From assembly GCF_900109735.1 (NCBI RefSeq), contig NZ_FOAS01000006.1:124001-188000 (forward strand): a stretch of 64,000 bases of DNA, read 5' to 3'. Origin of the DNA: Atopomonas hussainii. Its GTDB lineage: Bacteria > Pseudomonadota > Gammaproteobacteria > Pseudomonadales > Pseudomonadaceae. Under the pieces are notes generated by a model that did no database searches, was not told the DNA's origin, and was given only the letters and a program-made list of their open reading frames with translations. The translations under genes and the position numbers were made by a program. Position 1 is the stretch's first letter. The number at the start of each line of letters is the position of its first letter. This document shows, piece by piece, positions 1 through 64,000 of this stretch.

Positions 1-76
1 GCGCTGGCAGCACGGCCATAGCGCACAGCAGCACGGCCAGTGCACGCACCGGTTTGGGTAAATCAATAGGTTGCAT
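1..76 (-). CDS. Exported protein, N-terminus only (cut by window edge)
   Basis: Only the first 25 codons lie in the window. They read as a signal peptide: a charged start (MQPIDLPKPVR), then a hydrophobic stretch (ALAVLLCAMAVLP), then the window edge. The start is ATG at 76, with an AGGA-like sequence a short distance upstream. The gene lies downstream of, and on the same strand as, the Cys/His/Met-rich exported protein at 158-550, so the two may form an operon. In pseudomonads such small metal-binding proteins often sit beside periplasmic copper chaperones or copper receptors, but nothing visible here identifies the product. Confidence 0.6.
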   Translation of the reverse strand, partial: MQPIDLPKPVRALAVLLCAMAVLPA

Positions 77-157
77 GGTGCAAACATCCTGAAAAGTGCG
101 GCAAGGCCGCGCTTGAATGCTGAGTTAACTCGGCATTCCCCTGTTAGGTCGCAGGGT

Positions 158-550
158 TCAGGCTTGTGGGGGGCGTAATAAGCTGGCCGCAGGCGCTGCT
201 GGCCAGTACGGCAGGAAAGAACTCACCAGCGCTTGTGAACTCGGCACCATCAGGTTGAGCGGCTCCAGCACTAAAACACTGTGCACTGGCTGGCAATCTA
301 ACCCCATAGGGCAGCTGTCATCGGGGTTGTGCGTGCTGCTTGGCGGCGGCTCTGCCATGTCGCAGCAAGCATGTGCGTTGTCTTGCGCTGCGAGTGGCGC
401 CATGTGGTGCCCGGCGTGCTGCGCCGGCATCGCCTGCATGGCCGCTTGCATGCTGCCGGGCATTTGGCACTGACCCACAGCCGCCAACGCCTGTGCCACC
501 ACATTGGTAGACAGGCACAGGGCAAAGAGGATCGCAGCCAAATAGCGCAC
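158..550 (-). CDS. Small Cys/His/Met-rich exported protein, probably copper-related
   Basis: This 130-residue protein begins with a typical signal peptide (about residues 1-23, hydrophobic core LAAILFALCLSTNVVAQALA). The mature part holds clusters of possible metal ligands: CQMPGSMQ, HAGHHM, HACCDM and CPMGLDC. This fits the small periplasmic DUF2946/CopL-like proteins found near copper-handling genes in pseudomonads. The start is GTG at 550 with only a weak ribosome-binding site, so the exact N-terminus is uncertain. It is followed on the same strand by another signal-peptide gene that leaves the window. The composition supports a metal-binding role in the periplasm, and copper is inferred from Met-, His- and Cys-rich motifs. 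I cannot assign an enzymatic function. Confidence 0.6.
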   Translation of the reverse strand: MRYLAAILFALCLSTNVVAQALAAVGQCQMPGSMQAAMQAMPAQHAGHHMAPLAAQDNAHACCDMAEPPPSSTHNPDDSCPMGLDCQPVHSVLVLEPLNLMVPSSQALVSSFLPYWPAAPAASLLRPPQA

Positions 551-632
551 CAGAGCACACTCGCAAATAAGACGATGAACGCAGGCTAACCCTTACCCTA
601 GGTGAAGCTCAACCCGTTGTAAGCGACAAAAA

Positions 633-1568
633 TCAGCCGACGGAATCCACACTGGACAGCCGCTTGCTCACGGCATCCACCAGTTTGTCGGGCTGGAATT
701 TCGATAAGAAATCGTTACAGCCGACCTTCTGCACCATGGCCAAGTTGAAGTTGCCCGACAGCGAGGTATGCAGCACCACGTACAAGTCAGCCAAGCGCGG
801 GTCGCTGCGAATTTCGGTGGTCAGACGATAGCCGTCCATCTCCGGCATTTCCGCATCGGTGATGATCATCAGCAACTTGCGCGGCACATCTTCGCCGGCA
901 TCGGCCCATTGTTTGAGCAGCTGCAAGGCTTTTAGGCCATCGCTGACGGCATGAATCTTTAAGTTCAGCTGGCGGAGGGTGTCGCGCATTTGCATCAGCG
1001 CGGTGCTGGAGTCATCCACCAGCAGCACTTCGCGGCCTTGTGCAGCGGTTAAGGTGGGGTCTTGCAGACGCTCGCTGGAAACTTTGGTGTTGTACGGCAT
1101 GATCTCGGCCAACACCTTCTCGACGTCGATGATCTCCACCAGCTTGTCTTCGACTTTGGTGATCGCCGTCAGGTAGTGATTGCGCCCTGCGCCGTCGGGC
1201 GGCGGCATGACGGTGTCCCAAGTGAGGTTGATGATGCGATCAACCCCACCAATCAAGAACGCCTGCACCGAGCGGTTGTACTCGGTGACGATAATGGTGC
1301 TGGTGGGCTGTGGCTCGATCGGGCGCATGCCAATGGCCTGCGACAGATCGATCACCGGGATGGTATGCCCGCGCAAATGCACCACGCCCACGACGCAGCG
1401 GTGGCGCTGCGGCATCTGGGTCAGCTTGGGCATTTGCAGGACTTCCTGCACTTTGAACACGTTGATGGCAAACAGCTGGCGGCCACTGAGCTGGAACATA
1501 AGGATTTCCAGCCGGTTTTCACCCACCAAACGGGTACGCTGATCAACGTTATGCAGAACGCCTGACAT
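633..1568 (-). CDS. cheV: CheV chemotaxis coupling protein (CheW-receiver fusion)
   Basis: CheV couples chemoreceptors to the CheA kinase and tunes adaptation through its own phosphorylation. The 311-residue protein has a CheW-like domain at about 18-155 (VVGVVHLRGHTIPVIDL is the typical core) and a receiver domain at about 180-305. The receiver shows the acidic pair DD at 185-186, the phospho-acceptor Asp at 238 (TDAEMPEMDG) and a Thr/Ser switch region (LHTSLSG). The length matches the family. The start at 1568 follows a strong GGAGGGTGA ribosome-binding site. No other che gene is adjacent. It sits downstream of the kinase gene on the same strand with a 94-bp gap, so it is probably transcribed on its own. 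Confidence 0.93.
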   Translation of the reverse strand: MSGVLHNVDQRTRLVGENRLEILMFQLSGRQLFAINVFKVQEVLQMPKLTQMPQRHRCVVGVVHLRGHTIPVIDLSQAIGMRPIEPQPTSTIIVTEYNRSVQAFLIGGVDRIINLTWDTVMPPPDGAGRNHYLTAITKVEDKLVEIIDVEKVLAEIMPYNTKVSSERLQDPTLTAAQGREVLLVDDSSTALMQMRDTLRQLNLKIHAVSDGLKALQLLKQWADAGEDVPRKLLMIITDAEMPEMDGYRLTTEIRSDPRLADLYVVLHTSLSGNFNLAMVQKVGCNDFLSKFQPDKLVDAVSKRLSSVDSVG

Positions 1569-1662
1569 ACTTCACCCTCCAAGGACTACCACAAAGTGTA
1601 GTCGCAACCTTTATTAAGCGTGCAAATCGGCGGATGAAGGGCTTTCTTGAGTATTAAGTCGG

Positions 1663-3222
1663 CTAACGCGGGTAGCCGGTGATATCGCGAATGCTCATAT
1701 ACAGCGGCTTGAGCTGCTTATACATGCGCAGATACACCTCTTTATACAGGCGGTCGTAGGTTTTGCTGGCCTGCGGATTAGGCTGGAACACATCGCCCAC
1801 CCGCGTCATGGCTTTAATCGCGCTGGGGTAGTCGGCGTGCAAACCAAGCCCGACGGCGCAGTCGATAGCAGCACCTAAGCCCGAGGTTTCATAAATATGC
1901 GGGCGCTCGGCAGGAATACCGAAGATATCCGCCGTTAGCTGCATGGCCGCATCACTCTGCGAACCGCCGCCAGATACCCGCAAGCGGGTAATCGGCGTGC
2001 CAGAGCGCTTCTCGATTTTCTCTTTGCCTTGCCGCAGGGCGTAGGCCAAGCCTTCGAGAATGGCGCGATAGACATGCGCACGGGTGTGCACATCGCCAAA
2101 GCCGATAATTGCGCCTTTGGCCTCTGGCCCCGGCTCACGCACACCCGGCGACCAATACGGCTGCAACATCAAGCCCATCGAGCCCGGCGGCACCGAGTTG
2201 ACTAAGGTGTCGAACAACTGCTCCGGCGCCACGCCCAGCTCTTTGGCTTTTTGCTGCTCGCGCAGGCCAAATTCGCGCTTAAACCAACTGACCATCCAAA
2301 AGCCGCGATAGATCATCACCTCGGTGTTGTAGTGATCCGGCAGCGCCGCTGGGTACGGCGGCATAAAGGGGATGGTTTCTAGGTAGCGTTTGGTGGTGGT
2401 GTTGATCGTCGCGGTGGTGCCATACGACAGACAGCCAATCGACGGTTCGATGCCGCCGGCGCCGAGCACTTCGCAAGCTTTGTCCGACGCCGCCGCTACC
2501 AATGGCAAGCCCTCGGGGATGCCGGTATGCGCGCTGGCCTCTGCGCTGATCAGCCCCAGCACTTCGCCGGGCTTGTGCAGGCGTGGCAAGTGGCTGCGCT
2601 TAACCGGCAGCGCTTGCCATTTCCAATCGGAATCTTTCGCCCAGTTCAGGCGTTTGAAGTCGAACGGCAGATAGCCCACGCAGCAGCCGACGGAGTCCAC
2701 ATATTCGCCGGTCAGGCGGTAGCTCAGGTAGCTAGATAGCAGCAGGTATTTGTCGGTGTTACCCCACACATCGGGCTGGTTTTGCGCCACCCAGTTAGCC
2801 GGTGCTTGAGCGCGAAAAGCGTTGATGGTGTCAGACAGCCCGGCCAAACGAATCAGCCAACCCCACGGGCCGCGAATCGACCCGTTTACCTCGGCATGGC
2901 GTTGATCCATCCACACAGTAGCTGGGCGCAGCGGCTGGCCCTGTGCGTCAAGATTGACCAAGGTGCCGCGCTGGGTGGTGAGCGCCACGCCTTTGAGCGT
3001 GCTGCGGTCGATATCGACGCTATCCCACAACTGCTGGCAGGCCTGCCCTAAGGTTTGCCAATAGTAGTCCGGGTGCTGCTCAGCCCAATTGGGCTGTGCG
3101 GAGAAATATGGCTCGATCTCCACCTTGCCTTTGCCGAGCAAGTTGCCGTGCAGGTCGAACAACAAGGCGCGCACGCTTTGCGTGCCATTGTCGATTGCCA
3201 GAAGGGTTGCATCGCGCTGCAT
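1663..3222 (-). CDS. FGGY-family carbohydrate kinase
   Basis: This is an ATP-dependent sugar or polyol kinase of the FGGY family (xylulokinase, glycerol kinase and relatives), about 519 residues. The N-terminal phosphate-binding loop LAIDNGTQSVRALLFD and the C-terminal nucleotide motif RLRVSGGGSQSD are clear. It is the last gene of a tight operon with a GlpD-like flavoprotein and an alkyl-DHAP-synthase-like flavoprotein, so its substrate may be glycerol, dihydroxyacetone or a related triose. That is inference from context. I chose ATG 3222 over ATG 3228 because the AAGG motif touches the latter and is well spaced for the former. It is distinct from the true glpK at 21.4 kb. P. aeruginosa has, as I recall, the same operon at PA3024-PA3027. 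Confidence 0.85.
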   Translation of the reverse strand: MQRDATLLAIDNGTQSVRALLFDLHGNLLGKGKVEIEPYFSAQPNWAEQHPDYYWQTLGQACQQLWDSVDIDRSTLKGVALTTQRGTLVNLDAQGQPLRPATVWMDQRHAEVNGSIRGPWGWLIRLAGLSDTINAFRAQAPANWVAQNQPDVWGNTDKYLLLSSYLSYRLTGEYVDSVGCCVGYLPFDFKRLNWAKDSDWKWQALPVKRSHLPRLHKPGEVLGLISAEASAHTGIPEGLPLVAAASDKACEVLGAGGIEPSIGCLSYGTTATINTTTKRYLETIPFMPPYPAALPDHYNTEVMIYRGFWMVSWFKREFGLREQQKAKELGVAPEQLFDTLVNSVPPGSMGLMLQPYWSPGVREPGPEAKGAIIGFGDVHTRAHVYRAILEGLAYALRQGKEKIEKRSGTPITRLRVSGGGSQSDAAMQLTADIFGIPAERPHIYETSGLGAAIDCAVGLGLHADYPSAIKAMTRVGDVFQPNPQASKTYDRLYKEVYLRMYKQLKPLYMSIRDITGYPR

Positions 3223-3230
3223 AAGCATCC

Positions 3231-4847
3231 TTAAGCCGGTGTGTGGCGGGCGGGCACGCTGTAGCAGCGGCGCCAGAGGGTTTGGTAGGCGGCGACTTCG
3301 GCGTCCCAGCGGGTGTCATCCCAGCCGAGCACCGCTTGGCAGCGCTCACGAATGCTCGCCATCAGCGGCAGGCCACCTTCGGGCAACAACAGGCCCAAGC
3401 GCGTGCGGCGCAGTAACAAGTCATCCAAGTGCAGCACCAGCTCATGTCCGGCGGCCCACACCAGCTCCGCCCACAGGGTTTGCGTATGGGCCACGCGGGC
3501 GGTGCCAAGGCTGGTGATAAGCTCCGCCAGCGCTGAGCAATCGCGCCCATAGCGGCCGTGCAAACGCTGGCTGGCCTGCGGGCTGAGCGGCAGTTCAGGC
3601 ATTGGCGTTGCCGCAAATACGCGGCTGCCGTGGTCGGCCACGGTTTTACCCACCATCGGCGCACAGGCGCTGAGCACCTCCAACGCCAACAGACGGAAGG
3701 TGGTCAGCTTGCCGCCAGACAGCGTCACGCAGCCGGGCTCTACCCACAGGGCATGCTCGCGGGTTTCGTCGGAAGGTTTTTTGCTCGGCGTGGCCTCGTC
3801 ACTCACCACCGGGCGCACCCCGGCCCACGTAGCGGTGATGTCGGCTGCGCCAATCTGCGCAGCGGGGAATTGCTGCGCGCAGGCAGCTAATAAATAGTCG
3901 ACTTCACTTTGGCTGATTGCCGCATCGCTATCCAACGGGCTGCGGTGATCCAAATCGGTGGTGCCCACCACCGTCACCCCTTCCCACGGGAAGACGAACA
4001 CCGGGCGCTTATCTGCGCGGTGCATAAAGCTAAAGGCATGCGCCACCGGCAAACGCCACGCTGGCACAACCAGATGGCTGCCGCGCAGCGGGCGAATATG
4101 TTCGGCGCTGCCTTGGCGATTCCGCAGCTCATCGGCCCACGCGCCGGTGGCCAGCGCCACGGCTTTGCTGCGCAGGGTGAATAGGCGGCCGCTTTCGCGG
4201 TCTTCCACGCTTAAACCGGTAACACGCTCGCCTCTCTCACCACCAGCAGTGCGCTGTAGCTCTTTGACCTGCATGGCGTTGAGCGCCACGCCGCCTTCGG
4301 CGCGCGCCTCGCTGAGCACACGCATCACCAGCCGGGCATCGTCGGTGACGGCATCCTGAAACTCGGTAGCGCCTTGCAGCGCCTGAGTATTCAGCTGCGG
4401 GGCCAAAAAGCTCAGCGCTTGCGGCGGATGAAAGCGGTGCAGGCGCTGCCCGGCCAGCGCGTCATACACGCTGAGCAAGCCGCCAAACACCCGTGGGCCG
4501 GGAAAGCTGCCTTGGTAATGGGCAAACAAGAACGGCAATGGCTCGATCAGCCCCGGCGCCTCGCTGAGCAAGCGCTGGCGCTCGCGCACCGAGTCGCGGG
4601 TCAGGCCCAGTTGGCCCTTGGCGATATAGCGCAGCCCGCCGTGAACCATTTTGGACGAGCGGCTAGAGGTGCCCCAGGCGAAGTCGCGCTGCTCCAGCAA
4701 CAAGCAGCGCCAGCCGCGCCGTGCGGCCTCACGCAGAATGCCCGCACCGGTGATCCCGCCACCGACGACGATCAAGTCCCACTCAGGCTGCTCCAGCTCG
4801 CTCAGCGTACGATCGCGCCAAGCGGCATTCCAGACGGTGTGCGGCAT
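3231..4847 (-). CDS. FAD-dependent glycerol-3-phosphate dehydrogenase/oxidase family protein
   Basis: This GlpD-like flavoprotein of about 538 residues is expected to oxidise glycerol-3-phosphate, or a close analogue, to dihydroxyacetone phosphate. The N-terminal Rossmann motif LIVVGGGITGAGI is at about 25-37, followed by the GlpD hallmark SSRSSKMVHGGLRYI and later VVGTTDLDHRSP and LSGGKLTTFR. ATG 4847 is preferred over TTG 4853, since GCAGGA lies at the right distance. The upstream gene stops only two bases before it, so translation is probably coupled. It is clearly a second GlpD homologue in this window. The canonical glpD at 24.5 kb belongs to the glycerol regulon. Its substrate in this operon has not been shown. 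Confidence 0.87.
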   Translation of the reverse strand: MPHTVWNAAWRDRTLSELEQPEWDLIVVGGGITGAGILREAARRGWRCLLLEQRDFAWGTSSRSSKMVHGGLRYIAKGQLGLTRDSVRERQRLLSEAPGLIEPLPFLFAHYQGSFPGPRVFGGLLSVYDALAGQRLHRFHPPQALSFLAPQLNTQALQGATEFQDAVTDDARLVMRVLSEARAEGGVALNAMQVKELQRTAGGERGERVTGLSVEDRESGRLFTLRSKAVALATGAWADELRNRQGSAEHIRPLRGSHLVVPAWRLPVAHAFSFMHRADKRPVFVFPWEGVTVVGTTDLDHRSPLDSDAAISQSEVDYLLAACAQQFPAAQIGAADITATWAGVRPVVSDEATPSKKPSDETREHALWVEPGCVTLSGGKLTTFRLLALEVLSACAPMVGKTVADHGSRVFAATPMPELPLSPQASQRLHGRYGRDCSALAELITSLGTARVAHTQTLWAELVWAAGHELVLHLDDLLLRRTRLGLLLPEGGLPLMASIRERCQAVLGWDDTRWDAEVAAYQTLWRRCYSVPARHTPA

Positions 4848-4849
4848 GT

Positions 4850-6445
4850 TCAATCCTGCAACAGTTTGCCGGGATTCAGGCGCTGCTCGGGGTCGAAGTG
4901 CTTGGCCAGCGCCTTGAGCGTGGCGATGCCCAGCGGGCCCTTCTCAATCGGCAAATACGGCGCGTGGTCAGCACCGACGCCGTGCTGATGGCTGATGGTG
5001 CCGCGGTTGCGCACGATCAGTTCACTGGTGGCGTACTTGAGTTTCTTCCAACGCGCCAACGCGGTGGCGTAGTCGCCGCCGGGGCGGTACACGTACGAGG
5101 TGTAAATGCTCGAGCCTTGACCATACACGTGCGACAGATGAGTAAACACATGCACGCGTTCGCCTTCATCTTTCAACGCGTCGCGCAGGCTGGTTTCGAT
5201 CTTGTTCAGCAGGCTATCGACATTGCACCAGTCGGTGGCGGTTTCTAGGGTGTCCACCACGTAACCGGCCTGCCACAGGGTTTCACGCAGATACGGCAGG
5301 CGGAAACGCTTTTCCGCCCACTTGCGGCCCAGAATGGTGCCGGTAAACACGCCCCGATACGGCTTACACAGACGCTTAACCTGCTTGTACGACGCCGCGT
5401 TTTGCGTGCGATTGCCAGTTAAGCCGAACATCAGCATGCACTTGCCTTCACCTGCGCCGCGCAGCTTGAGGTATTTCTCCAGCAAGCCGATTTCGGCCGG
5501 GTGGCCGGCCAACGCCAGCTGGGTTTCTGTCTCAATGGCGTTGGACAGGCGCAGCATCGACAGCGGCACTTTGGCTTGGGTCAGCGCACGAATGGCGCCT
5601 AAGGCCTGCTGCCAGCTGGGCAAAAACACCGCGTAGAAGTTTTCTTGCTCGGCCAAGGGCGTTACCCGCACTTTAACCTCGGAGATAATCCCGAAGCGCC
5701 CTTCACTGCCAAGCACCACTTCGCGCAGATCCGGCCCCGCTGAGGAGGCGGGAATGGTGGGGATTTCCAGCGGACCGGCAAAGGTTTCTAAGGTGCCACC
5801 GGCAAACAGCTGCTCGATGCGCCCATAGCGCAGCGACTGCTGACCGCTGGAGCGACTGGCCACCCAGCCGCCCAAGGTCGACAACTCCCACGACTGCGGG
5901 AAATGCCCCAAGGTGTAACCCTTGGCGCGCAGCTGCGCTTCGACTTGCGGGCCATTGACGCCGGGGCCGAAAGTGGCCAGCTGGCTTTCGGTATCTAAAT
6001 CGGTGAGCTGGGTCATGCGCTCCAGCGATACGGTCAGTACCGGCTTGGCGCTTTCATCCGGGTTGATGTGCCCGGCTACCGAAGTGCCACCGCCGTAGGG
6101 AATCACAATCACATCGTGCTCTTGTGCATAGGCCAGCAGCGCGCGGATATCCTCAGCGCTTTGCGGGTAAGCCACGCCATCGGGGAACACGCCAAAGCGC
6201 CCTTCGCGCACCGCCAGCCAGTCCGGCAGGCTCTGCCCGCGGGCATGGCGCACGCGGTCTTCGGCATCCAGCACCACCAGCGGGTGCGCGACTAGGCGAC
6301 TGGCCGGCACCTGCTCAAGCACCTGCGCCAAACTGGCATCGGGCAAATGCTGGCCGGCGCCAATGCGCTCGGCGACAAACTGCTGGCCGTGCTCTGGCAA
6401 CGGCATATCGTTAGCTTCATCACCCCAACCATTCCAACGGCGCAT
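4850..6445 (-). CDS. FAD-binding oxidase, alkyl-DHAP-synthase (AGPS)-like
   Basis: In eukaryotes AGPS swaps the acyl chain of acyl-DHAP for a fatty alcohol, the step that makes the ether bond of ether lipids. This 531-residue protein has the same design: a vanillyl-alcohol-oxidase-type FAD domain (VIVIPYGGGTSVAGHI at about 112-128, LSTLGGWVASRSSGQQS) and the AGPS-type C-terminal signature HQHGVGADH at about 486-494. The N-terminus MRRWNGWGDE is also typical of this bacterial subgroup. The start ATG at 6445 follows AAGGAG. It is the first gene of the operon with the GlpD-like protein and FGGY kinase. Whether it makes ether lipids or oxidises another substrate is unknown; related bacterial proteins are usually annotated only as FAD-binding oxidases. 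Confidence 0.83.
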   Translation of the reverse strand: MRRWNGWGDEANDMPLPEHGQQFVAERIGAGQHLPDASLAQVLEQVPASRLVAHPLVVLDAEDRVRHARGQSLPDWLAVREGRFGVFPDGVAYPQSAEDIRALLAYAQEHDVIVIPYGGGTSVAGHINPDESAKPVLTVSLERMTQLTDLDTESQLATFGPGVNGPQVEAQLRAKGYTLGHFPQSWELSTLGGWVASRSSGQQSLRYGRIEQLFAGGTLETFAGPLEIPTIPASSAGPDLREVVLGSEGRFGIISEVKVRVTPLAEQENFYAVFLPSWQQALGAIRALTQAKVPLSMLRLSNAIETETQLALAGHPAEIGLLEKYLKLRGAGEGKCMLMFGLTGNRTQNAASYKQVKRLCKPYRGVFTGTILGRKWAEKRFRLPYLRETLWQAGYVVDTLETATDWCNVDSLLNKIETSLRDALKDEGERVHVFTHLSHVYGQGSSIYTSYVYRPGGDYATALARWKKLKYATSELIVRNRGTISHQHGVGADHAPYLPIEKGPLGIATLKALAKHFDPEQRLNPGKLLQD

Positions 6446-6505
6446 GGCAACTCCTTAAATTAAAAAAATCTGCTGCTTATACTAAGTCGCGCTAAAAAAC
6501 CGTCA

Positions 6506-6522
6506 CTGTCCTATCACGACAG
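6506..6522. promoter_or_regulatory. Palindrome in the divergent AGPS-operon/AraC promoter region
   Basis: CTGTC, seven bases, then GACAG form a perfect 5-7-5 palindrome in the 99-bp gap between the AGPS-like operon and the AraC-type regulator gene. Its place between divergent starts suits an operator. No binding specificity is known, and AraC proteins often use direct repeats, so this is only a candidate site. Confidence 0.3.
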
Positions 6523-6544
6523 CACTGGTCACCAATAACGACAA

Positions 6545-7588
6545 ATGACACCGCACATGCAATCACTGGGCTACACCTCGGTTCCTGCCGTTCACAAATA
6601 CTTACGCCAAGCCGAGCACTTAGGGCTCGACAGCCAAGCGGCGCTTTTGCGTGCCGGTATCGACCCGCAAATACTCAGTGACAACGGCCAGCGCATCAGC
6701 GGTGAAGCCCTAGAGAAGCTGCTGCTCGACTTGCTCGAGCAAGGCAAAGACCCGCTGTTTGGCCTGCACAGCGCGCACTTTGTGCAGCCGGGCTCGTGGA
6801 GCGTGCTGGGCTACATCACCATGAACTGCGCCAATTTAGGCCAAGCCATCGAGCGTATCGCGCCGTACGAAAAGCTGGTCGGCGATATGGGCACTAGCCA
6901 TATCGAGCCACACGGCGACGCCATCTTGCTGTACTGGCAGTGCCGCCACCAACACCCGCTGGTGCGCCGGCACATGATTGATAACGTGATGGCCAGTTGG
7001 CTGCTGTATGCCCAGTGGATTGCCGACATGCAGCGCTCGCCGCAAGCCGTGTGGCTGGAGCACGCCCTGCCCGATGGTGCTAGCGAACAAGACTATCAAG
7101 CCGTATTTGGCTGCCCCGTGCTGTTTAACCAACCGAAAAGTGGTTTGTTGATTCCGCAGGAATACCTCAAAGCGCCGCTACGCCAAGCCGACGCCAACCT
7201 GCTGCGCACGCTAGAAGAACACGCACTCAGCCTGATGGCCGACTTAGATGACGAAGAGCCCCTGCCGGTGCGCGTGAAGAACACCCTGCGCCTGTTATTA
7301 AAAGACGGCGTGCCGCGCAAAGAGAAAGTCGCCGAGCGCTTTAACATGACCGTGCGCACCTTACAGCGTCACTTGCAGGCGGCCGACACCAGCTATCAGG
7401 TGATTCTCGATCAGCTGCGCCAAGAGCTCGCCGAGCACTATTTATTGCACACTGACTTGGCCATTCAGGACATCGCCCACTACCTTGGTTTTAGCGAACC
7501 GCGCTCGTTTCACCGCAGCTTTAAAGGCTGGACGGGGCACACCCCAGGCGATTTTCGCCAGCACGGCAAAGGCCATTCTGCGCCCTAA
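6545..7588 (+). CDS. AraC-family transcriptional regulator
   Basis: A 347-residue regulator. The N-terminal 200 residues match the arabinose-binding-type sensor domain of the OruR/ArgR-like AraC subgroup (GSWSVLGYITMNCANLGQAI and so on). The C-terminus, about 245-340, has the double helix-turn-helix domain (VAERFNMTVRTLQRHL and DIAHYLGFSEPRSFHRSFK, ending in a GHTPGDFR motif). It is transcribed divergently from the AGPS/GlpD-like/kinase operon across a 99-bp gap. This is the usual arrangement for a regulator that controls its neighbour, so it probably senses a metabolite of that pathway. That regulatory link is inference. The ATG at 6545 has no strong ribosome-binding site; ATG 6557 is an alternative. 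Confidence 0.88.
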   Translation: MTPHMQSLGYTSVPAVHKYLRQAEHLGLDSQAALLRAGIDPQILSDNGQRISGEALEKLLLDLLEQGKDPLFGLHSAHFVQPGSWSVLGYITMNCANLGQAIERIAPYEKLVGDMGTSHIEPHGDAILLYWQCRHQHPLVRRHMIDNVMASWLLYAQWIADMQRSPQAVWLEHALPDGASEQDYQAVFGCPVLFNQPKSGLLIPQEYLKAPLRQADANLLRTLEEHALSLMADLDDEEPLPVRVKNTLRLLLKDGVPRKEKVAERFNMTVRTLQRHLQAADTSYQVILDQLRQELAEHYLLHTDLAIQDIAHYLGFSEPRSFHRSFKGWTGHTPGDFRQHGKGHSAP

Positions 7589-7606
7589 AAAAACCACCCT
7601 AACCCC

Positions 7607-7634
7607 TTGTGCGCTATTACTTTTTCTGTAAAAT
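7607..7634 (+). promoter_or_regulatory. Promoter of the tRNA-Pro gene
   Basis: TTGTGC at 7607-7612 and TAAAAT at 7629-7634 are separated by 16 bp. They are followed by a GC-rich discriminator (GCGCGC) just ahead of the tRNA, the pattern expected for a stringently controlled sigma-70 stable-RNA promoter. Confidence 0.6.
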
Positions 7635-7647
7635 GCGCGCACACAAA

Positions 7648-7724
7648 CGGAGTGTAGCGCAGCCTGGTAGCGCGTCTCGTTCGGGACGAGAAGGTCGCTG
7701 GTTCGATTCCAGTCACTCCGACCA
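7648..7724 (+). tRNA. tRNA-Pro (anticodon CGG)
   Basis: This 77-base gene folds as a cloverleaf. The acceptor stem is CGGAGTG pairing with CACTCCG, followed by the discriminator A and an encoded CCA. The D arm contains GCGCAGCCTGGTAGCGC, and the T arm is CTGGTTCGATTCCAG. The anticodon stem TCTCG/CGAGA holds the loop TTCGGGA, giving anticodon CGG, which reads the CCG proline codon. The sequence closely resembles E. coli proK. It is transcribed alone, with its own promoter and a terminator directly downstream. Confidence 0.97.
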
Positions 7725-7730
7725 TATTGA

Positions 7731-7759
7731 AAAACCCGCTTCTTAGAAGCGGGTTTTTT
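7731..7759 (+). terminator. Rho-independent terminator of tRNA-Pro
   Basis: A 12-bp perfect stem (AAAACCCGCTTC pairing with GAAGCGGGTTTT, loop TTA) is followed by a T-run, starting seven bases after the tRNA. Confidence 0.9.
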
Positions 7760-7801
7760 ATTGCCTAAATTTTAGCTTTCGACGGCACTCGCACAGAAAA
7801 A

Positions 7802-7830
7802 AGCCTGACGCCAACAAGCAACGTCAGGCT
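7802..7830 (-). terminator. Terminator downstream of sppA and the structured element
   Basis: AGCCTGACG pairs with CGTCAGGCT (9 bp, 11-base loop). On the minus strand the stem runs straight into six T residues, a strong terminator. On the plus strand the T-run is interrupted, so it may work weakly there too. It marks the likely 3' end of minus-strand transcripts that cross the inverted-repeat element. Confidence 0.75.
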
Positions 7831-7854
7831 GTTCTTTTTAAGCTGTTATAAAAG

Positions 7855-7985
7855 CGCTGATTTAATCGTCGAACGATTCAAGCACAAGGCGTACGGAGCA
7901 CAGCAACTGAGGCATACCACCTGGTAGACGAGGTTGCAAGCACTGCACAACACAGTGATTGGACCGTGCAGGCATTAAATCAGCG
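7855..7985 (-). ncRNA. Structured 131-bp inverted-repeat element: candidate small RNA or 3'-UTR element
   Basis: The ends are a perfect 12-bp inverted repeat, CGCTGATTTAAT at 7855-7866 and ATTAAATCAGCG at 7974-7985. Nested inside are more perfect helices: AATCGT/ACGATT around CGA, TACCA/TGGTA around CC, CACTG/CAGTG, and GCAAC/GTTGC enclosing one of these. Together they describe a multi-branched fold closed by a long stem. No plausible reading frame is present. On the minus strand it lies just after the sppA stop and just before a strong terminator, which favours a minus-strand RNA. The alternative is a miniature transposable element whose ends are the inverted repeat. I do not recognise a known RNA family. 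Confidence 0.4.
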
Positions 7986-8003
7986 TTTCCTTAGGGTGAC
8001 GAT

Positions 8004-9005
8004 TTAGCGTAAGGCAGGCGCTGCCCCATTAACACCCATCCACATCGCCAGATGCTCAGCCACGCTGGCACCTAAGCGTTTGGCGAAACGGTCAAACGGG
8101 GTTTCCTGCGGGGTGAAGTCGACGATGTTTTCTTCGCCAATCACTTCGCGCGCCACATAACTGGTGCCACCGAACTTATCGATTAAGCCCAGCTCTAAGG
8201 CTTGCTCGCCCGACCACACTAAACCTGAGAACAGCTCAGGATGCTCGTCGGCTTTCAAGCGCTCGCCACGGCCCTTCTTCACGCTGGCAATAAATTGCTG
8301 ATGGGTGGTTTTCAGCACACTTTGCCAGAACTCGGTTTCGCTGTCTTTTTGCGGCTGGAACGGATCCAAGAAGGCCTTGTGCTCGCCCGAGGTGTACACG
8401 CGGCGCTCAACACCGACCTTGCCCATCGCCTCGACAAAGCCAAAGCTGGCCGCGGTCACGCCAATGGAGCCCACCAAGCTGGCCTTGTCGGCATAAATCT
8501 CATCCGCCGCACTGGCAATGTAATAAGCCCCGGAGGCGCCTAGGTCGGTAATTACTGCGTAAACCTTGATATCCGGGTGTTTTTCGCGCAGGCGCAAAAT
8601 CTCATCAAACACATAACCGGACTGCACAGGACTACCACCGGGGCTATTGATGCGCAACACCACGCCTTTGGTGTTTTCATCCTCAAAGGCCGCGCGCAGG
8701 CCGCCAATAATATTGTCGGCGCTGGCCTCTTCCTGATCGGCGATCATGCCGCGCACTTCAATCACTGCCGTGTGCGGACCGGTTTTTGCCGAGCCGCCTT
8801 TAAGCCCCGCCATCGGCGAAAACAGCGCAATCGCGATGAACAAATAGGCGAAGGTCAAAAACTTAAAGAAAATGCCCCAGCGGCGCGCGCGCTTTTGCTC
8901 TTGCAAGCCCGCTAAAGCGACTTTTTCCAACAGCTGCCAAGCCTTGCCGTCATCCTTTGCGCCTGAGCTGCGGTTGGGCTGCTCATTCCATTCATCAGAG
9001 TGCAT
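8004..9005 (-). CDS. sppA: Signal peptide peptidase SppA (S49 protease)
   Basis: This membrane-bound serine protease degrades cleaved signal peptides. It is the short (333-residue) type with one transmembrane segment at about 44-63 near the N-terminus and the active site outside. The Ser/Lys dyad is visible: Ser at about 158 in LGASGAYYIAS and Lys at about 210 in YTSGEHKAFLDP, with the SLVGSIGV motif between them. The true start is ATG 9005 (MHSDEWNEQ); an upstream in-frame extension only overlaps the previous gene. It overlaps the HAD phosphatase gene by 11 bp, so the two are translationally coupled. The order rluC-HAD-sppA is conserved in Pseudomonas, as I recall. Confidence 0.93.
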   Translation of the reverse strand: MHSDEWNEQPNRSSGAKDDGKAWQLLEKVALAGLQEQKRARRWGIFFKFLTFAYLFIAIALFSPMAGLKGGSAKTGPHTAVIEVRGMIADQEEASADNIIGGLRAAFEDENTKGVVLRINSPGGSPVQSGYVFDEILRLREKHPDIKVYAVITDLGASGAYYIASAADEIYADKASLVGSIGVTAASFGFVEAMGKVGVERRVYTSGEHKAFLDPFQPQKDSETEFWQSVLKTTHQQFIASVKKGRGERLKADEHPELFSGLVWSGEQALELGLIDKFGGTSYVAREVIGEENIVDFTPQETPFDRFAKRLGASVAEHLAMWMGVNGAAPALR

Positions 9006-9690
9006 GTTCACTAGCCTTTTCGGTCTCAGTGGAGTGGTGAGTGAAGAAATTGCCAATCTCGGTAAATTGCTGCAAGAGGCCATCGGGCTGTTCAGCCAAC
9101 AACACCGGCGCCGGCATGGCCCCGTAAGCGGCAGCAAAGGTGCGCACCCCGGCGTTTTTCCCCATGCGCAGGTCAAATACCGAATCGCCAACCATCGCCG
9201 CGTGCTCAGGCTTAACGCCGCAATAGGCCATTAGCTCATGCAGCATTAAGGGGTCTGGCTTGCTCGCGGTTTCATCGGCGCAGCGCGTGGCCACAAAGTA
9301 ATCCGTCAGGCCTTTATTGCTCAGCACGCGATCCAAGCCACGGCGGCTTTTGCCGGTCGCCACGGTGAGCAGCACGCCCTGCTCGCGCAGCTGCTCCAGC
9401 ATCTCAAACGCACCGTTAAAAAAAGCCGACGGCGAGGCTTCAAGCGCCATGTAATGATCGCTGTAGGCGTCTTTAAACGGCGCATAGCGACTATCGCCAA
9501 GCAGTTCCGGGTGCAGTTCACGGATTGCCTCAGGCAGGCCTAGGCCGATAATGCCGCGAATCGCCGCGTCATTCTGCGGCGCAATGCCCACATGGCGCGC
9601 GGCTACCTGCATGGACTCAACAATGCGCCCGATGGAATCCACCAAGGTTCCATCCCAGTCGAGCATCAGGAGTTTAATCGGCTCAGTCAT
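8995..9690 (-). CDS. HAD-superfamily hydrolase (phosphoglycolate-phosphatase-like)
   Basis: A 231-residue HAD phosphatase with all the family motifs: motif [10 protein letters not shown] with Asp11 and Asp13, motif II VATGKS, the motif III lysine in ASKPDP, and motif [18 protein letters not shown]. The cap inserted after motif I is of the all-helical type seen in phosphoglycolate phosphatase and related enzymes. The substrate is not apparent from the sequence. It sits between rluC (8-bp overlap) and sppA (11-bp overlap), so the three genes form one operon. The place of the gene beside rluC is typical of gammaproteobacteria and does not by itself point to a role. Confidence 0.9.
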
Positions 9691-10642
9691 CCTTGAGCTG
9701 CCCCATCACCGCATCCCACATCTCATCCACGGGCGCTTCGAGCTTCAGCTCAGTGCCATCGGGCAAGGTGATATTCAATGACACAGCGTGCAAGAACAGG
9801 CGCTTGCCACCCAAGTCGCGAATTTCTTTATCGAAGTTTTCTTCACCGTATTTCGCATCACCGGCAATCGGGCAACCGGCGTGTTTGGCGTGCACACGAA
9901 TCTGGTGAGTACGCCCGGTAATCGGGCTGGCTTCCACCAACGTGGCGTAGCGACCAAAACGGCGCAGCATGCGGAACAGGGTCAGCGCTTCTTTACCTTC
10001 GGGATTGACCTCAACCATGCGCTCGCCGGAACGCAAGGTGTTCTTCAGTAGCGGCGCATGCACCTTGCGCGCACTGCTCGGCCACGAGCCACGCACTAAA
10101 GCCCAGTAGCGTTTATCTACCCCGCCCTCGGCACGCAGCGCCGCGTGCAAGTGACGCAACATGCTGCGCTTCTTGGCGATCATCAGCAGGCCCGAGGTAT
10201 CGCGATCGAGGCGATGCACCAGCTCCAGCTCTTTGGCATCGGGGCGCAGCTGACGGAAGGCTTCGATCACCCCGAAGCTCAAGCCGCTGCCACCGTGCAC
10301 GGCAATGCCGGCGGGCTTATTGACCACCAGCAGGCCTTTGTCTTCATAGACGATGGCTTGCTCAAGGCGCTCCAGCAAAGGCTGGGCGACCACGGGCGGG
10401 TCGTTAGGCTCGGGCAAGCGCATGGGCGGCACACGCACCACGTCACCGGCTTGCAGGCGATATTCGGGCTTAACGCGGCCTTTATTCACCCGCACCTCGC
10501 CCTTACGGAGAATGCGATAAATCAGGGTTTTCGGCGCACCTTTAAGCTGGGTACGCAGATAATTGTCGATACGCTGGCCGGCCAGTTCTTCAGGGACCTG
10601 AAGCATCTGCACCGACTGCGTGTTTTGCGGCTTTGAATTCAT
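9683..10642 (-). CDS. rluC: 23S rRNA pseudouridine synthase RluC
   Basis: RluC converts uridines at positions 955, 2504 and 2580 (E. coli numbering) of 23S rRNA to pseudouridine. The 319-residue protein has an S4 RNA-binding domain at about 20-75 ([10 protein letters not shown] ... [20 protein letters not shown]) and the RsuA/RluC catalytic domain with the signature [11 protein letters not shown], where Asp146 is the catalytic residue. A later RTHQIRVH motif is also typical. It is divergent from rne, the normal arrangement in gammaproteobacteria, which supports RluC over RluD or RluA. The start is ATG 10642. Confidence 0.93.
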
Positions 10643-11198
10643 CGCGGCATGATACTTTTTTCTTGTAATTGAAGCACTTCCTATTAGCTGCTAAGCTGCC
10701 GGCACCCGCCAAAAGTGGGCATCCGCAGGTTTTGCACGGCAGTATTGATTGCCGCTCGTTTCAACCCGCGACGAAACACAGGGTCGTGGCTTCGATCCGC
10801 AGGAAAGCCGGCAACTGCCGAGATACCCGCTACCCAAGCCCCCAAAAGTAATGAAAAGCGCGCAGGTTTAACCTGCGATTGTTAACCGCTCCAATAAACC
10901 GTGAGTGGCACCCGATTCTCCAGGGTTTCGTGCAGGTGGAGATGCACAGCTGGCCTTTGCGTAGCACTCAAGCGTTGACGACGTGAGTTACTCCGTCCCG
11001 CTGGCCCGCTGATTCCTCCCCCTGACTGAGTGCTTCTGTACTGATTGATTTACAGAGAATCAGGAACGTAAGTCGCCGCAGCATTAAACGCGGCACGACA
11101 AAACGAGCAGCCTAGGCTGCTCTACGGCCTGACACGCGACCGTAAGGATCGTGTGTGCCGTCGCGGTTTCCGTGAGCCCGGAAACCTAACGGTAACGC
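10643..11198. promoter_or_regulatory. rluC/rne intergenic region with long structured rne leader
   Basis: This 556-bp stretch contains no credible gene. It holds the divergent promoters and what must be a long rne 5' leader. Several hairpins are visible close to rne: GCAGGTT/AACCTGC near 10862, GAGCAGCC/GGCTGCTC at 11106-11123 and GGTTTCC/GGAAACC at about 11165-11186. In Pseudomonadaceae a conserved RNA structure in the rne leader (the rne-II motif) has been described, and RNase E is known to regulate its own mRNA through its leader. That this sequence is an rne-II example is inferred from position, because I cannot run the covariance model. Confidence 0.6.
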
Positions 11199-14159
11199 AT
11201 GAAAAGAATGCTCATTAACGCGACTCAGCCTGAAGAGTTGCGTGTTGCACTGGTAGATGGCCAGCGCTTGTTCGACCTCGACATCGAGTCGGGTGCGCGC
11301 GAACAAAAAAAGGCCAACATTTATAAAGGCCGCATCACCCGCGTCGAGCCCAGCCTTGAGGCTGCCTTCGTCGATTACGGCTCAGAACGTCACGGCTTCC
11401 TGCCGCTGAAAGAAATCTCCCGCGAATACTTCAAGAAGGGCGCTGAAAACAGCCGCAACATCAAAGAGCTGCTGAGCGAAGGCCAAGAAGTTATCGTCCA
11501 AGTCGAGAAAGAAGAACGTGGCAACAAGGGCGCTGCCCTGACCACCTTCATCTCGCTGGCCGGCCGCTACATGGTGCTGATGCCCAACAACCCGCGTGCC
11601 GGTGGCATCTCGCGCCGTATCGAAGGCGAAGAGCGCAACGAACTGCGTGAAGCGCTGAACGGCCTGAACACCCCCGCCGACATGGGCCTGATCGTACGCA
11701 CCGCCGGTCTTGGTCGCTCGACCGAAGAGCTGCAGTGGGATTTGGACTACCTGATCCAACTCTGGCAAGCGATCAGCGAAGCCTCGACCCAACGCGCCGC
11801 GCCTTTCCTGATCTATCAGGAAAGCAACGTGATCATCCGCGCCATCCGCGACTACCTGCGTCAGGACATCGGCGAAGTGCTGGTCGACACCCACGCTGCT
11901 TACGAAGAAGCCTTGGCCTTCGTGCAGCAGGTGATGCCCAACTACCAGAACAAGATCAAGCTGTACCAAGACAGCGTGCCGCTGTTTAACCGCTTCCAGA
12001 TCGAGAGCCAGATCGAATCGGCTTTCTCGCGTGAAGTGAAGCTGCCGTCTGGCGGCTCGCTGGTGATCGACCCGACTGAAGCCTTGGTGTCTATCGACAT
12101 CAACTCGGCGCGCGCCACCAAAGGCGGCGACATCGAAGAAACTGCGCTGCAAACCAACCTGGAAGCAGCCGAAGAAATCGCTCGCCAACTGCGCCTGCGC
12201 GATATCGGCGGCCTGATCGTGATCGACTTTATCGACATGACGCCGGCGAAAAACCAGCGCGCCGTGGAAGACAAAGTGCGTGAAGCGCTGGAAGCCGACC
12301 GCGCTCGCGTACAGATCGGTCGCATCTCACGCTTTGGTCTGCTGGAGATGTCTCGCCAGCGTCTGCGTCCGTCGCTGCGTGAAACCAGCGGTGTGGTGTG
12401 CCCACGCTGTAACGGTCAGGGCACCATCCGCGATGTGGAATCGCTGTCGCTGGCAATCCTGCGCCTGATCGAAGAAGAAGCGCTGAAAGAACGCACCGCC
12501 GAAGTACGCGCCCACGTGCCGACGCAAGTGGCGGCCTTCTTGCTCAACGAGAAGCGCAACGCGATCACCCGCACCGAGCTGCGCACCAAAGTTCGCATCG
12601 TGATTCTGCCGAGCGATCACCTAGAAACGCCGCACTTCGAAGTGCAGCGCCTGCGTGATGACAGCCCAGAAGTGCAAACCAACCAGCTCAGCTACGAAAT
12701 GGCTGACGTTGAGCACGAGCACCATCACGAAGCCCCGGCTGCAGCGACCCGCACACTGGTGCGTCAAGAAGCTGCTGTGAAGAGCTTGGCCCCAACCCGC
12801 ACTGCTCCACCGGCACAGGCCAGCGAAGAAGAAGCACCTGCTGCGCCGGCAGTGGCTGAGCAGCCCAGCCTGTTCAAAGGTTTGATCAAGTCGCTGGTCG
12901 GCCTGTTCGCCCGCGAAGAAGAGCCCAAGGCCGAGCCAGAAGAGCAAAAGCCGAGCAAAGACAACCGTAACGAGCGTCGCCGCGAAGGCCGCAACAACCG
13001 TCGCAACCGTGACGAGCGCGGTGGTCGTAACCGTAAGCGTGGCGAACGCAGCGAGCGTAACGACAGCGAACCGCGCGAAAGCAAGCCGGCCAATGACGAA
13101 GTGAGCGAAGCCGAGCGTCAAGCCCGTCGCGAGCGCAACGAGCAACGTCGGGCCGAGCAACGCGCCCGTCGTGAAGCCGAGCGCGCTGAACGTGCCGAGC
13201 GTCGTGCCGAGCAGGCCAAGGCCGAGCAAGACAACGAGCGTGCCGAGCAAGCTGCAGACGATACGCAAAACAACGCGCAAGACGCTGACGACAACAACGA
13301 TGACAACAACGAGCAGCAGCGCCCGCGCCGCCGTTCGCGTGGTCAGCGTCGTCGCAGCAACCGTCGTGAGCGTATGCGTGATGCCGGCTTAGACGAAGGT
13401 CAAGAAGACGACCAGCAAGACGCGCCAGCGGACAACAGCGAAGCTGCCGCGCCTGCCAAGGCAGAAACCACTGCCGAAGCGAACGTCGCGACCAAGGCTG
13501 ACGCTGACGCACAAGCTAGCAACAACCAGCAGCAGCCTGAGCGCGCCCCGCGTGAACGCCGCGAGCGTCGTGAGCGCAAGCCACGCGAAGCGCAAGCGGA
13601 CAACAACGAAGCCGCCGCACCTGTGGCCGCCGTCGCCGCTGAAGCGGTTGAAGCCACGGTTGAGGCTGTTAGCGATGCAGCACCGCAAGTTGCTGCGCAA
13701 GTGACTACTGAGCCTGCCGTTGCCGTTGCGGCACCTGCGGCTGAACCAGCAGCAGAAACGCCGAGCGAAGCGCCCAAAGCCGCTGAAGCCAGCGAGGCCG
13801 AGCAACCAACCAGCGCACCTGCTGCGGATGCTGACGCTGCGGCTACCGAAGCCGGTGGCCGTGCCGCCAACGACCCGCGCGAACGTCGCCGCCGTCGTTT
13901 AGAGGCCGAGCGTCAAGCCAAACTGGCCGCTGAAGCCGCTGCTGCGCCTGCGCCGCAAGCACAAGCTGAAGCAGCCAGCCCAGAGGCTAGCGAGCCCGCT
14001 GAAACCGCAGCAGAAACGGCAGTCGCCGCTGACGAAGCACCTGTTGCCTCGCCTGCCGTGGAAAGCGCAGCCGCTGCCAACGAGGCGTCTGCAACAGAAG
14101 CTCCGGCAGCTGAACAAGACGCCACCGAGGCAGAGGAAACGGCTAAGCCACAAGCTTAA
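11199..14159 (+). CDS. rne: Ribonuclease E
   Basis: RNase E is the main endoribonuclease for mRNA decay and rRNA/tRNA processing and the scaffold of the degradosome. This 986-residue protein has an S1 domain at about 38-120, the 5' sensor and DNase-I-like regions with the catalytic Asp300 (SIDIN) and Asp343 (VIDFIDM), and the zinc-link cysteines in CPRCNGQG at about 401-408. The C-terminal half, from about 500, is disordered: a membrane-segment-like stretch (LIKSLVGLF), Arg-rich RNA-binding tracts ([18 protein letters not shown]) and then Ala/Glu-rich repeats. The start [10 protein letters not shown] is standard. Expression probably depends on the long structured leader. A simple terminator follows it. 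Confidence 0.97.
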
Positions 14160-14178
14160 GTCAGTCCAACGCTTCACC

Positions 14179-14212
14179 AACAAGCCGGCCTAGTGCCGGC
14201 TTGTTGCTTTTT
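14179..14212 (+). terminator. rne terminator
   Basis: AACAAGCCGGC pairs perfectly with GCCGGCTTGTT around the loop CTAGT, followed by GCTTTTT, twenty bases after the rne stop. Confidence 0.9.
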
Positions 14213-14425
14213 ACGCCTAAAGCGCAGCCATAACCGTACACCAGTGCGCGGGCTAAGCCGCGCCATCAAGCTAAGCTAGCTGCGGACACCTAATTGCAAC
14301 AAAATTTGCAATTAAATAGCCACTAAACCGCGTGTTTGGTTATATGAAACAAGCGCCCTGCTTGTCAGCCTGCTTAGCTATGCCTACCCTGTGCCGATTA
14401 CAAAACAATCAAACACGGAAGTCTC

Positions 14426-16333
14426 ATGCGCCTTTTTCTTCGTTTAATCGTGCTGCTCTTAGTGCTGCTCGGCGTCGCAGTGGCCGTGCTGGTGCATTAC
14501 ATCAAGAATCCACACGTACCGGCTTATCAAACCCCTGACGAGGTGATTTACCTTGAACAGTGGGATGAACAAGCCCGACAGCTGTATTACTACACCCCGC
14601 AAGGCACCACGCTCAAAGGTTTGCGCTACGACTGGTTGGTCGCGCTAGAGCAACCATTCAACCAAAACGCCTTTATTGCCGCCGATAACCTCGGTCGCTA
14701 CGGCCTGCTGTTTGACCCAGCGCAGCAACCCAGTGACAGCAACCCCGGCAACTTGCCCGTGGGGTTGGCTCGTCACCAAGATACCGACAGCGGCATCTGG
14801 TATGTGGATATCACCTGCGCGGCCTGCCATACCGGCGAACTGCGCTACCAAGGCACGGCCGTGCGCATTGATGGCGGCGCAGGTATGCACGCCTTGGCCT
14901 CGACAGTGCCTACCCTGAAGGGCGGCAGCTTCGGTCAAGCGCTCGGCGCCAGCATGGCGCTGACCTATTACAACCCAAGCAAGTTCAAGCGTTTTGCGGC
15001 AAAAGTATTGGGTGACAACAGCGCCAACAACAAGGCCTACAAGCGCCTACGTCGGGACTTTAAACAGGTATTGGATGCCTTCAGCGACACCGCCATCAAC
15101 GACTGGCGCCGCGGTTTGTACCCCACCGAAGAAGGCCCCGGGCGTACCGATGCCTTTGGCCGCATCGCCAACACCGTGTTTGGCGACCGTATCGATGCGA
15201 AGAACTACCACATCGCCAATGCGCCGGTGAATTACCCGCACCTGTGGGACATCTGGAAGTTCGACTGGGTGCAGTGGAACGGCTCGGCCATGCAGCCCAT
15301 GGCACGCAATATTGGCGAGGCCTTAGGGGTAGGCGCCAGCCTCACGCTGTTTAGCGATAGCGGCCAACCGGTGCCGATCAACGAGCGCTATGCCTCCAGC
15401 GTGCGCGTGCATGATATGTACGCCATCGAAGAAACCCTAAAAACCTTAAAGCCGCCGCGCTGGCCAGAAGCGCTGTTCGGCGCCATCGATTTCAAAATGG
15501 CCAGTAAGGGCCGTGCGCTGTTTGAAGAAAACTGCGCTTACTGCCATGCACCACGCCCGCAGCCGGTGGACAAACGCTTAGCCCCCAGCCGCGACCCAGA
15601 ATGGAAGCTTCGCGTAGTACCCACCCGCATCATCGGCACCGACCCTAACACCGCCGACAACATTGCCGATCACCGCTTTGATGTGCGCCGCCTAGGCTGG
15701 ACACGCGGCCAACTCAGCGATCAGGACGTGCGCTTAGTCGGCGATGGCACGCTGGGGGATGTCGATCTGGCTTCGGTGTCATCGGCCAAAGGCTTGGCCT
15801 ATCTGACCGCTTATGTGGAAGACCGCGCCTACCGCGATGCCGGCATTAAAGGTGCCGATAAAGCCCGCATGGATGGCTTTGGTCTGCCGATTGGCGTGCG
15901 CGAGCTGCGCGGCTACAAGGCCCGCCCGCTGGATGGCATCTGGGCGACGCCGCCGTTCTTGCACAATGGCTCGGTGCCTAACCTGTTCCAGCTACTGTCG
16001 CCGGTTTCCGAGCGCGACACTAAATTCCACATTGGCAATTTAGAGTTCGACCCCAAGCAAGTCGGCTACCGCACCGAGGCCTTCGAGGGCAGCTTTGTGC
16101 TGGATACCGCGATCAGCGGCAACAGTAACCGCGGCCACGAGTTCCGCGACGGTTGCCGCCAAGGTGGCGTGATTGGCCGCTACTTGAGCCCGGTAGAACG
16201 CTGGGCGCTGATCGAGTACCTCAAGGTGCTCGGCCACAGCGATTTAGAGCAACAACTCACCCCTGTTCCCGCCAAGCCCTGGACGCCCGGCCCAGACTGT
16301 GACGCACTGATTTCACGCCAAGAGGCCAACTGA
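14426..16333 (+). CDS. Membrane-anchored dihaem cytochrome c (RoxA/cytochrome c peroxidase superfamily)
   Basis: A 635-residue exported dihaem protein. An uncleaved-looking hydrophobic N-terminus (about 4-24) anchors it to the membrane with the bulk in the periplasm. Two CXXCH haem c sites are visible: CAACH at 131-135 and CAYCH at 370-374. Conserved motifs such as APVNYPHLWDIWKFDWVQWN around 266-285 resemble the rubber-oxygenase RoxA branch of the dihaem peroxidase/MauG superfamily. The reaction is therefore some peroxide- or oxygen-dependent oxidation, with unknown substrate. It is followed two bases later by a catalase-like gene, so both are probably one operon. A classic small CcpA peroxidase would be about half this length. 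Confidence 0.82.
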   Translation: MRLFLRLIVLLLVLLGVAVAVLVHYIKNPHVPAYQTPDEVIYLEQWDEQARQLYYYTPQGTTLKGLRYDWLVALEQPFNQNAFIAADNLGRYGLLFDPAQQPSDSNPGNLPVGLARHQDTDSGIWYVDITCAACHTGELRYQGTAVRIDGGAGMHALASTVPTLKGGSFGQALGASMALTYYNPSKFKRFAAKVLGDNSANNKAYKRLRRDFKQVLDAFSDTAINDWRRGLYPTEEGPGRTDAFGRIANTVFGDRIDAKNYHIANAPVNYPHLWDIWKFDWVQWNGSAMQPMARNIGEALGVGASLTLFSDSGQPVPINERYASSVRVHDMYAIEETLKTLKPPRWPEALFGAIDFKMASKGRALFEENCAYCHAPRPQPVDKRLAPSRDPEWKLRVVPTRIIGTDPNTADNIADHRFDVRRLGWTRGQLSDQDVRLVGDGTLGDVDLASVSSAKGLAYLTAYVEDRAYRDAGIKGADKARMDGFGLPIGVRELRGYKARPLDGIWATPPFLHNGSVPNLFQLLSPVSERDTKFHIGNLEFDPKQVGYRTEAFEGSFVLDTAISGNSNRGHEFRDGCRQGGVIGRYLSPVERWALIEYLKVLGHSDLEQQLTPVPAKPWTPGPDCDALISRQEAN

Positions 16334-16335
16334 TC

Positions 16336-17553
16336 ATGCTCAAGCGTTTATTCACCAAACTGCTGCGCTTTGTCTTCAAGCTGCTGTTATTGCTGGTTGC
16401 CCTTGGCTTACTCGGCTGGGGCGTAGCTGAGCTGTATTACCGCATCGCGTGGCAGGGCCCAGTATCGACCGAAGAAGAAATCCCTGTAGGCGAAGCGGCG
16501 ATGACGCAAAAAATCATCGCCGATGCCATCACCATTGTGGAAACCCACAAAGACAACACCCGCATCATGCGCGACGCACACGCCAAAGCGCACGGCTGTG
16601 TGCGGGCCGATGTCAGCGTGCGTGAAGACTTGCCGGAAAACTTACAGCACGGCGTGTTTGCTAAGCCCGGCCAGCAGTATCCGGCGTGGGTGCGTTTTTC
16701 TAACGGCAACGCCTACCCGCAATTTGACAGCATGCGCGACGCGCGCGGCATGGCTATCAAGCTGATGAACGTCGAAGGCAAAAAGCTGCTGCCCAGCGAA
16801 GCCGATGCACAAACGCAAGACTTGGTGATGTTCAACCAGCCGCTGTTTTTTGTCAGCGACGTGGCGGAATACCAAAGCAACTTTGCCGCGCAGGCCGAAG
16901 GCAAAAAGGTGCAAGCCTTCTTCCCCAGCTGGGACCCACGCACCTGGCAATTCCGCCATCTGTTGATTGGTTTACAAACCCTTGCGCCGCCGCCGGAGTC
17001 GCCCTTTAGCGCGCAGTACTTCTCCATCGCACCGTTTAAATACGGTCCGCACAACAGCAAATACCGCACGGTACCGGCACCGGAGCAGTGCCCTGACTAT
17101 GCGCAACCAACACTGAACCAAAACCTGCCGAACTTCTTACGCTCGGCCATGTATCAGCAGTTAAGCGTCGACCGCGTACCGGCCTGTTTTGCCATTCAGG
17201 TGCAACTGCAAGACGCCGAGAAATACATGCCGCTGGAAGACACCAGCATCGAGTGGCGTGAAGAAGACTCGCCGTTTGTCACCGTGGCGCATTTGAAGAT
17301 CGAGCCGCAGGACTTCGATACCCCAGAGCAGAACCTGTTCTGCGACAACCTGTCGTTTACCCCGTGGCACAGCATTGAAGAGCACCGCCCGCTGGGTGGC
17401 ATTAACCGCTTGCGTCGCGCGGTGTATGAAGCCGTCAGCGTGTATCGTCACGAACGCAACGGCGCCCCGCGCCAAGAGCCCACTGCCGACACGCAGCCGC
17501 TAACCGGCGACCTTGGCCCGCAGCAACCTGACACCAACGAGCAAGGTGAATAA
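16336..17553 (+). CDS. Catalase-family haem protein, membrane-anchored
   Basis: This 405-residue protein has an N-terminal membrane segment (about 12-31) followed by a catalase-like haem domain. Recognisable motifs are MRDAHAKAHGCVRAD, GVFAKPGQQYPAWVRFSNG and DARGMAIKLMN, which correspond to the N-terminal haem-pocket half of catalases. It belongs to the short catalase-like/SrpA-type group, not the full-length KatA/KatE enzymes, and true catalase activity cannot be assumed. It begins two bases after the dihaem cytochrome gene, and both are anchored and face the periplasm. This suggests a joint peroxide-using or peroxide-protecting function. A strong terminator follows. Confidence 0.82.
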   Translation: MLKRLFTKLLRFVFKLLLLLVALGLLGWGVAELYYRIAWQGPVSTEEEIPVGEAAMTQKIIADAITIVETHKDNTRIMRDAHAKAHGCVRADVSVREDLPENLQHGVFAKPGQQYPAWVRFSNGNAYPQFDSMRDARGMAIKLMNVEGKKLLPSEADAQTQDLVMFNQPLFFVSDVAEYQSNFAAQAEGKKVQAFFPSWDPRTWQFRHLLIGLQTLAPPPESPFSAQYFSIAPFKYGPHNSKYRTVPAPEQCPDYAQPTLNQNLPNFLRSAMYQQLSVDRVPACFAIQVQLQDAEKYMPLEDTSIEWREEDSPFVTVAHLKIEPQDFDTPEQNLFCDNLSFTPWHSIEEHRPLGGINRLRRAVYEAVSVYRHERNGAPRQEPTADTQPLTGDLGPQQPDTNEQGE

Positions 17554-17566
17554 TCGCCAGCCATAA

Positions 17567-17598
17567 AACAACAAGGCGCCCTAGGGCGCCTTGTTGTT
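17567..17598. terminator. Bidirectional terminator between catalase-like and HIT genes
   Basis: A 15-bp perfect stem (AACAACAAGGCGCCC with its complement, loop TA) lies between the two convergent genes, with T residues on either side. Confidence 0.9.
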
Positions 17599-17613
17599 TT
17601 AGCCACTCACGTT

Positions 17614-18054
17614 TTAGCCGTTTAACGCCTCACGCAGCTGCGCTGCACGCAGGCGCACATCGGCCATCACCTTGGCACGCCCCAAAGGCACAAAGCGCAC
17701 CACGGTGCGCCAGAGTAGCGCTAAGGTGTCGCCCGGCTCGCGGGCAATCTGGTGCATGTGGCAATGCGGTACATGCTGATTGGCCGCCGGGCCGTCATTG
17801 AGCAACCAGTTAATCCCCTGCTGCCCCCAGCCGAGCTTACGCTGCGCCTGCATCACCCGTTGCGAAAGCGTGAACATCGCCTCACGCACCGCTTCAGGCG
17901 CCAAGTGCAGGTAGGGATAATGCTCGCGGCTGACCACTAACACATGTCCCGGCCGCAGCGGGTAAATATCCATTAGCACCAAGCAGTGCTCATCCTCATA
18001 CAGCAGCTCTGCCGGTAACTCTCCGGCGGCAATGGCACAAAACACACAATTCAT
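17614..18054 (-). CDS. HIT-family nucleotide hydrolase/transferase
   Basis: A 146-residue histidine-triad protein. The HIT active site appears as HVPHCHMHQI, with His97, His99 and His101, and the family core LMDIYPLRPGHVLVVSREHY is intact. Such proteins cleave nucleoside phosphoramidates or act on dinucleoside polyphosphates. A zinc-type cysteine pair (CVFC) near the N-terminus is common in the group. The start ATG overlaps the TGA of the upstream DUF4892 gene (ATGA), so the two are translationally coupled. The exact substrate is unknown. Confidence 0.9.
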   Translation of the reverse strand: MNCVFCAIAAGELPAELLYEDEHCLVLMDIYPLRPGHVLVVSREHYPYLHLAPEAVREAMFTLSQRVMQAQRKLGWGQQGINWLLNDGPAANQHVPHCHMHQIAREPGDTLALLWRTVVRFVPLGRAKVMADVRLRAAQLREALNG

Positions 18055-18860
18055 TGCCCGCTCCTACGCAGCATCAAGGTCGGCGCGCCGGCCTCATCCA
18101 GCTCAAGGCGCGTAGGGCTTACGCCTTCGGCCAGCAAAGCGTCATACCAAGCTTGCGCACCCGGCCCTTGCACGGTTAAGCGCAAAACAAAATCGCGGCG
18201 CAAGGTGTTTTGCAGGGCGCCTAGCCACGGTTGTTGCGGCTCAGCCGGCCACTGCGCCAAGTTCACGCTGCCCAGCTCTTTTAATTGCAGCAGCAAGGTG
18301 CCGGCATCCGGCGCCAGCACGCCCAGCGGCTGTGCGGGGAAGAACTCATCCATATGCAGATACACACGGCGATTGCCACGCGTGATGCTGTACAGCACCA
18401 AGACGCGATCACGGCCATCGAGGCTGCCACGCAGCACCGCAAAGCGCTGGCCGTCATCCGGCCCGTAGAGCCGTGCGTTATCCAGCACGCTATTAGCAAT
18501 CAGGTTGCTCGCGCCACAGCGGCGCCCTTTGCAGGCGTACAGCAAGCTATAGCCCTGATCGAGCCACTGTTGCTCAGCATGCAAAAACGCCTCATCGGCG
18601 CTATGCCCGGTGGGAATCTGCCAACTTAACCGCTGCAAGGTGCCTTCGGCTTGTACGGTGCGATCGGCCCGTAACTGCCCACTGATGCGCTGCGGGGCAC
18701 TTAAATACACAGTGTAATCGGCCGGCGCAGCGGGGCTATGGGCACGTAAGTCAGCCCGCGGAAACGGCGCAAAGCCCTGCACCAGCGGCGTCTCTGCCAA
18801 GGCCAGCAGCGGCATTAAACCGGCACACACAGCGGCCACTAGGCCACGGATAAAGCTCAT
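18051..18860 (-). CDS. DUF4892-family exported protein
   Basis: A 269-residue protein with a signal peptide (about 1-22, ending LALA). It matches, as I remember the family, the Pseudomonas-enriched DUF4892 proteins: a middle region with QGYSLLYACKGRRCG and a later RVLVLYSITRGNRRVYLHMDEF. The pair of cysteines in ACKGRRC probably forms a disulfide in the periplasm. No function is established. It is preceded by AGGAGC at good spacing for ATG 18860, and shares an ATGA overlap with the downstream HIT gene. The upstream GST gene ends ten bases before it, so all three may be co-transcribed. Confidence 0.78.
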   Translation of the reverse strand: MSFIRGLVAAVCAGLMPLLALAETPLVQGFAPFPRADLRAHSPAAPADYTVYLSAPQRISGQLRADRTVQAEGTLQRLSWQIPTGHSADEAFLHAEQQWLDQGYSLLYACKGRRCGASNLIANSVLDNARLYGPDDGQRFAVLRGSLDGRDRVLVLYSITRGNRRVYLHMDEFFPAQPLGVLAPDAGTLLLQLKELGSVNLAQWPAEPQQPWLGALQNTLRRDFVLRLTVQGPGAQAWYDALLAEGVSPTRLELDEAGAPTLMLRRSGQ

Positions 18861-18869
18861 GAAAGCTCC

Positions 18870-19532
18870 TTAGCGGGTCAGCATGGATTGCGCCGTTTGC
18901 ACCAGTTTTTCGCTTTCTTTAGCGCGTTCCGGCACGGCTAAACCGCGCTGCACCGCTGGGCGCTCGGCCATGCGTTGCATCCACGCTTGCAGGCCAGTTA
19001 AACCATCGACACTCACCCCGGCCCATTCATGCACACGCACCCACGGGTAGGTGGCGATATCGGCAATGCTGTAATCACCGGCCAAGAAATCCACGCGTTG
19101 CAGACGGCTATCGAGCACTTCGTACAAGCGCCGGGTTTCGTTTTGGTAGCGCGCAATCGCCGAGGGAATCTTCTCGTCAAAATAACGGAAGAACACATTG
19201 GCTTGGCCTTGCATAGGGCCAACCCCGCCCATTTGGAACATCAGCCACTGGATAACCTGCGAGCGCCCTTGGACATCTGCCGGCAGCAGCTGGCCGGTTT
19301 TTTCCGCCAGATAGAGCAAGATGGCACCGGACTCAAACACAGCAAAATCGCCGGCATCGCGATCAATAATCGCCGGAATACGGCCATTGGGGTTGATCTT
19401 CAGGTAGTCCGGGGCTTTTTGTTCTTTCTTGTTAAAGTCCAGCGGGTGGACGCGGTACTCAAGGCCCAACTCTTCTAGCGCGATAGAGACTTTATGGCCA
19501 TTGGGGGTTGCTGCGGTGTAGAGCTCAATCAT
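18870..19532 (-). CDS. Glutathione S-transferase, YfcG/Nu-class-like
   Basis: A 220-residue cytosolic GST. The thioredoxin-fold N-terminal domain (about 1-82) begins with [19 protein letters not shown], where the Thr-Pro-Asn motif replaces the usual catalytic Tyr/Ser as in E. coli YfcG. It includes the cis-Pro loop GRIPAIID and the glutathione-binding [10 protein letters not shown]. The helical C-terminal domain has [15 protein letters not shown], also typical of the YfcG group, whose members have disulfide-bond reductase activity with glutathione. It is transcribed with the DUF4892 and HIT genes. The in vivo substrate is unknown. Confidence 0.9.
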
Positions 19533-19586
19533 GCCAACCTCAGAACAAGAACAGTGCCCTGAGGCTGGCGCGCAGCCTAAGACAAG

Positions 19587-20468
19587 TCAAGGCAATGACT
19601 CGTTTTTCGCAAGAAATTTGAGCATTTGCTCGACCACCAACTGACCACCTTCGGCGCTGTCTAAATGCAAATGATGGCCGCCGGGCAAGTTGTGATGCTC
19701 GATGTGCGTACCGGCTAACACAGTTTCTAGCTGCTGTTTTAACGGCGTGAGCAACATGCCTTGCTCGGCCAACAACAACAGCGTGGGCGCCTCAATGCGC
19801 TGCACAAACGCCAAGGCATGCGCGCGGCTTAAGCGCAGCGGCGACGGCAAGGTTAAGCGCGCATCGCTACGCCAAGTAAAGCCGCCTTCTACTGCCTCTA
19901 GACCACGCTCACAGAGGTGCTCGGCAGCCTCATAGGTGATCGAGCCCACCCCTTGCATACGCGCCTTCACAGCCAGCTCGCGCTCCGGGTACACCGGCTT
20001 ACGTTTGCCGCCTAAGGCCTCTTGCGCGCGGAGGAAGTCGGCCAGTTTTTGTGGTGCTTCGTCGGCCTCGGCGGTGTATGGCAACAGCCCGTCGATCAGC
20101 AGCAAACGCTGCACACGCTCAGGCAAACTGGCGCTTAACAACACGCCGATGATGCCGCCCATGGAATGCCCAGCCAAAGTGAACTGGGTAAAGCCCAAAC
20201 GGTCGGCCGCTAGCAACACATCGCTGACGTAATCCCACAGCCAATAACCGCAGCCGACGGCGCGATGATCCGACAAACCGTGCCCGGGCAAGTCCAGCGC
20301 CACCACGTAGTAACCTGCCGCAGCGAGCTGCGGCGCGACATGCACAAAAGTCGCCGAGTTATCCAACCAGCCATGCAGCAGCAAGATTGGCGGTAGCTCA
20401 GGATTGCCCCAGGCTTGCGCCGCGAGGGTTAAGTGGCCCAAGTCCAGACGTAACTGCTCAGCCGGCAT
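19587..20468 (-). CDS. Alpha/beta-hydrolase fold protein
   Basis: A 293-residue alpha/beta hydrolase with an oxyanion-hole motif (LLLHGWLDN), the nucleophile elbow GHSMGG (Ser at about 102) and a C-terminal His in GGHHLHLD. An Asp/Glu acid residue lies in the LLLAEQG region. Such enzymes act as esterases, thioesterases or haloalkane-type hydrolases; the substrate cannot be read from sequence. I prefer ATG 20468, which is six bases after GGAGG, to TTG 20474. It overlaps the next hydrolase gene upstream by 11 bp, so the two hydrolases are coupled. Confidence 0.87.
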   Translation of the reverse strand: MPAEQLRLDLGHLTLAAQAWGNPELPPILLLHGWLDNSATFVHVAPQLAAAGYYVVALDLPGHGLSDHRAVGCGYWLWDYVSDVLLAADRLGFTQFTLAGHSMGGIIGVLLSASLPERVQRLLLIDGLLPYTAEADEAPQKLADFLRAQEALGGKRKPVYPERELAVKARMQGVGSITYEAAEHLCERGLEAVEGGFTWRSDARLTLPSPLRLSRAHALAFVQRIEAPTLLLLAEQGMLLTPLKQQLETVLAGTHIEHHNLPGGHHLHLDSAEGGQLVVEQMLKFLAKNESLP

Positions 20469-21261
20469 GGGCAACCTCCACGGTATGGCGATGCATTTCT
20501 TGCAGAATTAACTCGGCGGTGGCCAGCGGCTGCTCCAGCGGGAACATATGCCCGCCTGGCATGCTCCGCACCGCACCGCGCTTAAGGCCTTTAGCAGCAC
20601 GCAAGTGATGTGGCATGACCACCCGGCTTTGCCGGCCGCGCACCACCGTCAGCGGCACTTGCAGGCTATTGAGCGGCGCCGGCTGGGTATGCGGCACATG
20701 GCGGAAAATAGCGATTTCCTTGTCAGGGTCGAACGACAAGCGCAGGCCTTGCTGGTCGGCGACAAAGCCGTGATCGACATAGTCACTTAAACACTGCGGA
20801 TCGAAGTGGCGGAACAAGGTTTTACCCGCGAAATAATCCCGCGCATTAGCAGCATCGTCGAACACCGCTTTACGCCCTAAGGTACGCCCCGCCGGGGTAA
20901 TGCGATCTATAAAGCCCATGCGCTTAGCGGCCCGAATCACCCATTGATCAATGGTGCCCAGTAGCGGCGAGTCCAGCATCACCAAGCCCCGATAGCGTTC
21001 GGGCTCGCGCAGCGCGGCATGCAAGTGCAGTACACCGCCCAGCGAGTGACCTACCCCCCACACCGGCTCAGGCTGCTGGCACAGATGAAACAGCAGCTCA
21101 TCCACTAGGCTGGCCCAGTTTTCATCCACCGGAAAGCGCGCATCGTGCCCGTGCATCGGCAGCGAGTGAACATCATGCACTGCGCTGAGCGGCGTCAGCA
21201 GCTTGCTGTAGGTCGCCGTGGGAAAACCATTGGCATGAGTAAAGAAGATGGACTGGCGCAT
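20458..21261 (-). CDS. Alpha/beta-hydrolase fold protein
   Basis: A 267-residue hydrolase beginning MRQSIFFTHANGFPTATY, a pattern common to a Pseudomonas group of alpha/beta hydrolases. The nucleophile elbow is GVGHSLGG (Ser at about 73), and a His near the C-terminus is in MPGGHMFPLE. ATG 21261 is the start used here; a TTG seven codons upstream is possible. A PsrA-like palindrome lies only 15-28 bp upstream of the start, which would suit regulation by fatty acid status. The gene overlaps the next hydrolase by 11 bp, suggesting the two act in one pathway, but no substrate can be assigned. Confidence 0.87.
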   Translation of the reverse strand: MRQSIFFTHANGFPTATYSKLLTPLSAVHDVHSLPMHGHDARFPVDENWASLVDELLFHLCQQPEPVWGVGHSLGGVLHLHAALREPERYRGLVMLDSPLLGTIDQWVIRAAKRMGFIDRITPAGRTLGRKAVFDDAANARDYFAGKTLFRHFDPQCLSDYVDHGFVADQQGLRLSFDPDKEIAIFRHVPHTQPAPLNSLQVPLTVVRGRQSRVVMPHHLRAAKGLKRGAVRSMPGGHMFPLEQPLATAELILQEMHRHTVEVAHAG

Positions 21262-21275
21262 GCGGCACTCGAAAT

Positions 21276-21289
21276 CAAACAACTGTTTG
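21276..21289 (-). promoter_or_regulatory. Candidate PsrA operator
   Basis: CAAAC-AACT-GTTTG is a perfect 5-4-5 palindrome. It fits the published PsrA consensus (G/C)AAAC(N2-4)GTTT(G/C) for the Pseudomonas fatty-acid-responsive regulator. It lies immediately upstream of the hydrolase start at 21261. A second palindrome, AATCAAA-CT-TTTGATT, is at 21320-21335. Chance occurrence cannot be excluded. Confidence 0.4.
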
Positions 21290-21398
21290 TTTTTGATAGC
21301 GCATGCGCGGCTTGATCACAATCAAACTTTTGATTACACGCCAAAAACGCCGCAACGATGGCGGATTTAGCACCACCACTGCGCGTTAAGCGTGCCGA

Positions 21399-22886
21399 TT
21401 AACTGTCGCTACGCACACGCCGCACAGCGTCTTGCCAGCCGGCGTAAAGATCGTCGCGACGGGCTTCGGCCAGCTGCGGCTGGAAACTGCGCTGGCAGTG
21501 CCACTGGGTGGCAATCTCGTCGAGACTGGCGTAAATACCAGCCTTAAGCCCGGCCATATAGGCCACACCCAGCGCCGTGGTTTCGGTGACCTCTGGGCGC
21601 TCTACGCTAACGCCTAAGATGTCGGTCAAGAACTGCATCACCCAGTTATTCACCACCATGCCGCCATCGACCCGCAGGGCACTGGGCGCCGCACTGCCGT
21701 CCGCTTTCATCGCTTCCAGTAAGTCGCGGGTTTGGTAGCACACCGACTGCAAACCCGCGGTGACGATTTCTTTGATGCCGGTATCGCGGGTTAGGCCAAA
21801 AATGGCGCCACGCGCTTTCGGGTCCCAATACGGTGCGCCAAGGCCGGTGAAAGCGGGCACCAGATACACGCCGCAATTTTCGCCGGTCGCCTCGGCCATG
21901 GCTTCGGTGTCTTTGGCATGGCTAATCAGCTGAATACCATCGCGCAGCCATTGCACGGCGGCACCCGCGACAAAAATGCTGCCCTCCACGGCATAGGTGA
22001 CTTGGCCGTTTAGGCGGTAACCCACGGTGGTGAGTAGGCGGTTTTGCGAGCGTACCGGCGTGCTACCGGTGTTCATCACCATAAAACAGCCGGTGCCGTA
22101 GGTGCTTTTCACCATGCCGGGGGCAAAACAGGCTTGGCCAAGCAGTGCCGCTTGTTGATCACCCGCCATGCCGAGCACAGGAATGGGTGCGCCAAGCAAC
22201 TCGGCATCACACACGCCGAAGTCGGCGGCGCAATCTTCTACCTGTGGTAACAGGCTGGCGGGAATCTCAAACAGTTTCAGCAGTTCGTCATCCCAGCACT
22301 GCTCATGGATGTTAAACAGCAATGTACGCGAGGCATTGGTGGCATCGGTTTTATGCGACTTGCCGCCGGTTAAGCGCCACAGCAAAAAGCTATCCACGGT
22401 GCCAAAGCGCAGTTCGCCTTTTTCGGCGCGCTCACGAGCACCGGGCACAGTGTGCAAAATCCAGCGCAGCTTGGTGGCCGAGAAGTACGGATCAATCAGC
22501 AAGCCGGTCTTGTCACTCACACGGCTTTCGTGGCCGGCGGCTTTTAGCTCGGCGCAGTAGTCGGCGGTGCGACGGTCTTGCCAAACAATTGCCGGGTGAA
22601 TCAGCTTGCCGCTTTGCGCATCCCACACCAAGGTGGTTTCGCGTTGGTTGGTGATGCCGATAGCCGCCACTTGCTCGGCGCCAATACCGGCATTGGCCAG
22701 TGCTTCGCGGCAGACTTTTAACGTGGTGAGCCAGACTTCTTCGCCGTCATGCTCTACCCAGCCATCCTGCGGAAAGTACTGCTTAAACTCCTGTTGCGCC
22801 CTGGCCACAGGTAAACCTTGCGGACTAAACACTATCGCGCGGCTAGACGTGGTGCCCTGATCGATGGCAAGCAAATAACGGCCCAT
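21399..22886 (-). CDS. glpK: Glycerol kinase
   Basis: GlpK phosphorylates glycerol to sn-glycerol-3-phosphate using ATP. The 495-residue length and motifs are standard: the N-terminal [15 protein letters not shown] phosphate loop, [29 protein letters not shown], and the FGGY signature [18 protein letters not shown]. The start is ATG 22886, preceded by AGGAG. In most pseudomonads glpF, the glycerol facilitator, is just upstream of glpK. Here the upstream neighbour is ybaK, and no facilitator is in the window. A pair of 13-bp direct repeats in its promoter may be regulatory half-sites for GlpR. Confidence 0.97.
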
Positions 22887-22945
22887 AACATGCTCCTGAT
22901 GAGGTCTTGGCTAGCTGTGGCGCATGGCCCACGCTGCCCTTTGTT

Positions 22946-22974
22946 GTGTTTATTCGCAGTGGTGTTTATTCGCA
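22946..22974. repeat. Tandem 13-bp direct repeat in the glpK promoter region
   Basis: GTGTTTATTCGCA occurs at 22946-22958 and again at 22962-22974, a period of 16 bp. It lies 60 to 88 bp upstream of the glpK start. The TTCGC core resembles half of the TTCG-N4-CGAA palindromes seen upstream of glpR and glpD, so the pair may be a binding site for GlpR. This is inference from spacing and similarity. Confidence 0.5.
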
Positions 22975-22979
22975 GGCGC

Positions 22980-23450
22980 TTAATCGCCACGGCCAATATC
23001 GGCCCACTCAGCTTGAGTTAAGCGCTGCAAATCCGCAGGCGCTAACGCCACATCTAAGCCGCGCTTACCGCCGCTCACGTATATCTGCGCCAAGTATTGC
23101 GCGCTGCTGTCAATAAAAGTGCGCAGGCGTTTTTTCTGCCCCAGCGGGCTGATGCCGCCAACGCGATAACCGGTGGTTTTTTCGGCCAGTTTGACATCGG
23201 CCATCTGCACTTTCTTAACCTTAGCGGCTGCGGCCAAAGCTTTTAAGTCTAAGGTACCGCTCACCGGCACGACGGCAACCAGCAGCTCGCCTTCGGCATC
23301 GGCCAACAAGGTTTTAAACACGTGGGCTGGTTCAAGGCCTAATTTGTCGGCGGCCTCTAGGCCGTATGACGGCGCCTTAGGGTCATGCTCATAAGGCATG
23401 GCACGGTGGGCAACGCGCTGTTTCTCAAGTAGCTTTAGGGCCGGCGTCAT
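22980..23450 (-). CDS. ybaK: Cys-tRNA(Pro)/Cys-tRNA(Cys) deacylase, YbaK/EbsC family
   Basis: YbaK hydrolyses cysteine wrongly attached to tRNA-Pro. The 156-residue length fits, with recognisable motifs: [21 protein letters not shown] around 45-65 and the [16 protein letters not shown] signature that holds the active-site Gly loop. The family Lys in the FKTL motif is present. The gene sits between glpK and glpR, on the minus strand like glpK, with the divergent glpR promoter upstream. In P. aeruginosa the corresponding gene, as I recall, is next to glpF. Its place here between glpK and glpR suggests local rearrangement around the lost facilitator gene. Confidence 0.93.
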
Positions 23451-23474
23451 GGATGCGCTCTGTTCTTATCTATG

Positions 23475-23486
23475 TTCGTTTGCGAA
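23475..23486. promoter_or_regulatory. Candidate GlpR operator upstream of glpR
   Basis: TTCG-TTTG-CGAA, a 4-4-4 palindrome, lies in the gap between ybaK and glpR. It has the same TTCG-N4-CGAA geometry as the better palindrome upstream of glpD, as would be expected for autoregulation by GlpR. Confidence 0.5.
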
Positions 23487-23541
23487 AATCGCAGGCAGCT
23501 TATCGACCCGCCCGCCATCGGGCAAGACCAGCGGAGACCTT

Positions 23542-24297
23542 ATGCACCTCGCCCCCCGCCAGCGCGACATCCTTGAGCAGGTTCGTGAACGCGGCTACGT
23601 CAGCATTGATGAGCTAGTGCAAGCTTTTGCCGTAACGCCGCAAACCATCCGTCGCGATATCAACCAATTGGCGGAAAAGGGCCTGCTGCGGCGCTTTCAT
23701 GGTGGCGCGGCGAGCGACTCCAGCACGCAAAACACCGCATACGCCATGCGCGCCACGCAAATGCGCGAAGAAAAACGCCGCATTGCCGAAGCTGTTGCCG
23801 AGCAGATCCCCGATCATGCCTCGCTGTTTATTAACATCGGCACCACCAACGAAGCGATCGCCCGCGCCCTGCAAAACCACAAGGGCTTAAAGATCATCAC
23901 CAACAACCTGCATGTCGCCAGCCTGCTCAGCAGCAAGAGTGACTTCGAGGTGCTGGTCGCCGGCGGCACAGTGCGCGCCGACGGTGGCGTGGTAGGCCAG
24001 CCAACCGAAGACTTTATCCGTCAGTTTCGCGCCGATTACGCCATTGTCGGTATTAGCGGTATCGACGAAGACGGCAGCTTGCTCGACTTCGACTATCAAG
24101 AAGTGCGCGTTTCGCAAGCCATTATCGACAACGCACGGCAAGTCTGGCTGGCTGCCGACTCGAGCAAATTTGGCCGCAATGCCGTGGTGCGCTTAGGCCC
24201 GCTGAGCGTAGTGGACGCCCTGTTCACCGACGCCGCGCCGAGCAAAACCATCAGCCAGCAGCTTAAGCAGCACAAAATCGCCCTGCATTTGGTTTAA
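23542..24297 (+). CDS. glpR: DeoR-family glycerol-3-phosphate regulon repressor
   Basis: GlpR represses the glycerol genes until glycerol-3-phosphate binds. The 251-residue protein has an N-terminal DeoR winged helix-turn-helix at about 6-57 ([20 protein letters not shown]) and the DeoRC sugar-phosphate sensor domain ([30 protein letters not shown]). The start is ATG 23542, with GGAG nine bases upstream; the in-frame extension before it is intergenic. It is divergent from ybaK/glpK and parallel to glpD, so it is well placed to control both. Candidate operators are present on both sides. A hairpin at 24335-24360 follows it without a clear T-run. Confidence 0.95.
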
Positions 24298-24431
24298 AAG
24301 CCCCTCGCCCTTAATGAGCTGACTCTCCTTCCACCACAGGCGCGCTACAGCACGCCTGTGCGCTTTGCCGTGGCCGTTTAGCAGAAAAATCATCAAACAG
24401 TGTTCCAGCTTGATCTTTTTGCGCTACTCTA

Positions 24432-24447
24432 TTTTCGGAAACGAAAA
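24432..24447 (+). promoter_or_regulatory. Candidate GlpR operator upstream of glpD
   Basis: TTTTCG-GAAA-CGAAAA is a perfect 6-4-6 palindrome 80 bp upstream of the glpD start, in the promoter region. It shares the TTCG-N4-CGAA core with the site upstream of glpR. A DeoR-type repressor is expected to bind such a site. Confidence 0.6.
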
Positions 24448-24526
24448 CAAACTCACCTTTTTCTCAACCAAAACCCTGTAAAAGACTCACCAGAAGTCAG
24501 GCCTGAAATCAGGAAGGATGCGCCGC

Positions 24527-26056
24527 ATGCCCATGTTCACTCCCGCACAAACAGCCGAAGACCAGCCGGTTTACGACCTGCTGATTGTTGGTGGTGGCAT
24601 TAATGGTGTCGGCATTGCCGCCGACGCCGCCGGACGCGGCCTAAAAGTGTTGCTCTGTGAGCAGCATGACTTGGCGCAGCACACCTCTTCAGCCAGCAGC
24701 AAGTTGATTCACGGCGGCCTGCGCTACTTAGAGCATTACGAGTTCCGCTTGGTGCGTGAAGCCCTGGCCGAGCGCGAAGTGCTGCTGGGCAAAGCGCCGC
24801 ATATCGTCAAACCCATGCGCTTCTTGCTGCCCCACCGCCCGCATCTGCGCCCTGCTTGGATGATTCGCGCAGGCCTGTTTCTGTACGACCACTTGGGCAA
24901 GCGCAAAAAGTTACCGGGCTCCAATGGCGTGCGCTTAAGTGCCGACAACCCGCTCCAGAGTTCGATTAAGCGCGCTTTTGAATATTCCGACTGTTGGGTA
25001 GATGACGCCCGCTTGGTGGTACTCAACGCCATGCAAGCGCGCGAACTAGGCGCCGATGTGCGCACCCGCACCCGCTGCCTGAGCGCCAAGCGCGAAAAAG
25101 GCCTGTGGAAAGCCACCCTGCAAAATGCCGACGGCAGCGAACAAGCGGTGAGTGCCCGCGCACTGGTCAACGCCGCCGGCCCGTGGGTGGCGCGTTTTAT
25201 TCGCGAAGACTTGAAACAACGCTCGCCCTACGGCATCCGCCTGATCAAAGGCAGCCACATCATAGTGCCGCGCCTAGAAGGCACTGAGCAGGCCTACATT
25301 CTGCAGAACGAAGACCAGCGCATCGTGTTCGTCATTCCGTATCTGGATCGTTTCAGCATGATCGGCACCACCGACGTGGAATACCGTGGCGACCCCGCTG
25401 AGGTTGCCATCAGCGAAGAAGAAATCGACTACCTGCTGCGCATCAGCAACGCGCACTTCAAGCAGCAGATCAACCGCGAAGACGTGTTGTCGACCTTCTC
25501 CGGCGTGCGCCCCTTGTGCGATGACGAGTCGGACGAGCCTTCCGCCATCACCCGCGATTACACCTTGTCGCTGGCGGTTAACCCCGGTGAAGCGCCGCTG
25601 TTATCGGTGTTTGGCGGCAAGCTGACCACCTATCGACGCTTGGCCGAAAGCGCGCTGGCACAGCTGAAGCCGTTCTTCCCGCATCAGCGCGGCGAGTGGA
25701 CTGCTTTTGCCCCACTGCCCGGTGGCGAAAACATTAGCGATGCTGCTGAGCTTATCCAGCAACTGCAGCAGCGTTTCTCTTGGCTGACGCCGAGCTTAGC
25801 GCAGCGTTGGGCCACCACTTACGGCAGCCGTGTATGGCAGTGGCTCGATGGCGTGCAATACCTCGAAGACCTAGGCCAACACATTGGCGCCGGGCTTTAC
25901 AGCCGCGAGGTCGATTACCTGTGCCGTGCCGAATGGGCAGTCAGTGCCGACGACATCCTCTGGCGCCGCACTAAGCTGGGTCTGTCAATGAGCCGCCCGC
26001 AACAACTGGCACTGGTGCATTACTTGGAAAAACACCCGCATTGCAACGCAGCCTGA
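24527..26056 (+). CDS. glpD: Aerobic glycerol-3-phosphate dehydrogenase
   Basis: GlpD is a membrane-associated FAD enzyme that oxidises glycerol-3-phosphate to dihydroxyacetone phosphate and passes electrons to quinone. The N-terminal FAD fold DLLIVGGGINGVGIAADAA and the hallmark SSASSKLIHGGLRYLEHYEF are exact family features, followed by MIGTTDVEYRGDP and FGGKLTTYRR. Three ATGs are close together. I take 24527, because AGGAAGG ends nine bases before it and touches the first ATG at 24518, giving about 509 residues. It is preceded by a strong candidate GlpR operator. It forms the glycerol catabolic pair with glpK and is clearly different from the GlpD-like protein of the 1.6-6.4 kb operon. Confidence 0.96.
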   Translation: MPMFTPAQTAEDQPVYDLLIVGGGINGVGIAADAAGRGLKVLLCEQHDLAQHTSSASSKLIHGGLRYLEHYEFRLVREALAEREVLLGKAPHIVKPMRFLLPHRPHLRPAWMIRAGLFLYDHLGKRKKLPGSNGVRLSADNPLQSSIKRAFEYSDCWVDDARLVVLNAMQARELGADVRTRTRCLSAKREKGLWKATLQNADGSEQAVSARALVNAAGPWVARFIREDLKQRSPYGIRLIKGSHIIVPRLEGTEQAYILQNEDQRIVFVIPYLDRFSMIGTTDVEYRGDPAEVAISEEEIDYLLRISNAHFKQQINREDVLSTFSGVRPLCDDESDEPSAITRDYTLSLAVNPGEAPLLSVFGGKLTTYRRLAESALAQLKPFFPHQRGEWTAFAPLPGGENISDAAELIQQLQQRFSWLTPSLAQRWATTYGSRVWQWLDGVQYLEDLGQHIGAGLYSREVDYLCRAEWAVSADDILWRRTKLGLSMSRPQQLALVHYLEKHPHCNAA

Positions 26057-26081
26057 TAGGTCCCTGTCAGGTTCTTTCCCG

Positions 26082-26114
26082 CCCGCCGCCTTACCACCGG
26101 CGGGTTCTTTTTTT
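26082..26114 (+). terminator. glpD terminator
   Basis: CCCGCCG pairs with CGGCGGG around CCTTACCAC, then TTC and a run of T residues, 26 bases after the glpD stop. Confidence 0.85.
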
Positions 26115-26173
26115 CTCCGCCCTGCCCTGCGGTTATCGCTGCCGTTGAGCACAGGTGATAGCATCCGCGCCCC

Positions 26174-27214
26174 ATGCGTATTGCCGACTTACACCAGACC
26201 CTCGCGCAGCTAGGCGCCCTGCCTGTCCACCAAGGACGGATCACCCGTGCTTGGCTTAACGGCAAAGCGCTGGACACCGGCACGCGCCATCAAAAAGCCG
26301 AAAACTTTTTACCCTTGCGTGTGCGTGAGGGACTGCCAGCAATAGCCACCCAGCTTGAGCAACTGGCCAGCATCAGCGAACGCCACCCCGGCGCCGATGG
26401 CTCGGCACGCTTGCTGGTTAAGCTGCACGATGGGCAGCTTGTGGAAAGCGTGCTGCTACCGCGCGATGGCTTGTGCGTATCCACCCAAGTGGGCTGCGCA
26501 GTGGGTTGCGTGTTCTGCATGACCGGCAAGAGCGGTCTGATTCGCCAAGTAGGCAGCGCCGAAATCGTCGCCCAAGTGGCACTGGCGCGGCGCGAACGCA
26601 GCGTGAAAAAGGTCGTGTTTATGGGCATGGGCGAACCGGCGCATAACCTCGACAACGTGCTCGAAGCCATCAACCTACTCGGCACCGAAGGCGGTATTGG
26701 CCACAAAAACTTAGTGTTCTCCACCGTCGGTGACCCGCGTGTGTTTGAGCGCCTACCGCAACAAGCCGTTAAACCGGCGTTGGCGCTGTCGTTACACACC
26801 ACCGATGCCGCTTTGCGCGCTCAGCTATTGCCGCGCGCACCGGCCTATGACCCTGCTGAGCTGATGGCCCTTGGCGAAGAGTACGCGCGCGCCACTGGCT
26901 ATCCGATTCAGTACCAATACACCCTGCTGGCCGGGATTAACGACAGCCAAGCGGAAATCGATCGGTTGCTCGAACTGTTCAAAGGCAAGTACGCAGTACT
27001 TAACCTGATCCCCTACAACAGCCTGCCCGACGACGACTACCAGCGCCCCAGCGGCGAGCGCATCGTGCAAATCGTGCGCTATCTGCACAGCCGTGGCGTA
27101 CTCACCAAAGTGCGCAACAGCGCCGGCCAAGATGTGGATGGCGGCTGCGGCCAACTGCGCGCCCGCGCGGATAAGCCCGAGCGCATTCGGCCACTACGGC
27201 AATCGGCGATTTAA
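26174..27214 (+). CDS. RlmN/Cfr-family radical SAM RNA methyltransferase (paralogue)
   Basis: This 346-residue radical SAM protein carries the 4Fe-4S motif CxxxCxxC at Cys108, Cys112 and Cys115 (GCAVGCVFCMTGK). It also has the methyl-carrying Cys of the RlmN/Cfr family at about 325 (DVDGGCGQLR) and the conserved GMGEPAHNLDNV motif. RlmN methylates C2 of A2503 in 23S rRNA and A37 of some tRNAs. The main rlmN of Pseudomonas sits in the hisS/ndk region, so this is probably a paralogue. Target base and RNA are unknown. It has a leading ATG at 26174 but a weak ribosome-binding site. It lies after glpD with a terminator between them. Confidence 0.85.
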   Translation: MRIADLHQTLAQLGALPVHQGRITRAWLNGKALDTGTRHQKAENFLPLRVREGLPAIATQLEQLASISERHPGADGSARLLVKLHDGQLVESVLLPRDGLCVSTQVGCAVGCVFCMTGKSGLIRQVGSAEIVAQVALARRERSVKKVVFMGMGEPAHNLDNVLEAINLLGTEGGIGHKNLVFSTVGDPRVFERLPQQAVKPALALSLHTTDAALRAQLLPRAPAYDPAELMALGEEYARATGYPIQYQYTLLAGINDSQAEIDRLLELFKGKYAVLNLIPYNSLPDDDYQRPSGERIVQIVRYLHSRGVLTKVRNSAGQDVDGGCGQLRARADKPERIRPLRQSAI

Positions 27215-27289
27215 TAAACCCAACGGTTTACCCAAGCCCTCGACGCGGCTTACCCTAGCCCCTCACTCAGGCGGGTATGGCGAGCAGGC

Positions 27290-28615
27290 ATGGTCGAGCG
27301 TCAACGTTTAAGACAAATCCTTTTGCTGGGCCTGCCAATTATTGGCGGCATGTTGAGTCAGAGCCTGCTGAACTTGGTTGATGCCGCGATGGTTGGTGAA
27401 CTGGGCGCCACCGCGCTGGCCGGCGTGGGCGTGGGTAGCTACGCCAACTTTGTCGCGGTGTCGCTGGTGATGGGTTTAGGCGCTGGCGTACAAGCTTTGG
27501 TGGCGCGCCGCCGTGGTGAAGGCAAACTCGACCAGCAAGCGGCGCCGCTGAATGCCGGGCTCTTGCTGTCATTCGCACTCGGCATACCGATCACCTTGCT
27601 GTGCTGGTGGCTGGCCGAACCGATTATTGCCTTGCTCAGCGAAGACGCTGCCGTACAAGAGGTCGGCAGCGAATACTTTGTCTGGCGCTGCTTGGCGGTG
27701 GTAGCGGTAGGCGCCAACTTCTCTTTTCGTGGTTATTGGAACGGCACGCACCAATCCGGCGTGTATATGCGCACGCTGATCATCATGCATGTGATCAACG
27801 TGCCGCTCAGTTATTGCCTGATTCACGGCCTGTTCGGCCTGCCGCAGATGGGCGCTGCCGGTACGGGGTTAGGCACTTCACTGGCTCTGTGGTTGGGCAG
27901 CCTGATTTACCTCGTACAAACCTGGCGTGTAGCGCGTGGGGAAGGATTTCTTACCCGCCTGAATATCGCGCAAGGTTTGCGCCCCTTACTGCGCCTGTCG
28001 ATGGCCAACTCGCTGCAGCAATTCTTCTTTGCCCTGGGGATTACCACCCTGTTCTGGATCATCGCGCAGGTCGGCACTGCGGAGCTCGCGGTGGCGCATG
28101 TGCTGATTAACCTCGCGCTGTTTTTGATTCTGCCCGGCGTGGGCATGGGTATGGCGGCCACCACGCTGGTCAGCCAAAGCCTTGGTCAAGACAAGCCCGA
28201 AGAAGCCCATCGCTGGGGCTGGGAAGTGGTGCGCGTGGCGGCACTGGGCTTATTCCTCCTCGGCACGCCGTTTTGGCTAGCGCCCCAGTTTGTGCTCGGT
28301 TTGTTTATTCACGAGCAAGCGCTGCTTGAGCTTGGCGAGCTGCCGCTACGCTTAACCGGCCTCGGCATGGCATTGGATGCCACAGCTATAGTGCTCACAC
28401 AAGCGCTGCTGGGGGCCGGTGCGAGTCGCACCGTCATGGCCGTCACGTTAGCCAATCAATGGCTATTCTTTCTCCCTAGCGCCTACTTAGTAGGCCCGCT
28501 GCTAGGCGGCGGCCTGCTGGCTATTTGGTGCATGCAAATTGCTCAGCGCGTGGTCGCCTCAGCCGTGTTCAGTGCGCTCTGGCAGCGCCGCCACTGGGCC
28601 AGCATACGTTTATAA
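27290..28615 (+). CDS. MATE-family efflux transporter (NorM-like)
   Basis: A 441-residue inner-membrane protein with about 12 hydrophobic segments in two halves of six, the standard MATE layout. The first segments are typical: LRQILLLGLPIIGGMLSQSL and LVDAAMVGELG. NorM-type members export cationic drugs and dyes in exchange for Na+ or H+. Nothing here sets the substrate. The next gene, a DUF2970 protein, begins 11 bases after its stop with its own ribosome-binding site, so the two may be co-transcribed. No regulator is adjacent. Confidence 0.9.
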   Translation: MVERQRLRQILLLGLPIIGGMLSQSLLNLVDAAMVGELGATALAGVGVGSYANFVAVSLVMGLGAGVQALVARRRGEGKLDQQAAPLNAGLLLSFALGIPITLLCWWLAEPIIALLSEDAAVQEVGSEYFVWRCLAVVAVGANFSFRGYWNGTHQSGVYMRTLIIMHVINVPLSYCLIHGLFGLPQMGAAGTGLGTSLALWLGSLIYLVQTWRVARGEGFLTRLNIAQGLRPLLRLSMANSLQQFFFALGITTLFWIIAQVGTAELAVAHVLINLALFLILPGVGMGMAATTLVSQSLGQDKPEEAHRWGWEVVRVAALGLFLLGTPFWLAPQFVLGLFIHEQALLELGELPLRLTGLGMALDATAIVLTQALLGAGASRTVMAVTLANQWLFFLPSAYLVGPLLGGGLLAIWCMQIAQRVVASAVFSALWQRRHWASIRL

Positions 28616-28626
28616 AGGAGCACAAC

Positions 28627-28839
28627 ATGCCGCAGGATGACGAGCCACTGAGCTTCTGGCAGGTACTACTCAGCGTGCTGGCTGCCGCGTTTGGCGTGCA
28701 GAGTGATAAAGCCCGGCAGCGCGACTTTCGCCACGGCAAACCCAGCCAATTTATTCTGATTGGCCTTTTGTTTACCGGCGTTTTTGTCTTAGTGCTGTTT
28801 GCTGTGGTGCAACTTGTGCTGCACTTTGCCGGCGTCTAA
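28627..28839 (+). CDS. DUF2970 small membrane protein
   Basis: A 70-residue protein: a soluble stretch with FWQVLLSVLAAAFGVQSDKARQRDF, then one strong transmembrane segment (about 42-66). The pattern, with LAAAFGVQS and an Arg-rich stretch before the membrane helix, is that of the DUF2970 family. No function is known. The start ATG 28627 follows AAAGGAGC. The stop codon overlaps that of the convergent gene by two bases. Confidence 0.85.
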   Translation: MPQDDEPLSFWQVLLSVLAAAFGVQSDKARQRDFRHGKPSQFILIGLLFTGVFVLVLFAVVQLVLHFAGV

Positions 28840-29246
28840 ACGCCGATAAAGCGCGCGACTAAGCTGTCGTAATTCAGCGCCACATACAGCAGCGTGGCGA
28901 GGTTGGCGAATAACACAATCGGCACCAACCAAAGCGCCAACACCAGCAACGAGCCCTCGTTTAAATAGATGATGAACATCATCAAGATCAGGCCAAGATA
29001 GAGGTCTAGGCCGATCTGTCGCGCCCAGTGCAGCGGAAAGATCCGTTTAATGGTTTTGAAGATATTTTCTTGCGTGCTGCAGTAATACGAGTAGCCAACA
29101 AAACCAAAAAATATCAGCCACAGCAGCGGCTTGCCCAGCGGATAAGCACCTTGACTGACAAACAGCGGCTCGCCCTGATGAAACACCATCGCCAGCGCCA
29201 CAAAGGCAAAAAACAGCACCCACGGTGCCGCACGCTTAATCGTCAT
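28836..29246 (-). CDS. Hypothetical four-segment membrane protein
   Basis: I do not recognise the family. The protein of about 136 residues has four hydrophobic segments (about 6-22, 37-53, 82-98 and 102-124), with a positively charged loop between the second and third (NIFKTIKRIFPLHWAR). It is an inner-membrane protein. The ATG at 29246 has an AAGG-type site upstream; a TTG at 29255 is less likely. It follows the periplasmic binding-protein gene by 20 bases on the same strand, which hints at an operon. The 3' end overlaps the stop of the convergent DUF2970 gene. Confidence 0.7.
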   Translation of the reverse strand: MTIKRAAPWVLFFAFVALAMVFHQGEPLFVSQGAYPLGKPLLWLIFFGFVGYSYYCSTQENIFKTIKRIFPLHWARQIGLDLYLGLILMMFIIYLNEGSLLVLALWLVPIVLFANLATLLYVALNYDSLVARFIGV

Positions 29247-29266
29247 AACTGCCAACCTTTTTCTTG

Positions 29267-30361
29267 TTATGGATTGCTCAACAGATGCTTAAGGCCAAAG
29301 TCATAGCGCTTAAGGCTAGGGTTATGGGTCGCGCTGAGCGCTTTAAAGTTCAACTGGGCGTAGTCCGCTGCGTTTAAATGACCACGCAGTTGCTTAGCCA
29401 TCGCCGGGGTAACTTCTTCAAATAAGGGGTAGCGCAGCTCAACACCTGCGCGCGGGGCAAAGTCATGGCCATTGGCATAATCGTAGAGCAGCACCATCGC
29501 CCAACCGCCGGCGGTGAAGTGCCCAGCCATCAGCACGGCAAATTCGTTATTGATGCGCGCATTAAAAGCCGCATCAGAATTATTCAGCGCCGCAACCAGT
29601 ACATCTTGCCCCGGCACTTTTTCCTGGCTGCGTAACGCATCTAAGGCGCCAAAAGCCATCTGGTCATTGGCAGCCCAAATCAGCTGCGCTTGCGGATAAC
29701 GCTTGAGCAAAAACAGGCTTTTACTCAGCGCTTTATCCCGCCGCCAGCGGGCATACACCAGCTGCTGCAATTGCACATTGGGTTCACTCGCCAGCGCTTC
29801 ACGCAAACCTTGCTCGCGCTCTAGGGCGGCCGGCGTCACGTTATCGCCGGCCAGCGCCAACAGCTGTAAGGGCTCAGTAAAGCCTTGGCGACGGGCTTGC
29901 TCGATCAAACGCTGGGCCATCAGGCGGCCGGCAGCGATGTTGTCCGGCACAAGTGCACCGATCCATTGCGGATGTTTTTCCCGAGGCCGCCCCGTCTGCG
30001 CCTGCTGCGCCAGCGTAAGGTTGTTCAGCAGCATAAACAGCTTAACCGGCTTGCCTTGGGTTAAGCGCAGCAACTCCGGGCCCACGAATGTTTCGTTGAC
30101 GACCACCAAGTAGTCTGGCGGCTCGGCACTGTTCAGCACCTCGCGCGCTTGCTGCACCATGCGCTGATGATCGCGTTCGGCGTAAAGCACCGTCAGCTGC
30201 ATGTCTAAGTCATCAGCCGCCGCCTGCATGAACTCGCTGACACTCAGCCAGAACAGCTCATTGCTATAGCCCGGATTAAGAAAGGTCACTCGCGGTGCGC
30301 TGGCCATTGCCCAGCCGGGCAATAGCAGTACCACCAGTAAGAAAGCTCTACGCCACATCAT
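29267..30361 (-). CDS. Periplasmic binding-protein-like (type I, sugar-binding fold)
   Basis: This 364-residue exported protein has a signal peptide (about 1-21, cleaved near AMASA) and a type I periplasmic binding fold: VTFLNPGYSNELFW at the start, a hinge around GALVPDNIAAGRLMAQRLIEQA, and LIWAANDQMAFGALDALRS, which is the binding-protein signature NDxMA. It is an orphan, as no ABC permease or ATPase is near. Such orphans often feed a ligand signal to a membrane sensor. The downstream gene is a small four-segment membrane protein that could be a partner, but that is only context. Ligand unknown. Confidence 0.82.
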   Translation of the reverse strand: MMWRRAFLLVVLLLPGWAMASAPRVTFLNPGYSNELFWLSVSEFMQAAADDLDMQLTVLYAERDHQRMVQQAREVLNSAEPPDYLVVVNETFVGPELLRLTQGKPVKLFMLLNNLTLAQQAQTGRPREKHPQWIGALVPDNIAAGRLMAQRLIEQARRQGFTEPLQLLALAGDNVTPAALEREQGLREALASEPNVQLQQLVYARWRRDKALSKSLFLLKRYPQAQLIWAANDQMAFGALDALRSQEKVPGQDVLVAALNNSDAAFNARINNEFAVLMAGHFTAGGWAMVLLYDYANGHDFAPRAGVELRYPLFEEVTPAMAKQLRGHLNAADYAQLNFKALSATHNPSLKRYDFGLKHLLSNP

Positions 30362-30397
30362 ATCTGCGCAACTACTTGGCTTAACGGCATCTTTAAT

Positions 30398-30437
30398 GAA
30401 AACCCGCCGGTGACTGCCAAAGCGTTCATCCGGCGGG
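30398..30437 (-). terminator. Terminator downstream of the 34-residue ORF
   Basis: On the minus strand, CCCGCCGG pairs with CCGGCGGG, followed by TTTTC. It sits directly downstream of the small membrane ORF, supporting a short independent transcript. Confidence 0.7.
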
Positions 30438-30445
30438 CCTGTAGG

Positions 30446-30550
30446 TTACTGGCTACTGACCCAAAAAACAGCCGTAGCCACCACCAAGAGAATCAGCGCC
30501 ACAGCAGCCCATGCATCGGCGCGGCTGTCGCTATCACTCATGTCGCTCAT
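30446..30550 (-). CDS. Small membrane protein, 34 residues
   Basis: A short ORF reading MSDMSDSDSRADAW, then a single transmembrane helix (AAVALILLVVATAVFWV) and SSQ. An upstream GGGGGGAC is an acceptable ribosome-binding site, and a terminator follows directly. Its acidic cytoplasmic start and clean single-pass helix look like a real small protein. I believe a very similar small protein lies upstream of cysI in other pseudomonads, though I cannot check. No function can be given. It is divergent from cysI. Confidence 0.6.
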   Translation of the reverse strand: MSDMSDSDSRADAWAAVALILLVVATAVFWVSSQ

Positions 30551-30813
30551 AGTCCCCCCATTTTGCTCTCTGCACCATTGATCCGTTCACAACAAGGGTT
30601 TCGCCAAGCTCTGGCACACTTCAGTAAAGACAACCACAGCACGAAACGCCAACCGGGGTTATGGAAGCCCCTCTTTTTAGATCAAAAACTTATCAATATA
30701 TGAGCAAACATTACTTTTGCGCATAAACATGACCTGCTATCTTCCCCACCCACTCTAAAAGGGAGTGCGCCGCCGTGGGCGCAGTCTTTGATTAGCCCGA
30801 GACAGGACCCTAA

Positions 30814-32472
30814 ATGTACGTTTACGACGAGTACGATCAACGGATCATCGAGGACCGCGTCAAGCAGTACCGCGATCAGACCCGCCGCTACCTAGCCGGC
30901 GAGCTCAGCGAGGAAGAATTCCGCCCGCTGCGCCTGCAAAACGGCCTGTACGTTCAACGTTACGCGCCCATGCTGCGTGTCTGTGTGCCGTACGGTCTGA
31001 TGTCGTCGCGCCAACTGCGCAAAATGGCGCACATTGCCCGCCAGTATGACAAAGGCTACGCGCACATCAGTACCCGTCAGAACGTGCAGTTCAACTGGCC
31101 AGCACTGGAAGAAGTGCCGGACATTCTCGCCGAGCTGGCTGAAGTGCAGATGCACGCCATCCAAACCAGCGGCAACTGTATTCGTAACGTCACCACCGAC
31201 CAGTTTGCTGGTGTTGCACCAGACGAAGTGATCGACCCGCGTCCGTGGTGTGAAATCGTTCGTCAGTGGGCTACTTTCCACCCGGAATTTGCCTACCTGC
31301 CGCGTAAGTTCAAGATTGCCATCAACGGTGCGCAGAGCGACCGCGCGGCGATCGAAGTACACGACATTGGTCTGGAGCCGGTACAAAACGCCGCCGGCGA
31401 ACTGGGCTTCCGCGTGCTGGTCGGTGGCGGCTTGGGCCGTACGCCGATCGTCGGTGCCTTTATTAATGAATACCTGCCTTGGCAGCATCTGCTGACTTAC
31501 CTAGAAGCCATCCTGCGTGTGTACAACCGCTATGGCCGCCGGGACAACAAGTACAAGGCGCGCATCAAGATTCTGGTCAAAGCGCTGACGCCGGCAGTGT
31601 TTGCCGAGAAGGTCAACGCCGAGTGGGCACACCTCAAAGATGGCCCCAGCACCCTGACCGTCGATGAAGTGCACCGCGTGGCGGATCATTTCGTCGATCC
31701 AGCTTACCAAGCCCTGCAAGATCAAAGCGCCCTGCTGGCCGAGCAGCAAGCCGAGCACCCCGGCTTTGCCCGCTGGATGGCGCGCAACGTGAACGGCCAC
31801 AAAAAGCCGGGCTACGCCGCTGTGACGCTGTCGCTGAAAGCCACTGGCTACGCGCCGGGCGATATCACCGACAAGCAACTGGATGCCGTGGCCGAGCTGG
31901 CCGACCGCTTCAGCTTTGGAGAAGTGCGTTCCAGCCACGAGCAAAACCTGATTCTCGCCGATGTTGAGCAAACGCAACTGCTGGCCCTTTGGAACGAGCT
32001 GCGCGAACTGGGCTTTGCCACACCGAACATTGGCCTGCTGACCGACATCATCTGCTGTCCGGGCGGCGATTTCTGCTCGCTGGCCAACGCCAAGTCGATT
32101 CCGGTGGCCGAGGCCATTCAGCGTCGCTTCGATGATCTGGACTACCTGTTCGATCTGGGCGACATCGACCTGAACATCTCCGGCTGCATGAACGCCTGTG
32201 GTCATCACCATGTTGGCCATATCGGCATTCTGGGCGTGGATAAGAAAGGCGAAGAGTTCTATCAGGTCTCGCTCGGCGGCTCTGCCAGCCGTGACGCGAG
32301 CTTGGGCCAGATCCTCGGCCCCTCGTTCGCCCAAGACGACATGCCTGATGTGATCAGCAAAATCATTAACGTGTTCGTTGAGCAGCGTCACGCCGACGAG
32401 CGCTTTATCGACACCTTCCGCCGCATCGGCATGGCCCCCTTCAAGGAGCGCGTATATGCAGCGAATCATTAA
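30814..32472 (+). CDS. cysI: Sulfite/nitrite reductase haemoprotein subunit (CysI type)
   Basis: This enzyme reduces sulfite to sulfide in cysteine synthesis using a sirohaem coupled to a 4Fe-4S cluster. The 552-residue protein has two ferredoxin-like and two sirohaem/Fe4S domains. The cluster ligands are visible as Cys415-x5-Cys421 (CCPGGDFC) and Cys458-x3-Cys462 (GCMNACGHH), with sirohaem-binding arginines in HISTRQN and RNVTT. In Pseudomonas this single-chain type is named cysI and works with ferredoxin or another donor, not the NADPH flavoprotein CysJ. It overlaps the next gene, DUF934, by 17 bp, a conserved pairing. The ATG at 30814 has AGGA upstream. Confidence 0.93.
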   Translation: MYVYDEYDQRIIEDRVKQYRDQTRRYLAGELSEEEFRPLRLQNGLYVQRYAPMLRVCVPYGLMSSRQLRKMAHIARQYDKGYAHISTRQNVQFNWPALEEVPDILAELAEVQMHAIQTSGNCIRNVTTDQFAGVAPDEVIDPRPWCEIVRQWATFHPEFAYLPRKFKIAINGAQSDRAAIEVHDIGLEPVQNAAGELGFRVLVGGGLGRTPIVGAFINEYLPWQHLLTYLEAILRVYNRYGRRDNKYKARIKILVKALTPAVFAEKVNAEWAHLKDGPSTLTVDEVHRVADHFVDPAYQALQDQSALLAEQQAEHPGFARWMARNVNGHKKPGYAAVTLSLKATGYAPGDITDKQLDAVAELADRFSFGEVRSSHEQNLILADVEQTQLLALWNELRELGFATPNIGLLTDIICCPGGDFCSLANAKSIPVAEAIQRRFDDLDYLFDLGDIDLNISGCMNACGHHHVGHIGILGVDKKGEEFYQVSLGGSASRDASLGQILGPSFAQDDMPDVISKIINVFVEQRHADERFIDTFRRIGMAPFKERVYAANH

Positions 32473-32953
32473 AGACGGCGCGGTGGTGCTGGATAACTGG
32501 CACCTGCTGGATAAAGACACCACCCTCGACGCCCTGCCCAACAGCGACAACCTGATCGTGCCCTTTAAGCTGTGGGCCGAGCACGCCCATGCGCTGAAAG
32601 CGCGCGATGGCAAGCTCGGTATCTGGCTGGACAGCGACGAGCAAGCCGAAGACATCGCCGATGATCTGGCCAACTTCCAGCTCATCGCGCTGAACTTCCC
32701 CAGCTTTGCCGATGGCCGCAACTACTCCAACGCTCGCCTGCTGCGTGAACGCTTCGGCTACACCGGCGAGCTGCGCGCGATTGGCGATGTGCTGCGCGAT
32801 CAGTTGTTCTTCTACCTGCGCTGCGGCTTTAACAGCTTTGCGGTGCGCGCCGACCGCGACGCGGAAGATGCCTTAGGCAGCCTGAAGGACTTCAGCGAGG
32901 TGTATCAAAGCGCCGTGGATCAGCCACAGCCGTTGTTCCGCCGTCGCGGCTAA
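32456..32953 (+). CDS. DUF934 protein, partner of cysI
   Basis: A 165-residue cytosolic protein starting MQRIIKDGAVVLDNWHLL. The family motif NFPSFADGRNYSNARLLRERFGY and the later GELRAIGDVLRDQLFFYLRCGF are clear, and both are typical of DUF934. Members are almost always encoded next to a sirohaem sulfite reductase, as here, and are assumed to help that enzyme, perhaps in electron supply or assembly. This is not proven. I take ATG 32456, since upstream in-frame codons lie within cysI. A strong terminator follows. Confidence 0.9.
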   Translation: MQRIIKDGAVVLDNWHLLDKDTTLDALPNSDNLIVPFKLWAEHAHALKARDGKLGIWLDSDEQAEDIADDLANFQLIALNFPSFADGRNYSNARLLRERFGYTGELRAIGDVLRDQLFFYLRCGFNSFAVRADRDAEDALGSLKDFSEVYQSAVDQPQPLFRRRG

Positions 32954-32971
32954 TACGTTAGCCCTACACAC

Positions 32972-33003
32972 AAAAATGCCGGTCATTTGACCGGCATTTT
33001 TTA
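32972..33003 (+). terminator. cysI-DUF934 terminator
   Basis: AAAAATGCCGGTCA pairs with TGACCGGCATTTTT around TT. Because the genes are convergent it probably ends transcription from both sides. Confidence 0.92.
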
Positions 33004-33033
33004 TCCGCTGGACTTCATTCAGCCAGCAGCGCG

Positions 33034-33324
33034 TTAAGCGCGGGCGCTATTAATCGCCTCGATATACGCCTCGGCATTACGCTGATCGGCAATAAGGGCA
33101 ACAAAGTCGCGGCCTTGCAGATCGGTGGCATTCAGGTCCAAACCGGCGGCTTTGAAGTAACCCAGAAAACGCTCGAAGTCGTGCTCACGCAGACCACGGT
33201 AAGCGGTGACCAGCACATGCAGATCACGCGAAGTACCATCGGCCGGCGCCTGTACATCCAAGAACACTTTCACTTGGTCATCGGTCATCGGCTCGCCGAT
33301 GATTTGGCGCTTCTCTTTAGCCAT
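33034..33324 (-). CDS. PA4642-family protein
   Basis: A 96-residue cytosolic protein with the motif SRDLHVLVTAYRGLREHDFERFLGYF, which I recognise from the Pseudomonas PA4642 family. Function unknown. It lies at the end of a gene order (uraA-upp divergent from hpt, cupin, exported protein, PA4642-like) that matches PA4642-PA4647 of P. aeruginosa as I recall it, which supports the assignment. The start at 33324 has AGGCCC upstream, a weak site. Confidence 0.8.
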   Translation of the reverse strand: MAKEKRQIIGEPMTDDQVKVFLDVQAPADGTSRDLHVLVTAYRGLREHDFERFLGYFKAAGLDLNATDLQGRDFVALIADQRNAEAYIEAINSARA

Positions 33325-33390
33325 AGGGCCTCCGCTCGTTGAGGGGTATTGGGGGCGGCAAGTTTATCCCGCACAGCGCGGAACGCAAAG

Positions 33391-33864
33391 TCAGCGTGCC
33401 TTGACCATGCCGGTGTGCAAATCGGCCCAGATATGCCCATTGGCGTAACGAATAAACTGCACATACAAACGCTCGTGGCGCAGCAGGTCGAGCAGCACGG
33501 CGTACTGGCTGGCGGGGTACTGCAAGCTCAGTGTGCGCGTTGCGGCGTTAAACGCCGGCTTCTTCAGGCTTTTGCCTTCGCCGTCAAAGCTAATGCGCAC
33601 CTGCATCACGCTGGCACCGCGATTAAGCGGCTGCCCTTTGAGCAGCAATAGAGTGTGCGCCGTGATGGGAATCGGCTGCACATCCGAGGGACGCTGAATC
33701 GAGGTCGCCACATGGTAGTGGGTGACTTGTAGCAATTGCTGCTCCAGCGGCTCGCCGCTGCGTAAAGCGTCTTTATCGTCGGGCAAAAACTGCCCGTGCA
33801 TGGGCTCAACCGCCCAAGCGGCGCCACTGACAACCAACGCACATAGCAGCAACCACTTACGCAT
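33391..33864 (-). CDS. Hypothetical exported protein (PA4643-like position)
   Basis: A 157-residue protein with a clear signal peptide (about 1-18, MRKWLLLCALVVSGAAWA). The mature part has the segments AHTLLLLKGQPLNRGASVMQVRISFDGEGK, split here by several turns, and YVQFIRYANGHIWADLHTG, with predicted beta strands. I cannot place it in a characterised family. By position it matches the gene between the cupin and PA4642 genes of P. aeruginosa. It overlaps the upstream cupin gene by 8 bp, which suggests co-translation. Periplasmic; no function given. Confidence 0.75.
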   Translation of the reverse strand: MRKWLLLCALVVSGAAWAVEPMHGQFLPDDKDALRSGEPLEQQLLQVTHYHVATSIQRPSDVQPIPITAHTLLLLKGQPLNRGASVMQVRISFDGEGKSLKKPAFNAATRTLSLQYPASQYAVLLDLLRHERLYVQFIRYANGHIWADLHTGMVKAR

Positions 33865-34339
33865 CTAATACCTCGGCAAAGGCTGCGCACTCGGCAGCCA
33901 AAAACTCGCCCACGCCGGCCTCGCCTTCACGCGGCGCCCAGTGGGCAAACTCGTGTTCTGCCAGCGGCACATAAGGCCCGGCTTTGCATTCAAAAATCAG
34001 GCACTGCGCATCGAGCGCAATCAACGAGTGAAACTGCTCTGGCGGCACATCCACACCCAAGGTGCCTTCAGGGCTTAGCAGCACACGTTGCTGCACTTGG
34101 CCATCGGCACTCCACAGGGTCAACCCTACCCGGCCACGCAGGGCCAGTAGGGTTTCGGCTTTGCTGGCAGAAAAGTGCGCATGCGGGGCTATGTAGGTGT
34201 CGCTAGTGAGCACCACCAACAGGCGATGGCACGGCTCGTCCATCGCATGCAGGTTGTGGTGTTGGCGGCCGCGCGGGTTGCTCGCTGCCTGCGCTTGTAG
34301 CTCAGCGAGCAAGGCCGGCTCAAGCAGCTGCACCGGCAT
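33857..34339 (-). CDS. WbuC-like cupin-fold metalloprotein
   Basis: A 160-residue single-domain cupin. The metal-binding motif is visible in APHAHFSASKAETLLALRGR, which contains two His and a Glu, with the second cupin strand in QFHSLIALDAQCLIFECK. This fits the WbuC-type cupin group found in O-antigen clusters and elsewhere, whose reaction is not well defined. It shares a one-base stop/start overlap (TGATG) with hpt upstream, so it is coupled to purine salvage, although no functional tie is obvious. Confidence 0.8.
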   Translation of the reverse strand: MPVQLLEPALLAELQAQAASNPRGRQHHNLHAMDEPCHRLLVVLTSDTYIAPHAHFSASKAETLLALRGRVGLTLWSADGQVQQRVLLSPEGTLGVDVPPEQFHSLIALDAQCLIFECKAGPYVPLAEHEFAHWAPREGEAGVGEFLAAECAAFAEVLDA

Positions 34340-34896
34340 CAGTGACCTTTCAGGGCGAAGATGCCCGCGGCGTTACGCCAGTAGCCTTTGTAATCCATGC
34401 CGTAACCGAAGATGTAGCGGTCTTCGCACTCCAGACCCACGTAGTCGGCCTTCAGATCTGGGCGGGCTTTGCGGTCGTGCTGTTTATCGACCAGCACTGC
34501 GGTGTGCACGGCACTGGCGCCAGCGTGTTTGCAGAACTCGATAATCGCCGCCAAGGTGTGCCCTTCGTCGAGGATGTCGTCGATGATCAGCACTTCGCGG
34601 TCGATAAAAGAAATCTCCGGTTTGGCCTTCCAAAACAATTCGCCGCCAGTGGTTTCGTTGCGGTAACGGGTGGCGTGCAAATACGACAACTCCAGCGGGA
34701 AGTTCAGCTGCGAGACCAGCTTGCCCGAGATAATCAAGCCGCCGTTCATCACACAGAACACCACAGGGTTACGCTCGGCCAGTTCGGCATTGATCTTGGC
34801 CGCCATTTGGCTAATCGCCGCTTCTACGGTGGCTTCATCAAACAGGCAGTCAGCTTCTTCCATCACCTGACGAATGTGGGCGAGATCGGCAGACAT
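34339..34896 (-). CDS. hpt: Hypoxanthine-guanine phosphoribosyltransferase
   Basis: Converts hypoxanthine or guanine with PRPP to IMP or GMP in purine salvage. The 185-residue protein has the PRPP-binding motif EVLIIDDILDEGHTLAAI at about 103-120, with the acidic DD pair, and the family N-terminal core VFCVMNGGLIISGKLVSQL. Length and motifs are those of the Hpt class in Pseudomonas, distinct from adenine phosphoribosyltransferase. It starts at 34896 with GGACACC upstream and is divergent from upp, separated by 167 bp that hold both promoters. It heads the run hpt, cupin, exported protein and PA4642-like. Confidence 0.95.
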   Translation of the reverse strand: MSADLAHIRQVMEEADCLFDEATVEAAISQMAAKINAELAERNPVVFCVMNGGLIISGKLVSQLNFPLELSYLHATRYRNETTGGELFWKAKPEISFIDREVLIIDDILDEGHTLAAIIEFCKHAGASAVHTAVLVDKQHDRKARPDLKADYVGLECEDRYIFGYGMDYKGYWRNAAGIFALKGH

Positions 34897-35063
34897 AGGT
34901 GTCCTCCAAAATTAGCGGCATGGGGCCGGAAAAAACCGCCAAGGCTAGCGGCAGATCAGCGCAGCAGCAAGCCGATCGCAACAAGATGTCGCAGTTTAGG
35001 TGTCATCTGCCGCGATGATCAGATAGCCTTTGGCCGTTTGCCTGCCGCTTGTTGGAGTTTTGC

Positions 35064-35702
35064 ATGCCTGTTCGTGAGATTCGCCACCCCCTCGTCCGCC
35101 ATAAACTCGGCCTGATGCGCCGTGGCGACTTATCAACGAAAAGTTTTCGTGAGCTAGCCCAAGAAGTCGGCACCCTGCTGACCTACGAAGCCACCCAAGA
35201 CCTGCCTCTTGAGGATTACACCGTGGCTGGCTGGTGCGGGCCGATCAAAGCCGAGCGTATCGCCGGCAAGAAAGTCACCGTGGTGCCGATTCTGCGTGCC
35301 GGTTTAGGCATGCTCGATGGCGTACTGAGCCTGCTGCCGAGTGCCAAAGTCAGCGTGGTGGGCTTGGCTCGTAACGAAGAAACCCTCGAAGCCCACACCT
35401 ATCTTGAGAAGTTAGTAGGCGAGCTGGATCAGCGCATGGCACTGGTCATCGACCCTATGCTGGCCACCGGCGGCTCGATGATCGCCACACTGGATCTGCT
35501 GAAAAAAGCCGGCTGTAAAGAAATCCGCGCGCTGGTGCTGGTCGCCGCGCCCGAAGGCATCGCCAAAGTGGAAGCCGCGCACCCTGATGTACAGATTTTC
35601 ACCGCCTCTGTTGACCAGCGCCTGAACGAGCACGGCTACATTTTGCCGGGCCTTGGCGATGCCGGTGACCGCATCTTCGGCACCCAGCAGAAGGACGTTT
35701 AA
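35064..35702 (+). CDS. upp: Uracil phosphoribosyltransferase
   Basis: Upp makes UMP from uracil and PRPP. The 212-residue protein begins [19 protein letters not shown], the standard N-terminus, and includes the PRPP loop [13 protein letters not shown] and the uracil-binding C-terminal segment [13 protein letters not shown]. The start is ATG 35064 with TTGGAG upstream; an in-frame ATG-like extension at 35049 is not used. It is followed after two bases by uraA, the uracil permease, forming the salvage operon upp-uraA, which is the conserved layout in pseudomonads. Confidence 0.97.
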
Positions 35703-35704
35703 GC

Positions 35705-36973
35705 ATGAACCACGAACTGCCCCGCGACCCGCTGTGGAAGCAAGCCCTAACCGGCGCGCAGATGCTGTTTGTCGCCTTTGGCGCACTGGTACTGATGCCG
35801 CTGATTACCGGCATGGACCCGAACGTCGCGCTGTTTACCGCCGGCCTCGGCACTGTGCTGTTTTACTTCATCACCGGCGGGCAAGTACCGATCTTCCTCG
35901 CCTCCTCGTTTGCCTTTATCGCACCGATCATGGCCGCTAAAGCGGACTTTGGCTTGCCGGCCACCCTCGGCGGCTTACTCGCCGCCGGTATGGTTTACGT
36001 GCTGCTCTCGGCACTGGTGCGCATCAAGGGCACCGGCTTTCTCGACCACATCCTGCCGCCGGTAGTCATCGCCCCGGTAATCATGGTGATTGGCTTGGCC
36101 TTAGCGCCGGTGGCGGTCAACTTGGCGATGGGCAAAACCGGCGATGCCAGCGCGCAACTGGTGCCCTACACCACCGCGCTGGCGATCAGCATGCCCGCGT
36201 TGCTAACCACCTTAGTGGTGGCCGTCGCGGCCAAGGGCATTCTGCGTTTGATCCCGATTCTCTGCGGCATTACCGTGGGCCTCGTGCTGTCGGCCTTCTT
36301 CGGCGTGTTGGATTTATCCGCAGCCGCCCAAGCCCCCTGGTTAGCAGTGCCGAACTTTGTTGCCCCCGAGCTGCACTGGGGCGCGATTCTGTTCATGCTG
36401 CCCGTGGCCATTGCACCCGCTATTGAACACGTCGGCGATGTGCTGGCAATCGGCAATGTTACCGGGCGCAATTACCTGCAAAAGCCTGGCCTGCACCGCA
36501 CCTTGCTGGGTGATGGCGTGGCTACCTCGGCCGCCGCGCTGCTCGGCGGGCCGCCAAACACCACCTATTCCGAAGTGACTGGCGCGGTGATGCTGACCCG
36601 TAACTTCAACCCAAAAATCATGCTCTGGGCCGCCGGCATCGCCATTGCCTTAGCCTTTATCGGCAAGTTCGGCGCGCTGCTGCAAAGCATTCCGGTACCG
36701 GTGATGGGCGGGATTCTGTGTTTGTTGTTCGGCACCATTGCCGCGGTGGGCATGAACACCCTGATTCGTCATCAGGTGGACTTGTCCGAAGCGCGTAACT
36801 TAGTGATTGTCTCCGTCACCTTAGTGTTTGGCATCGGCGGCATGGTGTTTGGCGTGGATGGCGAGTGGACACTTAAAGGCATCAGCCTGTGCGCCCTAGC
36901 AGCCATCGTGCTCAACCTGATTCTGCCCGGCGCCAGTGGTTGGGGCGGCCACGACTATCCGAAAGACCACTAA
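35705..36973 (+). CDS. uraA: Uracil permease (NCS2 family)
   Basis: A 422-residue transporter for uracil with about 14 membrane segments, as in UraA of E. coli. The NCS2 motif is visible in GGPPNTTYSEVTGAVMLT, which contains the family Gln/Glu-binding region, along with APVIMVIGLALAPVAVNLA and IAPAIEHVGDVLAIGNVTG. It is directly after upp, and the two are translationally close (two-base gap). The protein brings uracil in for Upp to convert to UMP. Confidence 0.95.
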   Translation: MNHELPRDPLWKQALTGAQMLFVAFGALVLMPLITGMDPNVALFTAGLGTVLFYFITGGQVPIFLASSFAFIAPIMAAKADFGLPATLGGLLAAGMVYVLLSALVRIKGTGFLDHILPPVVIAPVIMVIGLALAPVAVNLAMGKTGDASAQLVPYTTALAISMPALLTTLVVAVAAKGILRLIPILCGITVGLVLSAFFGVLDLSAAAQAPWLAVPNFVAPELHWGAILFMLPVAIAPAIEHVGDVLAIGNVTGRNYLQKPGLHRTLLGDGVATSAAALLGGPPNTTYSEVTGAVMLTRNFNPKIMLWAAGIAIALAFIGKFGALLQSIPVPVMGGILCLLFGTIAAVGMNTLIRHQVDLSEARNLVIVSVTLVFGIGGMVFGVDGEWTLKGISLCALAAIVLNLILPGASGWGGHDYPKDH

Positions 36974-37058
36974 CGTATCCACTCTGATACAGAGCGAGCC
37001 TTGAGCGCCCTGCCTTGGCTCGCCACACTGTTCACTCGACAACAACAATAAAAAAACC

Positions 37059-37775
37059 ATGGATTCTGCCCAGCCTGTGCACATCCTGGTGGTCGATGAC
37101 GACGAAGAAATCCGCGAACTGCTCGCCGAACACTTGCAGCGCGGCGGTTATCGCGTGACCACCCTAGCCGATGGCGTAAGCCTGCTCCCGACCCTGCGCC
37201 GCGAGGCCGTGGGGCTGCTGATTCTGGATGTCATGCTACCCGGCGAAGATGGCTTTAGCCTGTGCCGCAAAGTGCGCGAACACAGCGCCGTACCGATCAT
37301 AATGCTCACCGCCAGCGCCGACGAAGCCGACCGCGTGATCGGCCTAGAACTCGGTGCCGATGACTATCTGGGCAAACCCTTTAGCCCCCGCGAGTTACTG
37401 GCCCGGATCCGCGCCCTGCTGCGGCGCAGCCAAGGCAGCCTTGGGGCGGCACAACGGCAGCTGAAGTTTGCCGATTGGACGCTCGATGTAGTCAGCCACC
37501 AACTCAAACACCACAGCGGCCAGCACCTGAGTTTGTCCGGCGCGGAATTTGCCCTGCTGCATTTGTTCTTGAGCAAAGCAAATCACGTGCTCAGCCGCGA
37601 CGACATCAGCCAAGCCCTGCATGGCCGCGACTGCGCGCCTTATGACCGCAGTGTGGATATCCAAGTCAGCCGCTTACGCCAGCGCTTAGGTGGCATCGAC
37701 GGCGGCGGGCAGTTAATTCGCACCCTGCGCAACAAAGGCTATCTGCTCGCGTGTGATGTGCATGCGGCCAGTTGA
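37059..37775 (+). CDS. OmpR-family response regulator
   Basis: A 238-residue response regulator with a receiver domain at about 6-120 (ILVVDDDEEIREL, phospho-acceptor Asp57 in LLILDVMLPGEDG, and GADDYLGKPFSPRELLARI) and an OmpR-type winged helix at about 135-235 (GAEFALLHLFLSKANHVLSR and SVDIQVSRLRQRLG). It overlaps the histidine kinase gene by 14 to 20 bp, so the pair is co-translated. The stimulus and target genes cannot be told from the sequence. It follows uraA with an 85-bp gap and is probably transcribed separately. Confidence 0.93.
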   Translation: MDSAQPVHILVVDDDEEIRELLAEHLQRGGYRVTTLADGVSLLPTLRREAVGLLILDVMLPGEDGFSLCRKVREHSAVPIIMLTASADEADRVIGLELGADDYLGKPFSPRELLARIRALLRRSQGSLGAAQRQLKFADWTLDVVSHQLKHHSGQHLSLSGAEFALLHLFLSKANHVLSRDDISQALHGRDCAPYDRSVDIQVSRLRQRLGGIDGGGQLIRTLRNKGYLLACDVHAAS

Positions 37776-39198
37776 GCGCTACCTGCCCGACAGCCTGTGG
37801 GGGCGCATGGCCTTGGTGCTGCTCGGCAGCATTCTGCTCGCCGAACTGGTGCTCACCGGCCTATGGCGCAGCCAAGCCGCCGAACGCGACGAGCGCCTAC
37901 TGCGCGAAGGCACCGAGTCACTGGCGCTGAGCCTAGCCAGCACGGCGCGTTTTTTTACCTCGCTGCCCAGCGAATACCGCCACCTAACCCTTAACCAACT
38001 GCGCAGCATGGGCGGCACGCGTTTTTTTGTTTCGCTGAACCGCGAGTTCTTGGCCATGGACGACCTTAAAGGCCTGGAACGCCGCGCACTGGTGCAAGAC
38101 ACCGTGCTCGCCACCCTGCGCCAACAGCTTGGCAGCGAGCCAAAAATTCACGTCAACTTCACCAGCCAAGACGACCTGCGCATTCTTAACCCCACCACGC
38201 GCCTGCGCGATTTACCGCCTTCGTGGGTGGAGTATTCCCTCACCCTAGAGCCGCTCGACCCGCCGATTTTAGTGGTGCAAATCCGCCTGCAAGACGATGA
38301 ATGGCTGTATCTCGCCGCCGCCATGCCCATGCCGCTCTGGCCGCTGGAAACCCCGTATTTACCGCCGCGTGAATGGATGCTCTTGGCACTGCTCACGGTG
38401 CTACTGCTACTGACCAGTATTGCCCTAGCCCGCTCACTGACCCGCCCGCTGAAACAACTGGCCCGCCACGCCCGCCGGCTCGGGCAAGAGATCGAACAAC
38501 CGCCGCTCAACGAAGACGGCCCACGGGAAATCCGCGAAGCCGCTCGCGCGCTGAACGCCATGCAGCGCCAAGTGCAGCGTTATATCCGCGACCGTGCGCA
38601 AACCTTCTCGAGCATCTCGCACGACCTAAAAACGCCCATCACCCGCCTGCGCCTGCGCGCCGAACTGATCGACGATGACAGCCAACGCAACGCCCTGCTG
38701 CGCAACCTCGATGAGCTAGAGCTGCTGGTCAAAGGCGCTTTGCAGTGCATGAAAGACACCGACATCCACGAAAACACCGAAGCGGTGGATATCTCCGCCC
38801 TGCTGCAAAACATTCAGGTCGAGCTGCCCGAGCCACACCGCTTGAGCCTGCGCTGCCTCGCCCAAGGCGTGTACCCCGGCAAACCGTTCGCCCTTAAGCG
38901 CTGTCTCACCAACCTGATCGACAACGGCATCAAATACGGCGAGCACGTGCATATCACCCTGCTCGAAGGGCAAACCGGCCTGCATTTATCCCTGCGCGAC
39001 GAAGGCCCCGGCATTCCCCACACCTACCGCGACCAAGTGTTCGAGCCCTACTTCCGCCTACCCGCCAGCCGCAACAAACCCGGTGACGGCTTAGGCCTGG
39101 GCATCGCCCGACAAATCATCCACGCCCACGGCGGCACACTGAGTTTGTCGAACTACTCAGGGGGTGGGTTGTTGATACAGATTGAGTTGCCGCGCTAA
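37756..39198 (+). CDS. Sensor histidine kinase (HAMP, HisKA, HATPase)
   Basis: A 480-residue inner-membrane kinase, partner of the response regulator just upstream. A first membrane helix is at about 19-35, a large periplasmic sensor at about 40-200, a second helix at about 205-225, HAMP to about 280, then the phospho-acceptor His at about 289 (FSSISHDLKTPITRLRLR). The ATPase domain has the N box NLIDNGIKYG, G1 DEGPGIP, F box and G2 GDGLGLGIA. ATG 37756 and ATG 37762 are both possible starts, with no strong ribosome-binding site. The periplasmic domain has no recognised motif, so the signal is unknown. Confidence 0.92.
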   Translation: MCMRPVERYLPDSLWGRMALVLLGSILLAELVLTGLWRSQAAERDERLLREGTESLALSLASTARFFTSLPSEYRHLTLNQLRSMGGTRFFVSLNREFLAMDDLKGLERRALVQDTVLATLRQQLGSEPKIHVNFTSQDDLRILNPTTRLRDLPPSWVEYSLTLEPLDPPILVVQIRLQDDEWLYLAAAMPMPLWPLETPYLPPREWMLLALLTVLLLLTSIALARSLTRPLKQLARHARRLGQEIEQPPLNEDGPREIREAARALNAMQRQVQRYIRDRAQTFSSISHDLKTPITRLRLRAELIDDDSQRNALLRNLDELELLVKGALQCMKDTDIHENTEAVDISALLQNIQVELPEPHRLSLRCLAQGVYPGKPFALKRCLTNLIDNGIKYGEHVHITLLEGQTGLHLSLRDEGPGIPHTYRDQVFEPYFRLPASRNKPGDGLGLGIARQIIHAHGGTLSLSNYSGGGLLIQIELPR

Positions 39199-39217
39199 CA
39201 GCTGGCTAGCTGCGTAG

Positions 39218-39259
39218 AGCCTGTAGGCCGGGTTAGCCAACGGCGTAACCCGGCAGGCT
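39218..39259. repeat. REP-like palindrome between convergent genes
   Basis: The segment AGCCTGTAGGCCGGGTTA, a short centre, and TAACCCGGCAGGCT form an imperfect long palindrome. The GTAG foot followed by a GC-rich hairpin is the layout of REP elements mobilised by RAYT transposases. It lies between the convergent kinase and acyl-CoA synthetase genes and could also end transcription. No other copy is clearly present in this window. Confidence 0.55.
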
Positions 39260-39291
39260 GGCCGCTAGGCCCACCCGAGCGACTCACCACC

Positions 39292-40965
39292 TCACGGCAT
39301 ATGCCATTGCACTTTGTGCGGCTGCGCCATCCAGTGTTCGAAGTGCTTGCGGTAGGCCTCTTCCACCACGTTGCGTTTAATCTTTAACGTGGGGGTGAGA
39401 AAGCCGTTTTCTACCGCCCAGGCATCGCCCACCACCACCAGCGCATGCAGTTGTTCGTGTTTATCCAGCTGGGCGTTGGTGGCATGCAGCAGTTGCTCAA
39501 GGCTCTGGGCAAGGGATTTGCGGCCCTCTTCGCTGCGCGCTTGTTCGCGGCCGCTGTCGGACAGCACGCACAAGCCCAATGCCGAGGGCAGGTTGTCACC
39601 AGCAACGCACACTTGCTCTAAGCGCTCGTGCGCGGCTAAGCGGTTTTCGATTGGCGCTGGCGCGACATATTTACCTTTGCTGGTTTTGAAGATGTCTTTG
39701 ATGCGCCCGGTCAGCCGTAGCCAGCCCTGTGCGTTCTGCTCGCCTTTGTCGCCGGTGCGCAGGTAGCCGTCCTCGGTGAGGGTTTCTGCCGTGCGCTCGG
39801 GGTCTTTGTAGTAGCCCAGCATGGTGGCGCCACTGTGTACCTGCACCTCACCCAGCTCGCTGATGCGTACCGTCACGCCGGGGTTAGCCGGGCCAATCCA
39901 GCCTTGTTGCAGGCTTTCTGGGCGGCCGATATGCGAATAGCCGCAGTTCTCGGTCATACCGTACGCCTCAATCACATTCAGGCCCAGCTTGGCGTACCAC
40001 TGTTGCAGCGGCTCGGGTAATGGCGCGGCGCCAGACACCGCATAGCGCACGCTGTCCAGACCAAGGCCGGCCAAAATTTTGCGTTTCAGCACACCGCCCA
40101 GCAGAGGCACGCTGAGCAGCACATTGAGCTTGCGCGCCGGCAACTTGTCGAACACGCCCATCTGAAACTTGGTCCAGATCCGCGGCACGCCGAAAAACAC
40201 CGTCGGCCGCGCGCGCTGCAAATCACTTAGGAAGGTTTCCAAGCTCTCGGCAAAAAACACTTGCTGGCCGGAATACAGCGACGCCAGCTCGACAAACACC
40301 CGCTCAGCCACGTGCGACAAGGGCAGATACGACAACACCCGATCCGCCGGATTCACGTCGAACAACGCCACCGCGTGCGTGCCGGTGAAGGCAAAGTTGG
40401 CGAAGTTATGCATCACCCCTTTGGGCGTGCCGGTGGTGCCGGAGGTGTAAATCAGCGTAGCCAAGTGCTCGGCCTGACACGGCGCCACTCCGGTGAACGG
40501 TGGCGTGCTTTGCAGGTCTTGCCAGGTGCGGTCGAACGCGCCTTCCGGGCATAGCGGCAAGGCCACTGTGGTCACCCCTTCCGGCACGCCCGGAGCCATG
40601 CTGGGCCACGCATCCAGCTTGCCGACAAACGCCAGCTGCACCTCAGCGTGCTCCAACACTTGGCGCACCGAGTCGGCGGTGAGGTTGGGATACAGCGGCA
40701 CCGAAACATGCCCGGCCATCCAGATCGCCAAGTCAGCGATCAGCCAGTGCGCGCAGTTTTTCGAGATGATGGCGATGCGGCTGCCCTGCGGCAGCGCCAA
40801 GCTGTTTAGCCAGGCGGCAGCGCGCCTGACTTGGTCATCGACCTGACGCCACGTCAGGGTTTCTAAGCGCCCCCCCGGGTGCGGCTGGGTGAGATAAACC
40901 TGCTCAGGCATCTCCGCCAAACGCTGTGCAAAAGCCTGCAAGGGAAGTAAAGGCTGATCAGACAT
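39292..40965 (-). CDS. AMP-binding long-chain acyl-CoA synthetase family protein
   Basis: Activates a fatty acid as its CoA thioester via acyl-AMP. The 557-residue protein contains the AMP-binding signature TLIYTSGTTGTPKGVMHNF, the A5-type motif EAYGMTENCGYSH, YLRTGDKGEQ and the C-terminal GRIKDIFKTSKGKYVAP. This arrangement fits the long-chain FACS/LC-FACS group more than acetyl-CoA synthetase. The start is ATG 40965 (MSDQPLLPLQ) with GGAG upstream, since the in-frame codons before it are in the promoter. A perfect palindrome lies 25 to 45 bp upstream, over the likely promoter. It is divergent from an MECR-like reductase, which supports a role in fatty-acid metabolism. Confidence 0.9.
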   Translation of the reverse strand: MSDQPLLPLQAFAQRLAEMPEQVYLTQPHPGGRLETLTWRQVDDQVRRAAAWLNSLALPQGSRIAIISKNCAHWLIADLAIWMAGHVSVPLYPNLTADSVRQVLEHAEVQLAFVGKLDAWPSMAPGVPEGVTTVALPLCPEGAFDRTWQDLQSTPPFTGVAPCQAEHLATLIYTSGTTGTPKGVMHNFANFAFTGTHAVALFDVNPADRVLSYLPLSHVAERVFVELASLYSGQQVFFAESLETFLSDLQRARPTVFFGVPRIWTKFQMGVFDKLPARKLNVLLSVPLLGGVLKRKILAGLGLDSVRYAVSGAAPLPEPLQQWYAKLGLNVIEAYGMTENCGYSHIGRPESLQQGWIGPANPGVTVRISELGEVQVHSGATMLGYYKDPERTAETLTEDGYLRTGDKGEQNAQGWLRLTGRIKDIFKTSKGKYVAPAPIENRLAAHERLEQVCVAGDNLPSALGLCVLSDSGREQARSEEGRKSLAQSLEQLLHATNAQLDKHEQLHALVVVGDAWAVENGFLTPTLKIKRNVVEEAYRKHFEHWMAQPHKVQWHMP

Positions 40966-40990
40966 GATCCGCTCCGTATTGTTGTTATTA

Positions 40991-41008
40991 ACCAAGCAAG
41001 TGCTTGGT
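40991..41008. promoter_or_regulatory. Palindromic operator between acyl-CoA synthetase and reductase genes
   Basis: ACCAAGCA-AG-TGCTTGGT is a perfect 8-2-8 palindrome. On the minus strand it overlaps a TTGACC -35-like box for the synthetase gene, a position where a repressor would block RNA polymerase. Its size and shape suit a TetR-family regulator, many of which control fatty-acid genes. No such regulator gene is adjacent. The direct repeats TTATCACCC and TAATCACCC (41145-41169) lie on the reductase side. Confidence 0.6.
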
Positions 41009-41237
41009 CAATATTCCACGAAGCGCCAGCCGCAACAACGGCTATATCGGCCAAATAATGACCAAAATCCCTGCGCTTTGGCTAAGCATCTGATTTCTCT
41101 GAGATCTTTTTTGCCTGAACTCACCCCTTTGGGTGACAAACACATTATCACCCAGACAAATAATCACCCTGCCGCCCGCCTTTGCCCGTCTGCACCTACA
41201 CTCAGTGCTTTGCTGTTCACTGCAAGGAATCACTGTC

Positions 41238-42218
41238 ATGTTGAAAGCCGAATACCAACAGCGCGGGCCCGTACCACAAGACGTTATCAGCGCCGTGCCC
41301 CTGCAACTGCCAGCCTTAGGCGCCACGCAGGCACGGGTCAAAGTCTTGGCCAGCCCGATCAACCCTTCTGATGTGCTAACCCTCACCGGGCAATACGGCA
41401 TGCTGCCGCCGCTGCCGGCGATTGGCGGCAACGAAGGGGTCGGCGAAGTGACCGAGCTGGGCAGCGAAGTAACACACCTGAAAGTCGGGCAAACCGTCCT
41501 GCTGCCGGTGGGTTCCGGTACTTGGGTGAGCCAGTTGCAGGCCGAGGCTAAGCAGTTGATCCCCCTGCCCGCTGGCGATGCCAAACAGCTGGCGATGATG
41601 ACCATCAACCCGCCCACCGCGCTACTGATGCTCAATGAGTTTGTCGACTTACAGCCCGGCGACTGGGTGATCCAGAACGCGGCGAACTCTGCCGTCGGTG
41701 GTTACCTGATCCAACTGGCGAAAATCAAAGGACTGAAAACCGTCAACGTCGTGCGCCGCGACAGCGCTGTGGCTGCGGTAGAAGCGCAAGGCGCCGACGT
41801 GGTGTTGGTCGATGGCCCAGACCTGCCCAAGCGCGTAGCCCAAGCCACCGGCAAGGCAGCGATCAAGCTGGGTATTGATGCCGTGGGTGGTGCCGCTACC
41901 GACCATTTGGCAGCGTCACTCACACAAGGCGGTGTATTGGTTAACTACGGCATGATGAGTGGCGAGCCCTGCCAAGTGTCGCCAGCGTCGTTTGTGTTCC
42001 GCGATGTGACCTTAAAAGGCTTCTGGTTGGCACAGTGGTTCCAAAAGGCCAGCCAAGCCGAGCAGATGAAAGTGTTTGGCGAGCTAACCGGGCTGATTGC
42101 CAGCGGTAAGCTGGTCAGCCGCATTCATGCCTGCTACCCGCTGGAGCAGATCAAAGACGCGGTGGCCGCAGCGGCGGCGGGTGAGCGTGAGGGAAAAATC
42201 CTCGTCACCCCTCACTAA
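41238..42218 (+). CDS. MECR/ETR-like enoyl reductase (zinc-free MDR family)
   Basis: A 326-residue medium-chain reductase. The N-terminus ends with SPINPSDVLTLTGQYG and PAIGGNEGVGEV, and the middle has TINPPTALLMLNEFVDLQPGDWVIQNAANSAVG, split by a turn. Both patterns match the mitochondrial trans-2-enoyl-CoA reductase MECR/Etr1 group, which reduces enoyl thioesters with NADPH. It lacks the catalytic zinc ligands of alcohol dehydrogenases. ATG 41238 has AAGGAA at a good distance; the in-frame upstream extension is intergenic. Divergent from the acyl-CoA synthetase with a shared operator, it may act on the same fatty acyl substrates. A hairpin without a T-run follows. Confidence 0.85.
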   Translation: MLKAEYQQRGPVPQDVISAVPLQLPALGATQARVKVLASPINPSDVLTLTGQYGMLPPLPAIGGNEGVGEVTELGSEVTHLKVGQTVLLPVGSGTWVSQLQAEAKQLIPLPAGDAKQLAMMTINPPTALLMLNEFVDLQPGDWVIQNAANSAVGGYLIQLAKIKGLKTVNVVRRDSAVAAVEAQGADVVLVDGPDLPKRVAQATGKAAIKLGIDAVGGAATDHLAASLTQGGVLVNYGMMSGEPCQVSPASFVFRDVTLKGFWLAQWFQKASQAEQMKVFGELTGLIASGKLVSRIHACYPLEQIKDAVAAAAAGEREGKILVTPH

Positions 42219-42224
42219 GCACAT

Positions 42225-42258
42225 CAGCAGCGCCCGCCTGCTTAGACGGGCGCTGCTG
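42225..42258. terminator. Hairpin between reductase and rarD genes
   Basis: CAGCAGCGCCCG pairs perfectly with CGGGCGCTGCTG (12 bp), loop of ten bases. There is no T-run on either side, so it may slow or protect transcript ends more than terminate strictly. It overlaps the last codons of rarD. Confidence 0.6.
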
Positions 42259-43156
42259 GATTGATCTGCCGCTGACGGCGCAACACAAACAAGCTGTCGG
42301 CAACACTGATGAGCACCGCTAACCAAATCGGCCCGTAGGTCAACAAGCTTTGCCAGCTCAGGCTCTCGCCCAACCACAGCCACGCCAACAAAAACAGCAA
42401 CACTGGCTCGACATAACTCAAGATGCCAAACAGGCCAAACGGCAGTAAGCGGCTGGCGCTCAGGTAAAGCACAAACGCGGCGGCACTGAGCACGCCCAAC
42501 CCTGGTAGCAAGAGCCACAACGCAGGCTTACTCAACAAAACCTGCGCCATATCCGGCAGCCACAGCAAGTAAGCCAGTGCTAGCGGAATGAGCAACAGCA
42601 TTTCCAAGGTCAGGCCCACCAAAGGCTGTAACTGCAAGTGGCGACGCAGCATGAAATACGGCGGATAACCCAAGGCCACCAGCAAGGTCACCCAAGAAAA
42701 CGCCTGCGTCAGCCAGAGTTCATGCACTACGCCAACCAAGGCCACCCACACCGCAATACGCTGCAAAGGCCGTAAGCGCTCGCCATAAAACACCCGCCCG
42801 GCCAGCACCATGGTCAGCGGCAACAAGAAATAACCCAGCGACATTTCCAGCGTTTGCCCCTGTAGCGGCGCCCACAAAAACAGCCACCACTGCACCGCCA
42901 TCAAAGCGGTTGCCAGCGCAATCAACAGCAGGCGCCAGGGCTCGCGCAGCACGCGGCGTAGCTCGCCGAGCAGCTCAGCTACTCGCTGGCACCACACCAC
43001 CAAGAGCAACACCGCAGGCAATGTTCCGACCACGCGCCAAGCCAAAATGGCTTGCCCGTCTAACGGCGCCAGCCAAAACACATACGCGGGAATCAAGGCA
43101 AACAGGCACGACGCCAGCACCGACCACAACACGCCTTGCCCGGATAAAGGAGCCAT
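42242..43156 (-). CDS. rarD: RarD, EamA-family permease
   Basis: A 304-residue inner-membrane protein with about ten membrane segments in two EamA repeats. It begins GVLWSVLASCLFALIPAYVFWL and contains LMAVQWWLFLWAPLQGQTLEMSLGYF, which is the RarD pattern (NWxxxIWAVN-like in E. coli). In E. coli rarD is linked to chloramphenicol sensitivity; its substrate is unknown. The start ATG 43156 has AGGAG upstream. It lies convergent to the reductase gene and downstream of the tusA-like gene on the same strand. Confidence 0.9.
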   Translation of the reverse strand: MAPLSGQGVLWSVLASCLFALIPAYVFWLAPLDGQAILAWRVVGTLPAVLLLVVWCQRVAELLGELRRVLREPWRLLLIALATALMAVQWWLFLWAPLQGQTLEMSLGYFLLPLTMVLAGRVFYGERLRPLQRIAVWVALVGVVHELWLTQAFSWVTLLVALGYPPYFMLRRHLQLQPLVGLTLEMLLLIPLALAYLLWLPDMAQVLLSKPALWLLLPGLGVLSAAAFVLYLSASRLLPFGLFGILSYVEPVLLFLLAWLWLGESLSWQSLLTYGPIWLAVLISVADSLFVLRRQRQINPAAPV

Positions 43157-43228
43157 GCTTATGCCTCGCGATGGTTACCCCGTGGAGAATAGTCGTCGAG
43201 AGGCTGGACGACAGTGCCAACGTGGCCT

Positions 43229-43468
43229 TTAAGCCGAAGCGGATTTACGAATCCAATACAGGTAGCTGCCTTTATCCTCGCGCTGCTCAAGCAACTCGTA
43301 ACCGAGGAAATGACAAAACTTGGGAATGTCCCGGCGTGTCGACGGGTCGGTAGCGATCACTTTCAGCAAACCGCCAGCGGGTAACTCACGCACTTTGCCA
43401 TGCAGCAGCATCACCGGCTCAGGACACATCAAGCCGCTGGCATCAAAAATCATATCCGGGTTATCCAC
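43229..43468 (-). CDS. tusA: TusA-family sulfurtransferase
   Basis: A 79-residue sulfur carrier that passes persulfide sulfur, for example to tRNA thiolation. The hallmark [15 protein letters not shown] is present with the conserved Cys15 in CPEP, and the family end LYWIRK is intact. I use GTG 43468, which follows AGGAT and gives a protein of the usual length; ATG 43453 would lose only five residues. The longer in-frame extension up to 43666 reads as a hydrophobic stretch in AT-rich DNA and is not likely coded. The gene is upstream of rarD and divergent from leuA. Confidence 0.85.
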
Positions 43469-43784
43469 GACAACATCCTGCGCAAAAAACAGCGCGGTTA
43501 TTGTCGCACAAGCCGCTGCGCTTAGCCGCCAACAGATGTAAAAGCATAAAATTTTACAAAATAGAAAAAATACGCAATAAACAAAAAACAGCAGCACCAA
43601 CACCAACAACATTCGCAACAATAAAGCCCAGCCAAAAGCATAGACTTTCAACCCATCGAAGCTCACACCGCTTTGGTACTAGGGGCCGCCACAAGCGGCC
43701 CCGACCTTGATGCTCCGCAGCTATCCGCTGCCTTGTCATCCGCTTAAGGCCAACCGCAAAGCGCACCACCACGAGAGCCTAGCC
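43469..43784. promoter_or_regulatory. tusA-leuA intergenic region
   Basis: A 316-bp AT-rich stretch with no credible gene. It contains the divergent promoters of tusA and leuA and a GC-rich hairpin at 43682-43702 (GGGGCCGC/GCGGCCCC, loop CACAA) in the leuA leader. I looked for a leucine-rich leader peptide, as expected for attenuation, and did not find a convincing one. Confidence 0.6.
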
Positions 43785-45446
43785 ATGTTCAATGCCTGCA
43801 AGTACCCCCGCTACCATCCCATTCAGTTGAGCGACCGCACGTGGCCGAATCAACGTATCAGCCGTGCGCCGATCTGGTGTGCCGTTGACCTACGCGATGG
43901 TAATCAGGCGCTGCTGGAGCCCATGGACGTGGCGCAAAAACAACGCCTGTTCGACCTGCTGGTTAAGCTCGGTTTCAAAGAAATCGAGGTGGGTTTTCCG
44001 TCAGCCAGCCAGCCGGATTTTGATTTTGTTCGCCAGCTGATCGAACAGAACCGCATCCCCGATGACGTAACCATTCAGGTGCTGACCCAGGCCCGCGAGC
44101 ATTTGATTGCCCGCACCTACGAAGCCCTGCATGGCGTTAAGCGTGCGGTGGTGCATGTGTACAACTCCACCAGCACGGTGCAACGCGAGCAAGTCTTTCA
44201 GCAAGATAAAGCCGGCATCCGCGATATGGCCGTGCAAGGCGCGCGCTGGGTGCGTGAATACGCCGCACAAAACCCGGCTACCGAGTGGATTTTCCAATAC
44301 AGCCCAGAAAGCTTTAGCGGCACCGAACCGGATTACGCGGTTGAAGTGTGCAATGCCGTGCTGGATGAGTGGCAGCCCTCTGCCAGCCAGCGCTGCATTA
44401 TCAACTTGCCTGCCACGGTAGAAATGACCACGCCCAACGTGTTCGCCGATCAGGTGGAATACGTTTGCCGGCACATTCGCTACCGCGAGCACATCGATAT
44501 TTCCATCCATACCCATAATGACCGTGGCTGCGCCGTAGCGGCGGCTGAGCTGGCCCTGTTGGCCGGTGCCGACCGCATTGAAGGCACCTTGCTGGGCAAT
44601 GGCGAGCGCACCGGCAATATGGATTTGGTCACCATGGCGATGAATCTGTACAGCCAAGGCATTGACCCTGAGCTGAACTTGGCCGATGCCGACGAGATTA
44701 TCCGCACCGTCGAGGCCTGCACCCAATTGCCGGTGCACCCGCGTCATCCGTGGGTCGGCGAATTGGTGTTTACCGCCTTCTCGGGCAGCCACCAAGATGC
44801 CATTAACAAGTGCTTGCAGCGCCGCCAGAGTGACGACGAGCTGTGGCAAGTAGCTTACCTGCCGATCGACCCCACCGACTTGGGCCGCGATTACCAAGCG
44901 GTGATTCGCGTTAACAGCCAGTCGGGCAAAGGCGGCGCGGCGTTTATTCTGCAGCGTGAATACGACCTGCATCTGCCGCGTTATCTGCAACTGGCGTTAA
45001 GCCCGCTGGTGCAGCAAGCGGCCGAGCGCGCCGGCGGCGAGCTGCGTGGCGAGCATATTCACGCCTGTTTACAAGCCTCGTTTGGCGCCACCAATGCGCA
45101 CAGCATCAAGCACCTGCGCTGGGATGACCAACAGGGCTTGCAAGCCACCTTGCACAGCGACGGCCAAGACCTGCTGCTACACGGCAAAGGCAATGGCCCG
45201 CTGGATGCCTTCAGCCAAGCGCTGGGGCAACACATCGGCCAAAGCGTGGTGATTCAACAGTTTGACGAACATGCCTTAGGCAAAGGCAGTGATGCCCGTG
45301 CCGTGGTCTACATGGCGATCAAGGTTGCCGCAAAAGACTACTACGGCTACGCCGAAGGTGAAGACAGCACTGCTGCAGCGCTGTCGGCAGTACTCAATGC
45401 GTTAGCGCACAGCCAGCTGCTGCACCAGCAAGCGCAAAGCGCCTAA
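43785..45446 (+). CDS. leuA: 2-isopropylmalate synthase
   Basis: LeuA condenses acetyl-CoA with 2-oxoisovalerate, the first step of leucine synthesis. The 553-residue protein is the long, LeuA type-2 form. Key motifs are [14 protein letters not shown] near the N-terminus, the metal-binding [17 protein letters not shown] (HXH plus Asn) and [16 protein letters not shown], followed by the linker and the C-terminal regulatory domain that binds leucine. The start ATG 43785 follows CCTAGCC with no strong ribosome-binding site but is the conserved N-terminus ([15 protein letters not shown]). A hairpin is in its leader. A strong terminator follows. Confidence 0.95.
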
Positions 45447-45461
45447 TACCTGCCGTAAAGT

Positions 45462-45503
45462 AAAAAGCCCCGCCGACTTGCTTTAGTCGGCGGGGCTTTT
45501 TTG
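45462..45503 (+). terminator. leuA/fliK bidirectional terminator
   Basis: AAAAAGCCCCGCCGAC pairs with GTCGGCGGGGCTTTTT around TTGCTTTA. It lies between convergent leuA and fliK and probably ends both. Confidence 0.95.
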
Positions 45504-45505
45504 TT

Positions 45506-46807
45506 TTAGGCGTAGTAGTCGACTAAGCCTAAGCCCTGCGTCACCCGCGCACTGCTGGCGGCTGCCACGGCACCGAGGCCTGATTCATCGCTAGCGCTGG
45601 CTAACAAGCCGTCATTACGCTCGCCACGTCCGCCCTGCCCTTGGCCTTGCGCGGATTGCTCACGCTGCGAATGGCCCGAAACATTCACATCCACCAAGTT
45701 CATCCCTTGGCTGGCGAGCATTTCCCGTAGGCGATGCACTTGCCCTTCCAGCGCTTCGCGCACCGAAGCATTGGGGCTGGTGAAGGTCACTTGCGCTTGG
45801 TCTTTGCCATCTAAGTTGATGCGAATCTCCAACTTACCCAGCTCGGCCGGATCCAGATGCAGCTCCGCCGACTTAAGGTTCTGGCTCGACAACCACATGA
45901 CTTTATTGACCAAAGCCTCGCTAGCGCCGGCCTGCTGAATCGCCACTGCCGCGCCCGGCACCTGCGGCAAAGCGCCACGGTTATTAACTTGCGCTTGACC
46001 GGCAAGCAGCGCATTGAGGCTCGAGATGCGTGAGGACAACACATCGGCTTTGACCTCGGGCACCACCTCAGCTTGCGCTTCGCCCATGTCGCCTAAGGCT
46101 TGCGCAAAGCTGAGCTTATCCAGGGGCGTATCTTGCTCGGGGGATAAATCCATCAAGCTGGCCAACGCTGTGCTGGGTTGCACGCTCTGCGCCACGGCTT
46201 GTTGCGGGCTATTACCCTGCACTTGCGCTTGCACCTGTTGCTTAAGGGCGTCTTTAAGGGTTTGGCTGTCGTCGGTTAAGCGTAAACCCGGTAGCTGCAA
46301 CACATTGACGCTTTGCTCAGCAAACTGCTGCACAAGCGGCAGCAACGCATTTTGCTGCTGCGGCGAGAGCTTTTGCATGAATGCCGCTAACGCTGCTGGG
46401 TCTACCTCGTCGGCGCTTAAGATAGCTTGCAGCTCCTCGGCAAGCTCCGGCTCTAACTGCAGGTCATCCGGCAGCTGCGCCAAGAGCGCCACAGGGTCGA
46501 CCACCGGCGTTGGCGTCATGCCCGTGGTGCTCGCGCTTGTTTCCGTTTCGCTGCTAGTTGGCTCAGTGCTTTGCTCGGCCTTGCCCGTGGCCTGACTGGG
46601 CGTTGTGTCCTTACTGGCATTGCTAGCCGTGGGCTTTTCTGGCCGGCTGCTATCTGGTTTTTTTACTGCCTGCTCTTGGCCACTTTTCTCTTTGGCATAC
46701 ACCTTAGAGAAAGCGCCGGGCTCAGACGATGAGCGTTGAGCAGCGCGCGGCGGAGGACTGACCTCAGCCGGCTTCATGTTAAGCAAAATATCAGGGGCGA
46801 CAGACAT
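45506..46807 (-). CDS. fliK: Flagellar hook-length control protein FliK
   Basis: FliK measures hook length and switches the export gate from hook to filament substrates. The 433-residue protein has a low-complexity, Pro/Ser/Gln-rich N-terminal ruler region and the conserved C-terminal hook-length domain at about 305-385 (KSAELHLDPAELGKLEIRI, VTFTSPNASVREALEGQVHRLREML). Such short FliK proteins are normal in Pseudomonas. It is the last gene of the flagellar/Hsb run on this strand, downstream of hptB with a 158-bp gap that holds a hairpin, so it may have its own promoter. Confidence 0.93.
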   Translation of the reverse strand: MSVAPDILLNMKPAEVSPPPRAAQRSSSEPGAFSKVYAKEKSGQEQAVKKPDSSRPEKPTASNASKDTTPSQATGKAEQSTEPTSSETETSASTTGMTPTPVVDPVALLAQLPDDLQLEPELAEELQAILSADEVDPAALAAFMQKLSPQQQNALLPLVQQFAEQSVNVLQLPGLRLTDDSQTLKDALKQQVQAQVQGNSPQQAVAQSVQPSTALASLMDLSPEQDTPLDKLSFAQALGDMGEAQAEVVPEVKADVLSSRISSLNALLAGQAQVNNRGALPQVPGAAVAIQQAGASEALVNKVMWLSSQNLKSAELHLDPAELGKLEIRINLDGKDQAQVTFTSPNASVREALEGQVHRLREMLASQGMNLVDVNVSGHSQREQSAQGQGQGGRGERNDGLLASASDESGLGAVAAASSARVTQGLGLVDYYA

Positions 46808-46910
46808 AGCCTTAAGTCTCCGCTACGGGGTTAGTCACCCTGTTAAAGCAAACCTCAGGCCAAAACACATAAAATCTTTAAAATCAGATAGTTAGCTATA
46901 TTTTAGACAG

Positions 46911-46952
46911 AAAAAAGAAGCCTTTCGGCGAGCCCTTGCCGCCAGCGGCAAG
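46911..46952 (-). terminator. Probable terminator downstream of hptB
   Basis: On the minus strand, CTTGCCG pairs with CGGCAAG, followed by a short GCC/GGC hairpin and a run of T residues. It is consistent with an end of the hsbA-hsbR-hptB transcript before fliK. Confidence 0.5.
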
Positions 46953-46965
46953 ACTGCCTTGCCGC

Positions 46966-47304
46966 TCAGTGCGGGGCCTGCATCAGTTCGCGCACAGCAG
47001 CGAACTCAGCCTCAATCGCGCTCAGCAGCGCCGGCGCTTGTGCAAGTTGCGCAGTGCGCCCAGCTTCTTCGAGTTGCTTACAAAACCCGGCCAACAACGC
47101 CGCGCCCATATTGCTGCAGCTGCCTTTAAAGCTATGCGCAGCATTGCGCACGGCCGGCGCATCCTCATTGGCAATGGCTTGTTGCAACAAGCGAATGCGC
47201 TCTTGGGAGTCGCACAAGAAGGTCTCCAACAGCAGCGGGTACTCGTCTTCCATGACTTCTTTAAGTGACATCAACACCGACTCGTCCAAGCGGGGTTCAC
47301 TCAT
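46966..47304 (-). CDS. hptB: Histidine phosphotransfer protein HptB
   Basis: HptB relays phosphate from hybrid kinases (PA1611, RetS and others in P. aeruginosa) to HsbR, linking surface behaviour and motility control. The 112-residue single Hpt domain shows the active His at 57 in AAHSFKGSCSNMGA, with an Lys/Gly/Ser context typical of Hpt domains. It sits directly downstream of hsbR and hsbA, as in other pseudomonads (in P. putida this cluster also lies between fliJ and fliK, as I recall). The position supports the assignment to HptB over other Hpt proteins. Confidence 0.9.
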   Translation of the reverse strand: MSEPRLDESVLMSLKEVMEDEYPLLLETFLCDSQERIRLLQQAIANEDAPAVRNAAHSFKGSCSNMGAALLAGFCKQLEEAGRTAQLAQAPALLSAIEAEFAAVRELMQAPH

Positions 47305-47328
47305 AATGGCCTTACTCCTCTGCCAAAG

Positions 47329-49017
47329 TTATTCATGCTGCCAACGTACGCGAATATTCAAACTGCCATCGCCCTCTTCACGCCAGCACTGATCGGCCAG
47401 CTCGTGTAACAGGCGTAAGCCGCGCCCAGAAAAAGGCGTCGACGGTGTGTTCATTTGCAGCACATGCTGCGGTATGCCGCCGCCACTGTCACTGACTCGA
47501 ATGGTTAAGGCGCCGCCTTGCTGATCGGGGCGGTGATCAAACGACAAGCGCACCCAGCCTTCTTTCAGCTGCTCTAAGCGCTGCTGACGCTCGTGGTAAT
47601 AGGCGGCAAAGCCATTGGCGTCGGCCTTGAGCGCCGAGTCCAGCCCCAGCACACCGTGCTCCAGCGCATTGGAGAACACCTCGGTAAGAATGGTGTGCAA
47701 AGTACCGGCCAAGGGGCGCAGCTCCTGCACCTCAAGCAACCACTGCATCAGAAATGGCAGCGGATTAAACGCCTGCAAGGTACTGGCGCGAAAATCAAAA
47801 CTGGCCGACCAATCCAGCGGGCTTTGTTTGGTGCTGCCAGACACTGGCATGCTTTGCCGTGGCAAGCTGGCCTCATCGACAACGGCGATTTCCACCAAGC
47901 TCATATCGTCTTGTTGCTCGCCGGAGAATGCCTGCAAGCCATCACGCACGCTGTCGTAAAGGTTCTCATGCCGTGATGCGGCGATTAGCTCACGCAGGCG
48001 CTCTTCACCAAACATTTCCCCCTGCACATTGCTGCACTCAGGCACGCCGTCGGACCACAGCAAAATGCGGTCGCCTTCTTCGATGGCGAACACTTCGCAG
48101 TGATCGTTAAAGCGCTCCGCCTCGACAATCCCTAACGGCAAATTGCGCGATATCAACGCATGCTGCGTACCGTCACGCTTGCGCCGTAACACCCCGGCTG
48201 GCAGGCCGCCATTCCAGACTTCCAACACCCGTTGGTGCAAGTTCAAATGCAGTAGCGTTGCGCAGCAAAACACCCCAACCGGCAAGATGCGCTTGAGCTT
48301 TTGGTTCATCTCGCGCAGCACATCGGCAATCGAAAAGCCCTTGGCGGTCATGCCGTAGAACACTTCGGCCAGCGGCATGGCGCCCACGGCAGCCGGCAAG
48401 CCGTGGCCGGTAAAGTCGCCCAAGAAAATATTCATCCCGCCGGAGGGAGTAAACGCGGCGAGCAACAAATCGCCGTTAAACAAGGCAAACGGCGATTGTA
48501 AGTAACGAATATTCGGCGCGTGCAAACAGCCGGCGTGGGCAATGCGGTCGAACACCGCCTTGGCGACGCGCTGCTCGGTGAGCAGATGCTCGTTGTGCTT
48601 AACGATCAAATCGCGCTGCTGCAGCACAGTGCTGTGCAAGGCGCGCATACGCAGCATGGCGCCGAGCTTGGCCTGCAAGATCACCTTGTTGTAGGGCTTG
48701 GAGAGAAAGTCGTCACCGCCAGCATCCAAGGCGCGCACTAACGCTTCGGTTTCGCTTAACGAAGTGAGAAAAATCACCGGGACCAGTTCGTCGCCGGCCA
48801 GTTGTTTTATCTGCCGGGTGGCCTCGAAGCCATCCATCACCGGCATCAAGGCGTCCATCAGCACCAACTGCGGGCGCTCTTGCTGGAACAGTTCTACGGC
48901 TTCGGCACCATTGCCGGCCACCAATACGCGGTGGCCTTGCTTAGACACAATAGTGGACAGCAGCAGGCGGTCTGCAGCGTTATCTTCGGCAATCAGAACC
49001 GTGCAGGCCTCAGACAT
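47329..49017 (-). CDS. hsbR: HsbR: receiver with PP2C phosphatase and anti-sigma-like kinase domains
   Basis: This 562-residue protein combines a receiver domain at about 5-125 (Asp55 in QLVLMDALMPVMDG), a SpoIIE/PP2C phosphatase at about 165-375 (IFLGDFTGHGLPAAVGAMP, LLWSDGVPEC) and a C-terminal HATPase kinase at about 430-560 (EVFSNALEHGVLGLD, DSGGGIP, FSGRGLRLLHELAD). In P. aeruginosa HsbR receives phosphate from HptB and then acts on the partner HsbA as phosphatase or kinase. The gene order hsbA-hsbR-hptB is intact, with ten bases between hsbA and hsbR. The design resembles Bacillus RsbU/RsbW joined in one chain. Confidence 0.92.
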   Translation of the reverse strand: MSEACTVLIAEDNAADRLLLSTIVSKQGHRVLVAGNGAEAVELFQQERPQLVLMDALMPVMDGFEATRQIKQLAGDELVPVIFLTSLSETEALVRALDAGGDDFLSKPYNKVILQAKLGAMLRMRALHSTVLQQRDLIVKHNEHLLTEQRVAKAVFDRIAHAGCLHAPNIRYLQSPFALFNGDLLLAAFTPSGGMNIFLGDFTGHGLPAAVGAMPLAEVFYGMTAKGFSIADVLREMNQKLKRILPVGVFCCATLLHLNLHQRVLEVWNGGLPAGVLRRKRDGTQHALISRNLPLGIVEAERFNDHCEVFAIEEGDRILLWSDGVPECSNVQGEMFGEERLRELIAASRHENLYDSVRDGLQAFSGEQQDDMSLVEIAVVDEASLPRQSMPVSGSTKQSPLDWSASFDFRASTLQAFNPLPFLMQWLLEVQELRPLAGTLHTILTEVFSNALEHGVLGLDSALKADANGFAAYYHERQQRLEQLKEGWVRLSFDHRPDQQGGALTIRVSDSGGGIPQHVLQMNTPSTPFSGRGLRLLHELADQCWREEGDGSLNIRVRWQHE

Positions 49018-49026
49018 GGCAAGTAA

Positions 49027-49332
49027 TCAGCCGATCTGGAACAGCTGCTCGAAATTAGAGATAGAGAGAATCTTGCGCACATCACTATTGCAATTGAGCA
49101 AGCGAATGCGGGCATTGTCGCCACCGGCATGATCACGCAACAACAGCAGCATACCCAGTGCCGAACTGTCGAGATAGGTCGCACCCTTCATGTCAATGAC
49201 ATAGCTTTTCGGGGTTACCGCCACCTTCTCATAGGCATCACGAAACTCCTGATGCGCACCGAAGTCAAAGCGCCCCTGGATACTGATGGTCAGCTCTTGG
49301 CCATCGGCGGAGGCGATTGATGATATGGGCAT
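49027..49332 (-). CDS. hsbA: HsbA anti-sigma-factor antagonist (STAS domain)
   Basis: A 101-residue STAS protein. The phosphorylatable serine lies in ATYLDSSALGMLLLL (about Ser56). In P. aeruginosa unphosphorylated HsbA binds the anti-sigma factor FlgM and frees FliA, promoting swimming, while phosphorylated HsbA activates a diguanylate cyclase (HsbD). It is thus a switch between motile and attached states. The start ATG 49332 has GAGG upstream. It follows fliJ on the same strand after a 160-bp gap in which I could not see a clear sigma-54 or FliA promoter. Confidence 0.92.
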   Translation of the reverse strand: MPISSIASADGQELTISIQGRFDFGAHQEFRDAYEKVAVTPKSYVIDMKGATYLDSSALGMLLLLRDHAGGDNARIRLLNCNSDVRKILSISNFEQLFQIG

Positions 49333-49492
49333 GGAACGTCCTCAACATGTTGTTTTTATCGTTGCGAAAGACAGGCGAGCGCAGTCTTAGAGCACTGCCG
49401 CTTAAGCAAGAATCCCTTAAAAGATGTAGCAGGGGCAAGCGCATCAGACAACTTATTGGCCGTAAAACAGCGATTTTAACCCTTGCTCTGCC

Positions 49493-49945
49493 TCAGGGCT
49501 GGCGATTACGCCAATGGCTGCGGGCCACTAGCTCATCCAACTGTTTCTGCTCGGCCAATGCGCCTTTGTGGGCCGCTTCGGCACGGTAACGTTCGATAAC
49601 CTTACGCAAGGCCTCAAGACGACCCTGCCGCGCACGCCATTGCAGCGCGGCTTTTTCTTGATGGTTACGGCGCAGGCTAACAACCTGCTGCTGTTGCATG
49701 ATGGCGGTATCCAGCTGGGCCAGAAAGCGCTGGTAGCGCTGAATCCAGTCGGCGCTCACGCCCTTGCGGCCACTCTCCAGCCAGTTGGCTTGATACTCGC
49801 CGCGGTATTGTTCCAGTTCTTCGAGCTTATTCAGCGCGCCTTGCAGCTGCTGCTGGCATTGCCCCAGCACGCGTGCGGCCTCGCGTTCGGCCTTTTCTGC
49901 CAGCATGACCGCTGGCATTAAGCGCTGAATACGCGCGTCGGCCAT
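49493..49945 (-). CDS. fliJ: Flagellar export chaperone FliJ
   Basis: FliJ is a small coiled-coil protein that couples the FliI ATPase to the export gate FlhA and helps substrate chaperones recycle. The 150-residue chain is almost entirely helical and charged, as expected: repeated Glu/Gln/Arg/Leu segments such as EAARVLGQCQQQLQGAL and RLEALRKVIERYRAE. The length is standard. It starts five bases before the fliI stop side and ends the fliE-J export/basal-body run. Confidence 0.92.
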   Translation of the reverse strand: MADARIQRLMPAVMLAEKAEREAARVLGQCQQQLQGALNKLEELEQYRGEYQANWLESGRKGVSADWIQRYQRFLAQLDTAIMQQQQVVSLRRNHQEKAALQWRARQGRLEALRKVIERYRAEAAHKGALAEQKQLDELVARSHWRNRQP

Positions 49946-49950
49946 GCGGG

Positions 49951-51321
49951 TTAACCGTTACCGGGCTGCTGGCCCGGCGCAGCAAACAACGGCCCCAGCG
50001 GCGCCACGCTGTCGGCAAAGCCATGGCTGTTATTCAAGCCCTGGTGCAGGTACTGCTTCATCAGGCCTTGGCGGGCAATGGCTAAGTCGGTTTCCGGATC
50101 GCCGCCCGGCACATAAGCACCCACGCTGATCAAATCGCGGCTTTGCTGATAGCGCGACCACATTTGCTTGAAGCGCTGCGCCTGCTGCAAGTGCTCCGGG
50201 CTAACCACCAGCGGCATCACGCGGCTGATTGAGGCCTCGATATCAATCGCCGGGTAATGCCCCTCTTCTGCCAAACGCCGCGACAACACAAAGTGGCCAT
50301 CCAAGATGGCGCGCGTGGCATCGGCAATCGGGTCTTGTTGGTCGTCCCCTTCAGACAGAACGGTATAAAACGCGGTAATCGAACCACCGCCCTCAGCACC
50401 GTTACCGGCACGCTCAACCAACTGGGGAATTTTCGCAAACACCGACGGCGGATAACCCTTAGTGGCTGGTGGCTCGCCGATGGCCAAGGCAATTTCGCGC
50501 TGGGCTTGGGCATAACGGGTGAGTGAATCCATCAGCAACAAGACGTTTTTGCCCTGATCGCGAAAATATTCAGCGACTCGCGTGCAATACATGGCGGCAC
50601 GTAAGCGCATCAACGGCGCATCATCCGCTGGTGACGCGACCACCACGGCACGCGACAAACCGGCGGCACCTAAGGTGTGTTCGATGAACTCTTTAACCTC
50701 GCGACCACGCTCACCGATCAAGCCCACCACAATCACTTCGGCCTCGGTAAAGCGGGTCATCATGCCCAGCAGCACGCTTTTACCCACGCCGGAGCCAGCG
50801 AACAAACCAATCCGCTGCCCACGACCGACCGTCAATAAACCGTTAATGGCCCGAATGCCGACATCTAAAGGCTCATGAATCGGCTGGCGGGCCAAGGGGT
50901 TAATCAAGGGGGCATCAAGGCTTAGCCAGTCTTCGGCGGCAAACGGCGGCAGGCCGTCCAGCGGTCGGCCAATGCCATCCAGTACACGGCCCAGCATGCC
51001 TTTACCCATCGGCAGACGCCCGGCATCCGGCAAGGGCACCACGCGCGCGCCCGGCGCAATGCCGGCCAGCGAGCCCACCGGCATCAGGTACAGTTTGTCG
51101 CCAGCAAAGCCCATGACTTCGGCTTCTACTTCTGTGCTGCCACTGGCTTCTTCACTGATCACCCGGCAGCGGCTGCCAACGGAGGCGCGTAGGCCTTCAG
51201 CTTCTAGGGTTAAGCCGACCATACGAATCAGCCGCCCGGCCACGGCTGGGCGCTCACTGAGCTTGGCCGCTTCGCTGTAGCCGCTTAAGCGTTTAGCGAA
51301 GCTAAGCCGCTCAATCTTCAT
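49951..51321 (-). CDS. fliI: Flagellar export ATPase FliI
   Basis: The hexameric ATPase of the flagellar type III export system. The 456-residue protein has a Walker A motif [15 protein letters not shown] (about 172-186), [12 protein letters not shown], the Walker B region [12 protein letters not shown] and the FliI-type QLVERAGNG. The start is ATG 51321 ([12 protein letters not shown]), which lies inside the end of fliH; the longer in-frame version is not supported. The 11-bp overlap with fliH ensures coupled translation of ATPase and its regulator. Confidence 0.95.
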
Positions 51322-52507
51322 CGTTATCGTCTGCCGGCTGGTTTTCAGTAGCCGCGCCTTGCTCGCGCAGCGCTTGCGCGAGGCCATCGGCCTGCTCGTT
51401 ACGTTCTTCGCCGTCAGCCAGTTGTTGTGCTTCTGCTGTTTGTTCTGTTGCGTCTATTTCTTCTGCCTCGCCCTGCGGTGCTGCTGCGCCAGCCTCCAGC
51501 GCCGCACCCGGCGTTGGCTCGTCTAGCGCCGATTCAGGCAAGCTTTCTTCAGCTGCGACCTGCTCTGCCGCTGCACTTGTCGACTCAGCTGGCGGCGCGT
51601 CTAAGACTGCTTCCTCTGCCAATTCTTCCGTGGCCTCAGGCGCATTGGGCGCCGCTTGCGCGGTTTGCTCAGCCGCTGGTGCCGGTACCGGCGCCGGCGG
51701 CAAATCATCCAGATCAATCTGCACATCGGGCTCGGCAGGGTGCGCTTGTTGCGCCTGCGCTTGTTGGTCGAGCTGCAGCATGATCTGCTCAAGACGACGA
51801 TCGACACTGGCGTCAATCAAGCTATGCCCGGCTTCAATGCGGCAGCCGCCGGGTAGCAAGGTGTCGTCTTCGAGCAGTTTCCATTGCTCGTCATGCCGTG
51901 CGCGCAGGGCCTTGATGGTGTCCATGTCCTGCGGATTCAGGTAGATACGCACATGCTCCGCGCCCATCGGCAGCGCTTTGAGCGCCTCACGTAGTACATG
52001 CGCGATCTGGCTAGAGTCGGTTGTCAGCTCGCGACGAATCACCGCCTCGCTGACCTGTTTTACCGTACTCAGTAGCGCCTGCTCGATAGCCTGATCTTGC
52101 TCGGCGATGGGCGCCAACAATTGCTGCATGAGCAACTCTAAACGCTGCTCCATATCGGCTAATCGCTGCTGATACTCAGCCTCGGCTTTGGCTTGCCCGG
52201 CGGCATAGCCGTCTACCTCGCCGGCGTTGTAGCCTTCTTGATAAGCCTCTTGGGAGATTTCTTCGAGCTGTTCTAAGGTCAGCGGCTGCGGCGCTTCGTC
52301 AAGCTCTTCGCTGTGGCTGTGCACAGCCTCATCGGCAGATTCACTGGCGCTGCTGCTTTTCTCAGCGCCGGCCTCTGCGCTTTGCGCGGCCTCTTCGTGA
52401 TCGACCTCCACCACATGGCCTGGGGCGTCATCAAAGCTGGGCAGGCTCCACAACCCGAAGCTGCCGACATCCTCCCCACGCAACAGCTCTGATGCTTGCT
52501 TGGCCAT
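51311..52507 (-). CDS. fliH: Flagellar export regulator FliH with long acidic C-terminal tail
   Basis: FliH holds FliI in an inactive complex and delivers it to the export gate. The 398-residue chain is longer than the 230-270 residues usual for FliH. The family region is at about 80-245: the [19 protein letters not shown] GxxxG repeats, then the ATPase-binding domain with [11 protein letters not shown] and [22 protein letters not shown]. From about 250 to the end it is a disordered Ala/Glu/Pro/Gln-rich tail with about forty acidic residues. The reading frame is continuous, so the tail is coded and not an artefact of a shifted stop. It overlaps fliI by 11 bp. Confidence 0.93.
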
Positions 52508-52510
52508 GGT

Positions 52511-53533
52511 TTAGATCATCTCCTCGCCACCCTTGCCGCCCAGAACAATTTCGCCCGATTCGGCCATACGGCGGGCAATGGTGAGGATTTCCTTCTGCGC
52601 GCCTTCCACTTCGCTGACCTTGACCGGGCCTTTGGCCTCGAGGTCGTCACGCAACAGCTCGGCAGCACGCTTGGACATGTTCTTGAAGATTTTCTCTTTG
52701 ATCGCATCGTCGGCACCTTTCAGCGCCAGCACGAGGATATCCGACGACACTTCGCGCATCAGCGCCTGAATACCGCGGTCGTCGACATCGGCCAAGTTGT
52801 CGAAGACGAACATCAGGTCTTCGATCTGCCCAGAGAGGTCTTCGTCCACTTCGCGGATCGAGTCCATCAGCGGGCCTTCGACCGAACTGTCGAGGAAGTT
52901 CATGATGTCGGCCGCACGCTTCACGCCGCCCATATTGGTGCGCGTGGAGTTGGCGTTGCCGGAGAATTGCTTCTCCAGAATCAAGTTCAGCTCTTTCAGC
53001 GCCGCCGGCTGCACGGTGGTCAAAGCTGCTACCCGCAGGACGATATCCAAGCGCACTTTAGGGTCGAACTGGCCGAGAATTTCCGCCGCTTGGTCGGGGT
53101 CGAGGTAGGCCACCACAATGGCTTGAATTTGCGGATGCTCGTAGCGAATCACATCGGCCACGGCCCGCGGCTCCATCCACTTCAGGCTGTCGAGGCCGGT
53201 GGTTGAGCCGCCCAGCAGAATCCGGTCGATTAGGTTATTGGCTTTATCCTCGCCCAAGGCTTGAGTAAGCATGTTGCGGATATAGCCATCGGCGCCGATG
53301 CCCAAGCTGGTTTGCCCGCCGACCACGTCGACGAACTCGGCCATCACCTCTTCCACTTGCTCTTTGTGGATATTGGTCATGTGCGACATGGCCACGCCGA
53401 CCTTCTGCACTTCTTTGGGCCCCATATGCCGCAGCACTTGCGCGGCATCGGTTTCGCCTAACGACAGCAGCAAAATGGCGGCCTTTTCGACGCGCGATAA
53501 TTTGGCGGTTGGGCGGGCGACGTCTTCACTCAT
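52511..53533 (-). CDS. fliG: Flagellar motor switch protein FliG
   Basis: FliG forms the rotor ring that meets the stator and sets rotation direction with FliM and FliN. The 340-residue protein has the N-terminal FliF-binding domain (KLSRVEKAAILLLSLGE), the ARM-like middle domain with the EHPQ motif (RYEHPQIQAIVVAYL) and the C-terminal torque domain with conserved charged residues (DDRGIQALMREVSSDIL and MSKRAAELLRDDLEAKGPV). The length is normal. It overlaps fliF by 8 bp. The gene order fliE-F-G-H-I-J is the standard one. Confidence 0.96.
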   Translation of the reverse strand: MSEDVARPTAKLSRVEKAAILLLSLGETDAAQVLRHMGPKEVQKVGVAMSHMTNIHKEQVEEVMAEFVDVVGGQTSLGIGADGYIRNMLTQALGEDKANNLIDRILLGGSTTGLDSLKWMEPRAVADVIRYEHPQIQAIVVAYLDPDQAAEILGQFDPKVRLDIVLRVAALTTVQPAALKELNLILEKQFSGNANSTRTNMGGVKRAADIMNFLDSSVEGPLMDSIREVDEDLSGQIEDLMFVFDNLADVDDRGIQALMREVSSDILVLALKGADDAIKEKIFKNMSKRAAELLRDDLEAKGPVKVSEVEGAQKEILTIARRMAESGEIVLGGKGGEEMI

Positions 53534-55280
53534 CGGCGTTAATCCACTCTTTCACGACCTGTGCCACACGGCCTGGATCTTCAGCCACCAAGCCTTTGAT
53601 GGCATTTAACTGGGCGTCATAGCCCTCACTAGGACTGGGCAGCATGATGGCGTCGCGGCCACCGATACTCACGCGATCATCGGCGAGGTCACCGGACAGC
53701 CCGGCCATATCGCCCAAGTCGATGTCGTCACCACGACCACTGCCACCCTCACCGTGGCCTTTGCCACCGTGAATGATGTTGTGGAACACCGGCCGCAGTA
53801 CGGCATACACCAAGACCAGAATCAGGATAATGCCCAGCAGTTGTTTGATGATGTCCCAGAACCACGGTTGCTGCCAGAAGGGAAACAGGCCTTCTTCTTC
53901 CAGCTCGGGCGTGGCGAATGGAGTGTTCACCACGCTGACGCTATCGCCACGGCTGGCGTTGAAACCTACGGCGTCTTGCACAAGGCGGGTAAAGCGCGCC
54001 AAGTCTTCGGTTTTCCACGGCGTGCGGGTCACTTCGCCGCTTTCCGGGTTGACGATGACTTTGTCATCCACCACCACGGCCACCGACAAGCGAGTCAGGC
54101 GACCTTGCTGCTGTTTGGTGTAGCTAATCGAGCGATCCAACTCATAGTTGCGCGTAGCTTGCGCGCGGGTGTCGCTCGGCGGTGGCAATTGCACCGGCTG
54201 GCCAGTGACCGGATCAATCGGCGCTTGGGCGACCGCTTGCTGGGCTCCTTCGGCGGTTTCTGGTGCTTGCGCCGCACCCGGTGGTTGGTTCGACAAGGCT
54301 CCCGGAATGCCTTGCACCGGGTCGCTGCTTTTGCGTTTTTCTTGCAGGGTTTGCTCGCTGCGCAGCGCCGGCTGATCGGGGTTGTACATCTCCGAGGTGG
54401 ATTCGACGCTATTAAAGTCGACATCCGCCGAAACCTCGGCCTTAAAACGGCCGTCGCCAAGCACGGGGCCTAAGATGCTTTGCACCCGCTGGGTGAGCAT
54501 GCTCTCAACCCTACGCTCGTAATCATATTGACGCGAGGCGACCGTCAAGCCGGCGAGGCTTTCCTGATCTGAGAGCAGATTGCCTTTTTGGTCGACCACC
54601 GACACATGGGCTTTTTCCAGCTCCGGCACGCTGTTGGCGACCAGATTGATGATGGCGCTGACCTGCCCTGCCTCAAGGCTGCGACCGGGATACAGATCAA
54701 CCAGCACCGAGGCGCTGGGTTTGCGGTTATCACGCACGAAGACGGAGCTTTTCGGAATCGCCAAATGCACCCGTGCGCTCTTCACGCCGGTTAAACCGCC
54801 GATGGTACGCGCGAGCTCGCCTTCTAGGCTGCGGCGCATGCGCTGGCCTTCCATAAACTGGCTGGTGCCCAGCGGCTGGTCGCGGTCCATGGCCTCATAG
54901 CCGACTAAACCGTCCTGCGGTTTTACCCCGGCTTGGGCGAGTTTCATTTGCGCGCGCGAGTAGTCGGTGGATTTGACCATCACCACGCCGGTATCGGGGT
55001 TCATGCGAAAACCAATATCCGCAGCGGTCAGCACCTCAAGCAATTCGGCGCTATCGACACCGGCCAGACTGCCCGACAGCGGGCGGTAATCCGGCTGCTG
55101 CGACCACAACACCACGGCAAAGCCCACCGCTACGCTAGCCGCCAAGCCAACCATCAGGCCGAGCTGACGCAGCAGACTCATCTCCGAGAGGTTTTCTAAG
55201 AAGCGCAAACCAAACAGCGGCTTGCTTTCTAGCGGGCCAGCAGCGCTGGCGACCGGGGCGTTTTCAGTTGCGGCAGCCAT
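53526..55280 (-). CDS. fliF: Flagellar MS-ring protein FliF
   Basis: FliF builds the MS ring in the inner membrane, the base on which the motor and export apparatus form. The 584-residue protein has two membrane helices (about 40-62 and 470-492) flanking a large periplasmic region with the ring-building motifs, including KSTDYSRAQMKLAQAG and MEGQRMRRSLEGELARTI. The C-terminal cytoplasmic tail, which binds FliG, is acidic. The length is typical. It begins 16 bases after fliE and overlaps fliG. Confidence 0.96.
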   Translation of the reverse strand: MAAATENAPVASAAGPLESKPLFGLRFLENLSEMSLLRQLGLMVGLAASVAVGFAVVLWSQQPDYRPLSGSLAGVDSAELLEVLTAADIGFRMNPDTGVVMVKSTDYSRAQMKLAQAGVKPQDGLVGYEAMDRDQPLGTSQFMEGQRMRRSLEGELARTIGGLTGVKSARVHLAIPKSSVFVRDNRKPSASVLVDLYPGRSLEAGQVSAIINLVANSVPELEKAHVSVVDQKGNLLSDQESLAGLTVASRQYDYERRVESMLTQRVQSILGPVLGDGRFKAEVSADVDFNSVESTSEMYNPDQPALRSEQTLQEKRKSSDPVQGIPGALSNQPPGAAQAPETAEGAQQAVAQAPIDPVTGQPVQLPPPSDTRAQATRNYELDRSISYTKQQQGRLTRLSVAVVVDDKVIVNPESGEVTRTPWKTEDLARFTRLVQDAVGFNASRGDSVSVVNTPFATPELEEEGLFPFWQQPWFWDIIKQLLGIILILVLVYAVLRPVFHNIIHGGKGHGEGGSGRGDDIDLGDMAGLSGDLADDRVSIGGRDAIMLPSPSEGYDAQLNAIKGLVAEDPGRVAQVVKEWINADE

Positions 55281-55296
55281 CAGGCATTACTCCGGA

Positions 55297-55632
55297 TCAA
55301 ATCGGCATCTTCATGATGTCTTCGTAGGCGGCAACCAGCTTGTTGCGCACCTGCGTCATGGCCTGAAACGACACACTGGCCTTTTGCGACGCCACCATCA
55401 CGTCGGTCAGATCAACGCTTTTATCACCCATCTCAAACGCGGTAGCCATTTGGCTGGCGGCTTGCTGGGTTTCGTTAACCTTGTTGACGGCTTGGCTGAG
55501 CATGTCTGAAAAGCTCGGCGCTGGTGCCTGACCTTCGGCCACTTCGGGCTTAGCCTGTGGCTTGGCCATGGCCTCCATTTGCATGGCGCGCATTTCCAGC
55601 ATCAGTCTGTTGAACTGTACACCCTGGCTCAT
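55297..55632 (-). CDS. fliE: Flagellar hook-basal body protein FliE
   Basis: FliE joins the MS ring to the proximal rod. The 111-residue protein starts at ATG 55632 ([17 protein letters not shown]), preceded by a strong GGAGG; a longer in-frame start is not supported. The C-terminal motif [34 protein letters not shown] (given here only as a landmark, split by turns) is the FliE signature. It is the first gene of the fliEFGHIJ run and has its own sigma-54 promoter 50-70 bp upstream. Confidence 0.95.
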
Positions 55633-55688
55633 GCTTGATCCTCCGACCACGTTTTTTTGACGCGTGTGGTTTGCTTAGCAGGTATTTA

Positions 55689-55703
55689 GCAAGCACGGTG
55701 CCA
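55689..55703 (-). promoter_or_regulatory. Sigma-54 promoter of fliE
   Basis: On the minus strand the sequence TGGCAC-CGTGC-TTGC, within TTGGCACCGTGCTTGCT, matches the sigma-54 -24/-12 consensus almost perfectly, with GG and GC ten bases apart. Transcription should start near 55677, some 45 bases before the fliE ATG. In Pseudomonas this operon belongs to the class controlled by FleR acting with sigma-54; fleR is 6.4 kb upstream in this window. Confidence 0.88.
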
Positions 55704-55797
55704 ACATGCCGCGAGCACGTTAGCCACTGCATCTGAGCCATTGCGCCTAAAAACCCGCTGTCAGAAAGCCGCCAGCAAAACGCTGCACGCCAAAAGC

Positions 55798-55835
55798 ACA
55801 AAACCCGCCACTCGGTGAGAGTCAGCGGGTTTTGT
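55798..55835 (-). terminator. yebC terminator
   Basis: ACAAAACCCGC pairs perfectly with GCGGGTTTTGT around a 16-base loop, 29 bases beyond the yebC stop. It separates the aspS-yebC transcription from the fliE operon that starts just downstream. Confidence 0.8.
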
Positions 55836-55863
55836 AGACGTGCGGGGTAAACCGCTGGCCGAG

Positions 55864-56616
55864 TTAGTCGTCCAGCTGCGCCATGATCTCGTCGGGGATC
55901 TCGGCGTTGTGGTAGACGTTCTGCACGTCGTCCAAGTCTTCCAGCATGTCGATCAGCTTGAGGACTTTCTGCGCGGTCTCTAGATCAGTTACTGGCGCGC
56001 TGATGTTCGGCACCATCGCCACTTCCGATTCTTCACCTTTAAAGCCGGCTTCAGTCAGCGCTTCATTCACGCTTAAGAAGTCAGCAAAGCTGGTGGACAC
56101 CAAAGCCGAGCCGTCGTCACCCATCTCGATGTCTTCAGCGCCGGCTTCCAGCGCCGCTTCCATCAGGGCTTCTTCGTTCACGCCGGCGGCAAAGCTGATC
56201 TGCCCTTTGCGCTCGAACATATAGGCCACTGAGCCGTCGGTGCCCAAATTGCCGCCACACTTACTAAAGGCATGGCGCACTTCGGCAGCGGTGCGGTTGC
56301 GGTTGTCGGTCATCGCTTCGATGATCAGCGCCACGCCGCTCGGTGCGTAGCCTTCGTAACTCAGCTCGACCATGTTGTCGGCTTCGTTATTACCCGCGCC
56401 ACGCGCAATGGCGCGGTCGATGGTGTCGCGCGGCATGTTGGCGGTCAGCGCTTTATCCACCGCCAAACGCAAACGCGGGTTATCGCCCGGGTTTGGCCCG
56501 CCGTGTTTGGCAGATACGGTCAGTTCGCGGATCAGTTTGGTAAAAATCTTGCCCCGCTTGGCATCTTGGCGGCCTTTGCGGTGCTTGATGTTGGCCCATT
56601 TAGAATGTCCGGCCAT
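55864..56616 (-). CDS. yebC: YebC/PmpR-family regulatory protein
   Basis: A 250-residue YebC/TACO1 protein starting [18 protein letters not shown], the standard N-terminus. The family motifs [24 protein letters not shown] (split here) and [18 protein letters not shown] are intact. Members act in translation, helping ribosomes pass difficult sequences, and in P. aeruginosa PmpR has been described as a regulator of quorum-sensing genes. ATG 56616 is used; in-frame codons upstream are not supported. It normally lies before ruvC after aspS. Here fliE follows instead. Confidence 0.94.
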
Positions 56617-56784
56617 AACGCACTCCGTTTTTCTTAACAAACCTCAGCACATTGAGCACCGAGGTGAGAACCGTTGCGAGCGCCACTCAGGCAAGACGGC
56701 AGGTAATGAGCAAGCGCAGTTTGCAAATGCAAATGAGCATTGCGAATCGCCTGCCAACACAGCCTGAGCAAGCGCAGCAGGTTA

Positions 56785-58560
56785 TCACTCAGCCTTGGGC
56801 TGTTCGCGCAGCTTAATGTGCAACTCACGCAGCGCCTTGTTATCTACCAACCCCGGCGCCTGAGTCATCACACAGGCAGCGCTCTGAGTTTTCGGGAAGG
56901 CAATCACTTCACGAATCGAGCTAGCGCCAGTCATCAGCATCACCAAGCGATCCAGACCAAAGGCCAAACCACCGTGCGGCGGTGCACCGAACTTCAGCGC
57001 ATCGAGCAGGAAGCCGAACTTCTCTTGTTGCTCGTCTTCGCTGATGCCCAGCACGTCGAACACGGCTTGCTGCATCTTCTTGTCGTGGATACGAATGGAA
57101 CCACCGCCCAGCTCAGTGCCGTTGAGCACCATGTCATAAGCGCGCGACAGAGCGCCGGCCGGATTAGCCTTGAGCTCTTCAGGGCTGCAGTTTGGCGAAG
57201 TAAACGGGTGGTGCATGGCGGTCAGACTGCCGTCGTCGTTTTCCTCGAACATGGGGAAGTCCACCACCCACAGCGGCGCCCACTCACAGGTGAACAACTT
57301 AAGATCGTGGCCAAGCTTGATGCGCAGGGCACCCAGCGCCTCGGAGACGATCTTGGCCTTGTCAGCACCGAAGAACACGATGTCGCCATCCACGGCACCC
57401 ACGCGATCAAGGATCACATTGATGTTGTCCAGCGGGATGTTCTTGACGATCGGCGACTGCAAGCCATCGACCCCAGCGGCACGCTCGTTGACCTTGATAT
57501 AGGCCAAGCCTTTAGCACCGTAGTTGCCGACAAACTTAGTGTAATCATCGATCTGCTTACGCGGCATGCTCGCCCCGCCCGGTACGCGCAGCGCAGTCAC
57601 GCGGCACTTGGGATCGTTGGCCGGACCAGCAAATACCTTGAATTCAACCTCTTTGAGCTGATCTTCGACATCGACCAGCTCCAGCGGGATACGCAGGTCC
57701 GGCTTGTCCGAACCGAAACGACGCATGGCCTCAGCCAGGGTCATGTGCGGCAACTCGCCGAACTCGACGTCCAACACTTCCTTAAACAGGTTGCGGATCA
57801 TGGTCTCGGTCAGACCCATGATGTCTTTTTCATCGAGGAAGCTGGTTTCGATGTCGATCTGGGTGAATTCCGGCTGACGGTCTGCACGCAGGTCTTCATC
57901 GCGGAAGCACTTGGCGATCTGGTAGTAACGGTCAAAGCCCGACACCATCAGCAGCTGCTTGAACAACTGCGGCGACTGCGGCAGGGCAAAGAAGCTGCCG
58001 GCGTGAGTGCGGCTCGGCACTAAGTAGTCACGTGCGCCTTCCGGGGTAGCGCGGGTCAGGATCGGGGTTTCGACGTCGAGGAAGCCGTTGTCATCTAAGT
58101 AACGACGGATGCTCGAGGTGATGCGCGAACGCAGCTTGAGCTTGGCGGCCATTTCCGGACGGCGCAGGTCGATAAAGCGGTAGCGCAGGCGGGTTTCTTC
58201 ACCCACGTCGCTGTACTCATCCAGCGGGAACGGCGGAGTTTCCGCTTGGTTCAGCACGGTCAGCTCGTAGCCCAGCACTTCGATGGCGCCAGACGCCATG
58301 TTGGCGTTGCGCGCGCCTTCTGGGCGCAGACGCACACGGCCTTTAACCTGCACCACGAACTCGCTGCGCACGCGGTCGGCCTTGGCAAAGGTGTCAGCGC
58401 GATCGGGGTCAAACACCACTTGGGCCAGACCTTCACGGTCACGAATATCGAGGAAAATCACCCCACCGTGGTCACGGCGACGGTGTACCCAACCGCACAG
58501 GCTGATTTCCTGACCGTCGAGGCTTTCATTCAGTTGGCCGCAATAGTGGCTGCGCATCAT
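56785..58560 (-). CDS. aspS: Aspartyl-tRNA synthetase
   Basis: Attaches aspartate to its tRNA. The 591-residue length and motifs fit the bacterial type: N-terminal OB-fold anticodon domain ([20 protein letters not shown]), the class II catalytic core with motif 2 ([25 protein letters not shown], split) and motif 3 ([13 protein letters not shown]), and the bacterial GAD insert domain. The Pseudomonas enzyme is of the non-discriminating type, which also charges tRNA-Asn for the amidotransferase pathway; that cannot be confirmed by eye. ATG 58560 is used. It heads the aspS-yebC pair. Confidence 0.97.
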
Positions 58561-58606
58561 CTTAATAATCTCTCGCGTGTGTTCCGAGGTTTAAACGTAA
58601 GGGCCT

Positions 58607-58876
58607 TCAGTCTTGCGCGGCGCAAGCGCCGGCGCCACAACCACCGGCAGCGCAAGCCGAAGCGCTGTCGCTGGAGGCCAAATTCTTCTTATTGCCGGTT
58701 TTAAAATCAGTTTCGTACCAACCCTGCCCGCCTAAGCGAAAACCCGGCAGCGACAGCAGCTTTTGCAACGCGGGCGCCGCGCAAGCTGGGCATTCGAGCA
58801 GCGGCTCAGTGCTGACCCTTTGCAGCTTTTCAAAACGATGCGCGCAGGCTTGGCACTGATATTCATAAATAGGCAT
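58607..58876 (-). CDS. FmdB-family zinc-ribbon protein
   Basis: An 89-residue protein with an FmdB-type zinc ribbon at the N-terminus: MPIYEYQCQAC with Cys8 and Cys11, then CPAC with Cys29 and Cys32, followed by KLLSLPGFRLGGQGWYETDF. The C-terminus is a short Ala/Ser/Cys-rich tail. Function is unknown; the family often precedes aspS in Pseudomonas. The start is ATG 58876; an in-frame extension to 59026 would lie in the divergent promoter. It is transcribed towards aspS. Confidence 0.9.
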   Translation of the reverse strand: MPIYEYQCQACAHRFEKLQRVSTEPLLECPACAAPALQKLLSLPGFRLGGQGWYETDFKTGNKKNLASSDSASACAAGGCGAGACAAQD

Positions 58877-59024
58877 ACAGCGCCCCAAGCGTGGCAGCCA
58901 GCTGCCGACAAAGCCGCGAATTATAGACTGATTCCAACGCCGCATGCAGCCATTGGGCGCACCGCAAATCGCCACGGGCTTTCTATACTGCAAGCAAGCC
59001 CTCAATCGCGCACCGAGTTTTGCC

Positions 59025-60146
59025 ATGCATGTCGCTCGCCCGGAAGACTTAGAAACCGATCTACTTGATGAGTTTCGCTACGAATGCGCAGAGCAATTCG
59101 CCCTCTGCGAAAAACTGCTGCTAGAGCTGGAACATCAACCCGGCAACACCGAGCTACTGCGGCAGTTATTCCGCGCCGTGCACACCGTCAAAGGCAGCTT
59201 GGATTACGTGGGCCTGCACACCCTGGTGCCGCTACCGCAAGCCATTGAGGAGTTACTCGAACCCCTGCGTAGCGGCGACATCGAATTCGACAGCATGCTT
59301 GGCGATGTCTTACTGGTGGGCCTCGACCGCCTGCGCAACATGATTGCCCTAGGCCTTGCCGGGCAAGACATTGGCATCGGCGAAGCGGCATTTAAAACCC
59401 TCTGCCAACGCTTTATTGATTTAGCCCACGCCAAACAGGCTAACCCCGCCGAGCGTCGAGAAACCTTAGTCGCCCTCGACCCGCAAACCCAACTACCCAG
59501 CCAAGCGCAGGCACAAGCGCAAAGCCAGCAAAGCGCCAATCCGCTAGCCGATTACCAACTGCAAGACGACCCCGATCTAACCTTCTTTCTTGGCATGATT
59601 GAAAGCGCCGAAGCGCGCTCGCATTTCTGGGCGGGGCGTTGTCGACGGCAGCTGGCGCTTTGCCTAGCGATGAACGATATCGCCGGCCGCCCCATTCCCA
59701 TGGAGCAACTCGCCGCAGCAGCGCTTCTGCATGACTTCGGCATGGCTTTTCTGCCGCTGGAGCTGCTGCATAAAGATGGCAACTTCAGCAGCGAAGAACG
59801 CCGCATGATCCAATGTCACCCACGGCAAACCCATGAAATGCTCCGCCGCATGCCGCGCTGGCAAGAAGCCGCCGACATCATTCTTTGTCACCACGAACAC
59901 GCCGATGGCAGTGGCTACCCCAAACATCTGCACGAAAATGACATACCCGCTGGCGCGCAAATCATCGACATCGTCGACACCTTTGAAGCGCGCACGCACG
60001 AACGCGCCCATCAAACCCTCAGCAAAAGGCCGGTGATTCGGGCCATTTTAGAAATCAATAACCAAGCCGGCCGCCAGTTCAGCCAACATTGGGTAGAAAT
60101 CTTCAACCAAACCCTGAAGAGTCGCCCGGAACTCGCTCGTGATTAA
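59025..60146 (+). CDS. Hpt/HD-GYP protein (c-di-GMP phosphodiesterase-like)
   Basis: A 373-residue protein joining an Hpt domain at about 10-110 (His53 in AVHTVKGSLDYVG) with an HD-GYP-type domain at about 185-365. Metal ligands are visible: His236-Asp237 (LLHDFG), His265, HHE at 289-291 and the DGSGYP signature at 294-299. However, the usual HDxGK lysine is Met (HDFGM) and the RPY region is altered, so catalytic activity is uncertain. It is divergent from fmdB and followed by a GGDEF gene, so the two may form a turnover pair regulated by phosphorelay. The ATG at 59025 has a weak ribosome-binding site. Confidence 0.85.
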   Translation: MHVARPEDLETDLLDEFRYECAEQFALCEKLLLELEHQPGNTELLRQLFRAVHTVKGSLDYVGLHTLVPLPQAIEELLEPLRSGDIEFDSMLGDVLLVGLDRLRNMIALGLAGQDIGIGEAAFKTLCQRFIDLAHAKQANPAERRETLVALDPQTQLPSQAQAQAQSQQSANPLADYQLQDDPDLTFFLGMIESAEARSHFWAGRCRRQLALCLAMNDIAGRPIPMEQLAAAALLHDFGMAFLPLELLHKDGNFSSEERRMIQCHPRQTHEMLRRMPRWQEAADIILCHHEHADGSGYPKHLHENDIPAGAQIIDIVDTFEARTHERAHQTLSKRPVIRAILEINNQAGRQFSQHWVEIFNQTLKSRPELARD

Positions 60147-60225
60147 CGCAAAGATGGCTAAATAACCTTTGATTTATTAAGCTCAATACATACCGCCCAG
60201 CCCACCTGTTGCCAGAAGCTCACGG

Positions 60226-61290
60226 ATGTCAAAAGCCAAATCACGGAACCTGATGGATCTCTTCCCGGAAGAAACTCGGGATGCGGCGAACCTGCTCAAG
60301 CAGGCCGTGCCCAACATGGTGCGTCACGACATCCCGCCCAATCCGATTCACTATGCGCTCTGGTACAGCTACGCGCAGGGGCACAATAACGAGCTCAAGC
60401 AGCGTCTGGATCGCATCGTCAGTAACTTTGCCGTTTTCCCGCCCGAGGCAGCCCTCAAGCTGTACCGCGAATACATCATCCAAAACGAACTTGAAGAAGC
60501 CCGCGGCGGCCAGCAGCAAGTGATTGACGTAGTGGATGACCTCGAGCATGAAGTCACCCGCTCGCTGGACGACAGCAAGCACTACGAAAAAAGCCTGAAA
60601 CACGGCCTTGAAGTGCTACACGAGCCGGTGATGGACGAGCTGCCCACCGTGCTGGAAGAACTGCTCGATAGCACCTACGCCATGCAAGAGCAGCAAGAGA
60701 AATTTCTCTACCGCCTGCAGGCCGCGCAAGCTGAAGTGCAGTACCTGCGCAACCAACTGAAAAAAACCCAGATGGCGGCCAGCCTCGACGCCCTCACCCA
60801 AGTGTTTAACCGTTTTTCGTTTAACCGCTTTCTGGAACAAGCGCTGGCAGAGAAACACCCCAGCGCCGCATTGATCATGCTGGACTTGGATCACTTCAAA
60901 GCCTTCAACGATCAATACGGCCACGTATTGGGCGACCGTGTATTGCAAACCGTGGCGCAAATGCTGCGTGAGCAAACGCCGAGCAATGCCATCTGTGCGC
61001 GCTACGGCGGCGAAGAGTTCGCCATTATTTTGAACCCCTGCGGCAACCTCAATGAAGCCCAAGCCTTGGCCGAAACCCTGCGTGCCAAGCTGCAAAGCCT
61101 ACGGGTAAAAGTGCGTAACACCGACAAAACCCTCGACAACATCACCGCCTCTTTCGGCGTTGCCTTAGCGCAACCCGGTGACAGCCTCGACAACCTGATC
61201 CACCGCGCCGACCAAGACCTGTATCGCGCCAAACGCAATGGTCGCAACCGCGTCAGTGGCCCGGGTAATCAACGCAAACCCTCCTCCTGA
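60226..61290 (+). CDS. Soluble GGDEF-domain diguanylate cyclase
   Basis: A 354-residue cytosolic protein with an N-terminal helical region (IPPNPIHYALWYSYAQGHNN motif at about 36-54, coiled coil about 150-185) and a GGDEF domain at about 185-345. The active site is GGEEF at 261-265, an allowed variant, so it should make c-di-GMP from GTP. The inhibitory RxxD I-site expected five residues before it is absent (residues PSNAICARY precede the motif). It follows the Hpt/HD-GYP gene with a 79-bp gap. The presence of both synthesis and breakdown domains in neighbouring genes suggests a local control module. Confidence 0.92.
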   Translation: MSKAKSRNLMDLFPEETRDAANLLKQAVPNMVRHDIPPNPIHYALWYSYAQGHNNELKQRLDRIVSNFAVFPPEAALKLYREYIIQNELEEARGGQQQVIDVVDDLEHEVTRSLDDSKHYEKSLKHGLEVLHEPVMDELPTVLEELLDSTYAMQEQQEKFLYRLQAAQAEVQYLRNQLKKTQMAASLDALTQVFNRFSFNRFLEQALAEKHPSAALIMLDLDHFKAFNDQYGHVLGDRVLQTVAQMLREQTPSNAICARYGGEEFAIILNPCGNLNEAQALAETLRAKLQSLRVKVRNTDKTLDNITASFGVALAQPGDSLDNLIHRADQDLYRAKRNGRNRVSGPGNQRKPSS

Positions 61291-61386
61291 GTATTTGAGC
61301 CCACCGCGCCTTTACGGTTAAATATGCGCCGCCAAGTTTGGCGAACAGTTTCTACCGTTTTTTATCCCGTTTAAGGTGCTACTCCT

Positions 61387-61986
61387 TTGAAAAGTCTCAA
61401 GATTATTCACTTGGTTACCGGTGCTGCGGCACTGCTTTTGTTTGTTATTGGCGCATTCCGCGATGGCGCCAGCGGCTTGGCTGGGGCAGACACCCTGCTG
61501 TTGGCCATGCTCGGTATTACTCACCTGTTAATGGCCCCCCTGCTGCGCGGCAGCAGCAAAGCCACCCTCGTACAGCAACTGGTCAGTGCTTTTCTGGTGC
61601 TGGCGGTGATTCTGCAAACCGCCACTGTGTTAGCTCCGCTGGGCACACTCGCCGGTAATGTGCCGGCCGCTGCACTGGCACTGGGCGCTAGCCTGCTGGC
61701 CGCCATTGTCGGCCTGATCGGTGCCGGCCAGAGCAACAGCCAGGTTGCCAGCCAAAACTACCCAGAACCTGAGGAAGGCCGTGAGCAAGGCACCGTGAAG
61801 TGGTTCAACACCTCCAAGGGCTTTGGTTTTATCAGCCGTGAAAACGGTGACGATGTGTTTGTGCACTTCCGCGCGATTCGTGGCGAGGGCCATCGCATCC
61901 TGATCGAAGGCCAGCGCGTTGAGTTCGCGGTTGCCAACCGCGAGAAAGGCTTGCAAGCCGAAGACGTGGTGATCTTCGCCAGCTAA
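61387..61986 (+). CDS. Membrane-anchored cold-shock domain protein
   Basis: A 199-residue protein: an N-terminal membrane part with four hydrophobic segments (about 5-22, 35-52, 62-83 and 93-113) and a C-terminal cold-shock domain at about 134-199 with both RNA-binding motifs (KGFGFI and VFVHF, plus GTVKWFN). The start is TTG 61387 with AAGGTG upstream; no ATG fits. Such fusions, like PA0961 as I recall, place an RNA- or DNA-binding fold at the inner membrane. In P. aeruginosa the homologue is near aspS, as here, which shows this block was moved as a unit. A bidirectional terminator follows. Confidence 0.88.
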
Positions 61987-62002
61987 GCAGATGTGAAGCA
62001 CA

Positions 62003-62031
62003 AAAAAGCCCCGACCAGTTCGGGGCTTTTT
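62003..62031. terminator. Bidirectional terminator between the cold-shock gene and fleR
   Basis: AAAAAGCCCCGA pairs with TCGGGGCTTTTT around CCAGT. It lies between the convergent genes and isolates the inserted block from the fleSR transcript. Confidence 0.93.
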
Positions 62032-62046
62032 ATTGCCTGAGCGTAT

Positions 62047-63444
62047 TCAGGAGGCGTACAGATAGCCTTCCACATCAAAGCCTGCATCACGCATTTGCGC
62101 CAACTTGTAGCGCAAGGTACGCGGGCTGATACCGAGCTTTTCTGCGGTTTCTTTGCGCTTACCGCGCTCGGCACGCAAGGTGTCGATAATTAATTGGTAC
62201 TCGCGCTGACGCAGATCGTCCTCTAACGCACCGCCTTCGCTGGTATCAGGCGTCGAAGGCATAGTCTGTGGCACCGCCAAGTTTGAGCTAGGCACCGCCA
62301 TCAGCGGCGCCATGCCAATCGGGCTCGATAGACACAAGTCTTGCGGCTGAATCTGCCCGCCCTGCTGCAGAATCAACGCCCGCTGAATGGCGTTATCCAG
62401 CTCGCGCACATTACCCGGCCACGCATGGGCCATCAGCGCTTGTCGGGCAGCTGGGGAAAACTGCACAGGCGGCTGGTTCATTTTCTTCGCGTGTTTTTGC
62501 AGCAAGCGCTCGGCCAGCGGCACGATGTCCGCAGCACGTTCGCGCAGCGGCCGCCAACCGATAGGGAAGACTGACAAGCGATAGTACAAGTCCTCACGGA
62601 AGCGCCCTGCGCGCACCTCTTCGGCTAAGTCGCGGTTGGTGGTCGCCAGCACCCGAATATCTAACGGCAGCGGCTTACGCCCACCCACACGCTCGACCTC
62701 TCGCTCTTGCAGCACGCGCAGCAACTTGGCCTGCAAGGCCATGGGCATTTCGGAGATTTCATCGAGCAAAATCGTACCGCCATCGGCCAACTCGAACTTC
62801 CCCGGCGATGCGGCAATAGCGCCGGTAAAAGCGCCTTTTTCGTGACCAAACAAGGTGGCTTCCAGCATGTTGTCCGGTATCGCCGCGCAGTTAATCGCCA
62901 CAAACGGCGCATTGGCACGCGGCGATTGCTGGTGAATGTAGCGTGCCAAAACTTCTTTACCGGTACCCGACTCCCCCGAGATCAGCACGGTAGAGTCGCT
63001 CTGCGCCACACGCTGCGCCAACTGCAATAGCTGTTGACTGGCAGGGTCACACGCCACAGGGCCGTTGTCGGCACTGACCTGCAAACGCCCCGTCGTATGC
63101 TCTGCCACCACATCCAGCAGGGCTTTAGGCTCAAAGGGTTTCACCAAATAGTCTGCTGCCCCTTGGCGCATGGCCTCTACTGCTCTGTCTACTGCACCGT
63201 AAGCCGTCATCAGCACCATAGGCAGCTGCGGATACTGCGCACGCACGTGCTCGAGCAGCGCATGGCCATCCATACCCGGCATGTTCACATCACTAACAAT
63301 CAAGCTGTACGGCGCTTCTTTTAGCGCCAATAGCGCATCCTCGGCACTGCCGACGGCATCGAAGGCGTAACCGCCGATCTCCAGCGTGTCGCTCAAGGCT
63401 TCGCGCAGGGCGCGGTCATCTTCAACTAACAACACCTTGCTCAT
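62047..63444 (-). CDS. fleR: Sigma-54-dependent response regulator FleR
   Basis: FleR activates class III flagellar promoters, including fliE, together with sigma-54. The 465-residue protein has a receiver domain (Asp52 in IVSDVNMPGMDG), an AAA+ domain with Walker A GESGTGKE at about 157-164 and the sigma-54 contact GAFTGA at about 204-209, and a Fis-type helix-turn-helix at the C-terminus (EKLGISPRTLRYKLAQMR). ATG 63444 overlaps the fleS stop as ATGA, so the kinase and regulator are coupled. Downstream of it a block of six genes separates it from fliE, which is unusual. Confidence 0.96.
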   Translation of the reverse strand: MSKVLLVEDDRALREALSDTLEIGGYAFDAVGSAEDALLALKEAPYSLIVSDVNMPGMDGHALLEHVRAQYPQLPMVLMTAYGAVDRAVEAMRQGAADYLVKPFEPKALLDVVAEHTTGRLQVSADNGPVACDPASQQLLQLAQRVAQSDSTVLISGESGTGKEVLARYIHQQSPRANAPFVAINCAAIPDNMLEATLFGHEKGAFTGAIAASPGKFELADGGTILLDEISEMPMALQAKLLRVLQEREVERVGGRKPLPLDIRVLATTNRDLAEEVRAGRFREDLYYRLSVFPIGWRPLRERAADIVPLAERLLQKHAKKMNQPPVQFSPAARQALMAHAWPGNVRELDNAIQRALILQQGGQIQPQDLCLSSPIGMAPLMAVPSSNLAVPQTMPSTPDTSEGGALEDDLRQREYQLIIDTLRAERGKRKETAEKLGISPRTLRYKLAQMRDAGFDVEGYLYAS

Positions 63445-64000
63445 GCGCATGCCTCCAGATTCTGCGTGCTATCGAGCAGCGGCAGGATGATTTCCATACA
63501 AGTACCCAAGCCTTCACGCGACCAGACTTTGAATTGCCCGTGGTGCGCGCGCACCACCGCCTTAACTACCGCCACGCCAAGCCCTGTGCCTGTGGCTTTA
63601 CTGGTGAAGAAGGGCTCGCCAAGACGCTTTAGCGTGGCGGCCGACATACCCGGGCCGTTATCGGTAATACGCAGGCACAGCTGCGTATCGCGCACCAGCA
63701 AGCTGATCTTCAGCTGCGCCTGCTTGCCGCCGGCTTGCAAGCTGTTTTCCAAGAGATTGAGCACCGCACCGTTTAAGGTGTCGCGGTTACACTGCAAACG
63801 CGCCTTGGGCGCCCGACAGCGCCAGCGCACGGGCACATCAAGCAGCAATGGCTCGGCGGTTTGCTTGAGACTAATAAACCAATCGTTAACCGTTAAGCTG
63901 TCGGCCAACGGCAGGTCGCCACGAGCAAACACCAGCATGTCGCGCACTTGGTGCTCCAGCTCATGCAGGCGCTGCTTAAGCTTGCCGGCAAAACGTTGTT
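63441..64000 (-). CDS. fleS: Sensor histidine kinase FleS (C-terminal part; 5' end outside window)
   Basis: About 186 codons lie in the window; the gene continues beyond 64000. The visible part has the end of the dimerisation helix (RLHELEHQVRDMLVFARG) and the HATPase domain with N box LNLLENSLQAGG, G1 ITDNGPGMS and G2 TGTGLGVAVVKAVV. FleS phosphorylates FleR in flagellar regulation. It is followed directly by fleR with an ATGA overlap. The assignment rests on the pairing with FleR and the match of the linker helix to Pseudomonas FleS. The PAS sensor domain is not visible. Confidence 0.9.
   Translation of the reverse strand, partial: QRFAGKLKQRLHELEHQVRDMLVFARGDLPLADSLTVNDWFISLKQTAEPLLLDVPVRWRCRAPKARLQCNRDTLNGAVLNLLENSLQAGGKQAQLKISLLVRDTQLCLRITDNGPGMSAATLKRLGEPFFTSKATGTGLGVAVVKAVVRAHHGQFKVWSREGLGTCMEIILPLLDSTQNLEACA

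Follow-up and report, generated by a model that had tools for sequence, protein, structure and literature searches.

A miniature transposable element downstream of sppA in Atopomonas hussainii that appears to belong to a superfamily including ERIC

The element located just behind sppA in Atopomonas hussainii is a MITE, a non-autonomous transposable element, since its copies are dispersed and its ends and YTAR target are near-identical to those of a resident IS5-family insertion sequence (IS). Judged by covariance models, it appears to be a MITE of a superfamily that includes ERIC. That the element is a MITE is ordinary; less ordinary are the tie between ERIC and a family found across a phylum sample, the differing ends, the conserved core and the directional placement behind genes.

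The element downstream of sppA and its copies

The DNA analyzed, referred to here as the window, is a 64,000-nucleotide stretch of contig NZ_FOAS01000006.1 (positions 124,001 to 188,000). The features that bear on the element are as follows, in window coordinates.

7802..7830, minus strand: intrinsic-terminator-like hairpin, downstream of sppA and of the element
7846..7849: left flank TTAT, likely a decayed target duplication, with 3 of 4 letters matching the right flank
7850..7990, plus strand (the orientation used throughout): the element, one copy of a dispersed 141-bp repeat
7850..7866, plus strand: left terminal inverted repeat AAAAGCGCTGATTTAAT, with 2 differences from GGAARCGCTGATTTAAT
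7870..7971, plus strand: structured core of about 102 nt, conserved across genomes
7974..7990, minus strand: right terminal inverted repeat GGAAACGCTGATTTAAT, identical to both resident IS ends over the first 15 nt
7991..7994: right flank TTAG (YTAR)
8004..9005, minus strand: sppA (Peptidase_S49, SppA_dom), ending in a stop codon at 8004-8006, with 13 nt between it and the element's right end

An earlier note, made from the sequence alone, had placed a structured stretch between the sppA stop and a minus-strand terminator, and this arrangement was confirmed, as sppA lies on the minus strand and its stop is followed on that strand by 13 nt, the element and then the terminator-like hairpin at 7830-7802. 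The perfect 12-bp inverted repeat reported there (CGCTGATTTAAT, at 7855-7866 and 7974-7985) is present. It was extended by the repeat finder to 34 nt at 74% complementarity, and the extended repeat ranks second among the 25 longest of the 35 inverted repeats in the window having arms no more than 150 bp apart. The structure assigned to 7855-7985 is therefore real, but its limits were drawn too narrowly, as the element spans 7850-7990 (141 bp). More structure than in random DNA had also been claimed, and this is supported by the plus-strand fold of 7840-8000 (−52 kcal/mol, z −3.46), which was equaled by 0 of 200 shuffles; the minus-strand fold of the same stretch was weaker (z −1.66, with 10 of 200 shuffles as good). 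The description of the structure as multi-branched was not upheld. The consensus fold of the covariance model built from copies in this genome (R1) has zero branch points and forms one long imperfect hairpin, a rod interrupted by internal loops. The statement that the stretch holds no reading frame is correct for frames of 40 aa or more but not for shorter ones, since three frames on the minus strand (35, 37, and 21 aa) overlap the element.

Only one copy of the element was found in the window, and the option of a miniature transposable element, which many dispersed copies in the host genome were expected to favor, was borne out by the rest of the genome. A BLAST search of the genome against itself gave at least 40 long matches at 80 to 100% identity (40 of the 110 first-look candidates were scored). 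Model R1 was built from 29 own-genome copies (alignment A3, comprising 29 of the first 30 copies, with L021 left out), and it gave at least 93 matches, corresponding to 65 near-full-length sites, 6 short sites and 22 opposite-strand second hits; these counts are lower bounds, with 150 of 2343 candidates scored. The six short sites (67 to 93 bp; C39:1786-1878, C15:136071-136153, C32:6438-6520, C22:46930-46996, C21:102428-102510, and C24:34736-34807) may be derivatives that have lost internal sequence but kept the same ends.

The ends of the copies were found to be GGAARCGCTGATTTAAT. The flanking 4-mers of the best 30 copies agree best at offset 0, where 66 of 120 letters match compared with 21 to 44 elsewhere, and the same offset is best for all 65 copies (108 of 260 letters, compared with 58 to 92 at other offsets). 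YTAR was observed at 27 of 65 right ends and 12 of 65 left ends, the target duplications having decayed in most copies. Among the 35 copies of consensus length, the identity to the consensus ranges down to 0.64 (to 0.96 at best, median 0.91), and many copies therefore look old.

The resident IS was deduced from its fragments. All 16 DDE_Tnp_1 matches in the genome are partial and lie at contig ends, which indicates that a repeated IS broke the assembly there. An N-terminal piece of the IS protein matches DUF772 and a C-terminal piece matches DDE_Tnp_1, both above the Pfam cutoffs, and both pieces match the NCBIfam IS5 model at scores below its whole-protein cutoff. Both ends of the IS are GGAAACGCTGATTTATT, a near-match to the element ends; of the 40 IS ends fetched, 35 are flanked by YTAR. 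As in the MITEs of the IS5 family, the element is short and devoid of a transposase gene (its longest frames being 35 and 37 aa), and it shares its terminal repeats and YTAR target with the resident IS. It differs from them in that its interior is not a deleted IS and in that its core is also found with other ends; further inward than the terminal repeats, the element and the IS share short words only (about 360 nt of the IS compared per end). From the sequences of the two, the element is probably moved in trans by the resident IS5-family transposase. A high-copy IS5-family IS was present at most of the contig ends examined, and because its YTAR flanks are better kept than those of the MITE, it looks to have been recently active.

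The core and ends of the family in other genomes

A DNA search of the genome and 56 relatives gave matches in the genome itself only, and no match was found in the phages searched. Among the plasmids searched, a single record matched, a Nitrosomonas plasmid at 73.8% over 99% of the length; the other named carriers were Modicisalibacter and Halomonas (4 records). The covariance models reached further. With 8 candidates scored per genome, R1 detected the repeat in at least 38 of the 390 genomes searched within the order. A model restricted to the core (R2) was built from 40 chosen copies (alignment A5), of which 36 were taken from the 52 matches of one family search and 4 from the own genome. 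Left out of A5 were the opposite-strand hit of the window, L156, the copies with an inserted hairpin (L065, L066, L133, L134, and L145), and nine near-duplicates (L120, L121, L123, L125, L135, L143, both L150 matches, and one of three at L155). In the class sample, R2 found the core in at least 98 of 369 genomes and at least 77 of 272 genera (up to 10 candidates scored in each genome), and in the phylum sample it did so in at least 58 of 299 genomes (13 candidates scored in each).

The best locus was compared from each of 29 genomes of the class, and these loci have similar cores but different ends. The recurring end types are GGAAAC/GCTGAA..AAA; CAGG..TTGAAAAACG beside CTAG; GAG.TTGTGAAGAAATCG; and GAGCCTGTTCA.GATCTCGA. 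The core of the family is thus constant while the terminal repeats differ. We hypothesized that the ends are acquired to match the transposase of a given genome, and this is supported in the own genome; no partner IS with matching ends was found from frames and terminal repeats among 12 loci of genome G227 and 4 of G746. In G227, inverted ends like those of the Atopomonas elements were also observed at C2:176209-176482 and C2:313081-313302, where they enclose about 274 and 222 bp, more than the usual element length. Core copies 0.2 to 0.4 kb apart and in the same orientation were noted in G229 (L147), G208 (L150), and G163 (L151), and text resembling the start of a tRNA gene, as judged by eye, follows some of these clustered copies. 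Because a few weak matches are clustered, integron attC sites, which have recombination boxes and an integrase, and GTAG-tagged REP hairpins with a RAYT were entertained as candidate readings. At L155 (G052:C11:150800-151700), three cores lie in near-adjacent tandem (266-392, 398-501, and 525-616).

The earlier note had proposed that compensatory changes be sought in the stems, and the stems were found to co-vary between genomes. In alignment A6 (29 genomes), 86.8% of cells pair compared with 61.2% after shuffling, 155 cells are compensatory compared with 53, and covariation is 0.653 compared with 0.203 in shuffles and at most 0.122 in slid controls, although alignment by the covariance model favors the structure in this case. 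In the 40 copies of A5, which were aligned by MAFFT and given a structure taken partly from their own consensus and partly chosen by hand, 87.7% of cells pair compared with 65.1% after shuffling, and covariation is 0.604 compared with 0.200; the relatedness of the sequences inflates all of these shuffle contrasts. The copies of the own genome gave a smaller signal (0.184 compared with 0.125). Since the stems co-vary between genomes, MITE and conserved structure are both true of the element.

Relationship to ERIC, sX9 and other small repeats

The likeness of this family to ERIC was tested with covariance models, whose E-values are described as rough by the tool itself. Against E. coli ERIC, R1 matched over model positions 1-141 with 16.9 bits (E 2e-4 in 644 bases) and R2 with 12.2 bits (E 0.006). 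When ten ERIC loci were searched, R2 hit the ERIC in the correct orientation at six of them (E 7e-5, 1e-4, 0.03, 0.07, 0.2, and 0.5), matched one solely on the wrong strand, and gave no match up to E 2 at three, while R1 gave E below 0.2 in five. The comparison was also made in the opposite direction with R3, a model built from nine ERIC copies (alignment A7, 9 of the 10 loci, with L198 left out). On the 29 family loci (85 kb), R3 gave 27 matches at E of 10 or less. Of these, 17 hit the core in the family orientation and 5 hit it in the reverse one, the remaining 5 lying outside it; the best three scored 42.6, 37.0, and 31.9 bits, with E-values between 1.5e-8 and 9e-6, compared with 15.5 bits for the best match outside a core. 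On 26 other loci (57 kb), 19 of its 30 matches were at the core on the family strand and 11 were elsewhere, and the 7 best were all cores. Sequence-only profiles compared between the family and ERIC gave no core match above the best of the shuffles. A DNA search with ERIC of the 369 class genomes identified one genome with two ERIC-like loci, and the best match of R1 on these loci fell at one of the two ERIC-like places (E 0.23).

It was concluded from the two-way model matches, which are weak or absent at some loci, that the family and ERIC share a structured core, most simply by common descent. ERIC, also termed IRU or RU-1, further resembles the element in its size class, its long imperfect hairpin and its many intergenic copies. 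ERIC was described in 1990-1991 (PMC10969869, PMC2229807) and is reported to have 7-bp terminal repeats with TA at the termini (PMC2229807), unlike the Atopomonas element with its 17-bp repeats and YTAR flanks. Because the ends and the target differ, the element is not called an ERIC but was filed in the same superfamily. The hosts differ as well, as the reported range of ERIC is Enterobacteriaceae and Vibrionaceae (PMC10969869), and the carriers of the present family include Atopomonas, Halomonas, and Modicisalibacter. No account of such an extension of ERIC was recognized among the papers listed by searches of an open-access library.

The earlier statement that no matching RNA family is known stands insofar as the only Rfam matches in the window at the gathering threshold are one tRNA and rne-II, and the element copy has none; it does not extend to the relatives of the element, which show subthreshold matches to sX9 (RF02228) on the opposite strand. 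The rne-II cis-regulatory RNA (RF01756) lies at 10926-11188 of the window on the plus strand (111.4 bits, above threshold). Opposite-strand matches to the 76-nt sX9 model were obtained for 7 copies (5 of 20 loci in one search and 2 of 20 in another), with a best score of 39.2 bits among the relatives compared with the gathering threshold of 44 bits. sX9 differs from the element in being annotated as a Xanthomonas sRNA rather than as a mobile repeat, and it is listed in a review among the most abundant sRNA annotations (PMC9029176). In our view, sX9 probably represents part of the repeat described here. The Correia/NEMIS and RUP repeats are likewise small hairpin MITEs near genes, with reported RNA effects or IS-linked mobility (PMC2229807, PMC10969869), and are set apart by their descriptions, having other hosts and ends.

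Orientation behind genes and the proposed explanation

The genes beside the copies were called with a home-made ORF finder based on codon scores or length scores. In the orientation of the window, 50 of 65 copies have a gene at their right end that points toward the element. For 43 of 65 copies, the stop codon of this gene falls between −20 and +5 relative to the right end, and for 20 it coincides with that end, compared with 2 of 65 (none exact) at the left end and 1 of 40 (none exact, no gene being called at two) at the IS ends; the Fisher p values for the right end were 3e-15 against the left end and 7e-12 against the IS ends. The window copy, at +13 from the sppA stop, is outside the 43.

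Part of this pattern follows from the target. Stop codons make up 27 of the 101 YTAR sites in the window that are not wholly inside a gene, and the 20 exact dockings among 65 copies are therefore what the target predicts (p 0.6). The IS ends dock exactly less often than this expectation (0 of 40, p 0.005) and are thus an imperfect control. What goes beyond the target-site expectation is the direction alone (43 versus 2). As read from the sequence, identical stop codons occur in the two terminal repeats, and these stops are accordingly not the source of the direction bias. So strong an orientation bias suggests that one strand alone is well tolerated or useful behind a gene.

Outside the Atopomonas genome, the direction bias is weaker. 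A stop within 30 nt of the core end was found on the right and left, respectively, at 8 and 2 of 30 loci in G227, 9 and 4 of 10 in G746, 6 and 3 of 10 in G691, and 11 and 8 of 29 mixed loci. Pooling them after removal of two doubly counted loci left 77 loci, with such a stop on the right in 33 cases and on the left in 17 (Fisher p 0.009, binomial p 0.03).

These data were weighed for a plain IS5-type MITE with no host role, in which the position would reflect the loss of insertions inside genes and the structure would be inherited baggage. The match of the ends and target to the resident IS, the agreement of exact docking with the stop share of nongenic YTAR sites, and the degraded state of many copies are all in keeping with it. 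It does not lead one to expect the 43-to-2 direction for near-symmetric ends with the same stop codons, nor compensatory changes that keep the core across many genomes, and we consider it credible but rather unlikely.

We propose, with moderate and evenly divided confidence, a MITE of the ERIC-containing superfamily that is moved by an IS5-type transposase and retained as a strand-specific 3'-UTR hairpin. The resident IS5-family transposase would move the element in trans into YTAR sites, and upon insertion at a YTAR that holds a stop codon, the target duplication would keep the stop and leave the gene intact. The hairpin would thereby form the start of the 3' UTR of the upstream gene. Ribosomes terminating at the stop would open the foot of the hairpin, and the opened foot together with the structured core may alter the processing or protection of the transcript 3' end. 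Yersinia ERIC is reported to be co-transcribed, with upstream transcripts being less stable and orientation being crucial, and ribosomes are proposed to induce a change that makes an RNase E site accessible (PMC2229807, citing De Gregorio 2005). It is the stop codon at the hairpin foot, taken with these reports, that makes a strand-specific 3'-UTR effect the best reading, although both the transcription of the element and any effect on mRNA are presumed from the present analysis. The 3'-UTR idea of the earlier note thus survives, the window copy lying between the sppA stop and the terminator and the copies lying at stop codons in one direction.

The wobble pairs of the core argue against the 3'-UTR reading, as those in the own genome favor the plus strand (33 GU and 7 AC, significant in this genome only), whereas the docked genes would transcribe the minus strand. 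The 29 other genomes gave 13 GU and 11 AC with no strand preference. Near-equal numbers of this kind, and the occurrence of both orientations behind genes elsewhere, could be explained if the core acted on either strand as a DNA hairpin or cruciform (a protein-binding or replication structure) and not as RNA. This was deemed improbable given the strong direction bias relative to genes in the Atopomonas genome, and the ERIC effects reported so far concern mRNA (PMC2229807). An independent small RNA gene transcribed from a promoter of its own would account for the covariation of the core and for the opposite-strand likeness to sX9, an annotated sRNA, but is very improbable for an element with at least 65 dispersed copies bearing terminal repeats and with no sigma-70-like promoter found in 7600-8100 by a simple consensus scan.

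With the strand-specific 3'-UTR hairpin as the preferred explanation for the element, a wider and more doubtful proposal is made tentatively for the family. ERIC may be the enterobacterial branch of phylum-wide hairpin modules that acquire their ends from resident DDE transposases and are kept behind stop codons owing to the influence of one RNA strand on the fate of the upstream transcript, the core being the unit of inheritance. Conservation would then apply to a structured module and not to the ends recognized by a transposase. Such a family could also explain the wide annotation of sX9 as an sRNA and, its ends being recognizable, would make both the mobility of ERIC and its effect on mRNA directly testable.
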